Source of the DNA: Methylobacillus sp.
GTDB lineage: Bacteria; Pseudomonadota; Gammaproteobacteria; Burkholderiales; Burkholderiaceae_C
Direction: 5' to 3'
DNA: 52,288 nt
Assembly (NCBI GenBank): GCA_018607835.1
Contig: JABBAS010000012.1
Span: forward strand, 1 to 52,288
The notes beneath the pieces are model-generated. The model was not told the origin of the DNA and did no database searches. It saw nothing but the letters and a program-made list of their open reading frames with translations. The stretch's first letter is position 1. Every line of letters starts with the position of its first letter. A program made the position numbers and the translations under genes. Shown in pieces: positions 1 to 52,288 of this stretch.

Positions 1-14
1 CACCTCTTCCGCCA
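1..14 (+). tRNA. 3' end of a tRNA gene, probably tRNA-Ser (partial)
   Basis: The window opens with CACCTCTTCCGCCA. This reads as the last bases of a T-arm, a seven-base acceptor strand CTCTTCC, discriminator G and an encoded CCA tail. A Rho-independent terminator follows 13 bases later, as expected for the end of a tRNA transcript. An acceptor pairing with GGAAGAG and discriminator G fits bacterial tRNA-Ser best. The anticodon lies outside the window, so the identity is an inference. Confidence 0.5.
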
Positions 15-27
15 TATTCGAGCAAAC

Positions 28-50
28 AAGCGCCTTTCAGGCGCTTTTTT
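28..50 (+). terminator. Rho-independent terminator after the tRNA
   Basis: AAGCGCCT, a 3-nt loop TTC, then AGGCGCTT form a perfect 8-bp stem whose 3' arm runs into a six-T tract at 45-50. This is a textbook intrinsic terminator closing the tRNA transcript at the window edge. Confidence 0.85.
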
Positions 51-129
51 GTTGCCTGAGCCGCGCCCCGTGACACCTGTGATGCGCGGCGCGCACGGTT
101 CGGTATGGCGCGCACGGGAATCAATTAAA

Positions 130-187
130 CTAGCGACGTATTCAAAAGTCCTAGTAATTCCCCTAGTCGACTGTAAAAACTAGTAAT
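130..187. repeat. CTAG-rich segment with duplicated CTAGTAAT
   Basis: Four CTAG tetranucleotides lie within 54 bases (130, 151, 163 and 180). Two of them belong to exact copies of CTAGTAAT (151-158 and 180-187), 29 bp apart start to start. CTAG is usually strongly under-represented in proteobacterial genomes. The segment is the immediate promoter/leader region of the unknown gene at 200, so it may be an operator array. It could also be chance. Confidence 0.4.
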
Positions 188-199
188 GCGGAGTCTACT

Positions 200-1018
200 A
201 TGTTGGATTTAAATGAAACGCTGGTGGTGACTGCCCCGGTATGGGGCACGAGTTCAAGCACCTTGGCTGTCGACATCAGGCGTGTGAGCGAAAGCTACCA
301 TGTAGATATTGTTGACGCCCCTCTGTTTCAGATGGAGATGGCAAACGACGCCGTTTTGCGGCGAGTCTTGCGTGAGTTGGCCGACTGGGATGGCGTCAAA
401 GACAAAACCGCGTTAACGCTGGTGTGCGGTACGCAAGAGGCACCGGATGCCCTAGAGCTCTTCGACCCCTTGTGCTTGGCCCTGCGTTTGCGTCAAGACC
501 GCTTAAAGTACGCGGCGCTTGATGCGGAGACGGCCACCGCGATGTCTGAGGTGTGTCACATCAAAGATATTTCAAAGTTTCACTTCAAAAGTGTCGCGAC
601 TCCCAAGCTAGCGGGCGACATGGAAGAGTTCGTGAACCAGTTGATGCGCGCAGAGGAGCCGCGTGAGTTGTTTTTGGTTTTGGAGCCGGCCGGGTCGAAT
701 GGCATATTGGCAAAAAAACTGATCTCAAATGGGTTGCGGGTTATTCGCTTGGGCTTTTACATGACGCGTCCGGTGCCTATGCCGTCGTTGCGTGAGGTAG
801 ACCCTAAGGGCCTGTGGATGCTTGCCATGGATATTGACGTGGTGCGCGCAGCTGTGAACGGCCTCGTTTCCCAGGGGATTAACCCCGCAGCGGTTAAGTG
901 GATTGGTAATCGGCCATCTGTCGGTGCGCTGGTGCGCTACGAGGTGCCCGGGGCCAAGTGGGTCAACGTACCTGAGCTGAAGCCAAGTGTCGTTTTAGAA
1001 ACAATTAATAATGCCTAG
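200..1018 (+). CDS. hypothetical protein, 272 aa
   Basis: I do not recognise this protein. It starts at an ATG preceded by a GCGGAG-type ribosome site (187-192). It is soluble-looking: no signal peptide and no clear membrane segment. It has alternating hydrophobic strands and helices, e.g. ELFLVLEPAG near residue 155 followed by LISNGLRVIRLGF, which resembles an alpha/beta (Rossmann-like) core. I saw no Walker A motif or metal site. It is first in a likely two-gene unit with the gene at 1056 (37-bp gap) and lies just downstream of a tRNA and the CTAG-rich leader. Base composition looks similar to its neighbours, so transfer is not evident. Coding status is supported by length and by the good start site. 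Confidence 0.7.
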   Translation: MLDLNETLVVTAPVWGTSSSTLAVDIRRVSESYHVDIVDAPLFQMEMANDAVLRRVLRELADWDGVKDKTALTLVCGTQEAPDALELFDPLCLALRLRQDRLKYAALDAETATAMSEVCHIKDISKFHFKSVATPKLAGDMEEFVNQLMRAEEPRELFLVLEPAGSNGILAKKLISNGLRVIRLGFYMTRPVPMPSLREVDPKGLWMLAMDIDVVRAAVNGLVSQGINPAAVKWIGNRPSVGALVRYEVPGAKWVNVPELKPSVVLETINNA

Positions 1019-1055
1019 ACGCACGCGTGTGTGTTGAGGGACTGGGGAGACTATT

Positions 1056-1571
1056 TTGGGACTGTTTGACGTATTTAAGAAAAAAGAAGGGCCAAAGGCC
1101 CAGGCAAAAAAAGCCTATGAAAATGCGCTGCGGCTAAGTGGTGAATCTAAGGCTGTGCGAGCGGTAAAGGTGCGGGTTGCCTTGCGTGCGACCCATGTAT
1201 TGGACGAGATTTTTGACGAGGGCGTACGCAGTGTTTTAGGCTACGACGAAGACGTCATGATCGCCGTGGCCGGCGGTGAGTCGCCACCCCCTGTGCCCAA
1301 AGCCAGTGCCGAGACGTGTTACAAAAAAATCCAGACCTCGGAGGGCAAGGCGATTGGTTACGTGCCCATGAAGTACGCGGAAACTATGTTTTCCTTGGGC
1401 GTGCAGTTCCAGAAGAAGAAAGTGTCTGCTGACGAGGCCTTTGCCACGGCCCAACAAGTTGGCCAGCATATGGCCACCGATCTGAAACTGTCGGCCTATG
1501 CCGTACAACCCATAGAACCACTGAGCTGGATGCGCAACGACGGCGACCAGCCAGCGAAACGGTCGCGCTAA
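1056..1571 (+). CDS. hypothetical protein, 171 aa, TTG start
   Basis: This is an unrecognised protein. The start is TTG at 1056, chosen because a strong GGGGAGA ribosome site lies at 1044-1050 and the N-terminus MGLFDVFKKKEG is a natural amphipathic beginning. The first 25 residues are lysine-rich (FKKKEGPKAQAKKAYENAL) and probably helical. The remainder is mixed helix with a KKIQTSEGKAIGYVPMKYAE stretch around residues 90-110. There is no signal peptide or membrane helix. It follows the unknown gene at 200 closely on the same strand, so the two are probably co-transcribed and may act together. Confidence 0.65.
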   Translation: MGLFDVFKKKEGPKAQAKKAYENALRLSGESKAVRAVKVRVALRATHVLDEIFDEGVRSVLGYDEDVMIAVAGGESPPPVPKASAETCYKKIQTSEGKAIGYVPMKYAETMFSLGVQFQKKKVSADEAFATAQQVGQHMATDLKLSAYAVQPIEPLSWMRNDGDQPAKRSR

Positions 1572-1679
1572 TTTGCCCGTTTTCAGCGCTGGCGGCTGAC
1601 TGTCTACTGGGCGCTAGCACAGCGGCTTGCTTTGACGCAGAATGATTTTTATTTCGTTCATTGCAGGGATTAATCCACC

Positions 1680-3383
1680 ATGGTGAAGTCGCTTAAAGAG
1701 TCATATTGGCCACCGAACGTGCCTAGGCATTACCGGGCGCCTGCGACACCGCTGATTGATAATTTATTCACAAGCGCGAGGCGTTATCCCGATAAAGCGG
1801 CCTTGGTGTTTTTGCAGCGCACCACCAGCTACGCTGAGTTGTTGTCGCAGGTAGAGCGCTTCGCGGCCTACCTCCAGCAATTGGGAGTGAAACGCGGCGA
1901 CCGCGTGGTCCTGATGATGCAAAACGCACCGCAATTGGTGGTGGCCCATCTCGGTATTTTGCGTGCCGACGCCGTGGTGGTGCCGGTGAACCCGATGAAC
2001 CGCGCCCACGAGTTGGGCCACTACATTACCGACCCGCAAGCGAAGGTGGCTGTCGTGGCAGATGACTTGGCGCCCTACCTCGCGGAGGCCAACGGTCATT
2101 TGTCGGCAGATGTGCAGTTGGCACACGTGGTGTTAGCGCATTACGCAGACGCAGCCAGTGGTGCAGATGATCCGGCGCTACCCACCCCTGAGGCGTGGCG
2201 CACGTGGTTTGAGGCACCGGTGCCCCCTTGCGATTGGGGCCCCACACAGGCCCACCTATGGACTGATGTGATGGCCTGCACTGTCGCGCCAGGCCCCGTA
2301 GAAAATGGCACCGAGGACTTGGCGATACTGCCATACACGAGTGGCACTACAGGCCTACCCAAGGGGTGTATGCACCCGCAGCGCACGGTGATGTACAACG
2401 CCCACGCCATGGGGCTGTGGTCGCACCACACGCCTGAGAGTATCAGTTTGGTGGTGGTGCCTATGTTCCACATTACGGGTCTGGTGCTGGGTTTGCATGG
2501 GGTGATTGCCGCGGGGTCGACCATGATCATCATGCCGCGTTGGGACCGCGACTATGCCGGGGCGGTCATCACGCAGTGGCGCGCCAGCCATTGGATCAAT
2601 ATTCCCACCATGGTCATGGACTTACTCGCGAGCCCCAAAGCGGACCAATATGACTTGTCAAGTCTTGACCATATTGGCGGCGGCGGCGCGGCCATGCCTC
2701 AGGCCGTGGCTCAAAAACTCTGGGACTTGTATGGACTGCGTTACGGCGAAGGTTACGGGCTGACCGAGACCAGCGGCCCGTCGCATAGCAACCCCGGACA
2801 CGCCCCTAAGCAGCAGTGCCTGGGCGTGCCCTATATGGATTCAGAGGCGATTGTCGTCGATCCGGAAACGCTGCAGGTGCTGCCAGCGGGTGAGCCGGGA
2901 GAGATCTTGATCCGTGGGCCAATGGTGTTTGATGGCTACTGGCGTAATCCGGCGGCAACGGAGAAGGCATTCATTGACGTTGAGGGTCACCGATATTTCC
3001 GCAGTGGTGATTTGGGGCGCATCGATAACGACGGCTACTTCTTCATGACCGATCGGCTGAAGCGCATGATCAACGCCAGTGGTTACAAGGTGTGGCCGGC
3101 CGAGGTGGAGGCCCTGATGTTTAAGCACCCGGCAATTGCCGAGGCGTGCATCATCAGCGTGCCCGATGACTACAGTGGCGAGTCGGTACAGGCGGTTGTG
3201 GTGTTGCGTGACGGTGGGCAGTTGACAGCGGAGGCGCTGATCGCATGGTGCCGTGAACAGATGGCCGTTTATAAAGCGCCGCGCAGCGTCAGGTTTGTTG
3301 ATGCGCTACCCAAAAGCGGTAGCGGCAAGGTGATGTGGCGCGTGATGCAGGAAGAGGCCTGGGGCAAGTCTGCAACGGCGTAG
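1680..3383 (+). CDS. long-chain acyl-CoA synthetase (AMP-dependent ligase), 567 aa
   Basis: An adenylate-forming enzyme that activates a carboxylic acid with ATP and transfers it to CoA. Motifs appear in order: the phosphate-binding loop YTSGTTGLPKG (from about residue 219), the adenine motif GEGYGLTETSG, RSGDLG in the hinge region, and the catalytic lysine in PKSGSGKVMWR near the C-terminus. Length is typical of FadD-type ligases. The ATG at 1680 begins directly upstream of the conserved N-terminal PDKAALVF region. The substrate cannot be read from sequence. The gene ends convergently against the NIPSNAP gene, next to a CoA-thioester operon, so a medium- or long-chain fatty or dicarboxylic acid is plausible. 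Confidence 0.9.
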   Translation: MVKSLKESYWPPNVPRHYRAPATPLIDNLFTSARRYPDKAALVFLQRTTSYAELLSQVERFAAYLQQLGVKRGDRVVLMMQNAPQLVVAHLGILRADAVVVPVNPMNRAHELGHYITDPQAKVAVVADDLAPYLAEANGHLSADVQLAHVVLAHYADAASGADDPALPTPEAWRTWFEAPVPPCDWGPTQAHLWTDVMACTVAPGPVENGTEDLAILPYTSGTTGLPKGCMHPQRTVMYNAHAMGLWSHHTPESISLVVVPMFHITGLVLGLHGVIAAGSTMIIMPRWDRDYAGAVITQWRASHWINIPTMVMDLLASPKADQYDLSSLDHIGGGGAAMPQAVAQKLWDLYGLRYGEGYGLTETSGPSHSNPGHAPKQQCLGVPYMDSEAIVVDPETLQVLPAGEPGEILIRGPMVFDGYWRNPAATEKAFIDVEGHRYFRSGDLGRIDNDGYFFMTDRLKRMINASGYKVWPAEVEALMFKHPAIAEACIISVPDDYSGESVQAVVVLRDGGQLTAEALIAWCREQMAVYKAPRSVRFVDALPKSGSGKVMWRVMQEEAWGKSATA

Positions 3384-3384
3384 C

Positions 3385-3410
3385 GCATCAGGCTGTCGAG
3401 GCGCTGATGC
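3385..3410. terminator. weak stem-loop between convergent genes
   Basis: GCATCAG (3385-3391) and CTGATGC (3404-3410) can form a 7-bp stem with a 12-nt loop, between the acyl-CoA synthetase stop and the convergent NIPSNAP stop. There is no T-tract, so termination function is uncertain. Confidence 0.3.
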
Positions 3411-3429
3411 ACTTTGCGCTCTGCGCTAC

Positions 3430-3747
3430 TTAGAGGGTCGGGCCCCACGGTGCACCCAACATCAACTTGTTGTCTTGCGACAGGATCATGGGACGCAGTT
3501 GCTTGGCAAACGCCATAAACTCAGGGTCACCGAAGACGCCTGCCCAGAAGGCGCGACGATCTGCATCGTCGTCAAATTTCCAAAGGTGAATGATCTGATT
3601 CAGCGCACCGATGTCGCCGGTAAAGTAACTAACTAATTTTTTTGGATGCTTGTCCAGCGCTGGCCAGCCTTCCGCTTTGTACAGTGCGGTCACATCTGCC
3701 ATCTTGCCAACGACCACTTGGTAGGTTCGTAGTTCGTAAATTGCCAT
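3430..3747 (-). CDS. NIPSNAP family protein, 105 aa
   Basis: A small protein of the NIPSNAP family, a dimeric ferredoxin-like alpha/beta-barrel fold. It has the family opening MAIYELRTYQVVVGK and the central HLWKFDDDADRRAFWAG block. Length is typical of the single-domain bacterial form. A GGAGAA ribosome site sits just upstream of the ATG. Bacterial NIPSNAP genes often lie next to acyl-CoA or ring-degradation genes, as here, but no reaction is established for them. It could head or extend the minus-strand CoA operon, whose last gene ends about 50 bp upstream. Confidence 0.85.
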   Translation of the reverse strand: MAIYELRTYQVVVGKMADVTALYKAEGWPALDKHPKKLVSYFTGDIGALNQIIHLWKFDDDADRRAFWAGVFGDPEFMAFAKQLRPMILSQDNKLMLGAPWGPTL

Positions 3748-3797
3748 GGTTTATTCTCCAAAATAGCTTGGTTCAGGGGAAGGTCGTATTACAGAGC

Positions 3798-4727
3798 CTA
3801 CGACCGCTCTGCGCTGTCACCTTGGCGAGCGACAAGTGCCAATATCTTATGGGCCTTTGCGATGACCGGTGCATCGACCATTCTGCCGTCTAGCGAGAAG
3901 GCGCCTTGCGTGGTCGCCTGCGCACCGGCGACCACACGCTGCGCCCAACTAACCGCTTCGGCGCTGGGCGTCCAAGCGGCATTCACGTCGCTGACCTGTT
4001 TGGGATGAATACAGAGCTTGCCAGTAAAGCCCAAGCGTTGCGAGCGGGCAATATCGCTAGCCAGTTGCCCGGGGTCTTGAATATCCACGCTAACCCCATC
4101 AATGGGCGCGGCGATACCGGCACGCCGGGCGGCCAAAACCATATCAACCCGGATGGCGGTTAGCTCCGCCTCGTCCGCACCGGCTTGCATACCGGCATCC
4201 AGTTGAAAGTCCAAGTGGCCAAACGCCAGACGAACGACCCCTGGCGCCTTCGCTAGTGCGTTGGCGGCGTCGAGTCCGGCGACAGACTCAATGAGTGGGA
4301 TGAGGTGGCAGGTGTCTCCCACCGCCTTGGCAAGCGAAGCAAGGTCTTGCGGGTCTTGTGCTTTGGGTACGACGACACCCGCCAAACCCTGTGCGGCGAG
4401 GGCGGCAACCAGCGCGGTGTCCTCGGTGTACTCATCGCTATCTGATGCGTTGATGCGCACCAGACTGCGCTGTCGCTGCGCGGGGCTGAAATGCACAAAC
4501 GCATCTGCAAGGGCTTGTCGCGCAGACGCCTTAGCGGCAGGAGCGACAGCGTCTTCTAGGTCAAAAATGACGGCATCTGCTGACGTGGCCAAGGCCTTTG
4601 CAAACCGGTCGGGTTGACTCGCGGGCACGAATAAAAACGAGCGCGCGTTTGTCAACAACGCTGCCGCAGTGTTGCTGTTTTCAGTGCCAGAGCCAGTGCC
4701 TGTTTGAATTGTCTGCGTGGTCGTCAT
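3798..4727 (-). CDS. CoA ester lyase, HpcH/HpaI - citrate lyase beta family (citramalyl-CoA lyase-like), 309 aa
   Basis: A class II aldolase-like lyase that splits a 3-hydroxy-acyl-CoA thioester into two smaller acids. The CitE-type signature SFLFVPASQPDRFAKAL and the metal/CoA motif VIFDLEDAVAP are near the N-terminus. IHPKQV, near the C-terminus, is typical of the citramalyl/malyl-CoA lyase branch. I chose ATG 4727 (MTTTQTIQ). A TTG at 4763 would add 12 residues with no better ribosome site. It is the last of four genes whose order matches itaconate-degradation modules, where the lyase yields acetyl-CoA and pyruvate from citramalyl-CoA. That substrate is inferred from context. Confidence 0.82.
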   Translation of the reverse strand: MTTTQTIQTGTGSGTENSNTAAALLTNARSFLFVPASQPDRFAKALATSADAVIFDLEDAVAPAAKASARQALADAFVHFSPAQRQRSLVRINASDSDEYTEDTALVAALAAQGLAGVVVPKAQDPQDLASLAKAVGDTCHLIPLIESVAGLDAANALAKAPGVVRLAFGHLDFQLDAGMQAGADEAELTAIRVDMVLAARRAGIAAPIDGVSVDIQDPGQLASDIARSQRLGFTGKLCIHPKQVSDVNAAWTPSAEAVSWAQRVVAGAQATTQGAFSLDGRMVDAPVIAKAHKILALVARQGDSAERS

Positions 4728-4774
4728 ACGTGTCGTCTTGTGTGTAGCCCGGTAGCTCTGCAAGCACGTAGGCG

Positions 4775-5965
4775 TTAGATGGCTTTGGATGCGCGCAAGG
4801 CCGTGATCTCGTCAGGTGTTTTTCCCAGCGATTTCAAAATGGCCTCGGTGTGCTCGCCTATGCTTGGAATGGGGTCCATGCGGTAGGTGTAAGCACTGTT
4901 GCGTCCCGGTGGCAGCAGGGCGGGAATATCGCCTGCCGGGGAGCCAACCGTTTGCCACCGCTGCCTGGCCGCTAACTGGGGGTGTGCCCACAGGCCTGCC
5001 ATGTCATTCATGCGGCCGTTGGCGATGCCGGCATCGTCCAAGCGCGCGCAGACCTGCGTGATGGTGAGTGGCTCAAAAACAGACAAGATAATGGCCCGCA
5101 GGTCCTCTCGGTTTTGGCTGCGCAATGCGTTGCTGTTAAAGCGTGGGTCTGCGGTGAGCTCAGGCCGCTCAATGACTTGCTCACAGAAGATTTTCCACTC
5201 CCGTTCGTTCTGCAAGCCTAAGACGACGGTCCCGCCATCGCCGGCGCCCGCGCTAAACGGGCCATACGGGTAGATGCTCGCGTGGGATGCGCCCGCGCGT
5301 GGTGGTGGGGTTTGACCATCAAAGGCGTAGTACATGGGGAAGCCCATCCACTCACCCAACGCCTCGAGCATGGAGACATCAATGTGGGAGCCCTCACCGG
5401 TTTTGCCGCGCAACAGCAGCGCAGACAAAATGTGGGTGTAGCTGTACATGCCTGCGGCGATGTCTGCGATGGAGTTGCCCGACTTGCTCGGGGTGTCGCT
5501 GGGACCGGTGACAGATAAAAAACCCGCCTCACTTTGAATCAGCAAGTCATAGGCTTTTTTATCTCGGTACGGCCCGTCGGCGCCGTAGCCTGAGATGTCG
5601 CACACAATGAGTTTTGGGAAGGTTGTGTGCAAGGCCTCAAATGACAGACCCATGCGCGCGCTGGCACCGGGTGCCAAATTTTGAACCAATACATCTGCCG
5701 TCGCCAATAGCTCACTGAGCACCGCCAGCGCACCGGGCTGTTTGAGGTCGAGTGTGATGCTCTCCTTGGACCGGTTGGTCCACACAAAATGTGACGCCTC
5801 ACCGTTCACGCGCGCGTCGTAGGCACGCGCAAAGTCGCCGACCTCTGGGCGCTCAACTTTGATGACCCGTGCCCCCAAGTCAGCAAGCTGCCGTGTGCAG
5901 AACGGTGCTGCGATGGCGTGCTCTAGGGAGACGACGGTGATACCGTCCAGTGGCTTGATGTCCAT
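4775..5965 (-). CDS. CaiB/BaiF family III CoA-transferase (itaconate/C5-dicarboxylate CoA-transferase-like), 396 aa
   Basis: A family III CoA-transferase that moves CoA from a donor thioester to an acid through an aspartyl-CoA intermediate. It has the N-terminal GITVVSLEHAIAAPFCTRQLADLGARVIKVE region and DYNL-type substrate segments. The likely nucleophile is Asp168 in SIADIAAGMYS, and the GEGSHIDVSMLEA block follows. About 400 residues is the family norm. The gene starts 2 bp after the acyl-CoA dehydrogenase stop, so the two are translationally coupled. Its partners suggest itaconate, mesaconate or a relative as acceptor and succinyl-CoA as donor. Neither is visible in the sequence. Confidence 0.87.
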   Translation of the reverse strand: MDIKPLDGITVVSLEHAIAAPFCTRQLADLGARVIKVERPEVGDFARAYDARVNGEASHFVWTNRSKESITLDLKQPGALAVLSELLATADVLVQNLAPGASARMGLSFEALHTTFPKLIVCDISGYGADGPYRDKKAYDLLIQSEAGFLSVTGPSDTPSKSGNSIADIAAGMYSYTHILSALLLRGKTGEGSHIDVSMLEALGEWMGFPMYYAFDGQTPPPRAGASHASIYPYGPFSAGAGDGGTVVLGLQNEREWKIFCEQVIERPELTADPRFNSNALRSQNREDLRAIILSVFEPLTITQVCARLDDAGIANGRMNDMAGLWAHPQLAARQRWQTVGSPAGDIPALLPPGRNSAYTYRMDPIPSIGEHTEAILKSLGKTPDEITALRASKAI

Positions 5966-5967
5966 GT

Positions 5968-7131
5968 TTAAAACGAGCGTGGCAAGTCGAGCACGTGCTC
6001 AGCAATGTAAGCGTAGATTAGGTTGGTTGAGATGGGCGCAACTTGATACAAACGGGTCTCACGGAATTTGCGCTCCACATCGTACTCGTGGGCAAAACCG
6101 AAGCCGCCGTGGAATTGCAAACAAGCGTTGCCTGCTTCCCAGCTTGCCTTGGCGGCGAGGTATTTTGCCATGTTGGCCTCGGCGCCGCAGGCCTCGCCCT
6201 TGTCGAATAGGTCACAGGCTTTGTAGCGCATGAGGTTGGCTGCCTCTACTTCCATGTAGGCGTCTGCAATCGGGAATTGCACCCCCTGGTTTTGCCCGAT
6301 AGGGCGGCCAAAAACGGTGCGCTCTTTCACGTATTGGGTCACACGGTCAATAAACCAGTAGCCATCCCCAATGCACTCTGCGGCGATTAAGGTGCGCTCG
6401 GCGTTCAAGCCGTCCAAGATGTACTTAAAGCCTTTGCCTTCTTCGCCAATGAGGTTCTCTTCAGGGATCTCTAAATTCTCAAAGAAGAGCTCATTGGTTT
6501 CGTGGTTCACCATATTGGCGATAGGCCGCACCGTCATGCCCGACTGCTCGGCTTCGCGTAGGTTGACCATAAAGATGGACATGCCCTCGGATTTTTTCTT
6601 CACCTCTGCCAGTGGCGTGGTGCGGGCTAGCAAGATCATCCAGTCAGAATGCTGTACGCGCGAGATCCACACTTTCTGTCCGTTCACCACATACCGGTCG
6701 CCCTTTTTCACAGCGGTGGTTTTTAACTTTGTGGTGTCTGTACCGGTCGATGGCTCGGTCACGCCCATGGACTGCAAACGCCACTCACCCGTGGCAATTT
6801 TGGGGAGGTACAAGGCCTTTTGCGCTTCTGAGCCATGCCGTAAGAGGGTGCCCATGTTGTACATCTGCCCGTGGCAGGCACCGGCATTGCCGCCAGAGCG
6901 GTTGATCTCTTCCATGATGACAGAGGCTTCGGCCAAACCTAGCCCTGAGCCACCATATTCAGCGGGGATCATGGCCGCCAGCCAACCTGCTTTGGTCAAG
7001 GCAGTAACGAAGGCTTCTGGGTAGCCGCGTTGCGCATCGATTTCGCGGTGGTAGGTGTCAGGAAACTCGGCGCACAAGGCGCGCACGGCATCACGGATGT
7101 CTTGGTATTGATCAGGCTTTGTCTTAATCAT
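5968..7131 (-). CDS. acyl-CoA dehydrogenase, 387 aa
   Basis: A FAD-dependent acyl-CoA dehydrogenase that introduces a 2,3-double bond and passes electrons to ETF. Family blocks present are GVTEPSTGTDT (FAD/substrate loop, near residue 123), KVWISRVQHSDW, ERTVFGRPIGQNQ and QFHGGFGFAHEYDVER. The usual catalytic glutamate near the C-terminus (QIYEGT in MCAD) is replaced: the aligned segment is RLYQVAPISTN with Pro366. Glu245 in GLNAERTL instead matches the isovaleryl-CoA dehydrogenase-type base, so activity is expected. An AAAGG ribosome site precedes the ATG. It sits between the hydratase and the CoA-transferase of the same operon. Its exact step (e.g. a branched C5 acyl-CoA) is unknown. Confidence 0.9.
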   Translation of the reverse strand: MIKTKPDQYQDIRDAVRALCAEFPDTYHREIDAQRGYPEAFVTALTKAGWLAAMIPAEYGGSGLGLAEASVIMEEINRSGGNAGACHGQMYNMGTLLRHGSEAQKALYLPKIATGEWRLQSMGVTEPSTGTDTTKLKTTAVKKGDRYVVNGQKVWISRVQHSDWMILLARTTPLAEVKKKSEGMSIFMVNLREAEQSGMTVRPIANMVNHETNELFFENLEIPEENLIGEEGKGFKYILDGLNAERTLIAAECIGDGYWFIDRVTQYVKERTVFGRPIGQNQGVQFPIADAYMEVEAANLMRYKACDLFDKGEACGAEANMAKYLAAKASWEAGNACLQFHGGFGFAHEYDVERKFRETRLYQVAPISTNLIYAYIAEHVLDLPRSF

Positions 7132-7209
7132 GATGGTGCCTTTAAATTAAAAATGTACGGGGCTGATGGCTAGGTTGATGGGTGCTGCGTATGGGCAGTG
7201 GTTGCCACG

Positions 7210-8106
7210 TTAGGCGGGGGTGTCGCTCAAGCGGACCTCGCCGTTCATGGTGAGGTAGCCATCGTGGTCATTGGCCCAAACGTGCACGGTCTTGCCATCG
7301 GCTGATGGCTTGGCGTGTACTTGGAAGGGGTGTAAATCAAAGGTGGGACGTACCGCTTTGAACTCGAAGCCAGCAATCCAAGCGCCAGCCGCATGTCTGC
7401 GAACCAGGTCGACCAGGTAGGTCGCAATCAGCGGTCCATGCACGATGAGGCCGGGGTAGCCTTCCACTTCGGTGACGTAACGTCGGTCGTAGTGAATCCT
7501 ATGGCCGTTGAAGGTGAGGGCAGAGTAGCGAAATAGCAGCACATCATCCGGTGTGATCTCACGGTGCCAAACGCTGTCCGTTGGGGCCATCGTGGGCTCA
7601 GGAACGGGGTCACTCGCCTGCGCGGCTGCGCGGTAGACGATGTCGTGTTCTTCGGTGACGGCGATGCCGTCTGCATTATGGAGGGCGTGTTTGACCAGTA
7701 CAAACAGCAAGTCACCCGAACGCCCCGCTTTGTGCTTGACCGATGCGATAGTGGATTGACGCTCTATGCGTTGACCAAGACGCAAGGGGTTGTTTTGTGC
7801 AAAGGTGAGCCGACCACCGGCCCACATGCGACGCGGCAAAGGAATGGGGGGTAGAAAGCCACCGCGCTTGGCGTGGCCATCTGGGCCAATCTCGCTTTGG
7901 CGGTGTTGCGGTAGAAAGTACAGCCAGTGCCACATAGGCGGCAAGTCATCACCGTCCTGCGGGAGCGGATCGTCTCGGTCCAACATCGCGCTCATCGCGC
8001 GTACGGGCGCACGCGTGATGTCGTCGTTAAGAGCCTCCGTGTTGCCAATCCACGTTTGAAGATGGGCCAAGGTCTCTGGTGTGAGGGCGCTTGCGTCTGA
8101 TTCCAT
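7210..8106 (-). CDS. MaoC/HTD2-type hot-dog hydratase (itaconyl-/mesaconyl-CoA hydratase-like), 298 aa
   Basis: A double hot-dog enoyl-CoA hydratase/dehydratase. The N-terminal hot dog carries PPMWHWLYFLP and GFLPPIPLPRRMWAGG, features of the HTD2/mesaconyl-C4-CoA hydratase branch. The C-terminal half has the FNGHRIHYDRRYVTEVEGYPGLIVHGPL block bearing the hydratase histidine and aspartate. About 280-300 residues matches itaconyl-CoA hydratase (Ich) and mesaconyl-CoA hydratase (Meh). It is first of the operon hydratase, dehydrogenase, CoA-transferase, lyase. Expected reaction: hydration of an unsaturated C5-dicarboxylyl-CoA to citramalyl-CoA (inference). The ATG at 8106 lacks a strong ribosome site. 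Confidence 0.82.
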   Translation of the reverse strand: MESDASALTPETLAHLQTWIGNTEALNDDITRAPVRAMSAMLDRDDPLPQDGDDLPPMWHWLYFLPQHRQSEIGPDGHAKRGGFLPPIPLPRRMWAGGRLTFAQNNPLRLGQRIERQSTIASVKHKAGRSGDLLFVLVKHALHNADGIAVTEEHDIVYRAAAQASDPVPEPTMAPTDSVWHREITPDDVLLFRYSALTFNGHRIHYDRRYVTEVEGYPGLIVHGPLIATYLVDLVRRHAAGAWIAGFEFKAVRPTFDLHPFQVHAKPSADGKTVHVWANDHDGYLTMNGEVRLSDTPA

Positions 8107-8273
8107 AGCGTAAATGGGTGTGGCGTGGGTAGTGGATCTGGGCTGTGGTGTCTCGCCCGCAAAGCGGGCATGGCGCGCGCTTCACTGGGCAGACTTTATT
8201 TTGCCTGTTTTTTGTTGTGCGCTCAGTCACCGGTGTATTCCCCGGCCCGGCCGCTGCGGCATGCAGCCGCGCA
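8107..8273. promoter_or_regulatory. intergenic region upstream of the hydratase operon
   Basis: These 167 bp separate the hydratase start from the rluE stop and must carry the promoter of the minus-strand CoA operon. GCCCGC-AAA-GCGGGC at 8155-8169 can form a 6-bp hairpin 48-62 bases before the start codon. A second short GC hairpin (around GCGGCATGCAGCCGC, near 8254-8268) lies just after rluE and may help terminate it. I saw no convincing -35/-10 pair. Confidence 0.35.
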
Positions 8274-8813
8274 TCATGAAGGGTTAACGGCTTCCCATTG
8301 ACCGAGCGGCAGTCCGTCTAGGGTGTGGTGCCCGATGGCGTAGCGAATCAGCCTGAGCGTGGGCAAGCCCACGGCAGCGGTCATGCGCCGCACTTGACGG
8401 TTTCGGCCCTCCCGAATGCGTAGCTCAATCCAATGGGTGGGTTGGTTGAGCCGCACACGTATGGGTGGGTCTCGGTGCCACAACCCGTCAGGCTCTGGCA
8501 TGGCCTGCGCAAGGGCGGGTCGCGTCAAGCCGTCCTTGAGTCTGACGCCTTCTGATAATTGCGTCAGTTGCGCCTCGGTGGGCGTCCCATCAACTTGCAC
8601 CCAATAGGTTTTCTCCAATTTGAATGCGGGGCTGGATAGCGTCGCTTGCAAATGCCCATCGTCGGTGAGCAGCAACAAGCCCTCGCTGTCGGCGTCTAAG
8701 CGTCCAGCGGCATAAACGTCCGGGAGGTCAATATGGTCTTTCAGTCCCTGCCAGCGGCCTTCTGGGGTGAATTGGCTCAAAACACCATAAGGCTTATTGA
8801 ATCTGATCAGCAT
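8274..8813 (-). CDS. rluE: 23S rRNA pseudouridine synthase RluE/RsuA family, 179 aa
   Basis: A pseudouridine synthase of the RsuA/RluB/RluE/RluF family. The catalytic motif AAGRLDADSEGLLLLTDDG (about residues 36-54) contains the nucleophilic Asp. VQVDGTPTEAQL and GRNRQVRRMTAAVGLPTLRL follow, the latter being the family C-terminal signature. No N-terminal S4 domain is present and the length is short, which fits RluE (23S rRNA U2457 in E. coli numbering) rather than RsuA or RluB. It is divergent from the mechanosensitive channel gene, 50 bp away. Confidence 0.88.
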   Translation of the reverse strand: MLIRFNKPYGVLSQFTPEGRWQGLKDHIDLPDVYAAGRLDADSEGLLLLTDDGHLQATLSSPAFKLEKTYWVQVDGTPTEAQLTQLSEGVRLKDGLTRPALAQAMPEPDGLWHRDPPIRVRLNQPTHWIELRIREGRNRQVRRMTAAVGLPTLRLIRYAIGHHTLDGLPLGQWEAVNPS

Positions 8814-8863
8814 GAGAGCAGTCTATACGCGGCGGCCTAAATAAGCATGCCTAAAATGTCGGC

Positions 8864-9976
8864 ATGGACATCATTACGCAATTCGCCACTCTTTTCTTTC
8901 ACGCATCCAAAGATCCCGTCATCTGGCTAAGCCAGGTATTTGTCGTGGTTTTTCTGACCTTCGGTAGCAACCGTTTGCTGATGCGTGTGCTCGATAGCTT
9001 AAAAGCGCGATTCAAAAAAACGGCGTCGTTGTGGGACGATGTGATCTTGCAAGCCGTGCGTCTCCCGTTGCGTTTGGTCGTGTGGACGCTGGGCTTGACG
9101 GCGGTGCTGAGCGTGCTTGAAAACGTGTTTGCCAGCACGATGTTTAGCCTGTGGCCAGATATCCGCCGTGTGAGCTATATCGCTATCTTGGCGCTATTTT
9201 TCAGTCGATTTATCCACCAGGCGGAAGTCAATATCATCGACTTAAACCGCGCGAACAAGCCTATGGATGTGACGTCAGCACGCGCGGTGGCCACATTACT
9301 GCGTATCACGGTCGTCGCAATTGCCTTCTTGGTTATTTTGGAAACGGTGGGTTATTCGATATCAGGGGTACTGGCTTTTGGTGGCATGAGTGGTGTTGCT
9401 GTTGGCTTTGCAGCCAAGGACATGCTGTCAAATTTCTTTGGCGCCTTGATGATCTACTTGGACAAGCCCTTTTTGGTCGGCGATTGGATCTGTTCACCAG
9501 ACCGAAAAATTGACGGAACGGTTGAGGACATCGGGTGGCGACTGACGCGCATACGTACGTTTGATAAGCGGCCGCTGTACATACCTAACTCCCTGTTCTC
9601 TAACATTGCGGTTGAGAACGCCTCACGCATGCAAAATCGCCGCATCTACGAGACAGTTGGCCTTCGCTACGATGACGCAAAGGTCTTAAAGGCAGTTATT
9701 GATGACGTGCGATTGATGTTGCAAACCCACCCCGAAATCGACCAAAACTCCACCATGATCGTGCAATTCAACGGCTATGGCGCCTCGGAGCTTGAGTTCA
9801 TGGTCTACGTGTTCACCAAGACCACTGAATGGCTTAAATTTCAAGCGGTCAAGGAAGATGTGCTGTTCAAGATCATGGATGTCGTAGAGAAGCATGGCGC
9901 CGAGTTCGCGTTTCCCACACAAACCACGCACGTGGCGTCTGTTCCACCGGAACTGGCTGGTCGGGTCGAGCGCTAA
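8864..9976 (+). CDS. MscS-family mechanosensitive ion channel, 370 aa
   Basis: An inner-membrane channel that opens under membrane tension and releases solutes on hypo-osmotic shock. Hydrophobic helices lie near residues 18-38, 64-86 and 98-117. The pore-lining segment is at about 145-180 (VGYSISGVLAFGGMSGVAVGFAAKDMLSNFFGALMI, rich in paired Gly/Ala), as in TM3 of MscS. The cytoplasmic beta domain follows (DKPFLVGDWI, GTVEDIGWRLTRIRTFDKRPLYIPNS). Size and the extra N-terminal helices resemble YnaI/YbdG-type channels more than minimal MscS. The gene is monocistronic, divergent from rluE and convergent with maeB. Confidence 0.88.
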   Translation: MDIITQFATLFFHASKDPVIWLSQVFVVVFLTFGSNRLLMRVLDSLKARFKKTASLWDDVILQAVRLPLRLVVWTLGLTAVLSVLENVFASTMFSLWPDIRRVSYIAILALFFSRFIHQAEVNIIDLNRANKPMDVTSARAVATLLRITVVAIAFLVILETVGYSISGVLAFGGMSGVAVGFAAKDMLSNFFGALMIYLDKPFLVGDWICSPDRKIDGTVEDIGWRLTRIRTFDKRPLYIPNSLFSNIAVENASRMQNRRIYETVGLRYDDAKVLKAVIDDVRLMLQTHPEIDQNSTMIVQFNGYGASELEFMVYVFTKTTEWLKFQAVKEDVLFKIMDVVEKHGAEFAFPTQTTHVASVPPELAGRVER

Positions 9977-9981
9977 AACAA

Positions 9982-10003
9982 GGCCGAGGCGACGACCTCG
10001 GCC
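9982..10003 (-). terminator. terminator of maeB (possibly bidirectional)
   Basis: GGCCGAGG, a 6-nt loop, then CCTCGGCC make a perfect 8-bp GC-rich stem between the convergent mscS-family and maeB genes. Read on the minus strand the stem is followed by TTGTTTT, so it is a good intrinsic terminator for maeB. The plus side has a poorer T-tract. Confidence 0.75.
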
Positions 10004-10020
10004 CTGTATTTAGCTGCCAG

Positions 10021-12312
10021 TTAGCTTTTGCGCACCCCTGCGTTGGCCGCAGCCAAGGCAATCATGTTGACGAGTCGTCTAACGGTTGCCGAGGGATTCA
10101 TGATGTGCACGGGTGCACTGCTGCCCATCAAAACGGGCCCCACCGTGACGCCGTCGCTGCTGGTCATTTTCAAGACGTTGAACAGGATGTTCGCGGAGTC
10201 GAGGTTGGGGCAGACGAGGACGTTGGCTGAGCCCTCCAGCGTGGTGCCCGGCAAGTAGCTCTTGCGCACCGCTTCGGACATGGCTGCATCCCCATGCATT
10301 TCACCGTCGCATGGCACGTCTGGGTTGCTCGCCACAAAGAGGTCGCGCGCGAGTCGCATTTTTTTAGCGGAAGCACTTTGGCTAGAGCCAAAGCTGGAGT
10401 GCGACAGGAACGCAACTTTTGGCGGAATACCGAAGCGTTGTACTTCGGCCACCGTCATGGCTGCAATTTCTGCCAGTTGCTGTGCGCTAGGCTCTTCGTT
10501 GACGTAAGTGTCCGCGATAAACAAAGTGCGCTCGCCAAGAACCAATGCGTTGCAGGTGCCGTAGGTGCTGGCGCCTTTGGCTTTACCGAGTACATCGTCG
10601 ATGCGCGATAAGTGCGTGTCAAAGGTGCCAACCAACCCGCACAGCATGCCATCGGCATCGCCACGTGAGACCATGAGGGCGGCAATTAAGGTGTTTGAGC
10701 GGCGTACGGCGGCTTTCGCCATCTCTGGCGTGACACCGTTCCGGCCCATGATGGCTTGGTAATGCTCCCAGTAGCTGCGATAGCGTGGGTCGTCTTCGGG
10801 GTTGACCACCTCGACGTCTTGTCCAATGCGCATACGCAGTCCCGCTTTTAAGATGCGGGCCTCGATGACGGCAGGTCGGCCCACCAAAATGGGGGCGGCC
10901 AATTGCTCGTCTATCGCCTGTTGGCACGCGCGCAAGGCGCGCTCCTCTTCCCCGTCAGCGATGGCAATGCGCTTGTTTTCAGGCTTGGTGCTCGTCGCCG
11001 CATCGAAAACAGGCTGCATCAAAATACCGGTCTGATAGATGAAGCGTTGCAAACTCTGGCGGTAAAGCGCCATATCCTTGATCGGACGCGTTGCCACACC
11101 AGAGGCCTCAGCGGCGGCGGCGACCGCGGGTGCGATGCGCAGGATGAGACGCGAGTCAAATGGCTTGGGAATCAGATAGTCGGGGCCAAACACCAACTCT
11201 TCACCCGCATAGGCCGCTGCGACTTCATCACTGGTTTCTGCTTTGGCAAGGTCGGCGATTTCTCGGACACAGGCCAACTTCATTTCTTCGGTAATGGTGG
11301 TTGCACCGCAGTCCAAAGCGCCTCGGAAAATGTAAGGGAAGCACAGCACATTGTTCACTTGGTTGGGGTAGTCCGAGCGGCCCGTTGCGATGATGCAATC
11401 GGGACGTGCGGCTTTTGCCAACTCGGGGCGAATCTCAGGCTCGGGGTTGGCGAGCGCCAAAATGACCGGGCTCTTGGCCATGCTCTTGACCATGTCGACC
11501 GTCATGACGCCAGGCGCTGAGCAGCCTAAGAAAATATCAGCGCCATCCACGGCGTCAGCCAGCGTGCGTGCATCGCTGATCTGAGCGAAGCGCGCCTTTG
11601 ACTCGTCGTAGCCACCGGGGCGGCCTTCGTAGATCAGCCCTTTTGAATCACACATGAAGATGTTTTTAGGCGAAACGCCCAAGCCCACCATCACGTCCAA
11701 GCAGGCGATCGCTGCGGCGCCAGCACCCGATACCGCAATTTTGACCTTTGTAATGTCCTTGCCCACCAACTCCATACCGTTCAACATCGCGGCGGCTGAG
11801 ATGATGGCCGTACCGTGTTGGTCGTCATGGAAAACGGGGATGTCCATGCGCTCACGCAATTTTTTCTCGATATAAAAGCACTCAGGTGCCTTGATGTCTT
11901 CGAGGTTGATGCCGCCCAACGTAGGCTCCAAAGCGGCAATGATCTCGACCAACTTGTCTGGATCACGCTCAGCCAACTCGATGTCGAAGACGTCTATGCC
12001 TGCAAACTTCTTGAACAAACAGCCCTTGCCCTCCATCACGGGCTTACTGGCCAATGGCCCAATGTCGCCCAAGCCCAGCACCGCGGTCCCGTTGGTGATG
12101 ACGCCAACCAAGTTGCCCCGCGATGTGTATTCTGCTGCCATGGCAGGATCTTTTTGGATCGCCAAGCAGGGGTAGGCGACGCCGGGGGAGTAAGCCAGTG
12201 ATAGGTCGCGCTGATTAGACAGAGGCTTGGTTGGTGTGACCGATATTTTTCCGCGGTTAGGACTACGGTGGTATTCCAGCGCGGCATCGCGCAAGGTGTC
12301 TTCAGCTGACAT
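10021..12312 (-). CDS. maeB: NADP-dependent malic enzyme MaeB, 763 aa
   Basis: Converts malate to pyruvate and CO2 with reduction of NADP, supplying pyruvate and NADPH during growth on C2/C4 compounds. The N-terminal half is the malic enzyme: [12 protein letters not shown], the metal-binding segment [14 protein letters not shown], and [11 protein letters not shown], then a Rossmann NAD(P) domain with [12 protein letters not shown]. From about residue 430 there is a phosphotransacetylase-like domain ([40 protein letters not shown]). This is the standard long MaeB architecture, in which the C-terminal part is regulatory. It has its own promoter region with a palindrome (12340-12351) and a terminator. 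Confidence 0.95.
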
Positions 12313-12339
12313 ATTGGTTTTTCCCCATTCTTCTTTATA

Positions 12340-12351
12340 GTTTGCGCAAAC
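12340..12351. promoter_or_regulatory. 12-bp palindrome upstream of maeB, candidate operator
   Basis: GTTTGCGCAAAC is a perfect palindrome 28-39 bp upstream of the maeB ATG. Directly next to it, on the minus strand, lies CTATAAAG, a plausible -10-like element. The position fits a repressor or activator site controlling malic enzyme. TTTGC-type half-sites are known for some regulators of short-chain acyl-CoA metabolism, but no regulator can be assigned here. Confidence 0.4.
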
Positions 12352-12359
12352 GCGGAAGG

Positions 12360-13619
12360 CTAGCTTAATAGATCTCTAAGTGTTCGTGCTATCACTTTGG
12401 TGGCGCGACGCAAATCGGCGAGGTCAACGCGTTCGTCTGCGCGCTTTGCATGAGACTCCAGAACCGTTCTGGGCCCGGCGCCGTAAATGACACCGGGGAT
12501 ACCCCGCTCCACATACAGGCGTACATCGGTGTACAGGGGCGTTCCCAGCGCGGGAATAGGCTCGCCAAACACGGTGGTCCCGTGGGTTTGTAATGCATCG
12601 ACCAGTGGTTGGTTACCCGGCAGGGGCTTCATGGCCTCGCACATGAGTAAGCGCTTGATCTCAATTGAAATACCGGCATCGCTGCGCCCTTGGTTGAAGG
12701 CCGCCACCGCGTCGGCCATGACTTGGCGCAAGTTGGCTTCGACGTCAGCAGACTTTTCTTCCGGAATCATCCGCCTATCGAGTTTGAAGCTCACCTTGCC
12801 CGGCACCACATTGGTGTTGGTTCCGCCCGTGATCATGCCGACGTTTAGATACGGGTGGGTGATGCCCTCGACCTGAGAGTGCACCTGCTTGTAGAGCACG
12901 TTTTGCGCATACAGCTCGGTGAGGATGGCGTTGGCACCTTGCATGGCGTCGACGCCGCTTTCTGGAATGGCGGCGTGCGCCATGTTGCCGTGTACCGTGA
13001 CTTCCATCTGTAGGCAGCCGTTGTGTGCGGTGATCACTTGGTAGCTAAAGCCGGCGGCAATCATCAGGTCCGGCTTGGTCAGGCCCTGAGACAGCAAGTA
13101 GTCTGGGCCAAGCAAACCACCAAACTCTTCGTCGTAGGTAAAGTGCAGCTCGACGTTGCCTTTGAGCGTCTCGCGGGTGCTGAGCGCCTCAATGGCTCGC
13201 AGGGCGAAGGTGAAGGTTGAAAAGTCGCACTTGCTCACCGCCGTTGCACGACCGTACATTTTGCCGTCCACGATATCGCCCGCATAGGGGTCGTGGGTCC
13301 AACCCTCACCCGGTGGAACCACGTCGCCGTGCGCGTTCAAGGCGATGGTCTTACCGCCGGTACCAAAGGGACGGCGAACGATCAGGTTGGTGAGGGTTTC
13401 TAGTCCGTTGGCGGTGACCAGCTCCTGTGGGGGCGCATGCTGCTCGGCGGTGTAGCCGAAGTCTTGCAGCAGCTCGGCAGTGCGCAAGGCGTGGGGCGTG
13501 TTGTTACCGGGTGGGGTATCGGTGGGGACCGCTACCAGCGCTTTGAAGAACTGGACTTGCTCATCAAAGTGTTGATCGATCCAGTCGTCTAATTGGGCGT
13601 AATCGCTTTCGTGGCGCAT
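12360..13619 (-). CDS. M20 family metallopeptidase/amidohydrolase (ArgE/DapE-like), 419 aa
   Basis: A zinc-dependent exopeptidase-fold amidohydrolase. Visible metal and catalytic elements are NAHGDVVPPGEGW (His97 and Asp99), the GKMYGRATAVSKCDF block where the bridging Asp is expected, FTYDEEFGG (catalytic and metal Glu), and the dimerisation domain in the middle (GMITGGTNTNVVPGKV). It follows the UraD-AllC fusion by 32 bp and is probably the last gene of the puuE operon. A role on a ureido- or N-carbamoyl compound from purine breakdown is plausible. The sequence alone supports only the M20 family. No signal peptide is seen, so it is cytoplasmic. Confidence 0.85.
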   Translation of the reverse strand: MRHESDYAQLDDWIDQHFDEQVQFFKALVAVPTDTPPGNNTPHALRTAELLQDFGYTAEQHAPPQELVTANGLETLTNLIVRRPFGTGGKTIALNAHGDVVPPGEGWTHDPYAGDIVDGKMYGRATAVSKCDFSTFTFALRAIEALSTRETLKGNVELHFTYDEEFGGLLGPDYLLSQGLTKPDLMIAAGFSYQVITAHNGCLQMEVTVHGNMAHAAIPESGVDAMQGANAILTELYAQNVLYKQVHSQVEGITHPYLNVGMITGGTNTNVVPGKVSFKLDRRMIPEEKSADVEANLRQVMADAVAAFNQGRSDAGISIEIKRLLMCEAMKPLPGNQPLVDALQTHGTTVFGEPIPALGTPLYTDVRLYVERGIPGVIYGAGPRTVLESHAKRADERVDLADLRRATKVIARTLRDLLS

Positions 13620-13651
13620 CGGATTCCTTCTTAATGGTGTGGGGTGCTTGG

Positions 13652-15424
13652 CTAGTGGGGTGACAGGTGCGTGAGCACATGCATCAACGCGTCAATGCTC
13701 AGTTGCATGTCGTCCGCAGTGGTGGACTCCAATGGGTTGTGGCTGATGCCCGCATTTTCTCCACGCACGAATAGCATGGCTTGCGGCATCACTTCATGCA
13801 GTTTCATGGCGTCGTGTCCGGCGCCACTGGGCATGCTGAAGACGGGTAGGCCTTGGGCCTTGACGGCATCCGACCAACGCTGTTGCCAGGCGGGATCGCT
13901 GGGTGCGGCAGATGCGCGAACGGTTTCGCTCAGTTGGTAGTCGACTTGGCGTGCTGTGCATATCGCGTCTAGCTTGCTCAGAATGTCAGATGCCAAGGCG
14001 TCGCGTTGTCCATCGTTGGGCGCGCGCATATCCAAGCTGAAGTGGCACTGACCCGGGACGACGTTGATAGACCCATTGGGGACATTGAGCATGCCAATGG
14101 TGGCGACGGAGTCACCGTCTTGTATGGCACGTTGCTCTGCGTAAACCGCGAACTCGGCCAGGGCGGCGACGGCGTCACGTCGGCGATCCATGGGGGTGGT
14201 TCCGGCGTGGCTAGCCATGCCATTGATTTGACCGACATAGCGAATGCTACCGTTGATGGAGGACACCACGCCCAGTGGCAAGTGCATCTCATTTAATACC
14301 GGGCCTTGCTCAATATGGACCTCTATGAACCCCAAGTAGTTGGCGGGGTTGCGTGCGAGTGCGGGAATGTCCTTGGGGTTGAGGCCTGCCTGTGCCATGG
14401 CGTCACGCATGGTGATGCCGTCTGCGTCGGTTTGGTCTAGCCACGCGTGGTTGAACTGTCCCACGACGGCGCCTGAGCCCAAGAAAGTGGCCTTGTATCG
14501 CTGACCCTCTTCTTCGGCAAAGCCAATGACTTCAAAGTGAAACGGCAGGCGTTGACCGGCGGCATGCAAGGTCTTAACGCAGGCCATGGGGGCGTAGATA
14601 CCCAAACGCCCATCGTACTTACCGCCATTGCGCACGGTGTCGTAATGAGAGCCGGTCATGAGTGTTTTGGCGTTGGCATCTTCCGCGCGGTAGATGCCAA
14701 CCACGTTACCCACCGCGTCGATTTCAACCTGATCAAAGCCACACGCCAACATATCGGCTTGCAATTGTTTCGCAACCGCTTGATGGGCTTCGGTGAGATA
14801 GGTCACGGTCAGTTCGCCGCGTGCGCTCGCACCACTATCGCTGTGCTGGGCTAAGGACTCTTGCCAATCCCACACCAAGTTGCCGAGGTGGGGCGCTTGT
14901 CCAAACTTGTCGTTGAGCCTGATCTCAGCGATTCGGTGTATGTTGCGTATGCACTCGGCCCGCTCATATTCTGGGTGACCATGCACCCGGCGCTCAAGCG
15001 TGGCAATGATTTGGGCCTTGCTCAAACCAAGGCCGCGTGGTCCGCGTACAGCCACAATGAACGGGAAGCCGAAGCGCGCGTTATAGGCGCTGTTGAGCGA
15101 TTGAATGCGCTCAAATTCTTGCGGCGTGCACTGCGTGAGTCCAGCGGTTTGTTGTTCGTTTGTTGACTCTGCCGTTAGTGTGTTGGACACCATCGCTTTG
15201 CCCGCTAACTCCGGGTGGGCGCGTATGAGGGCCAGCTGGGCATCTTCGCCGCCCGCGTCTAACGTTTGTGCGAGCGCAAACTTGAGGGCGGCAAGGGTTG
15301 CAAAGGGACGCTGCGCCATGGCCTGCTCTGCTATCCATGGTGAGTGCTCATAGACGCCGTCTAGCAGGGCCACCGCTTCCGATAGCGGGGCGGTATTGAG
15401 TTGTTCAATCGTGAGGTGGGGCAT
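13652..15424 (-). CDS. fused OHCU decarboxylase - allantoate amidohydrolase, 590 aa
   Basis: Two purine-catabolic enzymes in one chain. Residues 1 to about 165 are UraD: LNTAPLSEAVALLDGVYEHSPWIAEQA and the catalytic-His motif IRAHPELAGKAM. It decarboxylates 2-oxo-4-hydroxy-4-carboxy-5-ureidoimidazoline to S-allantoin. A linker (about 175-190) leads into an M20-type allantoate amidohydrolase (AllC/HyuC family). That domain has GSHYDTVRNGGKYDGRLG (zinc His/Asp), FAEEEGQRY (zinc/catalytic Glu), EVHIEQGPVL and PSGAGHDAMKL. The domains act on non-consecutive steps, because allantoinase (the next gene, puuE) works between them. The frame is continuous and no internal start is needed. It lies 29 bp behind puuE. 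Confidence 0.9.
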   Translation of the reverse strand: MPHLTIEQLNTAPLSEAVALLDGVYEHSPWIAEQAMAQRPFATLAALKFALAQTLDAGGEDAQLALIRAHPELAGKAMVSNTLTAESTNEQQTAGLTQCTPQEFERIQSLNSAYNARFGFPFIVAVRGPRGLGLSKAQIIATLERRVHGHPEYERAECIRNIHRIAEIRLNDKFGQAPHLGNLVWDWQESLAQHSDSGASARGELTVTYLTEAHQAVAKQLQADMLACGFDQVEIDAVGNVVGIYRAEDANAKTLMTGSHYDTVRNGGKYDGRLGIYAPMACVKTLHAAGQRLPFHFEVIGFAEEEGQRYKATFLGSGAVVGQFNHAWLDQTDADGITMRDAMAQAGLNPKDIPALARNPANYLGFIEVHIEQGPVLNEMHLPLGVVSSINGSIRYVGQINGMASHAGTTPMDRRRDAVAALAEFAVYAEQRAIQDGDSVATIGMLNVPNGSINVVPGQCHFSLDMRAPNDGQRDALASDILSKLDAICTARQVDYQLSETVRASAAPSDPAWQQRWSDAVKAQGLPVFSMPSGAGHDAMKLHEVMPQAMLFVRGENAGISHNPLESTTADDMQLSIDALMHVLTHLSPH

Positions 15425-15453
15425 GCGTCTATCTGTTCAAGCGTTTGAAGGGG

Positions 15454-16401
15454 TTATGCGGCGCAAGGGTGGGTGTCGCGCCAGTGGTTGGCAATGTCAA
15501 TGCGTCGTGCCACCCAAACCTGTTCGTGTTGGCCGATGTAGTCCAAAAACCGCGTAATCGCCGCAATGCGCCCCGGGCGACCCAGCAACCGGCAGTGCAT
15601 GCCAATGCTCATCATCTTGGGGCGGTTGAGGCCCTGGGGGTCTCCCTCCGCATAGAGACAGTCGAAGCTGTCCTTGAGGTACTGAAAGAAGGGGTCGCCG
15701 TAAGCGTAGCCTTGTGGCAGCGCAAACCGCATGTCGTTGCAGTCCAAGGTGTAGGGAACGATGAGTTGATGGCTGTCTGCGCCATCACTCTTACGTACCT
15801 TCATCCAAAAGGGCAGGTCATCCCCGTAGTAATCAGCGTCGTAGGCAAAGCCGCCAAAGTCGGCCACGATTTGGTGTGTGTTCGGGCTGTCTCTGCCGGT
15901 GTACCAGCCCAACGGACGTTCGCCGAGTAGACGGGTCATGATGGCCATGGCCTCGGCCATGTCCGCAGCCTCTTCGGCCTTTGGGGTGTTTTGGTAATGG
16001 ATCCACTTTAAGCCGTGGCATGCCACTTCGTGCCCTAAATCAACAAAAGCTTGCGTAATATCGGGAGACCGCTGCAACGCAGTCGCGACACCAAAAATGG
16101 TGAGTGGGTAGCCTTTGGCTTCGAATGCGCGCAACAAACGCCAAACACCAGCGCGTGACCCGTACTCGTAAATGCCATCCATGCTCATGTGCCTATCGGG
16201 GTAGCTGGCTGGGTTGAACATTTCTGAGAGAAATTGTTCGGAGCCTGCGTCACCGTGCAGTACGTTGTTTTCGCCGCCTTCTTCGAAGTTCAAGACGAAC
16301 TGAACCGCGATGCGCGCTTGAGATGGCCACTGCGCATGCGGGACGTCACGACCATAGCCGTGGAGATCGCGGGGGTAATCTTTGGTGCTGTCGTAAATCA
16401 T
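15454..16401 (-). CDS. puuE: allantoinase PuuE (polysaccharide deacetylase fold), 315 aa
   Basis: Metal-independent allantoinase that opens allantoin to allantoate. It has the family N-terminus YPRDLHGYGRDVPHAQWP, the NodB-like barrel segments RAGVWRLLRAFEAKGYPLTIFGVATAL and GHEVACHGLKWIHYQ, and YTGRDSPNTHQIVADFGGFAYDADYYGDDLPFW, all typical of PuuE rather than the dinuclear AllB. About 310 residues is normal. It sits between the GntR regulator and the UraD-AllC fusion. Its leader contains three tandem A-tract repeats (16414-16453). Confidence 0.93.
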   Translation of the reverse strand: MIYDSTKDYPRDLHGYGRDVPHAQWPSQARIAVQFVLNFEEGGENNVLHGDAGSEQFLSEMFNPASYPDRHMSMDGIYEYGSRAGVWRLLRAFEAKGYPLTIFGVATALQRSPDITQAFVDLGHEVACHGLKWIHYQNTPKAEEAADMAEAMAIMTRLLGERPLGWYTGRDSPNTHQIVADFGGFAYDADYYGDDLPFWMKVRKSDGADSHQLIVPYTLDCNDMRFALPQGYAYGDPFFQYLKDSFDCLYAEGDPQGLNRPKMMSIGMHCRLLGRPGRIAAITRFLDYIGQHEQVWVARRIDIANHWRDTHPCAA

Positions 16402-16413
16402 GGTGTGCGGTAC

Positions 16414-16453
16414 AAAAAGGGGCGGTTAAAAAAGGGGCGATTAAAAAAGGACG
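16414..16453. repeat. 2.7 tandem copies of a 15-bp A-tract repeat
   Basis: The unit AAAAAGGGGCGRTTA occurs at 16414-16428 and 16429-16443, and a partial copy (AAAAAGGACG) at 16444-16453. The array fills the 64-bp gap between the gntR stop and the puuE start. On the coding strand it gives phased T-tracts, one every 15 bases, just upstream of the puuE start. It could tune translation or transcription of puuE, or vary in copy number. Confidence 0.7.
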
Positions 16454-16465
16454 TATGGCGTTGTC

Positions 16466-17104
16466 TTACCAATTGCCCGCCGTAAACGTGAGGCTGCGCT
16501 CCACACCGTCAAGGTGTTCGGACATGAGGGCAAGGACACGTTGCTCGTCCTTCGCCTCCATGGCGTCAACCAATATCGTGTGTTCTTTACTTGAGCACGC
16601 AGCGTCTTGTGTGCTTTGGTACATCAAGGTGACCAGCGCACAGCGCGAGATCAGATCCTGCAGGATGTCTGCTAAGACCGCGTTGTCCAGCAACTCTGCG
16701 ATGCGCACGTGGAAATTACCCAAGAGCTCGGTCCGCACACTGGGGTCGGTTTGTGAGACCGCTGCCTGTTCTTTTGCAATGTGGGCCCGCAGTATTTTGA
16801 TTTTTTGTGGGGTGGCTGTACGCGCAAACTGCACGGCCATGTTGCACTCCAACATGCGCCTAACCGAGAACACCTGCCTGGCCTCTTCAACCGATGGGCT
16901 CGCCACGAACGCTCCCCGTGCTGGCTCCATACGGACGAGTCGGTTTTGACTCATGCGAAACAAGGCCTGACGCACCAGGGTGCGCGACACGTTGTGGTGA
17001 TCGGCGAGCTTTTGCTCAGCGAGTTTGGTGCCCGGTTCTAGGCGGTGCTCGACAATTGCTTTGGTCAATGCCTTAACAATTAGGTCGGTGGATGAGGTTT
17101 CCAT
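16466..17104 (-). CDS. GntR family (FadR/FCD subfamily) transcriptional regulator, 212 aa
   Basis: A DNA-binding regulator with an N-terminal winged helix (about residues 8-65: LEPGTKLAEQKLADHHNVSRTLVRQALFRM, then the wing LVRMEPARGAFV). An all-helical FCD ligand domain follows (VFSVRRMLECNMAVQFA, FHVRIAELLDNAVLADILQDLISR). I chose ATG 17104. An upstream in-frame start at 17227 would run through the promoter palindrome and is unlikely. It is divergent from uraH and leads the puuE operon, so it probably controls purine degradation with a pathway intermediate as ligand. The 18-bp palindrome at 17129-17146 is its likely operator. Confidence 0.9.
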   Translation of the reverse strand: METSSTDLIVKALTKAIVEHRLEPGTKLAEQKLADHHNVSRTLVRQALFRMSQNRLVRMEPARGAFVASPSVEEARQVFSVRRMLECNMAVQFARTATPQKIKILRAHIAKEQAAVSQTDPSVRTELLGNFHVRIAELLDNAVLADILQDLISRCALVTLMYQSTQDAACSSKEHTILVDAMEAKDEQRVLALMSEHLDGVERSLTFTAGNW

Positions 17105-17128
17105 AGCGAAATAATAGCGGAACAACAC

Positions 17129-17146
17129 AAAATTGTATACAATTTT
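17129..17146. promoter_or_regulatory. 18-bp perfect palindrome, likely GntR operator
   Basis: AAAATTGTATACAATTTT is self-complementary over all 18 bases. It lies in the 87-bp gap between the divergent gntR (ATG 17104) and uraH (ATG 17192). The core TTGTATACAA resembles operators described for FCD-type GntR proteins. On the gntR strand a TATTAT -10-like box (17111-17116) lies just downstream, so the site would overlap the gntR -35 area and allow autoregulation plus control of uraH. Confidence 0.75.
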
Positions 17147-17191
17147 TCTAACGCAAGTCAGGTCGCCTGTAAATTGAGAGGAAAGAAGCCC

Positions 17192-17545
17192 ATGGGATTG
17201 AGTACACACGTTTTGGACACCATGCATGGTTGTCCTGCTGCTGGGATGGCGGTCACCTTACTGGCTACCGACGGGGCGACCGCCCAAGTTTTGAAGCAGT
17301 TCGTGCTCAACGCCGATGGTCGAAACCCCGATGGTCTGCTGATTGATCATGCGGCGCTTCGTCCCGGTACCTACCGCTTCGAGTTCGATGTGGCGGGCTA
17401 TTTCGAGGCACGTGGCGTTGACTTGCCAAAACCCAATTTTCTGAACCGGGTGGGCATTGACTTTGGCGTTGCACAAGCGGACGCGCATTACCACGTGCCG
17501 CTGTTGGTGAGCCCTTGGAGTTATTCGACCTACCGGGGAAGTTAA
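17192..17545 (+). CDS. uraH: 5-hydroxyisourate hydrolase, 117 aa
   Basis: Transthyretin-like enzyme that hydrolyses 5-hydroxyisourate to OHCU, the substrate of UraD. The family start LSTHVLDTMHGCPAAGM and the C-terminal signature YRGS are both present, and length is typical. ATG 17192 has a strong GAGAGGAAAG ribosome site at 17176-17185. A TTG six codons upstream would overlap that site and is rejected. There is no signal peptide, so it is cytoplasmic. It is transcribed divergently from the gntR-puuE operon under the shared palindrome. Its own substrate source, a urate oxidase, is not in the window. Confidence 0.93.
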   Translation: MGLSTHVLDTMHGCPAAGMAVTLLATDGATAQVLKQFVLNADGRNPDGLLIDHAALRPGTYRFEFDVAGYFEARGVDLPKPNFLNRVGIDFGVAQADAHYHVPLLVSPWSYSTYRGS

Positions 17546-17564
17546 GACCCTCAGACCTGCAACG

Positions 17565-17589
17565 CGCGACCCCACGTTTTGGTGTCGCG
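17565..17589. terminator. stem-loop between uraH and the TonB-like gene
   Basis: CGCGACCCC and GGTGTCGCG pair over nine positions with one mismatch around a 7-nt loop, in the 45-bp gap between convergent genes. On the plus strand it is followed by GTTATTT, a weak U-tract, so it probably ends the uraH transcript. Confidence 0.5.
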
Positions 17590-17590
17590 G

Positions 17591-18151
17591 TTATTTGCCG
17601 CGTTGTCCCTCGGTCAGGGTCGCCAGTTGAAACAGGCCTGACTGGTCATAAAGCCACACATCGGTGTACACCACGCCTGGCATGTGTATGGGGGCTGGGT
17701 AGGGCGCAGCCTGTTTTGCTATGCGCTCAATGTCGGCCATGATGTCCGGGCGGTGCCAAGGCGCACGCACCCAGCGCGAGGTGACGAATTCGCCGAGGCT
17801 GTCAATGTGAACCTCAAAGACGGCGACGGACGCAATGAGCGGCGGCAACCGGCCTTTGTAGATGCGTGTGGGGTAGGTGCGATAGAGATGCTCGGCGGCA
17901 TCTCGGCGGTAATCCAACGGCGTGGTCGCGGTTGATGAAAAGTCGGGGCTGGGCTGTGGGGCTGGTTCAGCCAAGACAGGCGCTGATACGGCTAGCTCGG
18001 TGACGGGCGTGGCAACGGTTTGGCTGCCGGCCGCGCCGGCTGCCACCACGAGTGCCATGCAGATTGCGACGGCGTTAAGACCCCGAGGACGCAGCGAGCT
18101 GGCCCTATGCACAGGGCGGCGCGGCATGAGGTTGAGGGACGTGTCGGTCAA
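17591..18151 (-). CDS. small TonB C-terminal-domain-like protein, 186 aa
   Basis: An envelope protein with one hydrophobic segment near residues 26-44 (LNAVAICMALVVAAGAAG), either a signal anchor or signal peptide. A short Pro/Ala-rich linker (VLAEPAPQPSPDFSS) and a C-terminal domain with a TonB-like pattern follow (AVFEVHIDSLGEFVTSRWVRAPWHRPDIMADIERIAKQAAPYPAP). It lacks the long Pro-Lys spacer of true TonB and has no ExbB/ExbD neighbours, so it may not energise transport. Inserted between uraH and xdhA, it could be a neutral passenger or serve the same pathway. The function is unknown. Confidence 0.7.
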   Translation of the reverse strand: MTDTSLNLMPRRPVHRASSLRPRGLNAVAICMALVVAAGAAGSQTVATPVTELAVSAPVLAEPAPQPSPDFSSTATTPLDYRRDAAEHLYRTYPTRIYKGRLPPLIASVAVFEVHIDSLGEFVTSRWVRAPWHRPDIMADIERIAKQAAPYPAPIHMPGVVYTDVWLYDQSGLFQLATLTEGQRGK

Positions 18152-18496
18152 AAAGGGTGGGCATCACATGTTTAGAGCGGCGGCCGATCGCAAAATGCAC
18201 AACGCACAATGCAAAACGCGAGATACAGAGCGTACCGCGCAAAAGTGTAACTGTTGTCAACGGTATATGGTTAAAAAGCCGGGCGTGTTGGCTTGTTGGT
18301 TGCGTACTTATGGCTGACTTTTGCGTGGACCCATCCGGTGGTGAGTCCGTACGTCGACCGGCCACGGCCGTTTTTTGCTCTGATAGCGTCAAGTCTTCGC
18401 TAAAATGATGTGCATTCCCCAACAGCCAGATGCGCCCACCGCAAAGCGAGGGTGTCGACGGCTCGTTTTTTATTTTGCTGTTTTCGGACCCCATGC
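18152..18496. promoter_or_regulatory. 345-bp divergent intergenic region upstream of xdhA
   Basis: No gene is seen in it. It must hold the promoters for xdhABC (plus) and the TonB-like gene (minus). On the minus strand a TTGACA-like box (complement of TGTCAA near 18255) could serve the TonB-like gene. On the plus strand TAAAAT at 18401-18406 is a candidate -10 for xdhA. CGGCCACGGCCG followed by six T (around 18365-18378) looks terminator-like, but its loop would be only 2 nt. A run of short GCACAA/GCAAAA direct motifs lies near 18196-18225. No copy of the GntR palindrome is present. Confidence 0.4.
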
Positions 18497-19981
18497 ATGA
18501 CACAAGTTACCAACACCGTTCGTTTTGTTCTCGACGGTGAGATCATGGAGGCGCAAGGCGTGCGTCGAACGACCACCGTCTTGGACTATTTGCGCGACGA
18601 TATTCAGCGCACAGGTACGAAAGAGGGTTGTGCCGAAGGGGACTGCGGTGCCTGCGTGATCATGGTCGGCGAGCTGAATGCAGCGGGCACAGGCATTGAT
18701 TACAAGCCCGTGAACAGTTGCATACAGTTGCTGCCCGCGTTGGACGGCAAATCGCTGAAGACGGTGGAAAGTCTCAAGCGTGCGGACGGTAGTCTGCACC
18801 CCGTACAGTCCGCAATGGTTGACTGCCACGGCTCGCAGTGCGGCTTTTGTACGCCTGGTATCGTGATGAGCCTGACCAACATGGTGCAGACCAATACCAG
18901 CCCAACACGCAGCGATGTGGCGAACGCTCTGAGCGGCAATCTGTGCCGTTGCACGGGTTACATCCCCATTATTGACGCGGCCTTGAAGGCCTGCAGTCAA
19001 CCCGTGGCAGCTTTGAAAGTGGACGACCAGGCCGATATTCCCCTCCTGAATGAGATTCGTCGCCCGCAGCACCCCACGCTCAGTTTGGATGGTGACATTG
19101 TGGTGCAACCCGTTGTCCGGACGCGCAAAGGCAGTGAGTTTGTGTCGCCCTCAACCGTCGATGAGGTGGCGGCTTACTTGACCTCGTTTCCGGATGCCAA
19201 GTTGCTCGCGGGCAGCACCGAGTTTGGCTTGCAGGTAAATAAGCAGTTCTTACGTCCAAAAAATATTTGCTATCTGGGCAATGTGACGTCGTTGGGGGAG
19301 GTCTCCGAGACGGCGCAGGCTTGGACCATTGGCGCGGCGGTGCCGTTAGCGACTGTCGAGGTGTTGGTGAAGAACGCCTACCCCGATTTTTCTGAGGTGT
19401 TGCGTCGTTTCGGCTCACCACCCATTCGCTCCACTGCCACGCTGGCTGGCAACATCGTGAATGGCTCGCCCATCGGTGACACCATGCCTTGCCTGATGGC
19501 TTTGGGCGCCACGCTGACCCTGCGCAAAGGCGCGGCCACCCGCAGTGTTGCGCTGCAAGATTTTTACACGGGCATGAAGCAGAGCGTTTTGCAAGCAGGT
19601 GAGTTTGTAACGGCGGTGGTACTGCCTAAACCCACGGCCAAACAGGTGTTCCGCGCGCACAAAATTTCCAAGCGATTTGAGCAAGACATTTCAGCAACGT
19701 GTTGTGCCGTCGCTTTTAGCCTGAACGGTGATGTCATGACGGATGTGCGCATCGCCTACAACGGCCTGGCACCATCGCCTTGCCGTGCCCCGAAGCTGGA
19801 GGCCGTCCTTGAGGGTAAAAACGCAGCCCAAGTGACGGCAGACGCCTTGGATGCCGCCATTGCCGCAAGCTTTACTGCGCGCGATGGCTTGCGTGCAACC
19901 TGGGCCTACCGCTCATTGGTTGCCCGTAATTTGGTCATGCAATTTGTTGAAGAAGCTGCCACGTCAGCACAGGAGGCCTAA
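18497..19981 (+). CDS. xdhA: xanthine dehydrogenase small subunit (2Fe-2S and FAD), 494 aa
   Basis: Electron-transfer subunit of xanthine dehydrogenase. The plant-type 2Fe-2S domain has C45, C50 and C53 (GCAEGDCGAC). The second 2Fe-2S domain has CGFC at 115-118 and CRC at 150-152. From about residue 210 the FAD-binding domain follows with LLAGSTEFGL and RSTATLAGNIVNGSPIGDTMP, then the CO-dehydrogenase flavoprotein C-terminal domain. I chose ATG 18497 (MTQVTNTVRFVLDGE), since conserved sequence begins there. The upstream in-frame extension is not XDH-like. It is first of xdhABC; xdhB begins 3 bp after the stop, with its ribosome site AGGAGG inside xdhA. Confidence 0.95.
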   Translation: MTQVTNTVRFVLDGEIMEAQGVRRTTTVLDYLRDDIQRTGTKEGCAEGDCGACVIMVGELNAAGTGIDYKPVNSCIQLLPALDGKSLKTVESLKRADGSLHPVQSAMVDCHGSQCGFCTPGIVMSLTNMVQTNTSPTRSDVANALSGNLCRCTGYIPIIDAALKACSQPVAALKVDDQADIPLLNEIRRPQHPTLSLDGDIVVQPVVRTRKGSEFVSPSTVDEVAAYLTSFPDAKLLAGSTEFGLQVNKQFLRPKNICYLGNVTSLGEVSETAQAWTIGAAVPLATVEVLVKNAYPDFSEVLRRFGSPPIRSTATLAGNIVNGSPIGDTMPCLMALGATLTLRKGAATRSVALQDFYTGMKQSVLQAGEFVTAVVLPKPTAKQVFRAHKISKRFEQDISATCCAVAFSLNGDVMTDVRIAYNGLAPSPCRAPKLEAVLEGKNAAQVTADALDAAIAASFTARDGLRATWAYRSLVARNLVMQFVEEAATSAQEA

Positions 19982-19984
19982 GCC

Positions 19985-22339
19985 ATGAACGCACCGACAG
20001 ACATCAAAGCCCTCTTGACCGCTGGCCAACAAGGCAAAGAGTTAATTCACGAGTCCGCGCATCTGCACGTGACTGGCGAGGCGGACTATACCGATGACAT
20101 CCCTGAGCACCGTGGCACGGTTTACGCCGCCATTATCAAGTCCCCCGTGGCGCACGGAGAGTTAATCGGCGAGGGTGTGGATCGCGAGGCGATTTTGGCG
20201 ATGCACGGGGTGATTGCGGTGTTTACTGCGAAAGATATTCCTGGCGAAAACAACTGCGGCCCGATCATTCATGACGACCCTTTCTTGGCTGAAGGTACCG
20301 TTCAGTTCATTGGCCAGCCGGTAGCGGTGGTGGTGGCGCGTGACATGTTGTATGCGCGTGAGGCCGCGTTTAACGCCCAGGTCACGGTCAAGGAGCTCCC
20401 GGCCATCTTGACTATCGATGATGCGATGGCGGCACAACAATTTGTCATGCCCCCCAAAGGCATCACACGCGGAGATCCCGCGGGCGTGATGGCCAAGGCG
20501 CCTCGCCGTTTGCAAGGGGTGACCGAGTGTGGTCAGCAAGAGCAGTTTTATCTTGAGGGCCATATCAGCTATGCGGTCCCACGTGAAGACGGGCAACTCA
20601 CACTGTATGTGTCTACCCAACACCCAGACGGCAACCAACGGGAGGCCGCTGCGGCGCTGAACCTGACCACGGCAGATGTGGAGGTCATTTGTCGTCGTAT
20701 GGGCGGTGCGTTCGGTGGCAAGGAAGGCAATGCCAGCATCTTCTCGCAAAGCGCGGCCTTGGCAGCGCACAAGCTAAAGCGCCCAGTCAAGTTGCGAGTG
20801 AATCGCGACGACGACATGATGATCACGGGAAAACGTCACGACTTCCGATTGGCGTATGACATTGGCTTTGACGACGAGGGCCATATTTTGGCCGCCGACT
20901 TTGAGTTGGCGTCGCGCTGTGGTTATAGCTGTGACTTCTCAGGCCCTGTGAATGACCGTGCGGTCTTGCACATTGACAACTGCTATTACCTGCCCAACCT
21001 GCACATCATTAGCCACCGCTGTAAGACCAACACGCAGAGCGCCACCGCGTTTCGTGGTTTTGGCGGCCCCCAGGGTATGTTTGGCATTGAGACGGTGATC
21101 GAAGAAATCGCAACCACGCTGGGTAAAGATCCCGTGGAGATTCGACTCAAGAATCTGTACCGCGATCCGTCGGTGTCTGGCGACGCTCAAAGCATGGTCA
21201 CTCAGTATGGGCAAACCATTGAGGACTTCGTGGCAGACAAAGTCATTGACCAGCTGTTGAACGAAAGTAAGTATTACGCGCGTCGTCAAGAGGTAGCGGC
21301 CTTCAATGCAAACAGCCGTTATCGCAAGCGCGGTTTGTCCTTGGTGCCCTTGAAATTTGGTATCTCGTTTACGGCGACCATGCTGAATCAGGGTGGTGCG
21401 TTGGTGAACATATACATGGATGGCTCCGTGGTCGTGAACCACGGTGGTACGGAGATGGGGCAGGGCCTCAATACCAAAATGGCGCAGGTTGCGACCGACG
21501 CGCTGGGCGTTGACTTTAAGTTGGTTCGCGTCACAGCAACCGATACGCAAAAGGTGCCCAATGCGTCTGCAACCGCAGCGTCCAGTGGTGCCGACATCAA
21601 CGGCGCAGCCGTTGCCAACGCCTGTGGCCCATTGCGTGAACGTTTGCAAGCGGTCGCTGCGAATATGTTGGGCTGTGAGCCCAGCAACGTCCGCATCGAA
21701 GGCGGCCAAGCGATGCGTGCCGACGGCAGCTCTGACCAAGTGGTTGCATGGAAAGACCTCGCCAAGCAGGCGTGGTTGGACCGCGTAAGCCTGAGCTCCA
21801 GCGGCTTCTACATGACGCCTGACATTGCCTACGACTTCATGACCTTGCAGGGCAAGGCGTTCTATTATTTCTGCTACGGCGCAGCGGTTACGGAAACAGA
21901 AATTGACACCCGCACCGGCGAGTGGTGGCTGACAGGCGTGGACATCGTGCACGACGCGGGTCAGTCCATCAACCCCGCCATTGACAAGGGTCAGATCGAG
22001 GGTGCCTACGTGCAGGGCATGGGTTGGCTCACGATGGAAGAGATTATTTGGGACAAAAAGGGCAAGTTGTTGACCCATGGCCCCAGCACCTACAAGATCC
22101 CGGTGGCGGGTGACATTCCCTCGCATTTCAATGTGTCGTTCTTTGCCAATCAAAACGTCAAGCCTACGCCGTTCCGCAGCAAAGCGGTGGGCGAGCCGCC
22201 ACTCATGCTCGCGCTGTCCGCCTACTTCTCACTGCGGGATGCGGTGGGTGCCGTGGCACCGGGCAAGGTGGTTCAAATGGATGCGCCTGCCACGCCCGAG
22301 TGCGTGCTGATGGCTTGCGAGGCGATCAAGCGCGCCTAA
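19985..22339 (+). CDS. xdhB: xanthine dehydrogenase large (molybdopterin) subunit, 784 aa
   Basis: Catalytic subunit that hydroxylates hypoxanthine and xanthine to urate at the Mo-MPT centre. It starts with the XDH-type GEADYTDDIPEHRGTVYAAII. It carries GGAFGGKEGNAS, the substrate-binding arginine in TAFRGFGGPQGM (Arg357), GTEMGQGLNTKM, and the catalytic glutamate in AVGEPPLML (Glu737). These are the signatures of genuine xanthine dehydrogenases, unlike the paralogue at 23956. Length matches bacterial XdhB. Cofactor loading is expected from the next gene, xdhC, whose start lies 4 bp beyond the stop. Confidence 0.96.
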   Translation: MNAPTDIKALLTAGQQGKELIHESAHLHVTGEADYTDDIPEHRGTVYAAIIKSPVAHGELIGEGVDREAILAMHGVIAVFTAKDIPGENNCGPIIHDDPFLAEGTVQFIGQPVAVVVARDMLYAREAAFNAQVTVKELPAILTIDDAMAAQQFVMPPKGITRGDPAGVMAKAPRRLQGVTECGQQEQFYLEGHISYAVPREDGQLTLYVSTQHPDGNQREAAAALNLTTADVEVICRRMGGAFGGKEGNASIFSQSAALAAHKLKRPVKLRVNRDDDMMITGKRHDFRLAYDIGFDDEGHILAADFELASRCGYSCDFSGPVNDRAVLHIDNCYYLPNLHIISHRCKTNTQSATAFRGFGGPQGMFGIETVIEEIATTLGKDPVEIRLKNLYRDPSVSGDAQSMVTQYGQTIEDFVADKVIDQLLNESKYYARRQEVAAFNANSRYRKRGLSLVPLKFGISFTATMLNQGGALVNIYMDGSVVVNHGGTEMGQGLNTKMAQVATDALGVDFKLVRVTATDTQKVPNASATAASSGADINGAAVANACGPLRERLQAVAANMLGCEPSNVRIEGGQAMRADGSSDQVVAWKDLAKQAWLDRVSLSSSGFYMTPDIAYDFMTLQGKAFYYFCYGAAVTETEIDTRTGEWWLTGVDIVHDAGQSINPAIDKGQIEGAYVQGMGWLTMEEIIWDKKGKLLTHGPSTYKIPVAGDIPSHFNVSFFANQNVKPTPFRSKAVGEPPLMLALSAYFSLRDAVGAVAPGKVVQMDAPATPECVLMACEAIKRA

Positions 22340-22343
22340 CGCA

Positions 22344-23207
22344 GTGATCGCCAATGACCTTGCGCGTGCGCGTGCCCTGCTTGGCACCTGCACCCTCGTG
22401 GTGGTGCGTGTGGGGCAGGTGCAGGGGTCTGTACCGCGTGAAACGGGGGCATGGATGGTGGTATCCACGGACCACGTCATAGGCACCATTGGTGGCGGGC
22501 GATTGGAGTGGGATGCCATTGCGTACGCGCGGCATTTTATGGCCGGTGTGCGTCAGCCAACGGGGGCTGCCAACACGCCACTTTCCGACGCGTCTCTGAC
22601 GGATAGTAAACACTTCAAGCTCGGCCCGTCCTTGGGGCAGTGTTGTGGCGGGGCGCTGGATATTCTGTTTGAAACCATTCCCGCCACCTTGACGCCTGAG
22701 CGGCAGGCCCAGTGGCTGCAGGCCCTTGATGTGCCTCGCCAACCCATCGCCTTGTTTGGCGGTGGTCACGTGGGACACGCCCTTGAGATGGCGATGCGGG
22801 CATTGCCCTTTGACCTGTTCTGGGTGGATAGCCGCGACGGTATCTTTCCCGATGACCTACCCCCGCATGTGCTGGCCGAGCACTCTAGCCCCGTGCACGA
22901 TGCGGTGGCTGATATCAAGCCAGGCGCATGGGTCTTGATCATGAGCTTTAGCCATGCAGAGGACTTAGACGTGCTCCTCGCCTGCCTCGCGCGTCAGCGG
23001 GCCCACGGTGACCTACCATTTATTGGGCTTATCGGTAGCGCCACCAAGTGGGCGAGCTTTTCCAGCCGCGCTCGCGCCAGAGGCTTCACGCCGTCCGAGC
23101 TCGATCACATCACCTGTCCCATTGGTCTACCGGGCATCGCGGGGAAAGAGCCCGCGGTCATCGCCGCGAGCGTGGTGGCCCAGCTCTTGGGCTTGCGCGC
23201 AGCGTAA
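22344..23207 (+). CDS. xdhC: xanthine dehydrogenase accessory protein XdhC, 287 aa, GTG start
   Basis: Cytoplasmic chaperone that binds molybdenum cofactor and delivers its sulfurated form to XdhB. The XdhC/CoxI domain is at the N-terminus (VRVGQVQGSVPRETGAWMVV, GTIGGGRLEWDAI), and a Rossmann-like C-terminal domain contains LFGGGHVGHAL and GLIGSATKWASF. The start is GTG at 22344, tightly coupled to xdhB. About 280 residues is typical of the XDH-linked form. It is distinct in length and sequence from the second XdhC-family protein at 30079. Confidence 0.93.
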   Translation: MIANDLARARALLGTCTLVVVRVGQVQGSVPRETGAWMVVSTDHVIGTIGGGRLEWDAIAYARHFMAGVRQPTGAANTPLSDASLTDSKHFKLGPSLGQCCGGALDILFETIPATLTPERQAQWLQALDVPRQPIALFGGGHVGHALEMAMRALPFDLFWVDSRDGIFPDDLPPHVLAEHSSPVHDAVADIKPGAWVLIMSFSHAEDLDVLLACLARQRAHGDLPFIGLIGSATKWASFSSRARARGFTPSELDHITCPIGLPGIAGKEPAVIAASVVAQLLGLRAA

Positions 23208-23215
23208 GCTACGTA

Positions 23216-23339
23216 GCCACTTCCGCGTATTTTTAGTTCGCTTTGGGTAGGTTGCGGGGTTTCCCCTAGGTGCATATTTTGACGAGCGGCGCCATCATGG
23301 GGGAACATCCTCAAAATGGGGGTGTATCGCGGAAGTGGC
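23216..23339. other. 124-nt inverted-repeat element, possible structured RNA
   Basis: GCCACTTCCGCG (23216-23227) and its exact complement CGCGGAAGTGGC (23328-23339) enclose 100 bases between xdhC and the second Mo-enzyme operon. Inside, ATTTTGA (23276-23282) and TCAAAAT (23311-23317) also match exactly, and GGGG-TTT-CCCC (23256-23266) can form a local hairpin. Nested complementarities suggest a folded leader RNA. The 3' arm is followed at 23341 by TTTTT, so premature termination is possible. It could be a riboswitch-like leader, a long-loop terminator of xdhC, or a small mobile repeat. Confidence 0.5.
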
Positions 23340-23408
23340 GTTTTTGTCGCCCATCCAGCGGGCTATATTTGAAACCGCATTGTTTTTTGCTTACAGGAGA
23401 GACGAGAG

Positions 23409-23876
23409 ATGCAAGTGCAACTAACCGTTAATGGCAAAGCCGTTAAGGCCGACGTGCCGGATAACACCCTATTGGTCGAGATGCTGCGTGAAAATCTCAG
23501 CCTGACCGGGACGCACGTGGGCTGCGATACCTCTCAGTGCGGCGCATGTACCGTCATCATGAATGGCGACGCTGTGAAGTCATGTAGCGTTTTGGTCGCT
23601 CAGGCACAGGGCGCTAGCGTAGAAACCATTGAAGGCTTGGCCGAAGCCGACGGCACGCTGCACCCGATGCAAGCGGCCTTTAAAGAGTGTCACGGCCTGC
23701 AGTGCGGCTTCTGTACGCCCGGCATGGTCATGAGTGCAGTCGATCTCGTGAACAAGAATCCCAAGGTGAGCGAGGGCGAGATTCGCGACTGCCTGGAAGG
23801 CAACATTTGCCGTTGCACGGGCTATCAAAATATCGTTAAAGCCGTCGCCATGGGACGCGACAACATGGTCGGCTGA
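23409..23876 (+). CDS. 2Fe-2S small subunit of a CO-dehydrogenase-family Mo hydroxylase (CoxS-like), 155 aa
   Basis: Iron-sulfur subunit with two clusters. The plant-type cluster has C39, C44 and C47 ([10 protein letters not shown]) plus a later Cys in DAVKSC. The second has [13 protein letters not shown] and [14 protein letters not shown]. It passes electrons from the Mo site to the flavin subunit. Length is typical of CoxS/QorS-type separate subunits. There is a strong purine-rich ribosome site just before the ATG. It is first of a seven-gene Mo-hydroxylase operon on the plus strand, behind the inverted-repeat element. Confidence 0.93.
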
Positions 23877-23898
23877 GCGCTGGCTGCATCGATTTGTT

Positions 23899-23934
23899 AA
23901 GCCGTTGGGATGCATAGCGGCTTGCCTGTTTTTT
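23899..23934 (+). terminator. stem-loop plus T-run between the small and large subunit genes
   Basis: AAGCCG (23899-23904) and CGGCTT (23918-23923) form a 6-bp stem. After 5 further bases (GCCTG) comes a run of six T. It sits in the 79-bp gap before the large subunit. It may be a partial terminator that sets subunit stoichiometry. The evidence is weak because the stem is short and the T-run is offset. Confidence 0.3.
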
Positions 23935-23955
23935 GACCATTGAGGAGTTTTCATC

Positions 23956-26331
23956 ATGGGTGCTTCAGATTTTGCTAACTTGCCGCACATCGGCGAGTCT
24001 GTCCTGCGCAAAGAGGACGTTCGCTTCCTGACCGGTGCAGGTCAGTACACAGACGACATCAAAATTGCGAATCAAACGCAAGCGATATTCGTCCGATCAC
24101 CACACGCCCACGCCAACGTGAAGAGCGTAAATACCGAGCGCGCGCTGGCGATGCCAGGCGTGGTGGCGGTGTTTACTGGCAAGGACATCGACGGAAAAAT
24201 GGGGGGGTTGCCCTGCGGTTGGTTGATCAATAACAGTGCGGATGGCACGCCCATGGCGGAGCCGCCACATCCTATCTTGGCGATCGACAAGGTGCGCTAC
24301 GTTGGCGACCATGTGGCCATGGTGGTGGCTGAAACGCTGCAACAAGCCAAAGACGCTGCGGAAGCGGTGGACGTGGTTTACGACGTGTTGCCCGCTTCCG
24401 TAAGCTGCGCGCAGGCCAAGGTCGGTGCGCCGTTGCACGCAGAGTCTGCTAACAACAACTGCTACAAGTGGGCGCTGGGCGATAAAAGCGCGGTGGACTC
24501 GGCCTTCCAGAGCGCGGCGCATGTGACGCGTCTCGATTTGGTGAATAACCGCTTGATACCCAATGCCATGGAGCCTCGCGCGGCCATCGGCCTGTATAAC
24601 CGTGCCAGTGACGAGTACACCCTGTACGTCGCCAATCAAAACCCACACGTTGAGCGCTTGTTAATGACGGCGTTCGTGCTCAGCTTGCCCGAGCACAAGG
24701 TGCGCGTTATTGCCCCAGACGTTGGCGGTGGTTTTGGATCCAAAATTTACCTGTACGCCGAAGACGTGGCGCTCACATGGGCCTCCAAGCAAATCAACCG
24801 CCCTATTAAGTGGACGGCGGATCGTGGCGAGGCTTTCTTGAGCGACGCCCATGGTCGTGACCACGTGAGCACGGCCGAGATGGCGATGGATAAGGACGGT
24901 AATTTTTTAGCGATGCGTGTGCACACGGATGCAAACTTGGGTGCGTATCTCTCGACATTCGCGACCGCTGTGCCCACCATCTTGTATGCGACATTGCTGG
25001 CAGGTCAATACACGACGCCTCAGATTTACGTCGAGGTTGATTCTTGGTTTACGAACACCGCGCCTGTCGATGCGTATCGTGGTGCAGGTCGTCCTGAGGC
25101 CACGTATTTGGTGGAACGCCTCGTGTCGCGTTGCGCGTGGGAGATGGGGTTGTCGCAAGCGGAAATCCGCAAGCGTAACTTCATTTCATCTTTCCCTTAC
25201 CAGACCCCAGTGGCGTTGCAGTACGACACGGGTGACTTCCATACCTTGATGGATAAGGCCAATAAACTCGGTGACGTTGATGGCTTCGAGGCACGAAAGA
25301 CCGCATCGGCGGCTAAGGGCTTGTTGCGTGGTATCGGCTACTCCAGCTATATCGAGGCGTGCGGCCTGGCTCCCAGTAATATCGCCGGTGCCTTGGGCGC
25401 GCGTGCGGGCTTGTTTGAGTGTGGCGAAGTGCGGGTTCACCCCACGGGTAGCGTGACGGTCTTTACCGGTTCGCATAGCCATGGTCAAGGCCACGAGACC
25501 ACGTTTGCACAAGTCGTTGCTGCCCGTTTGGGTATTGAGGTGGATCAAGTTGATATCGTGCACGGTGATACGGGGCGCGTACCGTTCGGTATGGGTACCT
25601 ACGGTTCGCGCTCGATTTCTGTGGGCGGTGCTGCCATCATGCTGGCGCTCGATAAGATTGAAACCAAAGCCAAAAAAATCGCGGCCCACTTGCTGGAATC
25701 TAGCGATGCCGATATCGAGTTTGCCAACGGTGAATTCACGGTGAAGGGTACCGATAAAAAAGTACCTTTTGGGCAGGTTGCGCTCACCGCGTATGTGCCA
25801 CACAACTATCCTTTGGATAAGTTGGAGCCTGGTCTGAACGAGACGGCGTTTTACGACCCCACCAACTTCACGTTCCCAGCGGGCACCTATATTTGCGAGG
25901 TCGAAATTGACCCGGCCACCGGCACCACGCGCGTTGATTCATTCACAGCAGTGGATGACTTCGGAACCATCATCAACCCCATGATTGTGTTGGGACAGGT
26001 TCACGGCGGCTTGGCGCAAGGTATTGGTCAGGCATTGCTAGAGAATTGCGTCTACGACGAGGAGACTGGCCAGTTGCTGACGGGTAGCTTCATGGACTAC
26101 ACCATGCCACGCGCGGATGACTTCCCAGAGTTCAAGATTGACAACAACAGCACGCCATGTACCCATAACTCATTGGGTACCAAGGGCTGCGGTGAGGCGG
26201 GTGCCATTGGCTCACCGCCAGCAGTGATCAATGCGGTGCTTGATGCGCTGCGCGACGTCGGTGTGACGGACTTTGATATGCCTGCGTCGCCTGGCCGCGT
26301 TTGGGCAGCGATTCAGAAAGCAAAGGCCTAA
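23956..26331 (+). CDS. form II CO-dehydrogenase-like Mo hydroxylase large subunit (CoxL-like), 791 aa
   Basis: Molybdopterin catalytic subunit of the xanthine oxidase superfamily. It has [23 protein letters not shown] at the N-terminus, [17 protein letters not shown], the active-site loop AYRGAGR (residues 373-379), [14 protein letters not shown] and the catalytic Glu747 in [22 protein letters not shown] is the form II signature. True (form I) CO dehydrogenases have AYxCSFR with the Cu-binding Cys, so CO oxidation is unlikely here. Form II enzymes act on diverse heterocycles and aldehydes. The purine neighbourhood hints at a purine or related N-heterocycle (inference). A TTGAGGAG ribosome site precedes the ATG. 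Confidence 0.93.
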
Positions 26332-26373
26332 GCGCCACGCCATCTCACAGCATTTACCAATTGGAGTAACAAT

Positions 26374-27165
26374 ATGTACACATTTGAATATAAAAGCGCC
26401 TCTAGCGTGGACGATGCCGTTAAGGCTATGGGCGAGGGCGCTCAGATACTGGCCGGCGGACAGACGCTACTAGCGACGATGAAGCAGCGTTTGGCAGCGC
26501 CAAGCGCCTTGGTGGATTTGGGCAAGATCAGCGGCCTCAGCGGTATCAAAAAAGAGGGCAATCACCTGGTGATTGGTGCGATGACGTCTCACGCGGATGT
26601 TGCCAATGACCCCACCGTTCAGAGCACCATTCCTGCGTTGGCTGCGTTGGCAAGTCAAATTGGTGACCGTCAGGTGCGCGCGCGCGGCACCTTGGGCGGT
26701 TCAGTGGCTAACAACGACCCCGCGGCCTGCTACCCCAGCGCGGTGTTGGCGCTGAATGCGACGGTTCACACCAACAAGCGAACCATTGCGGCGGATGACT
26801 TCTTCCAAGGGATGTACACCACCGCGTTGGAAGAGGGAGAAATGATCACCGCAATTGCGTTCGAGATTCCCGAAAAGGCGAACTACATGAAGTTCAAGCA
26901 GTCGGCCTCTCGCTTTGCGCTCGTCGGTGTGTTTGTGGCCAAGTCGAGCGCAGGTGCTCGGGTTGCCGTGACAGGCGCCGCCTCGTGCGTATTCCGTCAC
27001 GCCGGGCTGGAGCAGGCACTGTCGGCTAACTTCTCGCCCAGCGCGGTGAGCGGTGTTGCTGTGGATGCAGGGGATCTGAACAGCGATATTCACGCCAATG
27101 CGGCGTATCGCGCAAGCCTGATCTCTGTGATGACCGAGCGCGCAGTGGCGGCAGCTAACGGCTAA
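26374..27165 (+). CDS. FAD-binding medium subunit of the Mo hydroxylase (CoxM-like), 263 aa
   Basis: Flavin subunit that accepts electrons from the 2Fe-2S subunit. It has the FAD pyrophosphate motif LAGGQTLLATMKQRLA near residue 29, and RARGTLGGSVANNDPAACYPSAVLAL, the second FAD-binding loop of the PCMH fold. The CO-dehydrogenase flavoprotein C-terminal domain begins around residue 165. A TTGGAG ribosome site precedes the ATG. The order small, large, medium differs from the classical coxMSL order and is seen in other form II clusters. Confidence 0.92.
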   Translation: MYTFEYKSASSVDDAVKAMGEGAQILAGGQTLLATMKQRLAAPSALVDLGKISGLSGIKKEGNHLVIGAMTSHADVANDPTVQSTIPALAALASQIGDRQVRARGTLGGSVANNDPAACYPSAVLALNATVHTNKRTIAADDFFQGMYTTALEEGEMITAIAFEIPEKANYMKFKQSASRFALVGVFVAKSSAGARVAVTGAASCVFRHAGLEQALSANFSPSAVSGVAVDAGDLNSDIHANAAYRASLISVMTERAVAAANG

Positions 27166-27210
27166 GGTAAGCCTTAGAATTCGTCAAGAGTCTTGTTCGA
27201 GGGTGTTTCT

Positions 27211-28191
27211 GTGAAGTCTGTTGACGATTTAATAAGTGCCTTGCAGTCTGTTGGCTATTACGCCGACAGACGCTTGGCAACCGCTGTTTTTTTGGCCATG
27301 CGTTTGCAACGCCCCTTGCTACTGGAGGGCGAGCCGGGTGTTGGTAAAACAGAGCTGGCAAAGGCCTTGTCTGCGGTGCTTTCTCGCGACCTGATTCGCT
27401 TGCAATGCTACGACGGCATGGAGCAGCGGGAGGCACTGTACGAGTGGAACTACACCGCGCAGCTGATCCACATGCGTGCAGCAGAGAGCGCTGTGGCGGC
27501 TAAAGGCCTGTCGTCTGAAGGCGTCGCGACACTCGAAAAAGAGGTCTATGACGTAAAGTATCTGATCAGCCGCCCGTTGCTGCAAGCCTTGCAGGCGCCA
27601 GCGCCCGGCGCCGTTTTGCTGATAGATGAGGTTGATCGCGCCGACCAGCCTTTTGAGGCCTTTTTATTAGAGTACCTCGGTGAGTACCAAGTGACCATTC
27701 CCGAGATGGGCACGGTGAAGGCGACCAGCCAACCGCTCACGATACTCACCAGTAACCGCACGCGCGAGCTAAATGACGCGGTGAAACGGCGTTGCCTCTA
27801 CCACTGGTTGGACTACCCTAGCCGCGAGCGTGAGCTGGATATTGTTCGGGCGCGCGTGCCCGAAGCCAGTGAGATGTTGTCGGCGCAAGTGGCGAGCATG
27901 GTGCAGCAGTTGCGTACACAGCCATTTGCCGGCGCCTTCCAGCGCGCCCCAGGCATTGCCGAAAGCGTTGATTGGGCCAAGGCGTTGGTTGCGATGGACA
28001 CCTTGGTGGTTGATCCCGAGGTCATGCAAGATACCGCGGGTATTTTGTTCAAGCAGCGTGATGACATCGCTGCCATGACACAGGCGCTGGCGGGTGACCT
28101 GCTAGAGGCAGCGGCGGCCAGCGAGCAAGACGCTAAGGCGGGCGGCCTGACGCCGCGCCCGACGCCACCGAGCGCGGCATCACTGATGTGA
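27211..28191 (+). CDS. MoxR-family AAA+ ATPase (CoxD-like), 326 aa
   Basis: Chaperone ATPase for maturation of the Mo active site. In the CO dehydrogenase system CoxD acts on the cofactor together with CoxE. It has Walker A GEPGVGKTELA, Walker B VLLIDEVDRAD, sensor 1 LTSNRTREL and the arginine-finger region. I prefer GTG 27211 because GAGGGT lies about 7 bases upstream. A TTG at 27195-27193 would give six more residues and is possible. It overlaps function with the VWA gene 4 bp downstream; MoxR and VWA proteins work as a pair. Confidence 0.9.
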   Translation: MKSVDDLISALQSVGYYADRRLATAVFLAMRLQRPLLLEGEPGVGKTELAKALSAVLSRDLIRLQCYDGMEQREALYEWNYTAQLIHMRAAESAVAAKGLSSEGVATLEKEVYDVKYLISRPLLQALQAPAPGAVLLIDEVDRADQPFEAFLLEYLGEYQVTIPEMGTVKATSQPLTILTSNRTRELNDAVKRRCLYHWLDYPSRERELDIVRARVPEASEMLSAQVASMVQQLRTQPFAGAFQRAPGIAESVDWAKALVAMDTLVVDPEVMQDTAGILFKQRDDIAAMTQALAGDLLEAAAASEQDAKAGGLTPRPTPPSAASLM

Positions 28192-28195
28192 ATTT

Positions 28196-29419
28196 ATGAC
28201 GGTCACTGCGGAGCCAAGCCATGCCTTGGGGGATGCGCGCACGGGCAAGATGCCTGGCAATGTACTTGGGTTTTGTCGTGCCTTGCGACGTGCGGGCCTG
28301 ACCTTAGATAGCGCCCGTATTGCGCTCTCCATTAAGGCACTGGACACAGTGGGTTTACAAAATCGCGGGGATGTCGCTGCCGCAATGGAGTCGGTGTTGG
28401 TACACCGTGGTCAAGACCGTTTTATTTTCCGCGAGCTGTTTGATGCGTATTTTCGAGATCCGAAGATGGCGAATCAGTTGTTGGCACAAATGCTTCCGAC
28501 CGCTCAGGGTCAGTCTGCCCCCGACAATCGGCGTGCACGTGTTCGCGAAGCACTTAACCCTCCGAAGATCGCACCGAAAGACAGTCCGCCTCAGTCAGAG
28601 ACGCCGATTGAGCTGGATGCGGCGATGACCGCCAGCGAGGCCAATCGCCTGCGTTATGCCGACTTCAACACCTTGACAGCGAGTGAGTATCAGTTGATTT
28701 CGCAGCTGGTGCAAGATATTCCGCTGCCGCTTCCTAAGTGGCGAAGCCGTCGTTTACAAGCGTCACCGCGTGGTTCGCGCTTGGACTGGGGCAAGTTACT
28801 GAGGCAGAGTGCGCAGGGCTATGGCGTCCCGCCCAAATTGCCTCGGCGAGCCCGCAAGGATATGCCACCGCAGTTGCTCATATTTGTGGATGTGTCCGGG
28901 TCAATGGAGCGCTACGCGCGCCTGTTATTGGCTTTTCTGCATGCGGCGACCCAGGCGAAGCCCGGTGGGCGCGTCATGCCCGTTCGGCATGTTTTTGCCT
29001 TTGGGACCCAACTGACGCCTCTCACCCAAGCCTTTAACGAAGGGGATGCTGATGCCATGTTTGCGCACGTTAACCAATGCGTCTCGGATTTTGCGGGTGG
29101 GACGCAATTGGGCCAGAGCCTAGAGCAGTTTCAGCGTGGGCACGGTCGTATCTTATCTAGTGGGCGGACGGTATGTCTTATCATCTCGGATGGCTTAGAC
29201 ACGGGGTCGGATACGGTTTTGGAGCAGGCCTTAAATTGGTTAAAGTTACGCAGTGACCGTCTGTTGTGGTTGAATCCGTTGTTGCGTTTCGAGCAATACA
29301 CGCCCACCGCACGCGGGGCCACTGTCTTAAGTCGCAACGTCGATGCGATGCTGGCTGTTCATAATGTGGATAGCTTGAAAATGCTGGCGCAGAGTATTGC
29401 GGCAGTGATGCGGGCCTGA
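28196..29419 (+). CDS. VWA domain protein (CoxE-like), 407 aa
   Basis: Partner of the MoxR ATPase. The N-terminal half is helical (GNVLGFCRALRRAGLTLDSARIALSIKAL, VLVHRGQDRFIFRELFDAYF), typical of CoxE. The von Willebrand A domain follows, with the metal-ion-dependent adhesion site motif DVSGSME (about residue 231), GGTQLGQSL and the ISDGLDTG strand. It is probably cytoplasmic, tethering the ATPase to the immature enzyme. Tight spacing with the moxR-like gene shows co-translation. The pair is known to be required for assembling the CO dehydrogenase metal site. For form II enzymes its exact role is open. Confidence 0.9.
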   Translation: MTVTAEPSHALGDARTGKMPGNVLGFCRALRRAGLTLDSARIALSIKALDTVGLQNRGDVAAAMESVLVHRGQDRFIFRELFDAYFRDPKMANQLLAQMLPTAQGQSAPDNRRARVREALNPPKIAPKDSPPQSETPIELDAAMTASEANRLRYADFNTLTASEYQLISQLVQDIPLPLPKWRSRRLQASPRGSRLDWGKLLRQSAQGYGVPPKLPRRARKDMPPQLLIFVDVSGSMERYARLLLAFLHAATQAKPGGRVMPVRHVFAFGTQLTPLTQAFNEGDADAMFAHVNQCVSDFAGGTQLGQSLEQFQRGHGRILSSGRTVCLIISDGLDTGSDTVLEQALNWLKLRSDRLLWLNPLLRFEQYTPTARGATVLSRNVDAMLAVHNVDSLKMLAQSIAAVMRA

Positions 29420-29461
29420 AGAGGCCGGCGTCGATTTATTTTTTGTATAAGGAGTAGTTAC

Positions 29462-30070
29462 ATGCAGATGCAAGGTAGTCGCGAGTTGATCGTGTCGCAA
29501 CAAATTGCTTGGGATGCGCTGAATGACCCTGAGGTTTTAAAGGCCTGCATCCCGGGTTGTGATCGCGTGGAGTTGAGCGGCGACAACCAATACAACATTG
29601 GCATGGCGCTCAAAATTGGTCCTGTCTCCGCAAAATTCACTGGTGTGATCAACTTACTCGACGTCGAGGCGCCTCGCTCTTATCGACTCAAGTTTGAAGG
29701 TCAGGGCGGTCCCGCCGGGTTCGGCAAGGGGGAGTCAAAGGTGGTCCTTGAGCCCACGGCCACCGGTTGCTTATTGACGTATACCGTCGAGGCGCAAGTA
29801 GGCGGCAAGGTGGCCCAGTTGGGTCAACGTCTAATCGATGGGGCGGCGAGCAAGATGGCCGACGACTTCTTTAAGCGTTTTGACGCCCATATGGTGACGC
29901 ATCATGGCGAGGCGATCAGCTCTGCAGCCGGTGAAGCCGAGGGAGCCGATGCGGAGACAGCACCCCCCGCATCAGGGAAAGATACGCCCAGCAACGGTGC
30001 GTCACTGAAATGGTTGGCCCGGTTGGCTGTGTTGGGCTTGGTTGTTTGGTACGTCATTTCGCAGCAGTAA
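29462..30070 (+). CDS. coxG: CoxG-like SRPBCC protein with C-terminal membrane anchor, 202 aa
   Basis: A START/SRPBCC-fold protein of the CO dehydrogenase subunit G family. It opens MQGSREL and has the conserved DPEVLKACIPGCDRVEL and FGKGESKVVLEP blocks. After a low-complexity acidic linker (about residues 155-180), the last 20 residues are one hydrophobic helix (WLARLAVLGLVVWYVISQQ), a tail anchor. CoxG recruits CO dehydrogenase to the cytoplasmic membrane and helps pass electrons to quinone. The tail supports the same role for this enzyme. A strong AAGGAG site precedes the start. Confidence 0.88.
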   Translation: MQMQGSRELIVSQQIAWDALNDPEVLKACIPGCDRVELSGDNQYNIGMALKIGPVSAKFTGVINLLDVEAPRSYRLKFEGQGGPAGFGKGESKVVLEPTATGCLLTYTVEAQVGGKVAQLGQRLIDGAASKMADDFFKRFDAHMVTHHGEAISSAAGEAEGADAETAPPASGKDTPSNGASLKWLARLAVLGLVVWYVISQQ

Positions 30071-30078
30071 GGGTACCC

Positions 30079-31140
30079 ATGGAAAATTTGGATATCACGG
30101 TCCTAAGAACGCTGCAAGACTGGCGTGCCCAAGGTCGTCGGGCGTTGTTGGCGACAGTGATTCGGACTTGGGGCTCGTCGCCTCGACCCGTGGGATCCAT
30201 CATGGCCATGCGCGATGACGGCGCCGTAGTGGGTTCTGTTTCCGGTGGGTGCATTGAAGATGATTTGATCAACCGCTACACCGCGGCTTACAACGCGGTG
30301 GATGCAGCGATTCCTATGGGGGCGCCTGAGCGCGTGCGCTACGGCGTGACGGCTGACGAGGCACACCGCTTTGGGCTGCCTTGCGGCGGGACCTTGGAGT
30401 TGCTGCTGGAGTTTGACCCCAACGCCGCCGACCTGCAAGCCTTGACGGCGACGCTAGATGACGGCCGTCTGGTTCAACGTCAGGTTACGCTTGAATCCGG
30501 TGCCGTGCAGTTGACGCCTTGTGACGTCCCCTCGGTTTTGCGTGTCTCTGACGAGGCGCTCGTTAACACCTTTGGCCCAGGCTACCGCATGCTAATCATC
30601 GGTGCGGGGCAGTTGAGTGAATACCTAGCGACCATGGCCTTGTTCAGTGGCTTCTCTGTCACGGTGTGTGATCCCCGCGAAGAATATCGGGGTGCGTGGA
30701 ATGTGCCCGGTGCAAAAGTGGTGAGTACCATGCCCGACGACGAGGTCGTGGCCTTTAAGCCCGACTCTCGCAGCTGTGTCGTCGCACTAACGCACGACCC
30801 CAAGCTCGATGACTTGGCCTTGTTAGAGGCCCTTGGTACGGCGGCCTTTTATGTGGGCGCCATTGGTTCGCGCCGCAATGATGAGTCAAGGCGTGAACGC
30901 ATGATCACGCACTTTGATCAGACCACTGAGACGCTGGCTCGTTTACGTGGGCCAGTAGGCATTTACATAGGCAGCAAGACGCCGCCTGAAATTGCGGTGA
31001 GTGTGATGGCGGAGGTACTGGCCGTTAAGAACGGTGTGTCCTTGCCGCGTGATCTGATGGTGGGGCAGGCCAAGACCAAGCTCGATGTCGCTCCCAACGA
31101 TGACGGTGACCTTGTTTGCGGTGTACCCGAGGCAAGCTAA
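30079..31140 (+). CDS. XdhC/CoxI family protein (second copy), 353 aa
   Basis: A molybdenum-cofactor maturation protein of the XdhC/CoxF/CoxI family, presumably dedicated to the form II enzyme. The N-terminal XdhC_CoxI domain has TWGSSPRPVGSIMAM and SVSGGCIEDDLI, with a conserved Cys. The C-terminal Rossmann domain has IIGAGQLSEYLATMA, CDPREEYR and YVGAIGSRRNDE. I chose ATG 30079. An upstream in-frame start inside coxG would be in the wrong place relative to the domain. It is the last gene of the Mo operon, 8 bp after coxG. Confidence 0.9.
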   Translation: MENLDITVLRTLQDWRAQGRRALLATVIRTWGSSPRPVGSIMAMRDDGAVVGSVSGGCIEDDLINRYTAAYNAVDAAIPMGAPERVRYGVTADEAHRFGLPCGGTLELLLEFDPNAADLQALTATLDDGRLVQRQVTLESGAVQLTPCDVPSVLRVSDEALVNTFGPGYRMLIIGAGQLSEYLATMALFSGFSVTVCDPREEYRGAWNVPGAKVVSTMPDDEVVAFKPDSRSCVVALTHDPKLDDLALLEALGTAAFYVGAIGSRRNDESRRERMITHFDQTTETLARLRGPVGIYIGSKTPPEIAVSVMAEVLAVKNGVSLPRDLMVGQAKTKLDVAPNDDGDLVCGVPEAS

Positions 31141-31147
31141 GTCGCCT

Positions 31148-31537
31148 TCATTTGGTGGCGTGCCAAAACGCCTGTCCGCTTAAAAGACCCAAGTAGGTCA
31201 GAACCAGCGAGCCGGCAAGGTTGGTGGCCACGTTGGCTAGCGCACTACCCGCATGGCCATCAGCGAGTAACTGGATGGTTTCTAGCGAAAACGTGGAAAA
31301 GGTGGTCAGGGCACCCACGAATCCGGTGATCAATAGCAAACGCCAAATAGGATCGATCCCCGGCTGGCTGTGAAGCCACACATAACCAATGCCAATGAGG
31401 TAGGCGCCGATACAGTTGGACGCCAAGGTCCCCCATCCGATGCCGACATGCCCTGCCACGTTTAGCCACTGGCCTAGCGCCCATCGGGCGATCGCGCCCA
31501 AGCTGGCGCCTATGGATAAAGCGATCACCGTGTTCAT
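31148..31537 (-). CDS. crcB: fluoride channel CrcB/Fluc, 129 aa
   Basis: Small four-helix membrane protein that forms a dimeric dual-topology fluoride-export channel. It has GASLGAIARWALGQ and GTLASNCIGAYLIG (the conserved Asn of TM2). TGFVGALTTFSTFSLE in TM3 carries the Phe-box and the Thr/Ser-rich break. ATG 31537 has an AAGGAG ribosome site. An earlier in-frame start would lie in the regulatory region. I found no fluoride riboswitch core upstream. Instead there are paired palindromes around the promoter (31563-31627). It is convergent with the Mo operon, 7 bp from its stop. Confidence 0.92.
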   Translation of the reverse strand: MNTVIALSIGASLGAIARWALGQWLNVAGHVGIGWGTLASNCIGAYLIGIGYVWLHSQPGIDPIWRLLLITGFVGALTTFSTFSLETIQLLADGHAGSALANVATNLAGSLVLTYLGLLSGQAFWHATK

Positions 31538-31562
31538 GTCTGGCGTACTCCTTGATGCATTT

Positions 31563-31627
31563 CTGACCGGTCGGCTTGACATATTACACGTCTGTCGACG
31601 ATGTCGTCGACCTCACAGACCGGTCAG
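31563..31627. promoter_or_regulatory. paired GACCGGTC palindromes and nested hairpin at the crcB promoter
   Basis: CTGACCGGTC (31563-31572) and GACCGGTCAG (31618-31627) are mirror-image copies with palindromic cores 53 bp apart centre to centre. Between them GTCTGT pairs with ACAGAC (31590-31595, 31615-31620) and GTCGACGA with TCGTCGAC (31594-31601, 31604-31611). A minus-strand TAATAT at 31581-31586 may be the crcB -10, putting one palindrome near the start point and one upstream of it. This suits two operator sites for a dimeric repressor. As RNA it would also fold strongly and could terminate the upstream gene. Confidence 0.55.
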
Positions 31628-31675
31628 CGCCAAGCAGCTTTATACGCCTTGTAACGCCATTGCTTGGGGTGCTCC

Positions 31676-31945
31676 CTAGGGCTTGTACGGCATGGCGTCG
31701 ACTCTGAGCCCCTGAGCAGAAAACTTAGCAGCAGCTTTAGGCCCAACGCCTTTCACGCGTGTGATCAGATCGTGCCAGTCGGTAAATTTTTTCTGCTCGC
31801 GTGCGGCAACCATGAGTGCCGAGACCTTGGGGCCAATACCCTTGATACGTTCTAAAGCGGCGATGTCACCCGTATTGACGTTGACGGCAGCCATTACGAG
31901 ACTCGTGGCAAGGCTGAGTGCCAGCGCGATGAGTGTTCTTAGCAT
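31676..31945 (-). CDS. exported helix-hairpin-helix protein (ComEA-like), 89 aa
   Basis: A small protein with a signal peptide (MLRTLIALALSLATSLVMAA) followed by a double helix-hairpin-helix domain: VNVNTGDIAALERIKGIGPKVSALMVAAR, then WHDLITRVKGVGPKAAAKFSAQG. This is the DNA-binding module of ComEA, which pulls incoming DNA into the periplasm during transformation. ATG 31945 is chosen for the AGGAGA ribosome site and signal peptide. No other competence gene is nearby. Such short proteins are common in Betaproteobacteria and not always linked to competence. Confidence 0.85.
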   Translation of the reverse strand: MLRTLIALALSLATSLVMAAVNVNTGDIAALERIKGIGPKVSALMVAAREQKKFTDWHDLITRVKGVGPKAAAKFSAQGLRVDAMPYKP

Positions 31946-32069
31946 GATTTTCTCCTGGTTCGTAGCCAAAACCGCTGAGATTAGCGGGGCTACCAACCAG
32001 TGTGAGGACGTGTCTGCACGTGACGGTACTAGCGCTTGTCCGTAGGGGTGCTCAGGCACGAGGGGATCA

Positions 32070-33248
32070 TCACAACTCTTCTACCCGTCTAGGCGGGAAG
32101 GTTTCCCAGCCCTGACAACCAGGGCATTGCCAGAAGTATTTCTTAGCTTCAAACCCGCAAGCCGCGCATCGGTAGCGTGTTAGCGGCGCCGCCGCTTGAT
32201 CAATGGCACGCCCAATCAAGGGGTTTTGCACGTTGGTAGTTGTTTTGTCTGCTGCGGTTTGCCCCGCTTGTGCCAGCGCCTGCACCTTGATCAAGTTAGC
32301 AATAGTTGCCAAGGATGGATGCCGCTCTAAATGAGAAAAGTGCAAGGTCAAGGCATTTTCGGGTTGCAGCGCACTGAGGGCCAAAGTGACATCGATATTC
32401 GCCTGTTGCTGGTTGGCGGCGGCTAGCAGTTGGTGTACCTCAGCGGTGTCGTTGGCGACATGACCCAGCTCGACCAAGCGTTGTGCGATGAGCGGCAGCG
32501 TGGCGGGTGCGCGCTTGGCCAACTGCACCAGTAGTGATAAGGCGGCCTTGTTATCCCCTTGGGTGGCGCGGACCGCACTAAGGGCGATGTAGCCGCGTGC
32601 GCTGTCAGGTGTCAGTCGTATGGCTTGCTCCAACGCCTGCGTCGCAATTTCTGTGCGACCTGCCTGCAGGGCTACATCAGCGAGCTCGCAGTGGTAGTGA
32701 GACCGGCGGGCTGAAAAACTACCTTGCTCACCAGACTCTAGCGTCTTGGCAATTTGAATCGCCTGCTCCCAGTCGCGGCTACGCTCGTATATGGCCAGCA
32801 GCGCCAGCCTCGCCTCCGTCGCGTAGGCGGTATCGTCTAATTTTCTTAAGGCGGCTTCGGCACGATCCAATAAGCCCGCCTTCAAGAAGTCCATGGCCAG
32901 GCCATGCTGCGCACGGTGCCGGTCGGCTTGATTCAAATCGCTTCTTGCAAGCAGGTGTTCGTGCACGCGCACCGCGCGGTCGTAGTCACCCCGTCGTCTA
33001 AACAGGTTGCCTAGGGCGAAATGAAGTTCGCTGGTCTCGGGGTCGTGTTGTACGGCCTCTATGAAGGCGTCAATGGCTTGGTCTTGCTGCTCGTTCAATA
33101 AAAAATTGAGGCCACGAAAGTAAGCTTTCGGTGCCTCCTGCTCGGAGCGCCGCCATTGCCGCACATCCACGCGAGAAGCGACCCAGCCTAGCCCAAATAC
33201 AGCGGGAAGCAGCCACAGTAGGGTGGTGGCATCAAATACCCAGTTCAT
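32070..33248 (-). CDS. lapB: lipopolysaccharide assembly protein LapB, 392 aa
   Basis: Inner-membrane-anchored TPR protein that couples LPS synthesis to transport and targets LpxC for FtsH degradation. It has an N-terminal membrane helix (TTLLWLLPAVFGLGWVASR), then repeated TPR units from about residue 45. The C-terminal rubredoxin-like zinc domain has two CxxC pairs (YRCAACGFEAKKYFWQCPGCQGW). Length matches LapB/YciM. Its start overlaps the lapA stop by 17 bp, so the two are translationally coupled. Confidence 0.94.
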   Translation of the reverse strand: MNWVFDATTLLWLLPAVFGLGWVASRVDVRQWRRSEQEAPKAYFRGLNFLLNEQQDQAIDAFIEAVQHDPETSELHFALGNLFRRRGDYDRAVRVHEHLLARSDLNQADRHRAQHGLAMDFLKAGLLDRAEAALRKLDDTAYATEARLALLAIYERSRDWEQAIQIAKTLESGEQGSFSARRSHYHCELADVALQAGRTEIATQALEQAIRLTPDSARGYIALSAVRATQGDNKAALSLLVQLAKRAPATLPLIAQRLVELGHVANDTAEVHQLLAAANQQQANIDVTLALSALQPENALTLHFSHLERHPSLATIANLIKVQALAQAGQTAADKTTTNVQNPLIGRAIDQAAAPLTRYRCAACGFEAKKYFWQCPGCQGWETFPPRRVEEL

Positions 33249-33564
33249 CGTTCAAATCGCTGGTTGGTTTCTTGCTGCTGGCGGCGGGGGGAGGCGCGGC
33301 TAAGCGCTGCGCTTCGCTGTGTGCTTTGTTGGCTTGCGTGTTCGCGTGTTTGGCTGCGCGACGCTGGCCCATCCATAGCGGTGTCATCGCTGACACGCCA
33401 AAGATAATGCCAAGTATGAAGGCGCTACACAATGCCCACACCAAAGAGGTATCCCACGCTTTACCTGGCAAGAAGTGGACGATGACGGCTTGTTGATTGC
33501 TCAGTGCAAAGGCGACGACCGCCAGAAATATGACGATTCGGATGAGCCAGAAAAATGGTTTCAT
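33232..33564 (-). CDS. lapA: LapA family inner-membrane protein, 110 aa
   Basis: Small membrane partner of LapB. It has two hydrophobic segments (WLIRIVIFLAVVAFALSNQQAVIVHFL and TSLVWALCSAFILGIIFGVSAMTPLW) with the conserved SNQQ-V-V-F pattern of the LapA/YciS family. A C-terminal cytoplasmic Lys/Ala-rich helix (RRAAKHANTQANKAHSEAQRLAA) is probably a coiled coil. It is co-transcribed with lapB. In many Betaproteobacteria lapA follows ihfB; here modC lies upstream instead. Confidence 0.9.
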   Translation of the reverse strand: MKPFFWLIRIVIFLAVVAFALSNQQAVIVHFLPGKAWDTSLVWALCSAFILGIIFGVSAMTPLWMGQRRAAKHANTQANKAHSEAQRLAAPPPAASSKKPTSDLNDELGI

Positions 33565-33633
33565 GAGGTGTCCCTTTTAGGGCGATATCTTTCGGGTGTA
33601 AGCGCTAGGCAGACCTTCATTCTAGTGTGGCAT

Positions 33634-34737
33634 TTAGCTAACTAACACTGCAGATTTGATCTGTATAAATACGGCCTGACCCGGGTGTAGTTGCAAGGTG
33701 TCCTGCGCGCGGCGCGTGATGCGCGCACTCAGTGGGGTCGCACCGCATCGCAGGCTGACCAGAACCTGCGCTTGGTCGGGTAGGGGGTGACATGCGGTGA
33801 GCGTGGCCGGCAGCACATTCTGTATCGTGGTGCGTGGTGTCTGACTGGGCGCATCGAGATTGATACTGACGTCTTTCGCGCCAATGCGCAGTCGCACCGA
33901 CTCTCCCAGACGCAGGCGTTGTGCCGCATCGGTAATCCATAGGGTGCCGCCATCGAAGGCGACGGACGCCATGCGCCATTGCGGTGCGAGGGTAGACACG
34001 TGTCCGCTGATCAGCGCGCCTGCGTCATCGCCCATAACGCTTGCCAGCTCGGCGTCGGCAAACACCTGTTGTGGGTCACCACTGGCCTTTACTTGCCCTG
34101 CATCCATGATCACCAAGTGGTCGGCTAGGCGACTCACCTCATCGGCACTGTGTGTGACGTACAGGGCCGGAATTCCCAGTTCATCGCGTAAGCGCTCAAG
34201 CCAGGGCAGCACCTCGCCTCGGCGCTTCACATCGATGGAGGCCAGGGGTTCGTCCATGAGTAGCAACTGCGGTTGGGTGGCGAGTGCACGCGCGATTGCC
34301 ACGCGTTGCCGCTCGCCACCTGACAAGTCAACGGCGCCGCGCTCTTCAAGGTGGGCCAAGTCCAGCAACGCAATGGCCTCGCGCAGGGCAAGGTCCTCGC
34401 GGGCGCTGCGCAGGCCGAAACGCAGGTTGTCCCGCACATTGAGGTGAGGCAACAAGCTCGCTTCTTGGAACACGTAGCCGAGCGCCCGTTGCCAAGTGGG
34501 TAAAAAGGCGCGCGCGATATCGTCTTGCCAGACGGTGTCGCCTATTTTTATGTGGGCGTTATAGGGGCGCTCTAAGCCAGCAACGGCACGTAAAAGACTG
34601 GTTTTTCCACTGCCCGACGCGCCATAAACCACGGTAATACCTTGTCCGGGCAGGGTCAAATCGACGTTCACTTGGAACGCTGGCCGTTGCAGCGATAGCC
34701 GGATTTGAATGGCCTGCGGTGTCTGGGCGTTGTCCAT
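33634..34737 (-). CDS. modC: molybdate ABC transporter ATP-binding protein ModC, 367 aa
   Basis: ATPase of the molybdate importer. It has Walker A GASGSGKTSLLRAVAG, signature LSGGERQRVAIARALA and Walker B LLLMDEPLAS. The H-loop reads ALYVTHSADEV. From about residue 295 there is a molybdate-binding MOP domain (TTIQNVLPATLTACH ... LQLHPGQAVFIQIKSAVLV) that can inhibit transport when Mo is abundant. It is third gene of modABC, 3 bp after modB. Confidence 0.95.
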   Translation of the reverse strand: MDNAQTPQAIQIRLSLQRPAFQVNVDLTLPGQGITVVYGASGSGKTSLLRAVAGLERPYNAHIKIGDTVWQDDIARAFLPTWQRALGYVFQEASLLPHLNVRDNLRFGLRSAREDLALREAIALLDLAHLEERGAVDLSGGERQRVAIARALATQPQLLLMDEPLASIDVKRRGEVLPWLERLRDELGIPALYVTHSADEVSRLADHLVIMDAGQVKASGDPQQVFADAELASVMGDDAGALISGHVSTLAPQWRMASVAFDGGTLWITDAAQRLRLGESVRLRIGAKDVSINLDAPSQTPRTTIQNVLPATLTACHPLPDQAQVLVSLRCGATPLSARITRRAQDTLQLHPGQAVFIQIKSAVLVS

Positions 34738-34740
34738 GGC

Positions 34741-35490
34741 TTAGCCGCGTTCGTGGTCGGTAGCAGCGGCGCTAGACGGTGCTAACGTGAGGGCGCTTTG
34801 TGAGCCGCTGTGGCGATGTAGCCAGCTTAGGGTCAAGAGCACACCAAATGAAAACACCACCATGGTGCCCGCCAGCCAATGGGCTTGGGTGTAGGCCATC
34901 GCTTCCACATGGCCATATATCTCGGTGGAGACCACCCGTGTCTCACCTGGAATATTCCCGCCAATCATGAGCACTACACCAAATTCCCCAACGGTATGAG
35001 CGAAGCTGAGAATGGTGGCCGTGAGGAAGCCGGGCTTAGCCAGGGGCAGGGCGATGGCAATAAATGATTTCCACGGACTGGCGCGCAACGTCGCTGCGAC
35101 TTCGAAGGGACGCTTGCCAATTGCCTGAAAGGCATGCTGTATGGGCTGGACGGCGAAGGGTAGCGAGAACACCACTGACCCGATGACCAAGCCCGTAAAG
35201 CTAAATGACAGCCGACCCAAACCCAACGCCGCGGCCCACTGCCCGATGACGCCATTGGGGCTCAGCAGTAGCAACAAGTAAAAGCCAAGCACGGTTGGCG
35301 GTAATACCAGTGGCAAAGCGACCAAGGCCGACACGACCCCTCGCCACGCAGACACGGTGGTTGCTAGCCACCATGCGATGGGGGTGGACAGCAACAGCAG
35401 GACGATGGTGGTGACCGTGGCGAGCTGCAGCGTGAGACCAATGGCCTGCAGCGATGCGGCATCAAGTGCCATGGCAGAAACGGAGCTCAT
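34741..35490 (-). CDS. modB: molybdate ABC transporter permease ModB, 249 aa
   Basis: Inner-membrane channel subunit with five to six helices. The family segments ALPLVLPPTVLGFYLLLLLSPNG and FSFTGLVIGSVVFSLPFAVQPIQHAF are present. The cytoplasmic coupling loop follows (EVAATLRASPWKSFIAIALPLAKPGFLTA, the EAA motif). GEFGVVLMIGGNIPGETRVVS is characteristic of ModB. It is spaced 4 bp from modA and 3 bp from modC, a compact operon. Confidence 0.95.
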   Translation of the reverse strand: MSSVSAMALDAASLQAIGLTLQLATVTTIVLLLLSTPIAWWLATTVSAWRGVVSALVALPLVLPPTVLGFYLLLLLSPNGVIGQWAAALGLGRLSFSFTGLVIGSVVFSLPFAVQPIQHAFQAIGKRPFEVAATLRASPWKSFIAIALPLAKPGFLTATILSFAHTVGEFGVVLMIGGNIPGETRVVSTEIYGHVEAMAYTQAHWLAGTMVVFSFGVLLTLSWLHRHSGSQSALTLAPSSAAATDHERG

Positions 35491-35494
35491 AGCG

Positions 35495-36322
35495 CTATTC
35501 TAAGTACCCGAGCTCAGCGATACGCGCGCGCGCTGCAGGGCTCTTGAGAAAGGCCATGAAGGCCACAGTGGCGGGGTTGTTCACGCCGTTGTTGAGCACG
35601 ACCATGTCCTGCTTTAAGGGCGCGTAAAGCGCCTGTGGGACCAACCAGACGGTTGCTTGATCGGCCTTGCCGGCTGCTTTGAGTTGGGAAAAGGCAAGGA
35701 AGCCCGCGTCTGCGGCACCAACGGCGACGAACTGGTAGGTTTGCGCAATGCTGTCCCCAAAGACCAAAAATGGCTGAGCCGGCTGCCAGGTCTGGGTGTG
35801 TGTGAGCGCCTCGACCGCAGCCCGACCATAAGGTGCGAGCTTGGGCTCAGCGATGGCAATGTGTCTTAACTTGCCCGAGCGGATGGCCGCCCAGGGACCG
35901 TGTTGCGTAATGGGGTCGTCGGTGATGGGTTGTTGCGACCAAAAAGCCAGCAGGCCTTGCGCGTAGGTGTGCAGGCTGCTTGCCTGCGCGCGTCCGTCGC
36001 TGACGAGACGTGCGGGTGTGGCTTGGTCTGCCGCTAACAACGCGTCGAAGGGTGCGCCATAGGTAATTTGGGCGTATAGCTTCCCCGTGGAACCCAGTGC
36101 GACGGCTACGCGATGCGGGCTGTTGGCCTCGAATGCTTGCACCAACACCTTAATAGGTGCTGCAAAATTGGACGCCACGGCGATGCGTGTCGTACCCGCA
36201 TGAGCGCTCACCGTTAGGCTCGTCATGGCCAGCGCGAGTAGCATGCAGTAACCCCCACGCAACCACCGCAGATGGCGACGCAATTGCGTATGTGTAGAGG
36301 GAAAGACGGGGGGAGAGGGCAT
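35495..36322 (-). CDS. modA: molybdate-binding periplasmic protein ModA, 275 aa
   Basis: Periplasmic receptor for molybdate or tungstate. A long basic N-region (RRHLRWLRGGY) and hydrophobic core (MLLALAMTSLTVSAHA) make a Sec signal peptide. The mature protein opens with TRIAVASNFAAPIKVLVQAFE and includes ALGSTGKLYAQITYGAPFDALLAAD, typical of ModA. ATG 36322 gives the full open frame, but a TATAAT box lies 7-12 bases upstream, so the mRNA may be leaderless or translation may begin at ATG 36244, which leaves a short signal peptide. It is first gene of modABC. Confidence 0.93.
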   Translation of the reverse strand: MPSPPVFPSTHTQLRRHLRWLRGGYCMLLALAMTSLTVSAHAGTTRIAVASNFAAPIKVLVQAFEANSPHRVAVALGSTGKLYAQITYGAPFDALLAADQATPARLVSDGRAQASSLHTYAQGLLAFWSQQPITDDPITQHGPWAAIRSGKLRHIAIAEPKLAPYGRAAVEALTHTQTWQPAQPFLVFGDSIAQTYQFVAVGAADAGFLAFSQLKAAGKADQATVWLVPQALYAPLKQDMVVLNNGVNNPATVAFMAFLKSPAARARIAELGYLE

Positions 36323-36328
36323 GAAAAA

Positions 36329-36334
36329 TTATAG
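36329..36334 (-). promoter_or_regulatory. TATAAT -10 box at the modA start
   Basis: On the minus strand a consensus TATAAT ends 6 bases before the modA ATG at 36322, so transcription would begin at about that codon. The -35 region is poor. No ModE-type inverted repeat was found in the 54-bp gap shared with the divergent DUF6172-type gene. Confidence 0.5.
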
Positions 36335-36376
36335 TTTCGTGGCGAGGTCGTGGTTCTGCGCGGTTACGATAGCCTT

Positions 36377-36778
36377 ATGAAAAAAACCTTTGATTTGCGG
36401 GTGCCAGGCAAACAGCCTGACCGGTTGTTGGACGCCGCTAAAAACGATATTCGTAAATACATCAAGCGTTGCCGTTCCCGCGATCTTCCAGCAGGTAAGC
36501 ACTTTTGGACCTTTGATTGTCTTCTCGGCGCGGATGAGGCCACAGCGCAAGCTGTTCACCCGCAGCAGTTGACCGAGGTGATCAATACCTTGGTGGCTGG
36601 CGGCGCAACGGCGCTGTTTGCGTCAATAGAGCCGCAGGCAACTGCCCGAGTCTACAAAAACGTGGCTGAACCGTGGTCCCCGGACGCGCCAACGTCTAGC
36701 GCTTCGGATGTGGAAATCGATGCGGACAGGGATGCTGGTGTCGGCCCAGAGGCCGCTGACGACTCAGCGCAGCACTAA
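36377..36778 (+). CDS. DUF6172-like conserved hypothetical protein, 133 aa
   Basis: A small conserved protein of unknown function. The N-terminal part MKKTFDLRVPGKQPDRLLDAAKNDIRKYIKRCRSRDLPAGKHFWTFDC is the conserved core and looks like a compact nucleic-acid- or metal-related fold, though no function is known. The C-terminal 35 residues are acidic, Ser/Asp-rich and probably disordered. ATG 36377 (MKKTFDL) is chosen over a GTG nine codons earlier, since conservation is expected from there. It is divergent from modA and overlaps the 3' end of the convergent universal stress gene by 15 bp. Confidence 0.75.
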   Translation: MKKTFDLRVPGKQPDRLLDAAKNDIRKYIKRCRSRDLPAGKHFWTFDCLLGADEATAQAVHPQQLTEVINTLVAGGATALFASIEPQATARVYKNVAEPWSPDAPTSSASDVEIDADRDAGVGPEAADDSAQH

Positions 36779-37648
36779 GGTCGCCATTGGGTTGGCGCGC
36801 AAGATGCTATTGGTATTGCTTCCAAATAGAAAGTGACGAACCGGGTGGTGCTGGCTCACACCCATTACCAGTAAGTCAGCGCCCACTGTCTGTGCCTGTT
36901 GTGCGATCACCTGCGGGGTATCACCGGGCACATACGCAGACGTGACCTTGAAACCCGCCTCGCCCAGCACGCTCTCAGCCCATTGCAGTTGCTTTTTTTG
37001 CTCGCGTTCTTGACGTGGTTTTGGTGTCCCCGACATCAGTACATGCACTGGCAAGCCCTTTAGCAAGGGACTCGCTGCCAGAGTTCTAATGGCATTTCGG
37101 GTGGCACTGCGTCCGTCGAACGCAAATAATACGTGGCTGGGCGCCGCAAAGGTACGCACCGTCAGCAGGACGGGGCAGCGCAACGTTCTCACCAATTCAC
37201 TGGCTGTTCTGCTGATATCCCGTGCGGTGTTGTCAGCGGGTGTGGACTCGCCATAGCGCCCCATGACCACGGCGCTGGACTCATCTGCAAGGTCTTTTAG
37301 GGTGCTCGTCAAGGTGCCATGACGTTGGCGGGTATCCATGCGTTGCAGTCCACGGCTTGCCGCGTGCTCTCGCAGCCGACTCAGAAAAAGGCGGCCATGC
37401 TCCCGCGCCATTTTGCTTTTAGAGGCGTCTTCCCGTGACAAGTTCTCCAGGAGTTGCTCCTGCGCATCGAAGCCAATGGCACCACTCAGGTCCTCGCTTT
37501 CTGCGGTTTCCAAGTGTCGGTCAAGGACGTGTAAAAACTCGACGGCCGTGGCGGTTTGCCCGGCAAGCCAAACGGCTCCTTCCAGCACCCCTTCGCTGTG
37601 ATCGGACTGGTCAACGCAGGCAATAATTTTTTGATCGTCTAATAACAT
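36764..37648 (-). CDS. tandem-domain universal stress protein (UspA family), 294 aa
   Basis: Two UspA domains in one chain. The first opens KIIACVDQSDHSEGVLEGAVWLA with the usual acidic nucleotide-binding residue. The second begins around residue 168 (HVLFAFDGRSATRNAI) and ends GADLLVMGVSQHHPVRHFLFGSNTNSILRANPMATLVLR. The ATP-loop is G-x2-x-x9-GS/T-like, but its second glycine is replaced by His, so nucleotide binding is uncertain. It is cytoplasmic. It sits 12 bp behind the SulP transporter gene, an association common in bacteria and suggesting control of, or response to, anion flux. Confidence 0.88.
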   Translation of the reverse strand: MLLDDQKIIACVDQSDHSEGVLEGAVWLAGQTATAVEFLHVLDRHLETAESEDLSGAIGFDAQEQLLENLSREDASKSKMAREHGRLFLSRLREHAASRGLQRMDTRQRHGTLTSTLKDLADESSAVVMGRYGESTPADNTARDISRTASELVRTLRCPVLLTVRTFAAPSHVLFAFDGRSATRNAIRTLAASPLLKGLPVHVLMSGTPKPRQEREQKKQLQWAESVLGEAGFKVTSAYVPGDTPQVIAQQAQTVGADLLVMGVSQHHPVRHFLFGSNTNSILRANPMATLVLR

Positions 37649-37660
37649 CGTAGTCCTTGC

Positions 37661-39133
37661 TTAGTGCAGCGCCGTCGGCGTCTCATCCGCTTTATCGTGC
37701 TGGCCGAAGCGGTCAATCATGGTGGCGCTGGCCTCGTTTAATCCGATCACTTCAACGTCGGTACCTTCGCGGCGAAACTTGATCACGGCCTTATCGAGCG
37801 CACTCACCGCCGTGACATCCCAGAAGTGGGCACGACTGACATCGATGCGCACCGCATCGATGACTTCTTTGTAATCAAAGGCGTTCACAAAGCGCTCGCT
37901 AGAGGCGAAAAACACCTGTCCAGTAACCGTGTAGTCACGCACCAGTCCATCGGCATCGGCTTGCGAGGTCACGTTTAATACGCGGCCGACCTTGTGGGCG
38001 AAAAAGAAGCCAGACAGCAAGACACCAGCCAGCACGCCCTTGGCCAAGTCATGGGTGGCAACGACCACCACGACGGTGGCGAGCATCACCAAGGTAGAAC
38101 TCTTGGGGTTGGTGTTTAGGTTTCGTATCGAGGCCCAATTAAATGTGCCGATGGAAACCATGATCATGACGGCGACCAAAGCCGCCATGGGAATCATGGC
38201 AACCCAATCACCTAAGAAAACCACCATGATCAGCAGCAAGATGCCCGCTGTGAGTGTGGAGAGCCGGCCGCGACCACCTGACTTGATGTTGATCACGGAT
38301 TGACCGATCATGGCGCAACCCGCCATACCACCCATAAAGCCTGAAAAAATGTTGGAGACGCCCTGACCCACGCATTCGCGGTTTTTATCGCTTGGCGTAT
38401 CGGTTAGATCGTCAACGATGGACGCGGTCATCATGGACTCCAACAGCCCCACAACGGCCATGGTCGCCGAGACGGGGAAGATGATGGTCAGGGTCTCCCA
38501 GTTCAAGGGCATGTCTGGGAATAAGAAAATAGGCAGGCTGTCAGGCAACTCACCCATATCGCCGACCGTACGCACGTCCAATCCCAATCCAATGGACAAG
38601 GCCGTCAAAACCAAGATCGTCACCAGAGGCGATGGGATGCTTCGGGTAATGAATGGGAACAGGTAAATAATGCCCAAGCCGCCCGCTGTCATGGCGTACA
38701 CCACCCAGGTGACATTGATGAGCTCAGGCAGTTGCGCCATGAATATCAGGATCGCGAGGGCGTTCACAAAGCCCGTGATCACCGATCGCGAGACAAAGCG
38801 CATCAGCGAGCCCAAGCGCAGCCAGCCAGCCGCAATTTGGAGCAAGCCGGTCAAAATCGTTGCGCCAAGCAGGTACTGCAAGCCGTGTTCCTTGACCAAA
38901 AACACCATCAACAAGGCCATGGCGCCAGTAGCGGCTGAGATCATGCCCGGACGCCCTCCCATGAACGCACTGACGAAGGCGATACAAAACGAGGCGTAGA
39001 GACCGACTTTCGGGTCAACACCCGCGATGATAGAGAAGGCAATGGCTTCGGGGATGAGGGCTAAGGCCACCACCAAACCGGCGAGCAAGTCGTTACGGGT
39101 GTTGGATAGCCATTCTTGGCGCAAGTGATTCAT
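37661..39133 (-). CDS. SulP family anion transporter with STAS domain, 490 aa
   Basis: SLC26/SulP membrane transporter. The N-terminus [36 protein letters not shown] is the SulP signature. About 12-14 hydrophobic segments follow, and a C-terminal cytoplasmic STAS domain (about residues 390-490: [34 protein letters not shown]) has an anti-sigma-antagonist-like fold. The substrate (sulfate, bicarbonate or another anion) cannot be read from sequence. Molybdate or sulfate would suit the neighbouring mod genes, but that is speculation. It heads a two-gene operon with the universal stress protein. Confidence 0.9.
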
Positions 39134-39338
39134 TGAAGCGGTTGGTCAGCGGCATATCGAGGTGTATGCCTAGGGCAGAGGGCGAGCGGCTTGAGCCGTC
39201 AGCGCAGGTGAGGCGGGAGCCGGTTTCAACACACGGCGTCGCCATTGCGAAGCGTCTATTTTAGACGCTAGAGCCGAAAGAGCCCGTCGCGCGTCGCTGT
39301 GACGCTAAAAGCCGTCTTTCCTAACGGGGGCTTAACGC
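39134..39338. promoter_or_regulatory. intergenic region between lysR and the sulP operon
   Basis: These 205 bp hold no gene. AGCGTCTA-TTT-TAGACGCT (39251-39269) is a perfect 8-bp stem-loop. GCGTC/GACGC (39291-39305) makes a second, shorter one that shares the GCGTC/GACGC words. They lie after the lysR stop on the same strand, so they may be its terminator (without a clear T-run) or an operator for sulP. Confidence 0.4.
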
Positions 39339-40268
39339 CTATGAGCCCGTTAATGCGGCGCGGATTTTTCGGTGCTTGAGCTTGTCCAGCCACCACTGCA
39401 GTGCGGGGCCAATGGGGCCATGAGTCGGCGTACGCCACGCGTAGGCAACGTTGGCAACGCGCCCCGGTTGCGCGAGCTGCTTCGGGACTAAGGCACCCGA
39501 CGCAATGTGGGCTCTTGCCAGCGACTCGGGTAGATAGCCACAGCCAAGCCCCGCCATTTGTGCGGCGAGCTTGAGTGCCATGTTGGGCACGGTCAGCGTA
39601 TCTTGCCCTAGCAAGACGTTATGGGTCAGGCCTTGCCCGCTGGATACCGAGTCTGCTACGGTAACCACGCGGTGTGCCCCGCGCTGTTCGTCTGAGAGCG
39701 GCTCAGGGGCGTTGGCCAAGGGGTGATGGCGGGCGACGGCAAATACAAAGGGTATTTTTCCTAGGGGCGCGTGCTGGATGCCCGCAAACTGAGCCTGTTC
39801 AGGAAAGACGCCGATGGCGAGGTCAGAGTGGCCGCTTGCAAGCGACTCCGTGACGCCACTCAGCACCTCTACGCGCAATTTGATGCGGGTGGGCGCATTA
39901 AGCGCATAGAACTGCTCAAGGAGGTCAAACAAAGGCTCGGTTGCCACCACGTTATCGGCGACCAACACCAACTGGGATTCCCAACCGTGCGCCACCCGTC
40001 TCACGCGCAGGGCCACGGCTTCAAGCTCCGCCAACAGATGGACGCTGGCGCGCAAGAGCTCCTGGCCAGCGGGCGTCAGCTGGGCGCGGCGAGTCGATCG
40101 GTCAATGAGTAGGACATCTAGCAATTCCTCCATCCGACGCAATCGATAAGAGAGGGCGCTGGGAACGACACCCAAGCGTCGCGCCGCGGCCGCAAGGCTG
40201 CCGCTCTCGGCTATGGTGGCGAGCAAATGCAGGTTTTCTGACGACAGTGCGTTGCGAATGGATTGCAT
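39339..40268 (-). CDS. LysR family transcriptional regulator, 309 aa
   Basis: LysR-type regulator with an N-terminal winged helix (LHLLATIAESGSLAAAARRLGVVPSALSYRLRRMEELLDVLLIDR) and a type 2 periplasmic-binding-like effector domain from about residue 90. Its ATG is 107 bp from, and divergent to, the pirin operon start. This is the classic LysR arrangement, so it probably activates or represses that operon in response to a redox or aromatic signal. The intergenic region is AT-rich and has a LysR-like inverted repeat at 40317-40331. Confidence 0.92.
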   Translation of the reverse strand: MQSIRNALSSENLHLLATIAESGSLAAAARRLGVVPSALSYRLRRMEELLDVLLIDRSTRRAQLTPAGQELLRASVHLLAELEAVALRVRRVAHGWESQLVLVADNVVATEPLFDLLEQFYALNAPTRIKLRVEVLSGVTESLASGHSDLAIGVFPEQAQFAGIQHAPLGKIPFVFAVARHHPLANAPEPLSDEQRGAHRVVTVADSVSSGQGLTHNVLLGQDTLTVPNMALKLAAQMAGLGCGYLPESLARAHIASGALVPKQLAQPGRVANVAYAWRTPTHGPIGPALQWWLDKLKHRKIRAALTGS

Positions 40269-40316
40269 GTCGGTATATTACATTCAAATTATTTGATGAT
40301 AGAGATCAATTAATTG

Positions 40317-40331
40317 CGATAAATTTAATCG
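40317..40331. promoter_or_regulatory. candidate LysR-box in the divergent promoter
   Basis: CGATAAATTTAATCG has inverted CGAT/ATCG arms seven bases apart and contains T-N7-A within the arms, similar in layout to LysR recognition sites. It lies about midway in the AT-rich 107-bp divergent region between lysR and the first pirin gene. It is only a candidate, as AT-rich DNA offers many weak dyads. Confidence 0.35.
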
Positions 40332-40375
40332 TTAGTTCATTAGAATTTGATCAACAAGTTAAAAAGGAGTGGGGT

Positions 40376-41077
40376 ATGTTGCACGTTAGACGCGCTGCCG
40401 AGCGCGGCCAAGCTGATCATGGTTGGCTGAAGAGCCAGCATTCGTTCTCGTTCGCCGAATACCACGACCCGGCTTTTATGGGCTGGGGTAATCTGCGTGT
40501 GATCAACGAAGACCGGATTGCGGCGGGAACAGGTTTTGGAACCCATGGCCACCGCGACATGGAGATTGTGAGCTACGTCATCTCCGGCAATTTGGCCCAC
40601 AAAGACAATATGGGCAACGTGAAGGGCATTCCGCCGGGTGATGTCCAGCGCATGAGTGCGGGCACGGGCGTGACGCACAGTGAGTTCAACCATGCGGACA
40701 ACCAAGAAACCCATTTCTTGCAAATCTGGCTGCTACCGCACACGGCGGGTATTGCGCCGGGCTACGAGCAAAAGCGTTTCGAATCGACACAAAAGCGTGG
40801 TCAACTGTGTTTGGTTGCGGACCCAGAAGGGAAGGACGGCGCGGTGACTATTCACAGCAATGCCCGCATCTACTCGGGTCTGTTTAATGGCGAGGAGTCA
40901 GCCAACATCGCGCTAGACCCACAACGCAAAGCCTATGTGCAAGTCGTTAAAGGCCGCGTCACGGTGGCGGGCAATGCGCTTGAGCAAGGTGACGGCCTAT
41001 TGGTTGCTGAGGAGTCCAGCTTGCAGTTCACGCAGGGTGATGGCGCTGAGGTGCTATTGTTTGACTTACAGGCCTAA
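40376..41077 (+). CDS. pirin family protein (YhhW-like quercetinase type), 233 aa
   Basis: A bicupin pirin. MLHVRRAAERGQADHGWLKSQHSFSFAEYHDPAFMG matches the YhhW branch, some members of which cleave quercetin in vitro. Metal ligands are visible as FGTHGHRDMEI (two His) and GVTHSEFNH (His and Glu). The ATG at 40376 has a perfect AAGGAG site. The longer upstream frame crosses the promoter and is not used. It is first of the pirin / DoxX / pirin / flavodoxin operon. The natural substrate is unknown, and a redox or electrophile-related role is inferred. Confidence 0.9.
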   Translation: MLHVRRAAERGQADHGWLKSQHSFSFAEYHDPAFMGWGNLRVINEDRIAAGTGFGTHGHRDMEIVSYVISGNLAHKDNMGNVKGIPPGDVQRMSAGTGVTHSEFNHADNQETHFLQIWLLPHTAGIAPGYEQKRFESTQKRGQLCLVADPEGKDGAVTIHSNARIYSGLFNGEESANIALDPQRKAYVQVVKGRVTVAGNALEQGDGLLVAEESSLQFTQGDGAEVLLFDLQA

Positions 41078-41114
41078 CCGCGGCTTGTCTATTTTTTTCA
41101 CTGAAGGAGTTTCT

Positions 41115-41525
41115 ATGTCATTGCTAGCTAATTCGGGCGCCTTACTGGGACGCCTCCTGGTCGCCGCCTTATTCATCCCTGCAGGTCTGAGCAAAATCGG
41201 GGGGTTCGAGGGCACCGTGGGGTATATCGCATCGGTTGGTTTGCCGTTGGCCACCGTCGCGGCGGTCGTGGCCATCGCTGTGGAGGTACTGGGCGGTGCG
41301 GCCCTCCTTTTAGGCTGGCGGACAAAGCAAGCAGCGCTGATCTTGGCTGTGTTTACGTTGGTTGCAACGGTACTGTTCCACAACTTTTGGGCTATGCCCG
41401 CAGAACAAGCGTTTATGCAGCAACTCATGTTCATGAAAAACATCGCCGTGGTGGGTGGCTTGTTGGTGCTGGCCTCGCTTGGTGGTGGTCAATGGGGTCT
41501 TACTCGCGAGACACCAAGCAACTAA
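41115..41525 (+). CDS. DoxX family membrane protein, 136 aa
   Basis: Small four-helix membrane protein of the DoxX family (LLGRLLVAALFIPAGLSKIGGFEGTVGYI, VVAIAVEVLGGAALLLGW, AALILAVFTLVATVLFHNFW, NIAVVGGLLVLASLGGG). ATG 41115 has GAAGGAG upstream. Its gene lies between two pirin genes. DoxX-like proteins are associated with thiosulfate:quinone oxidation in archaea and with thiol or redox stress in bacteria, so a membrane redox role with its pirin neighbours is plausible but unproven. Confidence 0.9.
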   Translation: MSLLANSGALLGRLLVAALFIPAGLSKIGGFEGTVGYIASVGLPLATVAAVVAIAVEVLGGAALLLGWRTKQAALILAVFTLVATVLFHNFWAMPAEQAFMQQLMFMKNIAVVGGLLVLASLGGGQWGLTRETPSN

Positions 41526-41588
41526 CAGTTGCGGGTCACCACGGGGTGGCCTCTTCATTTCTTTTTTACCTATTTCTAGGAGGCGCTC

Positions 41589-42512
41589 ATGTCTGAAACG
41601 GCAATACCCCCATCTACGGAGACGGCGGCGACTGCGGTCGCTATGCGTGCCGTGGCGCGCGTGAGCGCCATGCCACATCATGCTTTCGACGACAGCACCT
41701 TTGCGCACATGCTGCGGGTTGAGCCCGCTGCGTTAATCGACCCTTTTCTAGGTATCGATGCGTTCAATATGCCGCAAAGCTACTTTTTGCCACACCCGCA
41801 TGGGGGCATGAGCGCAATCACCTTGTTGTTCGACGACTCCCCCGGGGGCGTGCGCAACCGTGACTCGCAAGGCGATGATTCAAACATTCGCCCGGGCGAC
41901 TTGCATTGGACGCAAGCCGGTAAGGGCATCATTCACGAAGAGACCCCAGCAGAACCTGGCCAGGCCGCCGTGGGTTTGCAGATTTTTGTCAACATGGCTG
42001 CGCAACACAAGTATGTGGACGCCGCCGTATTTAAAGTGGCGCGTGCGGCGATGCCCACTGGCCGCGTGGATGACGCCACGGTCGTCGCGGTGGCGGGTGC
42101 CTTGCCCGGGACCGAGCAGTATTCGCCGATAGACAGCGACCCCCGCTGGGCAACCCATGTGGGGATCCTGGATGTGCGTGTGGATGCCAATGGCTCGGTA
42201 CGCTTACCCGTTCCACCTGACCACAATGTTTTCTTTATCTGGCACGCAGGCGACCTGGTGCTCGGTGGCGAGGTGCATTCGACACCGGTGTCTGTGCTTT
42301 GGCAAGGTGGTAACGCCACGAATGCGCCCACGATCGCCTTGCAAGCAGGTGCCAAGGGGCTGCGTGGCGTGGTCTTTCATGGCAAGCCAATCGGCGAGCC
42401 GGTGTTTCCGCATGGCCCGTTTACGGGGAATAGCAAACAGGACATTTTGAATTACATGCAGGCCTACCACGATGGTGAAATGGGCGTGCTAGAGGCGTCT
42501 TTCTCTCGTTAA
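41589..42512 (+). CDS. pirin family protein (second copy), 307 aa
   Basis: A second bicupin pirin, from a different branch than the one at 40376. FLPHPHGGMSAITLLFDD supplies two His ligands and GIIHEETPAEPGQ the His/Glu pair. The pirin C-terminal domain includes GKPIGEPVFPHGPFTGNSKQDI. Length (about 300) is typical of the longer pirins. The N-terminal 20 residues are Thr/Ala-rich. A TAGGAGG ribosome site precedes the ATG. It is followed 16 bp later by the flavodoxin-like gene. Two pirins in one operon suggest consecutive or paired roles. Confidence 0.9.
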   Translation: MSETAIPPSTETAATAVAMRAVARVSAMPHHAFDDSTFAHMLRVEPAALIDPFLGIDAFNMPQSYFLPHPHGGMSAITLLFDDSPGGVRNRDSQGDDSNIRPGDLHWTQAGKGIIHEETPAEPGQAAVGLQIFVNMAAQHKYVDAAVFKVARAAMPTGRVDDATVVAVAGALPGTEQYSPIDSDPRWATHVGILDVRVDANGSVRLPVPPDHNVFFIWHAGDLVLGGEVHSTPVSVLWQGGNATNAPTIALQAGAKGLRGVVFHGKPIGEPVFPHGPFTGNSKQDILNYMQAYHDGEMGVLEASFSR

Positions 42513-42528
42513 TTATTTGGAGTCTGTG

Positions 42529-43062
42529 ATGGCAAGGGTCGTGGTGGTTTATTTTTCTGGTTACGGGCACACCCAGCGTGTCGCGGAGTCCGTGGCGGCT
42601 GGCGCCCAGGCAGAACTCATTGAGATTGACCTGGACGGGAACTTATCGGACACCCAATGGGATGCGCTGGATGCGGCAGATGCCCTCATCATGGGATCGC
42701 CCACCTACATGGGTACCGTCGCGTGGCAGTTTAAGAAGTTTGCAGATGTGTCCTCAAAACGCTGGTACGCCAGCAAGTGGAAAAACAAGGTGGCTGGCGG
42801 TTTCACCATCTCCGGTAATCCCAGCGGCGATAAGTTGTCGACACTGCAATACCTCGTTACCTTTGCCATGCAACACGGCATGATTTGGGTGGGACAAGGG
42901 GAGATGAACAACGGCACGATCAATCGACTGGGCTCGACGATGGGGGTCATGGCCCAGGTTGGCAGCACCGAGCCCGCAGCGAATATTCCCCAAGGTGACT
43001 TGGAGACAGCCGAGGGCTACGGTGCGCGTTTGGCCGCCATAACAGCTAAGTTAGCCCCCTGA
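42529..43062 (+). CDS. flavodoxin / NAD(P)H:quinone oxidoreductase-like protein, 177 aa
   Basis: An FMN-binding flavodoxin-fold protein. ARVVVVYFSGYGHTQRVAESV is the phosphate-binding loop, and ALIMGSPTYMGTVAWQFKKFAD and GGFTISGNPSGDKLSTLQYL are typical of WrbA/NADPH-dependent FMN reductases. I chose ATG 42529 with TTGGAG upstream. The likely reaction is two-electron reduction of a quinone. It is last in the pirin operon, which fits a quinone- or electrophile-detoxifying unit. Confidence 0.87.
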   Translation: MARVVVVYFSGYGHTQRVAESVAAGAQAELIEIDLDGNLSDTQWDALDAADALIMGSPTYMGTVAWQFKKFADVSSKRWYASKWKNKVAGGFTISGNPSGDKLSTLQYLVTFAMQHGMIWVGQGEMNNGTINRLGSTMGVMAQVGSTEPAANIPQGDLETAEGYGARLAAITAKLAP

Positions 43063-43102
43063 TGACTGCGCCAGCGGCGCGGCAAGTCCACTAAGATAAG
43101 GC

Positions 43103-43798
43103 ATGCACGCTTTAGAGTTCTTACCCCTGATGGATTGGCTGGCCCTGATTCTGTTCTTTGCAGCCTGGATGGGCTATGCATGGTTTGCTGGTCGGGGGCA
43201 CGAAGATGGAACGACCTTGTTACACCGCACCAACTTGTATCGTCGCTACTGGCTGATGCAAGCCACGTTCCGTGACCCGCGGATGTTGGACGGTCTCATT
43301 ACGCAAAATCTATCGGCGACGCCCGCCTTTTTTTCGTCCACCACCATCATCATCATTGGTGGTTTGTTGGCCGTTATGGGGGCCTCTGAGCAAGTGAGTG
43401 TGCTGGTCGAGGGTATTCCGTTTGTGCGCGGCACCAGCGTGGAGGTGTTTGACCTCAAGCTGCTATTGGTTGTTGGCATTTATGTGTACGCGTTTTTCCG
43501 CTTTAGCTGGTCCATGCGTCTGTACACGTTTGTCGCCCTTGCGATTGGCGCGATGCCGCCGCCGGCTGACTTTGAGACGGGTAAATTTAATCGGGAAAAG
43601 CATGCAACCCGAGCCAGTGCGCTGGTGGGCTTAGCGGCCGAGGCCTTTAACAGCGGATTACGCGCGTATTACATGAGCTTCGCCGCGATGGCTTGGGTCT
43701 TTTCGGGCACCGCCTTTATGATCGGCACGGTGTCGGTCATTTTCATCTTGTATCGACGGGAGTTTCGCTCAGACGTGTTGAATGTCTTGACGAACTAA
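43103..43798 (+). CDS. DUF599 family membrane protein, 231 aa
   Basis: An integral membrane protein of the DUF599 family, function unknown. It has hydrophobic segments at about residues 12-28, 68-88, 112-130 and 193-216, with the conserved YRRYWLMQATFRDPRMLDGLITQNL cytosolic stretch and FNREKHATRASALVGLAAEAFNSGLRAYY between helices. There is an AAGATAAGG site before the ATG. It sits between the pirin operon and dnaE, same strand, and is probably a separate transcript. Confidence 0.82.
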   Translation: MHALEFLPLMDWLALILFFAAWMGYAWFAGRGHEDGTTLLHRTNLYRRYWLMQATFRDPRMLDGLITQNLSATPAFFSSTTIIIIGGLLAVMGASEQVSVLVEGIPFVRGTSVEVFDLKLLLVVGIYVYAFFRFSWSMRLYTFVALAIGAMPPPADFETGKFNREKHATRASALVGLAAEAFNSGLRAYYMSFAAMAWVFSGTAFMIGTVSVIFILYRREFRSDVLNVLTN

Positions 43799-43831
43799 TT
43801 TTTTGCATTTACCGCCTTTTAAATAGACCGC

Positions 43832-46800
43832 ATGACGACCACGCACCCTTTCACCCATTTGCGCTTACACACCGAATTTTCGGTAGTTGATGGGGCGGTG
43901 CGGATTCCAGATGCCATCAAAGCCGCAGCAAACGATCACCAGCCTGCCCTTGCGGTCTCGGATTTAAACAACCTGTTTGGTGCGATTAAGTTCTACAAAA
44001 AGGCGCGTAATGCGGGTCTGAAGCCGATATTAGGTGCTGAAATTTTTATGGCGGGTTTGCCGGGGGACGCAGAACCGGTGAGTGCGATGCCAGGGCAGCT
44101 TCCCGTGCTTTCTCGGGTCGTTCTGCTCGTACAGAGCAACCAAGGCTATCTCAACCTGTGTGAGTTGTTGGCGCGCGCTTGGACGCAAGGCGACGGCAAA
44201 GCACAGCCCGCTGTGCAGTGGGCATGGTTGCAGGAGCTCAATGCCGGGCTGATGATGCTTTCGGGCGCACAGGCGGGCCCGGTAGGACGGGCGTTGCTAG
44301 CGGGTGACGAGCGCCGCGCGAGTCAGTTAGCTCTGCAGTTTGCCGAGACCTTCACCCACCGCTTTTATCTGGAAATCCAACGCGCGGGGCGTGACGAGGA
44401 CGAGCGCCATGTGTCGGCGTGTGTGTCGTTGGCCGCACATCTGGGGTTACCCGTGGTGGCCACGCACCCCATTCAGTTCTTGGGGCCGGATGATTTCGAG
44501 AGCCACGAAGCCCGCGTTTGTATTGCTGAAGGTGAAATGCTGGCTAACCGCCGCCGGGTGCGTCGCTTCACGCGGGAACAGTACTTCAAGTCCACGCAAG
44601 AGATGCAGGCGCTGTTTGCGGATGTGCCTAGCGCGCTGCGCAATACCGTTGAGATCGCCAAGCGTTGCAGCGTCACGCTGACGCTGGGTCAGCCCCAACT
44701 CCCCAATTTCCCCACCCCACTGGTGGATGGCACACCCATGCCGATAGCGGACTACTTTCGCCAGTTGTCCCACGAGGGCTTACAAAAGCGCTTGGCGCAC
44801 CTGTACCCAGATGCCAGCAAGCGGGCTGCCGAGGAGGCGCGTTACGTCCAACGGCTGGACTTTGAGATTGAGACGATTCTCAACATGGGCTTCCCTGGTT
44901 ACTTCTTGATCGTGGGCGACTTCATTCGTTGGGCAAAAGAGAATGGCTGTCCTGTTGGCCCGGGTCGTGGGTCTGGTGCGGGTTCATTGGTGGCCTACTC
45001 ATTGGGCATTACCGACCTAGACCCGCTGCAGTTCAACTTGCTTTTCGAGCGATTTTTGAATCCCGAGCGGGTCTCGATGCCCGACTTCGATATTGACTTC
45101 TGCCAGTCCAATCGGGACCGCGTCATTGAGTACGTGAAAGAAAAATACGGTCGCAATGCGGTCAGTCAAATCGTGACGTTCGGCACCATGGCTGCGCGTG
45201 CGGCGATTCGTGATGTCGGTCGCGTCATGGATTTTCCCTACGGTTTCTGTGACAGCATCTCCAAGCTGATACCGAACAAACCAGGCACGCACATCACGAT
45301 TGCCGAGGCGATTGAGAAAGAGCCACAACTCGCGGAGCGACTGGAGCGCGAGGAAGATGTACGTACGCTGCTGGACATGGCTCAAAAGCTAGAAGGCATG
45401 ACACGCAACGTCGGCATGCATGCGGGTGGTGTGCTGATTGCGCCCGGCAAGCTCACCGATTTTTGCCCGCTGTATCAGCAACCGGGTAGCGAGGCTGCTG
45501 TCAGCCAGTTTGATAAAGACGATGTCGAGGATGTGGGCTTGGTGAAGTTCGACTTCTTGGGCTTGGCCACGCTGACCATCTTGGAGCTCGCGCGCGACTT
45601 CATCCGAACGCGCCATAAGGGTCAGGAAGATTTCTCTTTCGATAACGTACCCATTGATGACGCCAGGGTCTACGCCCTGTTTTCACGCGGACAGACCGAG
45701 GCGGTTTTTCAGTTTGAAAGTCGGGGTATGCAGGGTATGTTGCGCGATGCACGCCCCAGCCGCTTGGAGGATCTGATTGCGCTCAACGCCTTGTACCGAC
45801 CGGGCCCCATGGACTTGATTCCCACGTTTGTCGCGCGCAAGCACGGTCGTGAGGTGGTGGTCTACCCCCACCCCCTGGTGGAGGCGGTGCTCTCTGAGAC
45901 CTACGGCATCATGGTGTACCAAGAGCAGGTGATGCAGGTGGCACAGGTGCTGGCAGGCTACTCTTTAGGTGGCGCTGATATGTTGCGCCGCGCCATGGGT
46001 AAAAAGAAGCTTGAAGAGATGGTCAAGCAGCGCAGTCTGTTCCGTGAGGGCGCAGCGAAGCAAGCTATCTCGCAAGACAAGGCCGACGAAATCTTCGATT
46101 TGATGGAGAGCTTCGCAGGCTACGGATTTAACAAGTCCCATGCCGCCGCCTACTCCTTGTTGGCCTACCACACGGCGTGGCTGAAGGTGCATTTCACGGC
46201 AGAGTTTTACGCTGCGAACATGACGGTTGAAATGGGTGATACCGACAAGCTGCGTGTCCTCCATGCCGACGCGCTAGACATGAAGATCACGTTTGAGCCG
46301 CCAGATGTCAACCGCGGCGTGTACCGATTTATTCCCGTCGATGACACCTGTGTGCGCTACGGTTTGGGCGCTATTAGGGGCACAGGTGAGCAGGCAATTA
46401 CTGCCATGGTCGCGGCCCGTGAGGCCGATGGGCCGTTCACCTCGCTCTATGACTTTGCGGCCCGTGTAGACAAACAACGTATGAACAGGCGCACGGTAGA
46501 GGCCTTAATCAAGGCGGGCGCATTTGATTCGATTGAACGCAACCGTGCGAGCTTGATGGCCAGCGTAGAGCGTGCGTTTGATTACGCCGCCGCGCAAGCG
46601 GCCAATGCGAATCAGGTGGGTTTGTTCGATATGGACGCCGATGCCCATGGTTCAAGTTCACAAGAGCCTGAGTTGGTTGCAACTGTTCCGTGGGGCGTCA
46701 AAGAGCGGTTGACGCAAGAGAAGACGGCGGTTGGTTTCTTTCTGTCTGGCCATTTATTTGATGAGGTGTCCGGTGAGGTGAGACGCTTTGTCAAGATGCG

Positions 46801-47347
46801 TATTGGTGACCTAGTCGACTCACGCGACACCCTGACGTTGGCGGGTATCGTGACGGACCTGCGCGTCATCAGCGGTCAACGCGGGCGACTGGGTATCTTT
46901 AAGTTAGATGACAAGAGTGGCGCGATTGAGGCGAGCGTTGACGAGAACATGTTGAACCAATACCGCCACCTGATCAAAGACGATGAGTTTGTGGTCTTGC
47001 AGGTAACGGCGCAGCCAGATCGTTTTTCAGGGGGTTTGCGCTTGAAGGTGCATCAGATTTGGAGTTTGGCCGACGCGCGGTGCCGCTTTGGCAAGTACCT
47101 GAAGGTCAAGGTCAACGGACATGCGCCCGACGTGCGACGTTTGGTGGCCGAATTCCCGCCGCATAGGGAGATGACTGAGCACGGTGACGTTGATCGTGGC
47201 TTGCGCGTGCGCCTGCACGTGCTGCGTTCCGGTGCGGAATGTGAGTTGGCCTTGGCGGAGAACGCGCGCTTTTATCCAAGCGACGCGGCATTGGCCAGTT
47301 GGTGCGCGCAAGCGCACCAACAAGAGGCCAAGATCATCTACGAGTAA
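43832..47347 (+). CDS. dnaE: DNA polymerase III alpha subunit DnaE, 1171 aa
   Basis: Replicative polymerase. The N-terminal PHP domain (HLRLHTEFSVVDGAVRIPDAIKAA) runs to about residue 270. The palm follows with GPGRGSGAGSLVAYSLGITDLDPL near residue 376 and the catalytic acids in MPDFDIDF (D418, D420, D422, about residue 418). NKSHAAAYSLLAYHTAWLK is in the fingers, then a helix-hairpin-helix and an OB-fold near the C-terminus. The length is complete. ATG 43832 begins the conserved PHP sequence. This is the core, non-error-prone type DnaE. Confidence 0.97.
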   Translation: MTTTHPFTHLRLHTEFSVVDGAVRIPDAIKAAANDHQPALAVSDLNNLFGAIKFYKKARNAGLKPILGAEIFMAGLPGDAEPVSAMPGQLPVLSRVVLLVQSNQGYLNLCELLARAWTQGDGKAQPAVQWAWLQELNAGLMMLSGAQAGPVGRALLAGDERRASQLALQFAETFTHRFYLEIQRAGRDEDERHVSACVSLAAHLGLPVVATHPIQFLGPDDFESHEARVCIAEGEMLANRRRVRRFTREQYFKSTQEMQALFADVPSALRNTVEIAKRCSVTLTLGQPQLPNFPTPLVDGTPMPIADYFRQLSHEGLQKRLAHLYPDASKRAAEEARYVQRLDFEIETILNMGFPGYFLIVGDFIRWAKENGCPVGPGRGSGAGSLVAYSLGITDLDPLQFNLLFERFLNPERVSMPDFDIDFCQSNRDRVIEYVKEKYGRNAVSQIVTFGTMAARAAIRDVGRVMDFPYGFCDSISKLIPNKPGTHITIAEAIEKEPQLAERLEREEDVRTLLDMAQKLEGMTRNVGMHAGGVLIAPGKLTDFCPLYQQPGSEAAVSQFDKDDVEDVGLVKFDFLGLATLTILELARDFIRTRHKGQEDFSFDNVPIDDARVYALFSRGQTEAVFQFESRGMQGMLRDARPSRLEDLIALNALYRPGPMDLIPTFVARKHGREVVVYPHPLVEAVLSETYGIMVYQEQVMQVAQVLAGYSLGGADMLRRAMGKKKLEEMVKQRSLFREGAAKQAISQDKADEIFDLMESFAGYGFNKSHAAAYSLLAYHTAWLKVHFTAEFYAANMTVEMGDTDKLRVLHADALDMKITFEPPDVNRGVYRFIPVDDTCVRYGLGAIRGTGEQAITAMVAAREADGPFTSLYDFAARVDKQRMNRRTVEALIKAGAFDSIERNRASLMASVERAFDYAAAQAANANQVGLFDMDADAHGSSSQEPELVATVPWGVKERLTQEKTAVGFFLSGHLFDEVSGEVRRFVKMRIGDLVDSRDTLTLAGIVTDLRVISGQRGRLGIFKLDDKSGAIEASVDENMLNQYRHLIKDDEFVVLQVTAQPDRFSGGLRLKVHQIWSLADARCRFGKYLKVKVNGHAPDVRRLVAEFPPHREMTEHGDVDRGLRVRLHVLRSGAECELALAENARFYPSDAALASWCAQAHQQEAKIIYE

Positions 47348-47354
47348 CGGTCGC

Positions 47355-47379
47355 GCACGGCCGGCCTTGGAGGCCGTGC
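47355..47379. terminator. stem-loop between dnaE and the efflux operon
   Basis: GCACGGCC and GGCCGTGC form an 8-bp stem with a 9-nt loop in the 40-bp gap between convergent dnaE and the RND permease. No T-tract follows on either strand, so it may be a Rho-dependent or partial terminator. Confidence 0.45.
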
Positions 47380-47387
47380 CTGCGTGC

Positions 47388-50300
47388 TTATGCCGCTTTG
47401 GTAATAGGGCCGTCGCCACTAAAGCGGTCGAGTAGCACGTAGATTACTGGTGTGATGAACAGTGTCACCACCTGCGACAGTATCAGCCCGCCAACAACCG
47501 CCAAACCCAGCGGCTGGCGCAGTTCGGCGCCAGCGCCAGCGCCGAGTGCAATCGGTAGGGCGCCAATTGCTGCAGTGAGCGTGGTCATCATGATGGGGCG
47601 GAAGCGTAGCAAGCAAGCTTGGCGCATCGCATCGTTTGCCGCTAAACCTTGCTCACGCTGGGCTTGCAAGGCAAAGTCGATCATCATGATCGCGTTCTTT
47701 TTCACAATACCAATCAGCATGAGCAAGCCGATCGTCGCGATGAGTGTCAGATCTTGCCCGAAGAACTGCAGCGTCAACAAGCCGCCTACGACCGCTGATG
47801 GGAGGCCTGCAAGAATCGTGATGGGGTGAATGAAACTCTCGTACAGCATGCCTAGCAAAATATAGATCACGACCAACGCGGCCAGCAATAAAACGACTTG
47901 GCTGGTTTGTGATGACTGAAATACCGCAGCATCCCCACCGTAACTGGTGATGACACTAGCGGGCAGGTTCATGTCTTTTACATAGCCATCCAATGCCTTG
48001 GTGGCTTCGCCTAGCGGGACGTTGGGTGCCAAGTTAAAGCTCAAGGTCACCGCTTGCAACTGCCCTTGGTGGTTGATGCTGGTGGGTCCCAAGGTCCGCT
48101 TAACGCTGGCAAACGCGCTCAAGGGCACCAATTCGCCAGAGGCCGTTCTCAGGTGCAGTTGCATCAGGTCAAGTTCACTCTGCCCCTTGGGGTTGTCGAT
48201 AGTGAGTATGACGGACCACGCGCCACTGTCGGTGTAAATGCTCGCCACTTGGCGCTCACCAAAGGCGGAGTACATCATGGTGCGCAGTGACTGGCTGCTG
48301 ATACCTAGGCGCTGTGCGCGCTCTTTGTCGACGACGATCTCTGCTTGCAAGGCCTTGTTTTCGGCGTCTGAGTTGACATCGGTAAAGCGCTCGTCCGACT
48401 TCATGGCGTCCGAGACACGATCCACCCATGCCTCTAGGTCACCGCCGTTCACACTCTGCAAGGTGTATTGATAGCGGCTGCGACTCATGCGGCCACCCAC
48501 ACGCAAGTTCTGTAAGGGTATAAAAAACACCTTAACGCCGGGGACGCTGCCGGCCGCACGGCGCAACTCGCCCAAGACCTGCTTGATGTCACCGCGCTCT
48601 GACTTTGGCTTCAGTGAGATAAACATGCGCCCCGTGTTGCCGCCAAATACGGCGGCCGCCATATTGCCCACGGCAGCGACGCCCTGCGTGCGCTGAGCCA
48701 CTTCATCAAGTTGACGCTGCATGGTGGCCGGACCAACATCTTGGCTACCCACCACCGTTGCCATCACTTGCCCAATGTCTTCTGATGGGAAAAAACCTTT
48801 GGGCATGACGGTAAACAGGTAGACCGTGAGTGCAACGCTTCCTAACGTCACCGACACCATCGTTTTGCGGTGAGCCAGTGCCCAGTCCAAAGCGCGTGCA
48901 TAGCCACGCAACGTGCCTTGGAAAATAAATTCAAACCAAGCGGTTCCACGATAGGCGATGGACTGCTCCGCTTGTTCGCGGGTTTCGTGTTTTAGAAACC
49001 GGCTGCACAACATAGGTACAAGCGTCAGAGACACCACAGCGGAAACCAAGATAGCCAAGCCCACGATGACTGCGAATTCATGGAACAACAATCCTATGGT
49101 TCCGGGCATGAAGAAGATGGGTATCAGGACCGCGACCAAGGAGATGGAGATGGAGACAATCGTGAATGCCACTTCGCGCGCGCCTTTGATGGCGGCCGCA
49201 AAGGGCGCCATACCCTCTTCAATGTGGCGCACGATGTTCTCCAACATCACGATGGCATCGTCAACCACCAGACCGACCGCGAGCGTGATACCGAGTAGCG
49301 ATATGTTGTTTAAGCTGTAGCCCATGTAGTACAGCAACGACATGGCTGCGATCAGTGAGATCGGGATGGAAAGTGTCGGAATAATGGTTGCTGACAGGCG
49401 GCGTAAAAATAAGAAAATAACCAACACGACCAAGGCGATGGTGAGCGCCAAGGTGAAATAAATATCGTGCAAAGCCTCTCGTATGGACTCACCACGGTCA
49501 TTCAATGAGTGCAGCTTGACGTCGGGTGGCAACTGCTCGGCTAACTTCGGCATGGCGGCATAAATTGCCTCGATCACGGCCACGGTGTTGGCATCTGGTT
49601 GTCGTTGGACACCGAGAATGACCGAGGGTGTGCCGTTGTAGCGGCTTAGGCTGCGTTCATTCTCTGAGCCATCACGGATGGTCGCGACATCGCGCAAGTA
49701 AACCGGTGTACCCCCGCGCATGGCCACAATCAGGTTGCGAAACTCTGCAGCTGATTCAAGCTGGGTGTTCGCCTCAATGATGAGCGTTTGCCCTGAACCT
49801 TGGATTTGGCCCATCGCCGAGTTGGCGTTGGTGGCCCGGATGGAAGCGGCAACGTCATCAAGTGTCAAGCCGCGTAGCGCAAGTTCTTGGGGGTTGGCTT
49901 CGACGCGCACGGCATAGCGCTTAGCTCCCCATACAGACACCTGTGCCACGCCGTTGATCGTTGATAGGGAGGGGGATACCAAGTTTTCCGCAAAATCGGT
50001 TACCTGCACCAAACTCATGGTCGGTGAGCTGAGTGCCAAAATTAAGATGGGGGCATCCGCGGGGTTGACTTTACGGTAGCTGGGAAGGTCAGTCATCTCC
50101 GCTGGTAGCGCACGCTGTGTGCGCAGCAACGCGGACTGTACGTCGCCAGCGGCCGCGTCAATATTGCGGTCTGCAGAGAATTCCAGTGTGATGGAGGTGC
50201 GGCCCAAAGAACTGCTTGAGGTAATGGCGTTCACGCCCGCAATGGTGGAAAACTGCTTCTCCAACGGTAGCGCAACTGAGCGCGCCATGGTCTCGGGGCT

Positions 50301-50462
50301 GGCGCCGTTGAGCCGAGCGCTCACGTTGATGGTTGGGGTGTCATAGCGCGGCAGGGCGGCGACCGGTATTTTCCCGAGCGCGGTCAAGCCAACAGCAATG
50401 AGGGCGATATTGAGCAACACCGTCATGACGGGACGGCGAATAAATAACTCGGTCAAAGACAT
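47388..50462 (-). CDS. RND multidrug efflux permease (MdtB/MdtC-like), 1024 aa
   Basis: Inner-membrane proton antiporter of the resistance-nodulation-division family. It has the N-terminus SLTELFIRRPVMTVLLNIALI and the proton-relay acids in GLVVDDAIVMLENIVRHIEEG of TM4. The periplasmic porter domains are large and the C-terminal TM bundle includes GLLMLIGIVKKNAIMMIDFA. The sequence style (HAE1, short porter loops) is closer to MdtB/MuxB than to AcrB. It is 3 bp downstream of the adaptor gene. No outer-membrane TolC-type channel is encoded in the window. Substrates are unknown. Confidence 0.93.
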   Translation of the reverse strand: MSLTELFIRRPVMTVLLNIALIAVGLTALGKIPVAALPRYDTPTINVSARLNGASPETMARSVALPLEKQFSTIAGVNAITSSSSLGRTSITLEFSADRNIDAAAGDVQSALLRTQRALPAEMTDLPSYRKVNPADAPILILALSSPTMSLVQVTDFAENLVSPSLSTINGVAQVSVWGAKRYAVRVEANPQELALRGLTLDDVAASIRATNANSAMGQIQGSGQTLIIEANTQLESAAEFRNLIVAMRGGTPVYLRDVATIRDGSENERSLSRYNGTPSVILGVQRQPDANTVAVIEAIYAAMPKLAEQLPPDVKLHSLNDRGESIREALHDIYFTLALTIALVVLVIFLFLRRLSATIIPTLSIPISLIAAMSLLYYMGYSLNNISLLGITLAVGLVVDDAIVMLENIVRHIEEGMAPFAAAIKGAREVAFTIVSISISLVAVLIPIFFMPGTIGLLFHEFAVIVGLAILVSAVVSLTLVPMLCSRFLKHETREQAEQSIAYRGTAWFEFIFQGTLRGYARALDWALAHRKTMVSVTLGSVALTVYLFTVMPKGFFPSEDIGQVMATVVGSQDVGPATMQRQLDEVAQRTQGVAAVGNMAAAVFGGNTGRMFISLKPKSERGDIKQVLGELRRAAGSVPGVKVFFIPLQNLRVGGRMSRSRYQYTLQSVNGGDLEAWVDRVSDAMKSDERFTDVNSDAENKALQAEIVVDKERAQRLGISSQSLRTMMYSAFGERQVASIYTDSGAWSVILTIDNPKGQSELDLMQLHLRTASGELVPLSAFASVKRTLGPTSINHQGQLQAVTLSFNLAPNVPLGEATKALDGYVKDMNLPASVITSYGGDAAVFQSSQTSQVVLLLAALVVIYILLGMLYESFIHPITILAGLPSAVVGGLLTLQFFGQDLTLIATIGLLMLIGIVKKNAIMMIDFALQAQREQGLAANDAMRQACLLRFRPIMMTTLTAAIGALPIALGAGAGAELRQPLGLAVVGGLILSQVVTLFITPVIYVLLDRFSGDGPITKAA

Positions 50463-50465
50463 GGC

Positions 50466-51719
50466 TTACTCCTTGGACCGCGCACCAGCAACGCGCAAGA
50501 CGCCACCCGGTTTGACGTTGGCTCGGCCATCCACCACGACCTGATCACCATCCGCTAGGCCGCTCACCGCGACGCGCTCGCCAAGTGCTTGACGTACTTG
50601 GATGCGTTTAACCTGTGCCTTGTTCTCAGCGCCGACGACAAAGACCGACGTTCCCTGTTCGCCGATCACCACCGCCGCCTGTGGAATAACCGCGACTTGC
50701 GCCAACGTGCCGATATCGAGTGAGACATTTACAAACTGGCCCGGCCATAAGGCGTTGCCTTTGTTTGGCAGAGTCGCTTTGAGTGTCAGCATCCCGGTAT
50801 TGGGGTTAATGGCGTTGTCAATCAGCGTGAGCTTGCCCTGATGGGGCTTGGTATCTGTGCCAAGAGCGTTGCTGCCCAAAGTGACGGTGACAGGCCGATT
50901 GATGCCGGCCGATGCGACTTGGCTGATCGCTGACTCAGGTAATGAGAAGCGCACGCCTATGGGGTTGAATTGGGTGAGAGTGGTGAGAGGCGTGGCGTTG
51001 GCACCACTGGCAACCAAGGCGCCAGCGCTCACATCGATCGCGCCGATACGGCCGCTAAACGGGGCCCGAATTTGGTACAGGCTGCGCTGAATCTGTTGTG
51101 CCTTCACGGCGGCCTCGTCTGCCGTGACTTGGCCTTTTTGTGCTTCCACTTGGCTGGCTGCGGTATCTACCGCACTGGACGCCACAAAATTTTTCTTCAA
51201 CAGGTCTTGCGCCCGCGTTAACTGTCGTTGCAAGTCGGCAAGGCTTGCCTTTGAACGTGCTGCTTGTGCTTGCGCTTTGCTGAGGTCTGCCTGCACGCTG
51301 CGGTCATCGAGTACAAATAACAGCGTACCTGCGCGAACGTTTTGTCCTTCCTTTACCGCCACACGTTTAATCAGCGCATTGACTTGCGCTCGCAAGGGGA
51401 CGGATTGGAGTGCGATGATGCTGCCTGTGGCCTCTAGCGTCGTTGGTAAGTCGGCTAATGCCACCGTTACCACGCCCACTGCGGTTGGTCCACCAAACCG
51501 ACCGCCGGGTCGCCCTCCCGTCTCCGCTTTGTCCCCTTTGCCGCCTTTGCCGTCTTTACGCGCGTCACCGCCTTTATTCACCGCGCCATCCGTAGGTGCC
51601 TGTGCTGCAGGGGTTCCCGTGGTTTGGTGCCAAAAGCCAACGAGTGTGTCTTGGTAAAACCAGGCAGCGGCCGCTGTGATGATAAGCAGCAGCGACAGAT
51701 TACGTGTTGAGCGTTTCAT
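50466..51719 (-). CDS. RND efflux periplasmic adaptor (MdtA-like), 417 aa
   Basis: Membrane fusion protein linking the permease to an outer-membrane channel. It has an N-terminal anchor (LSLLLIITAAAAWFY), then a 40-residue Gly/Lys/Asp-rich spacer (about residues 47-80). The lipoyl/barrel-sandwich domain (GSIIALQSVPLRAQVNALIKRVAVKEGQNV) flanks a coiled-coil hairpin (LSKAQAQAARSKASLADLQRQLTRAQDLLKK), followed by the beta-barrel and membrane-proximal domains. The spacer is longer and more charged than in most homologues. It is first gene of the efflux operon. Confidence 0.92.
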   Translation of the reverse strand: MKRSTRNLSLLLIITAAAAWFYQDTLVGFWHQTTGTPAAQAPTDGAVNKGGDARKDGKGGKGDKAETGGRPGGRFGGPTAVGVVTVALADLPTTLEATGSIIALQSVPLRAQVNALIKRVAVKEGQNVRAGTLLFVLDDRSVQADLSKAQAQAARSKASLADLQRQLTRAQDLLKKNFVASSAVDTAASQVEAQKGQVTADEAAVKAQQIQRSLYQIRAPFSGRIGAIDVSAGALVASGANATPLTTLTQFNPIGVRFSLPESAISQVASAGINRPVTVTLGSNALGTDTKPHQGKLTLIDNAINPNTGMLTLKATLPNKGNALWPGQFVNVSLDIGTLAQVAVIPQAAVVIGEQGTSVFVVGAENKAQVKRIQVRQALGERVAVSGLADGDQVVVDGRANVKPGGVLRVAGARSKE

Positions 51720-51839
51720 GAGATCGTCTAAAGAGTAACGCCCGAAGGCAGAAGCGCGTGGCGATGAAGGCTACGCAGTTGGCGAAGCATAGCGAATATT
51801 TGTCGGTTGTGCTTGTCAAGAAAGGGGCACCCCGCAGGC

Positions 51840-52288
51840 TCAGTCTTTCGGGCGGAAGCTGATGAGCATGGGGGAGGGCACCCGTCCATCGATATCCCGG
51901 GGCAGTCGCCCCGTGCGGTCGATCGCTCTGAGGACAGCGTCATCCCATGCCTTTACGCCACTGGATCGCTTCAGCTTGCGCCCCAGGATCTCGCCCGTTG
52001 GCAAAGAGGTTACCTCCACCTCGGCGGCGGGGTTGCCCGTTGTATCCCCCGAGAAGATGATGTTGGGCTTGACGGCCGCGACGACTTTCCCAGCGTAGGT
52101 CGGACTAGGGCCACTGGACTTCTTCGCGGTTCCCGTATCACCGGTGGCACCGGCAAGGCTGGTTAAGCGCGCCAAATTTTCTTGACGCAGCTTGTCCTTC
52201 AGCGCCGTCTCTGCGGCAACACGCTCTTGCTCAGCTTTTTCTGCTGCGGCTTTTTCCGCTGCAGCCTTTTTCTCGGCAGCCGCTTTTT
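51840..52288 (-). CDS. tolA: cell envelope protein TolA, C-terminal part (runs off window)
   Basis: The open frame continues past the window edge. The part visible at the N-terminal side is an Ala/Glu/Lys helix (KAAAEKKAAAEKAAAEKAEQ), the long periplasmic coiled coil of TolA. After a Ser/Pro linker (TAKKSSGPSP) comes the globular domain III: YAGKVVAAVKPNIIF, AEVEVTSLPTGEILGRKLKRSSGVKAWDDAVLRAIDRTGRLP, ending FRPKD. This domain contacts Pal/TolB and colicins or phage. In the Tol-Pal system TolA spans the periplasm to stabilise the outer membrane and aid division. TolQ/TolR would lie upstream outside the window. Confidence 0.88.
   Translation of the reverse strand, partial: KAAAEKKAAAEKAAAEKAEQERVAAETALKDKLRQENLARLTSLAGATGDTGTAKKSSGPSPTYAGKVVAAVKPNIIFSGDTTGNPAAEVEVTSLPTGEILGRKLKRSSGVKAWDDAVLRAIDRTGRLPRDIDGRVPSPMLISFRPKD

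Follow-up and report, generated by a model that had tools for sequence, protein, structure and literature searches.

Form II molybdenum hydroxylases have their subunit genes in the order small, large, medium (S-L-M). The motif that defines them, AYRGAGR, is taken from PMC13240472, which in the sections dealing with them discusses form II as a form of Mo-CO dehydrogenase and calls its activity unresolved. Form I Mo-Cu CO dehydrogenase (CoxMSL/CutMSL) has comparable subunits and is likewise served by MoxR-, VWA-, XdhC- and CoxG-type helpers, but its large subunit reads AYxCSFR and includes the Cu-binding Cys. A third system of three-subunit design is the glyceraldehyde dehydrogenase of Sulfolobus (NCBIfam models NF041018-NF041020). 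Among the helpers, CoxG is described as a quinone-binding membrane protein (PMC13240472, in the part on this protein).

The operon and its genes

In the window (the whole stretch of Methylobacillus DNA analysed here, 52,288 nucleotides), the genes S, L, M, MoxR, VWA, CoxG and XdhC form a seven-gene operon at 23409-31140, all on the + strand, and in a profile search all seven products score above the Pfam cut-offs for the expected domains. Order and domains agree with the complete form II operon that a sequence-only reading of this DNA had described.

23208..23408, no strand: intergenic gap of 201 bp without a GAF-Fis regulator gene (G001, G002 and G006 have a divergent GAF-Fis gene here)
23409..23876, + strand: S, small [2Fe-2S] subunit, 155 aa (PF01799/PF00111)
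23956..26331, + strand: L, large molybdopterin subunit, 791 aa (PF01315, PF02738 and PF20256 above cut-off)
25072..25092, + strand: AYRGAGR active-site loop, the form II motif, without the Cu-binding Cys (L residues 373-379, from the sequence)
26194..26196, + strand: Glu747 of L in GCGEAGAIG, expected catalytic base (from the alignment)
26374..27165, + strand: M, FAD subunit, 263 aa (PF00941, FAD_binding_5)
27193..28191, + strand: MoxR-type AAA+ ATPase, CoxD-like (PF07728, AAA_5, above cut-off; listed start TTG)
28196..29419, + strand: VWA protein, CoxE-like (PF05762, VWA_CoxE, 159.1 bits)
29462..30070, + strand: CoxG-like SRPBCC protein with C-terminal helix (PF06240, COXG, 101.6 bits)
30079..31140, + strand: XdhC-family maturation factor (PF02625 and PF13478, XdhC_CoxI and XdhC_C)

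The start of the XdhC-like gene is most likely 30079 (MENLD...) rather than 30010, because the latter would overlap CoxG; its product scores 151.1 against a cut-off of 350 on NF045664 (XdhC_rel_AOR). A sigma-70 promoter scan found 0 sites (shuffling predicts 4.0), terminator-like sites were about as frequent as in shuffled sequence, and an Rfam search gave no match. AlphaFold modelling of L with 17 close sequences gave a poor result (pLDDT 42.6), which was left unused.

The predicted structure of the CoxG-like protein has a mean pLDDT of 82.4, and its Foldseek matches are 2pcs and 8uds (M. smegmatis CoxG), with a TMt of 0.80 to 8uds. With its COXG domain and predicted SRPBCC fold we class it as a CoxG protein, and its C-terminal helix is probably a membrane anchor. 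It shares with the M. smegmatis protein the fold, an anchored C-terminus and a place beside a Mo hydroxylase, but the two are only 20% identical in the Foldseek alignment, and the C-terminus is a helix here and lipid-anchoring there, according to the PDB title.

S starts 201 bp after the end of xdhC, and beyond xdhABC the genus has genes for a HIUase (Transthyretin family), an OHCU decarboxylase-M20 fusion and a puuE-like member of the deacetylase family. The GAF-Fis regulator has no match anywhere in the window genome, while matches occur in 6 of 10 genomes of the genus, the query's own counted.

Assignment to form II

By its sequence, the S-L-M enzyme belongs to the xanthine oxidase family and, within it, to the form II molybdenum hydroxylases. 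The family's domains (MoCoBD_1 and MoCoBD_2 with Ald_Xan_dh_C in L, [2Fe-2S] in S, FAD in M) are all above the Pfam cut-offs, and L reads AYRGAGR with the Cu-binding Cys missing, as had been claimed and as we read directly. The same motif occurs in all 139 Burkholderiales loci read (3 of them duplicates), and every one of the 17 L proteins aligned has Glu747, the other members being 81-87% identical to the window's; in this family the residue is expected to be the catalytic base. The window shares the motif, the S-L-M order and cox-type helpers with the form II "CO dehydrogenases", and we found nothing that excludes it from them.

The neighbouring classes fit less well. Against form I, the window lacks the Cys, has a different gene order, and L scores 649.1 on the CO dehydrogenase model CO_dehy_Mo_lg (TIGR02416), under the cut-off of 991.15; on the xanthine dehydrogenase model TIGR02965 it scores 238.5, under the cut-off of 849.5. 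Glyceraldehyde dehydrogenase models are the best NCBIfam models for S and M, but all three subunits fall below their cut-offs (glyceraldDH_alpha 632.8 against 790 for L, glyceraldDH_beta 213.7 against 350 for M, glyceraldDH_gamma 218.9 against 290 for S), L scores higher on the CO dehydrogenase model, and the best PDB match of M is 1ffu_C, CutM. For the outer relatives L224 and L209, the only two scanned, the best NCBIfam model of L is glyceraldehyde dehydrogenase, again below cut-off.

In a tree of large subunits, Afipia CoxL pairs with a form I CoxL from the host genome (support 100/100), and the fork joining 41 form II-type rows has a support of 87/99, below the tool's mark of 95/80, in a tree whose root is drawn for display only and whose deep order is unsure owing to long branches (XdhB, NdhL, KdhL and the host's own paralogues). 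This separate host CoxL scores 1551 bits, above the TIGR02416 cut-off, reads AYRCSFR, and is followed by genes that are CoxG-like and MoxR-like in appearance. The window's L belongs to a highly conserved subclade: the best 80 named loci are 81-87% identical to it. Of 397 Pseudomonadota genomes drawn, 83, including that of the window, have a match to this L at E <= 1e-235. One L-holding genome of these 83 is only 1.2 Mb. For no enzyme of this clade did we find a measured substrate.

Alcohol-oxidation genes beside the operon in relatives

Several relatives carry the operon among genes of PQQ-type alcohol oxidation. On three Roseobacteraceae plasmids, relatives 58-63% identical in L lie within PQQ-ADH clusters (PQQ-ADH, PedF, YVTN propeller, ABC), and pqqA-E are also present on two of the three; in G750 the PedF, propeller and ABC genes adjoin S-L-M, with PQQ-ADH 12.8 kb off. 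In Polaromonas C04 (L046) CoxG is followed on the same strand by genes for a TonB receptor, a PQQ-ADH (TIGR03075, 646.7 bits, cut-off 480) and a MoxJ-like protein. The Rhodoferax MAG L065 has a set of the same type after CoxG, its PQQ-ADH 95% identical to that of L046; XdhC follows the set, which therefore lies within the operon there. At L235/G602 a PQQ-ADH (776.1 bits) comes after the operon, L126 has the propeller and ATPase of a PQQ-ADH system above cut-off and the binding protein below (343.8/413.6), and in Hydrogenophaga PedF occurs at four loci, three of which also have a tungsten aldehyde oxidoreductase (AOR). In MOLA814 the single PQQ-ADH match lies 1.5 kb from a regulator gene homologous (48%) to that of the operon.

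Among the 59 genomes with both genes, PQQ-ADH lies within 20 kb of L in eight (1.6 expected by random placement, P 0.00025), and by genus in 6 of 37 (1.5 expected, P 0.0016); this association was picked after many neighbour types had been examined, and with the three genera seen beforehand left out the counts are 4 of 55 genomes (1.6 expected, P 0.07) and 3 of 34 genera (1.5 expected, P 0.17). PQQ markers occur at 14 of 203 loci read (one duplicate, one weak propeller match) and in 0 of 20 control windows, which are too few to decide alone; at loci L186-L245 just 2 of 60 have them. FIST genes are near the operon at 8 of the 203 loci and in 0 of the 20 control windows; they lie next to genes for a kinase, a response regulator or both (Pfam names checked at L235 only). 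NosP is presumably a FIST protein. The P. putida ped cluster, as far as PMC12997753 sets it out, includes PP_2663 (PA1975 nosP), the hybrid kinase PedS1 and the LuxR-type AgmR. Several relatives thus share with the ped/exa PQQ clusters of Pseudomonas the PQQ-ADH, PedF, propeller/ABC genes, and FIST with a kinase and LuxR-type regulator, whereas none of these neighbours was recognised in the window.

Expression in Azospirillum points the same way. In the proteome of PMC11837500, A. brasilense on fructose raises CoxS/L/M, MoxR and XdhC 2.2-6.7 fold along with PqqBCD and ModABC/ModE, and PQQ-dependent ADHs are stated to rise too, among 576 proteins up more than two-fold. The gene order of the operon concerned is like the window's; no gene annotated as PQQ-related lies within 10 kb of the A. 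lipoferum locus itself. The ped cluster carries the NAD(P) aldehyde dehydrogenase PedI (PMC12997753, in the part on the cluster). An aldehyde dehydrogenase family protein is already encoded in the exa region of A. brasilense, according to the passage on it in PMC12826043.

A possible respiratory aldehyde dehydrogenase

From the gene content, the motifs, the predicted CoxG fold and the alcohol-oxidation genes observed near the operon of some relatives, we infer an aldehyde as substrate, a quinone as acceptor and the roles of the helpers. We suggest, with moderate confidence, that S-L-M, as a member of the xanthine oxidase family, is a cytoplasmic, quinone-linked aldehyde dehydrogenase supplying electrons to the respiratory chain. 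XdhC, the MoxR ATPase and the VWA protein would sulfurate the molybdenum cofactor and install it into folded L. Glu747 would then activate Mo-OH for attack on the carbonyl carbon of the aldehyde, with hydride passing to Mo=S and the acid being released, and the two electrons would travel through the two [2Fe-2S] clusters of S and the FAD of M to a quinone held by the membrane-tethered CoxG. Binding of the quinone and carriage of electrons is the proposed role of CoxG. No TIGR03075 PQQ-ADH able to make the aldehyde was found in the window genome, and the family is present in only 59 of 148 L-holding genomes.

More tentatively, the widespread form II enzymes of Pseudomonadota might act together with respiratory (PQQ-type) alcohol oxidation, oxidising the aldehyde and reducing quinone, and CoxG might serve generally as the tether that delivers the quinone. 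If so, alcohol-to-acid oxidation would be tied to the respiratory chain at both steps. Should aldehydes be the substrates of form II enzymes, any tally of CO oxidisers in which form II is included would be wrong, and the second enzyme of a common respiratory alcohol/aldehyde route would be in hand. The aldehyde reading gives a long-unassigned enzyme group a role that is testable in cultured strains.

Alternative functions

A different substrate is possible, if somewhat doubtful: a nicotinate- or quinoline-like N-heterocycle, an aromatic acyl-CoA or an amine-derived product, perhaps varying with lineage, the alcohol-gene associations then being local. In a PDB search L matches CO dehydrogenases first, then quinoline 2-oxidoreductase (447 bits) and 6-hydroxypseudooxynicotine dehydrogenase (413 bits), both above the glyceraldehyde dehydrogenase chain 4zoh (370 bits). 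Most relatives read have neighbours other than PQQ/alcohol genes, and these vary with lineage: homogentisate-type pathway genes at 6 loci, and elsewhere an amidase with polyamine-type ABC genes alongside or no recognised metabolic gene (all mostly named by eye); M20 and M81 hydrolases with Liv-type ABC genes at 16 named Variovorax loci; and a gene of the Asp/Glu/hydantoin-racemase family in Hylemonella. Against this alternative, the tree places NdhL and KdhL of pAO1 apart from the AYRGAGR rows, but on long branches and with moderate support, and no catabolic gene family is frequent among the 139 Burkholderiales loci. The regulator is near 58 of these loci, besides the cassette itself, and the largest other clusters are a mixed ABC-ATPase group (49), a protein of 128 aa (23), genes for tungstate/molybdate transport (14-21) and the Variovorax set (16-17). 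A ureide or hydantoin link, considered for the Variovorax and Hylemonella genes, was rejected as restricted to single named genera.

An enzyme of purine metabolism, acting on a methylated purine or a purine breakdown heterocycle, is improbable. The sequence-only reading had favoured it from the adjacency to xdhABC, and in this genus the HIUase, OHCU decarboxylase-M20 and puuE-like genes do lie further out. This adjacency was found in one genus only, however, and the proposal is not supported: xdh genes adjoin the operon at 5 of 116 distinct loci whose sequence reaches 3.5 kb or more upstream of L, all from the window's genus, which comes near to the restriction to a single strain that the earlier reading had itself named as refuting it. 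Among 80 selected L-holding genomes, xdhB lies within 20 kb of L in none of the 51 that hold XdhB (0 of 49 outside the genus, G008 and G009 belonging to it), a count compared by eye in which broken contigs may hide cases. The selection did not include the window genome, G001 or G006, which have xdhB next to the operon. A dedicated, divergent regulator gene separates xdhC from S in G001, G002 and G006, and the recurrent neighbours at the 139 loci include no purine gene family outside the genus. On the locus and genome counts we reject a general purine link. In G002 and MOLA814 xdhAB are gone from the purine site; replacement of xanthine dehydrogenase by form II was considered there and rejected, as both have a divergent XDH elsewhere (XdhB 49% identical). 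Word searches did not find "xanthine" in PMC10308882 or PMC12997753; "molybdopterin" in the former concerns formate dehydrogenases.

A CO dehydrogenase working without copper is highly improbable: TIGR02416 is the top single NCBIfam model for L and the CoxD-, CoxE-, CoxG- and XdhC/CoxI-like helpers are complete, but we reject this identity on the score far under cut-off and the host's separate form I CoxL, with AYRGAGR lacking the Cys and form II activity being called unresolved in the relevant part of PMC13240472.

The nearby modABC genes of the sequence-only reading are indeed present, 2.5 kb past the operon on the opposite strand, with crcB and a lapB-like TPR gene in between. Molybdate/tungstate transport or ModE-type genes are near 30 of the 89 loci with wide context; the link to molybdate transport is real, but general.

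Operon content and conservation

A seven-gene operon occupies the window from 23409 to 31140 on the + strand, and each of its genes scores over the Pfam cut-offs. Gene order, strand and domains thus bear out the sequence-only reading of a complete form II molybdenum hydroxylase operon:

within 23409-31140, + strand, the three molybdenum hydroxylase subunits (small, large and medium)
within 23409-31140, + strand, an AAA_5 (MoxR-type) ATPase
within 23409-31140, + strand, a CoxE-type VWA protein
within 23409-31140, + strand, a CoxG protein with a COXG domain
30079-31140, + strand, an XdhC-family protein, for which the start at 30079 is more likely than one at 30010

The large subunit does carry the form II motif AYRGAGR, and the copper-binding form I motif is not there (motif definitions from PMC13240472). 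Its score against the CO dehydrogenase model is 649 bits, where the cut-off is 991; for glyceraldehyde dehydrogenase the two figures are 633 and 790, and for XdhB 238 and 849.5. As it falls short of all three curated cut-offs, its assignment goes no further than form II molybdenum hydroxylase.

Scanning named genomes yielded 571 relatives, and the 80 best of them, 81-87% identical, were retained. Adding the window and another 58 loci from other genomes gives a Burkholderiales set of 139 loci, or 136 without duplicates. AYRGAGR is kept in all 139 (three duplicates among them). Downstream of the large subunit gene, 108 distinct loci offer 6.5 kb of sequence; in these, MoxR was recognised in 102, VWA in 100, CoxG in 92 and XdhC in 85, and all four in 75. 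Of 89 wide-context Burkholderiales loci, 30 have, near the operon, ModE-type regulator genes or genes for the transport of molybdate (modAB, 12 loci) or tungstate (tupAB, 18 loci). The window protein ends in a C-terminal stretch resembling a membrane helix, which in the alignment is missing from the CoxG-like proteins of four loci (L049, L067, L068 and L077). A 1.2-Mb genome (G712; L224:7662-13564) has the compact order CoxG, small, large and medium subunits, split XdhC and a MocA-like gene; MoxR and VWA were not recognised within the 20 kb examined there.

Possible association with PQQ alcohol oxidation genes

The large subunit was matched at E <= 1e-235 in 83 of 397 Pseudomonadota genomes drawn, and gene neighbourhoods were read at 64 additional loci, four of them on plasmids. 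On three Roseobacteraceae plasmids the three subunit genes lie within a PQQ alcohol oxidation cluster, with pqqA-E too in two of the three, and genome G750 likewise has PedF, propeller and ABC genes beside the operon. In Polaromonas C04 (L046:15923-21404) CoxG is followed on the same strand by a TonB receptor, a PQQ alcohol dehydrogenase and a MoxJ-like protein, a set that recurs in a Rhodoferax MAG (L065:14536-20029) between CoxG and XdhC, and that possibly serves in metal or PQQ uptake. At L126 the propeller and ATPase of a PQQ alcohol dehydrogenase system are over cut-off and the binding protein is under it. PedF occurs at four Hydrogenophaga loci (curated match checked for L045), and a tungsten aldehyde oxidoreductase at three of these four and at L130. 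Of 203 loci, 8 have FIST genes in the vicinity of the operon, accompanied by genes for kinases and/or response regulators (Pfam names for L235, which also has a PQQ alcohol dehydrogenase by the operon). NosP, too, is a FIST protein. In the Pseudomonas putida ped cluster, PP_2663 (PA1975 nosP), the hybrid kinase PedS1 and the LuxR-type AgmR stand together (PMC12997753). In Azospirillum the annotation places a TAXI-type TRAP transporter next to the operon, and by eye one adjoins it in G760 and in Limnohabitans as well (L179, L187, L110). At six loci of one lineage (L215, L217, L226, L227, L237, L238) the neighbours, also named by eye, look like a CaiB-type CoA transferase and genes of the homogentisate pathway.

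PQQ alcohol dehydrogenase (TIGR03075) was found in 59 genomes holding the large subunit (30 of 73 and 29 of 75), and lies within 20 kb of it in 8 (G602, G750, G530, G540, G716, G307, G028 and G280), against 1.6 expected under random placement (P 0.00025); by genus, the count is 6 of 37 against 1.5 (P 0.0016). Once the three genera seen before the test are dropped, the counts are 4 of 55 genomes, with 1.6 expected (P 0.07), and 3 of 34 genera, with 1.5 expected (P 0.17). The association, chosen after inspecting many neighbours, is suggestive and not proven. PQQ markers were found at 14 of 203 loci (one a duplicate, one a weak match); the 20 control windows, taken from these same genomes at a distance of 70-200 kb, had none, and are too few to decide. 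The profile search of the window's own genome found no TIGR03075 PQQ alcohol dehydrogenase, and no title or abstract opening in the literature searched connects PQQ alcohol oxidation with form II enzymes.

A regulator gene belonging to a single cluster is present at 50 of 116 distinct loci with 3.5 kb upstream of the large subunit gene (43 of 65 named ones) and, over all loci, adjoins the small subunit gene divergently in 54 of 58 cases. Its domains are a Fis-type HTH_8 in 4/4 scanned members and GAF in 3/4; for the G001 protein, DhaR is the top curated match, far under cut-off. In G001, G002 and G006, the regulator sits between xdhC and the small subunit gene; it had no match in the window genome, and the same search matched 6 of 10 genomes of the genus, the query's own included. 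The sole PQQ alcohol dehydrogenase match in strain MOLA814 is 1.5 kb from a homologue (48%) of the regulator.

In Azospirillum brasilense Sp7 on fructose, CoxS, CoxL, CoxM, MoxR and XdhC are reported up 2.2-6.7 fold, alongside PqqBCD and ModABC/ModE and, according to the discussion, PQQ-dependent alcohol dehydrogenases (PMC11837500); as 576 proteins rose more than two-fold in that proteome, the co-induction is weak. The exa region of A. brasilense is described as having its own aldehyde dehydrogenase family protein (PMC12826043). A. lipoferum has the same gene order with a TAXI transporter and a 66% identical large subunit, with no annotated PQQ gene within 10 kb; order and annotation suggest that the two Azospirillum operons are orthologous.

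Proposed electron transfer and candidate substrate

Enzymes of the xanthine oxidase family hydroxylate with water at Mo, which bears a sulfido ligand, and pass electrons via [2Fe-2S] clusters to FAD. The window CoxG has a COXG domain and an SRPBCC-like predicted model with a C-terminal helix, and its predicted fold matches that of Mycobacterium smegmatis CoxG. PMC13240472 presents CoxG as a membrane protein that binds menaquinone and is proposed to pass electrons on to the quinone pool. In O. carboxidovorans, Mo sulfuration requires CoxD; coxG is dispensable for maturation, and its mutants show slower growth on CO (PMC4240915). From domain, model, fold match and published role together, we can reasonably infer that electrons would pass from the enzyme to quinone via CoxG.

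Genomic context and family proximity point to an aldehyde as the substrate, and our best reading, to which we give an even chance, is a form II quinone-linked aldehyde dehydrogenase. Its main rival, a different substrate, which may vary with lineage, seems to us possible if somewhat doubtful. Against the PQQ association, any PQQ marker is present at only 2 of the 60 loci L186-L245, and many loci have other metabolic neighbours or none recognised.

Purine neighbourhood and CO oxidation

The purine-related substrate proposed earlier, from adjacency to xdh genes, is not supported, and that adjacency is not conserved across Burkholderiales. Among the 116 distinct loci with 3.5 kb upstream of the large subunit gene, xdh genes lie upstream in five, all of one genus (the window, L039 in G006, L043 in MOLA814, L120 in G001 and L122 in G002). 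A chosen list of 80 genomes with the large subunit contains 51 with an XdhB, and in none of these is it within 20 kb of the large subunit gene. From this genus the list takes in G008 (MOLA814) and G009 and leaves out G001, G006 and the window genome, in which xdhB adjoins the operon; among the 49 genomes with both that belong to other genera there is no such case. In MOLA814 (L043:7000-9160) and G002 (L122:8295-10458), the purine locus is without xdhAB, xdhC alone remaining next to the operon; both genomes have a divergent xanthine dehydrogenase at another site. In G007, also of this genus, the upstream part of a short contig holds the regulator and one more gene, and xdhB is on a different contig. 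The adjacency thus appears to be genus-local and still changing. The purine breakdown cluster of the window itself comprises HIUase (17174-17545), a puuE-like gene and a fusion of an OHCU decarboxylase domain with an allantoate amidohydrolase-like M20 hydrolase domain (13652-15424, - strand).

CO oxidation would not need the form II operon, since the 2.42-Mb host genome, of the same genus as MOLA814, already has a true form I enzyme on a different contig (C38; large subunit with AYRCSFR, TIGR02416 1551 bits). MOLA814 is placed by the large subunit gene, whose coordinates are identical in G008 and at the named locus L043. The genes 3' of the form I large subunit (L003:43-3864 with it) are CoxG- and MoxR-like by appearance.
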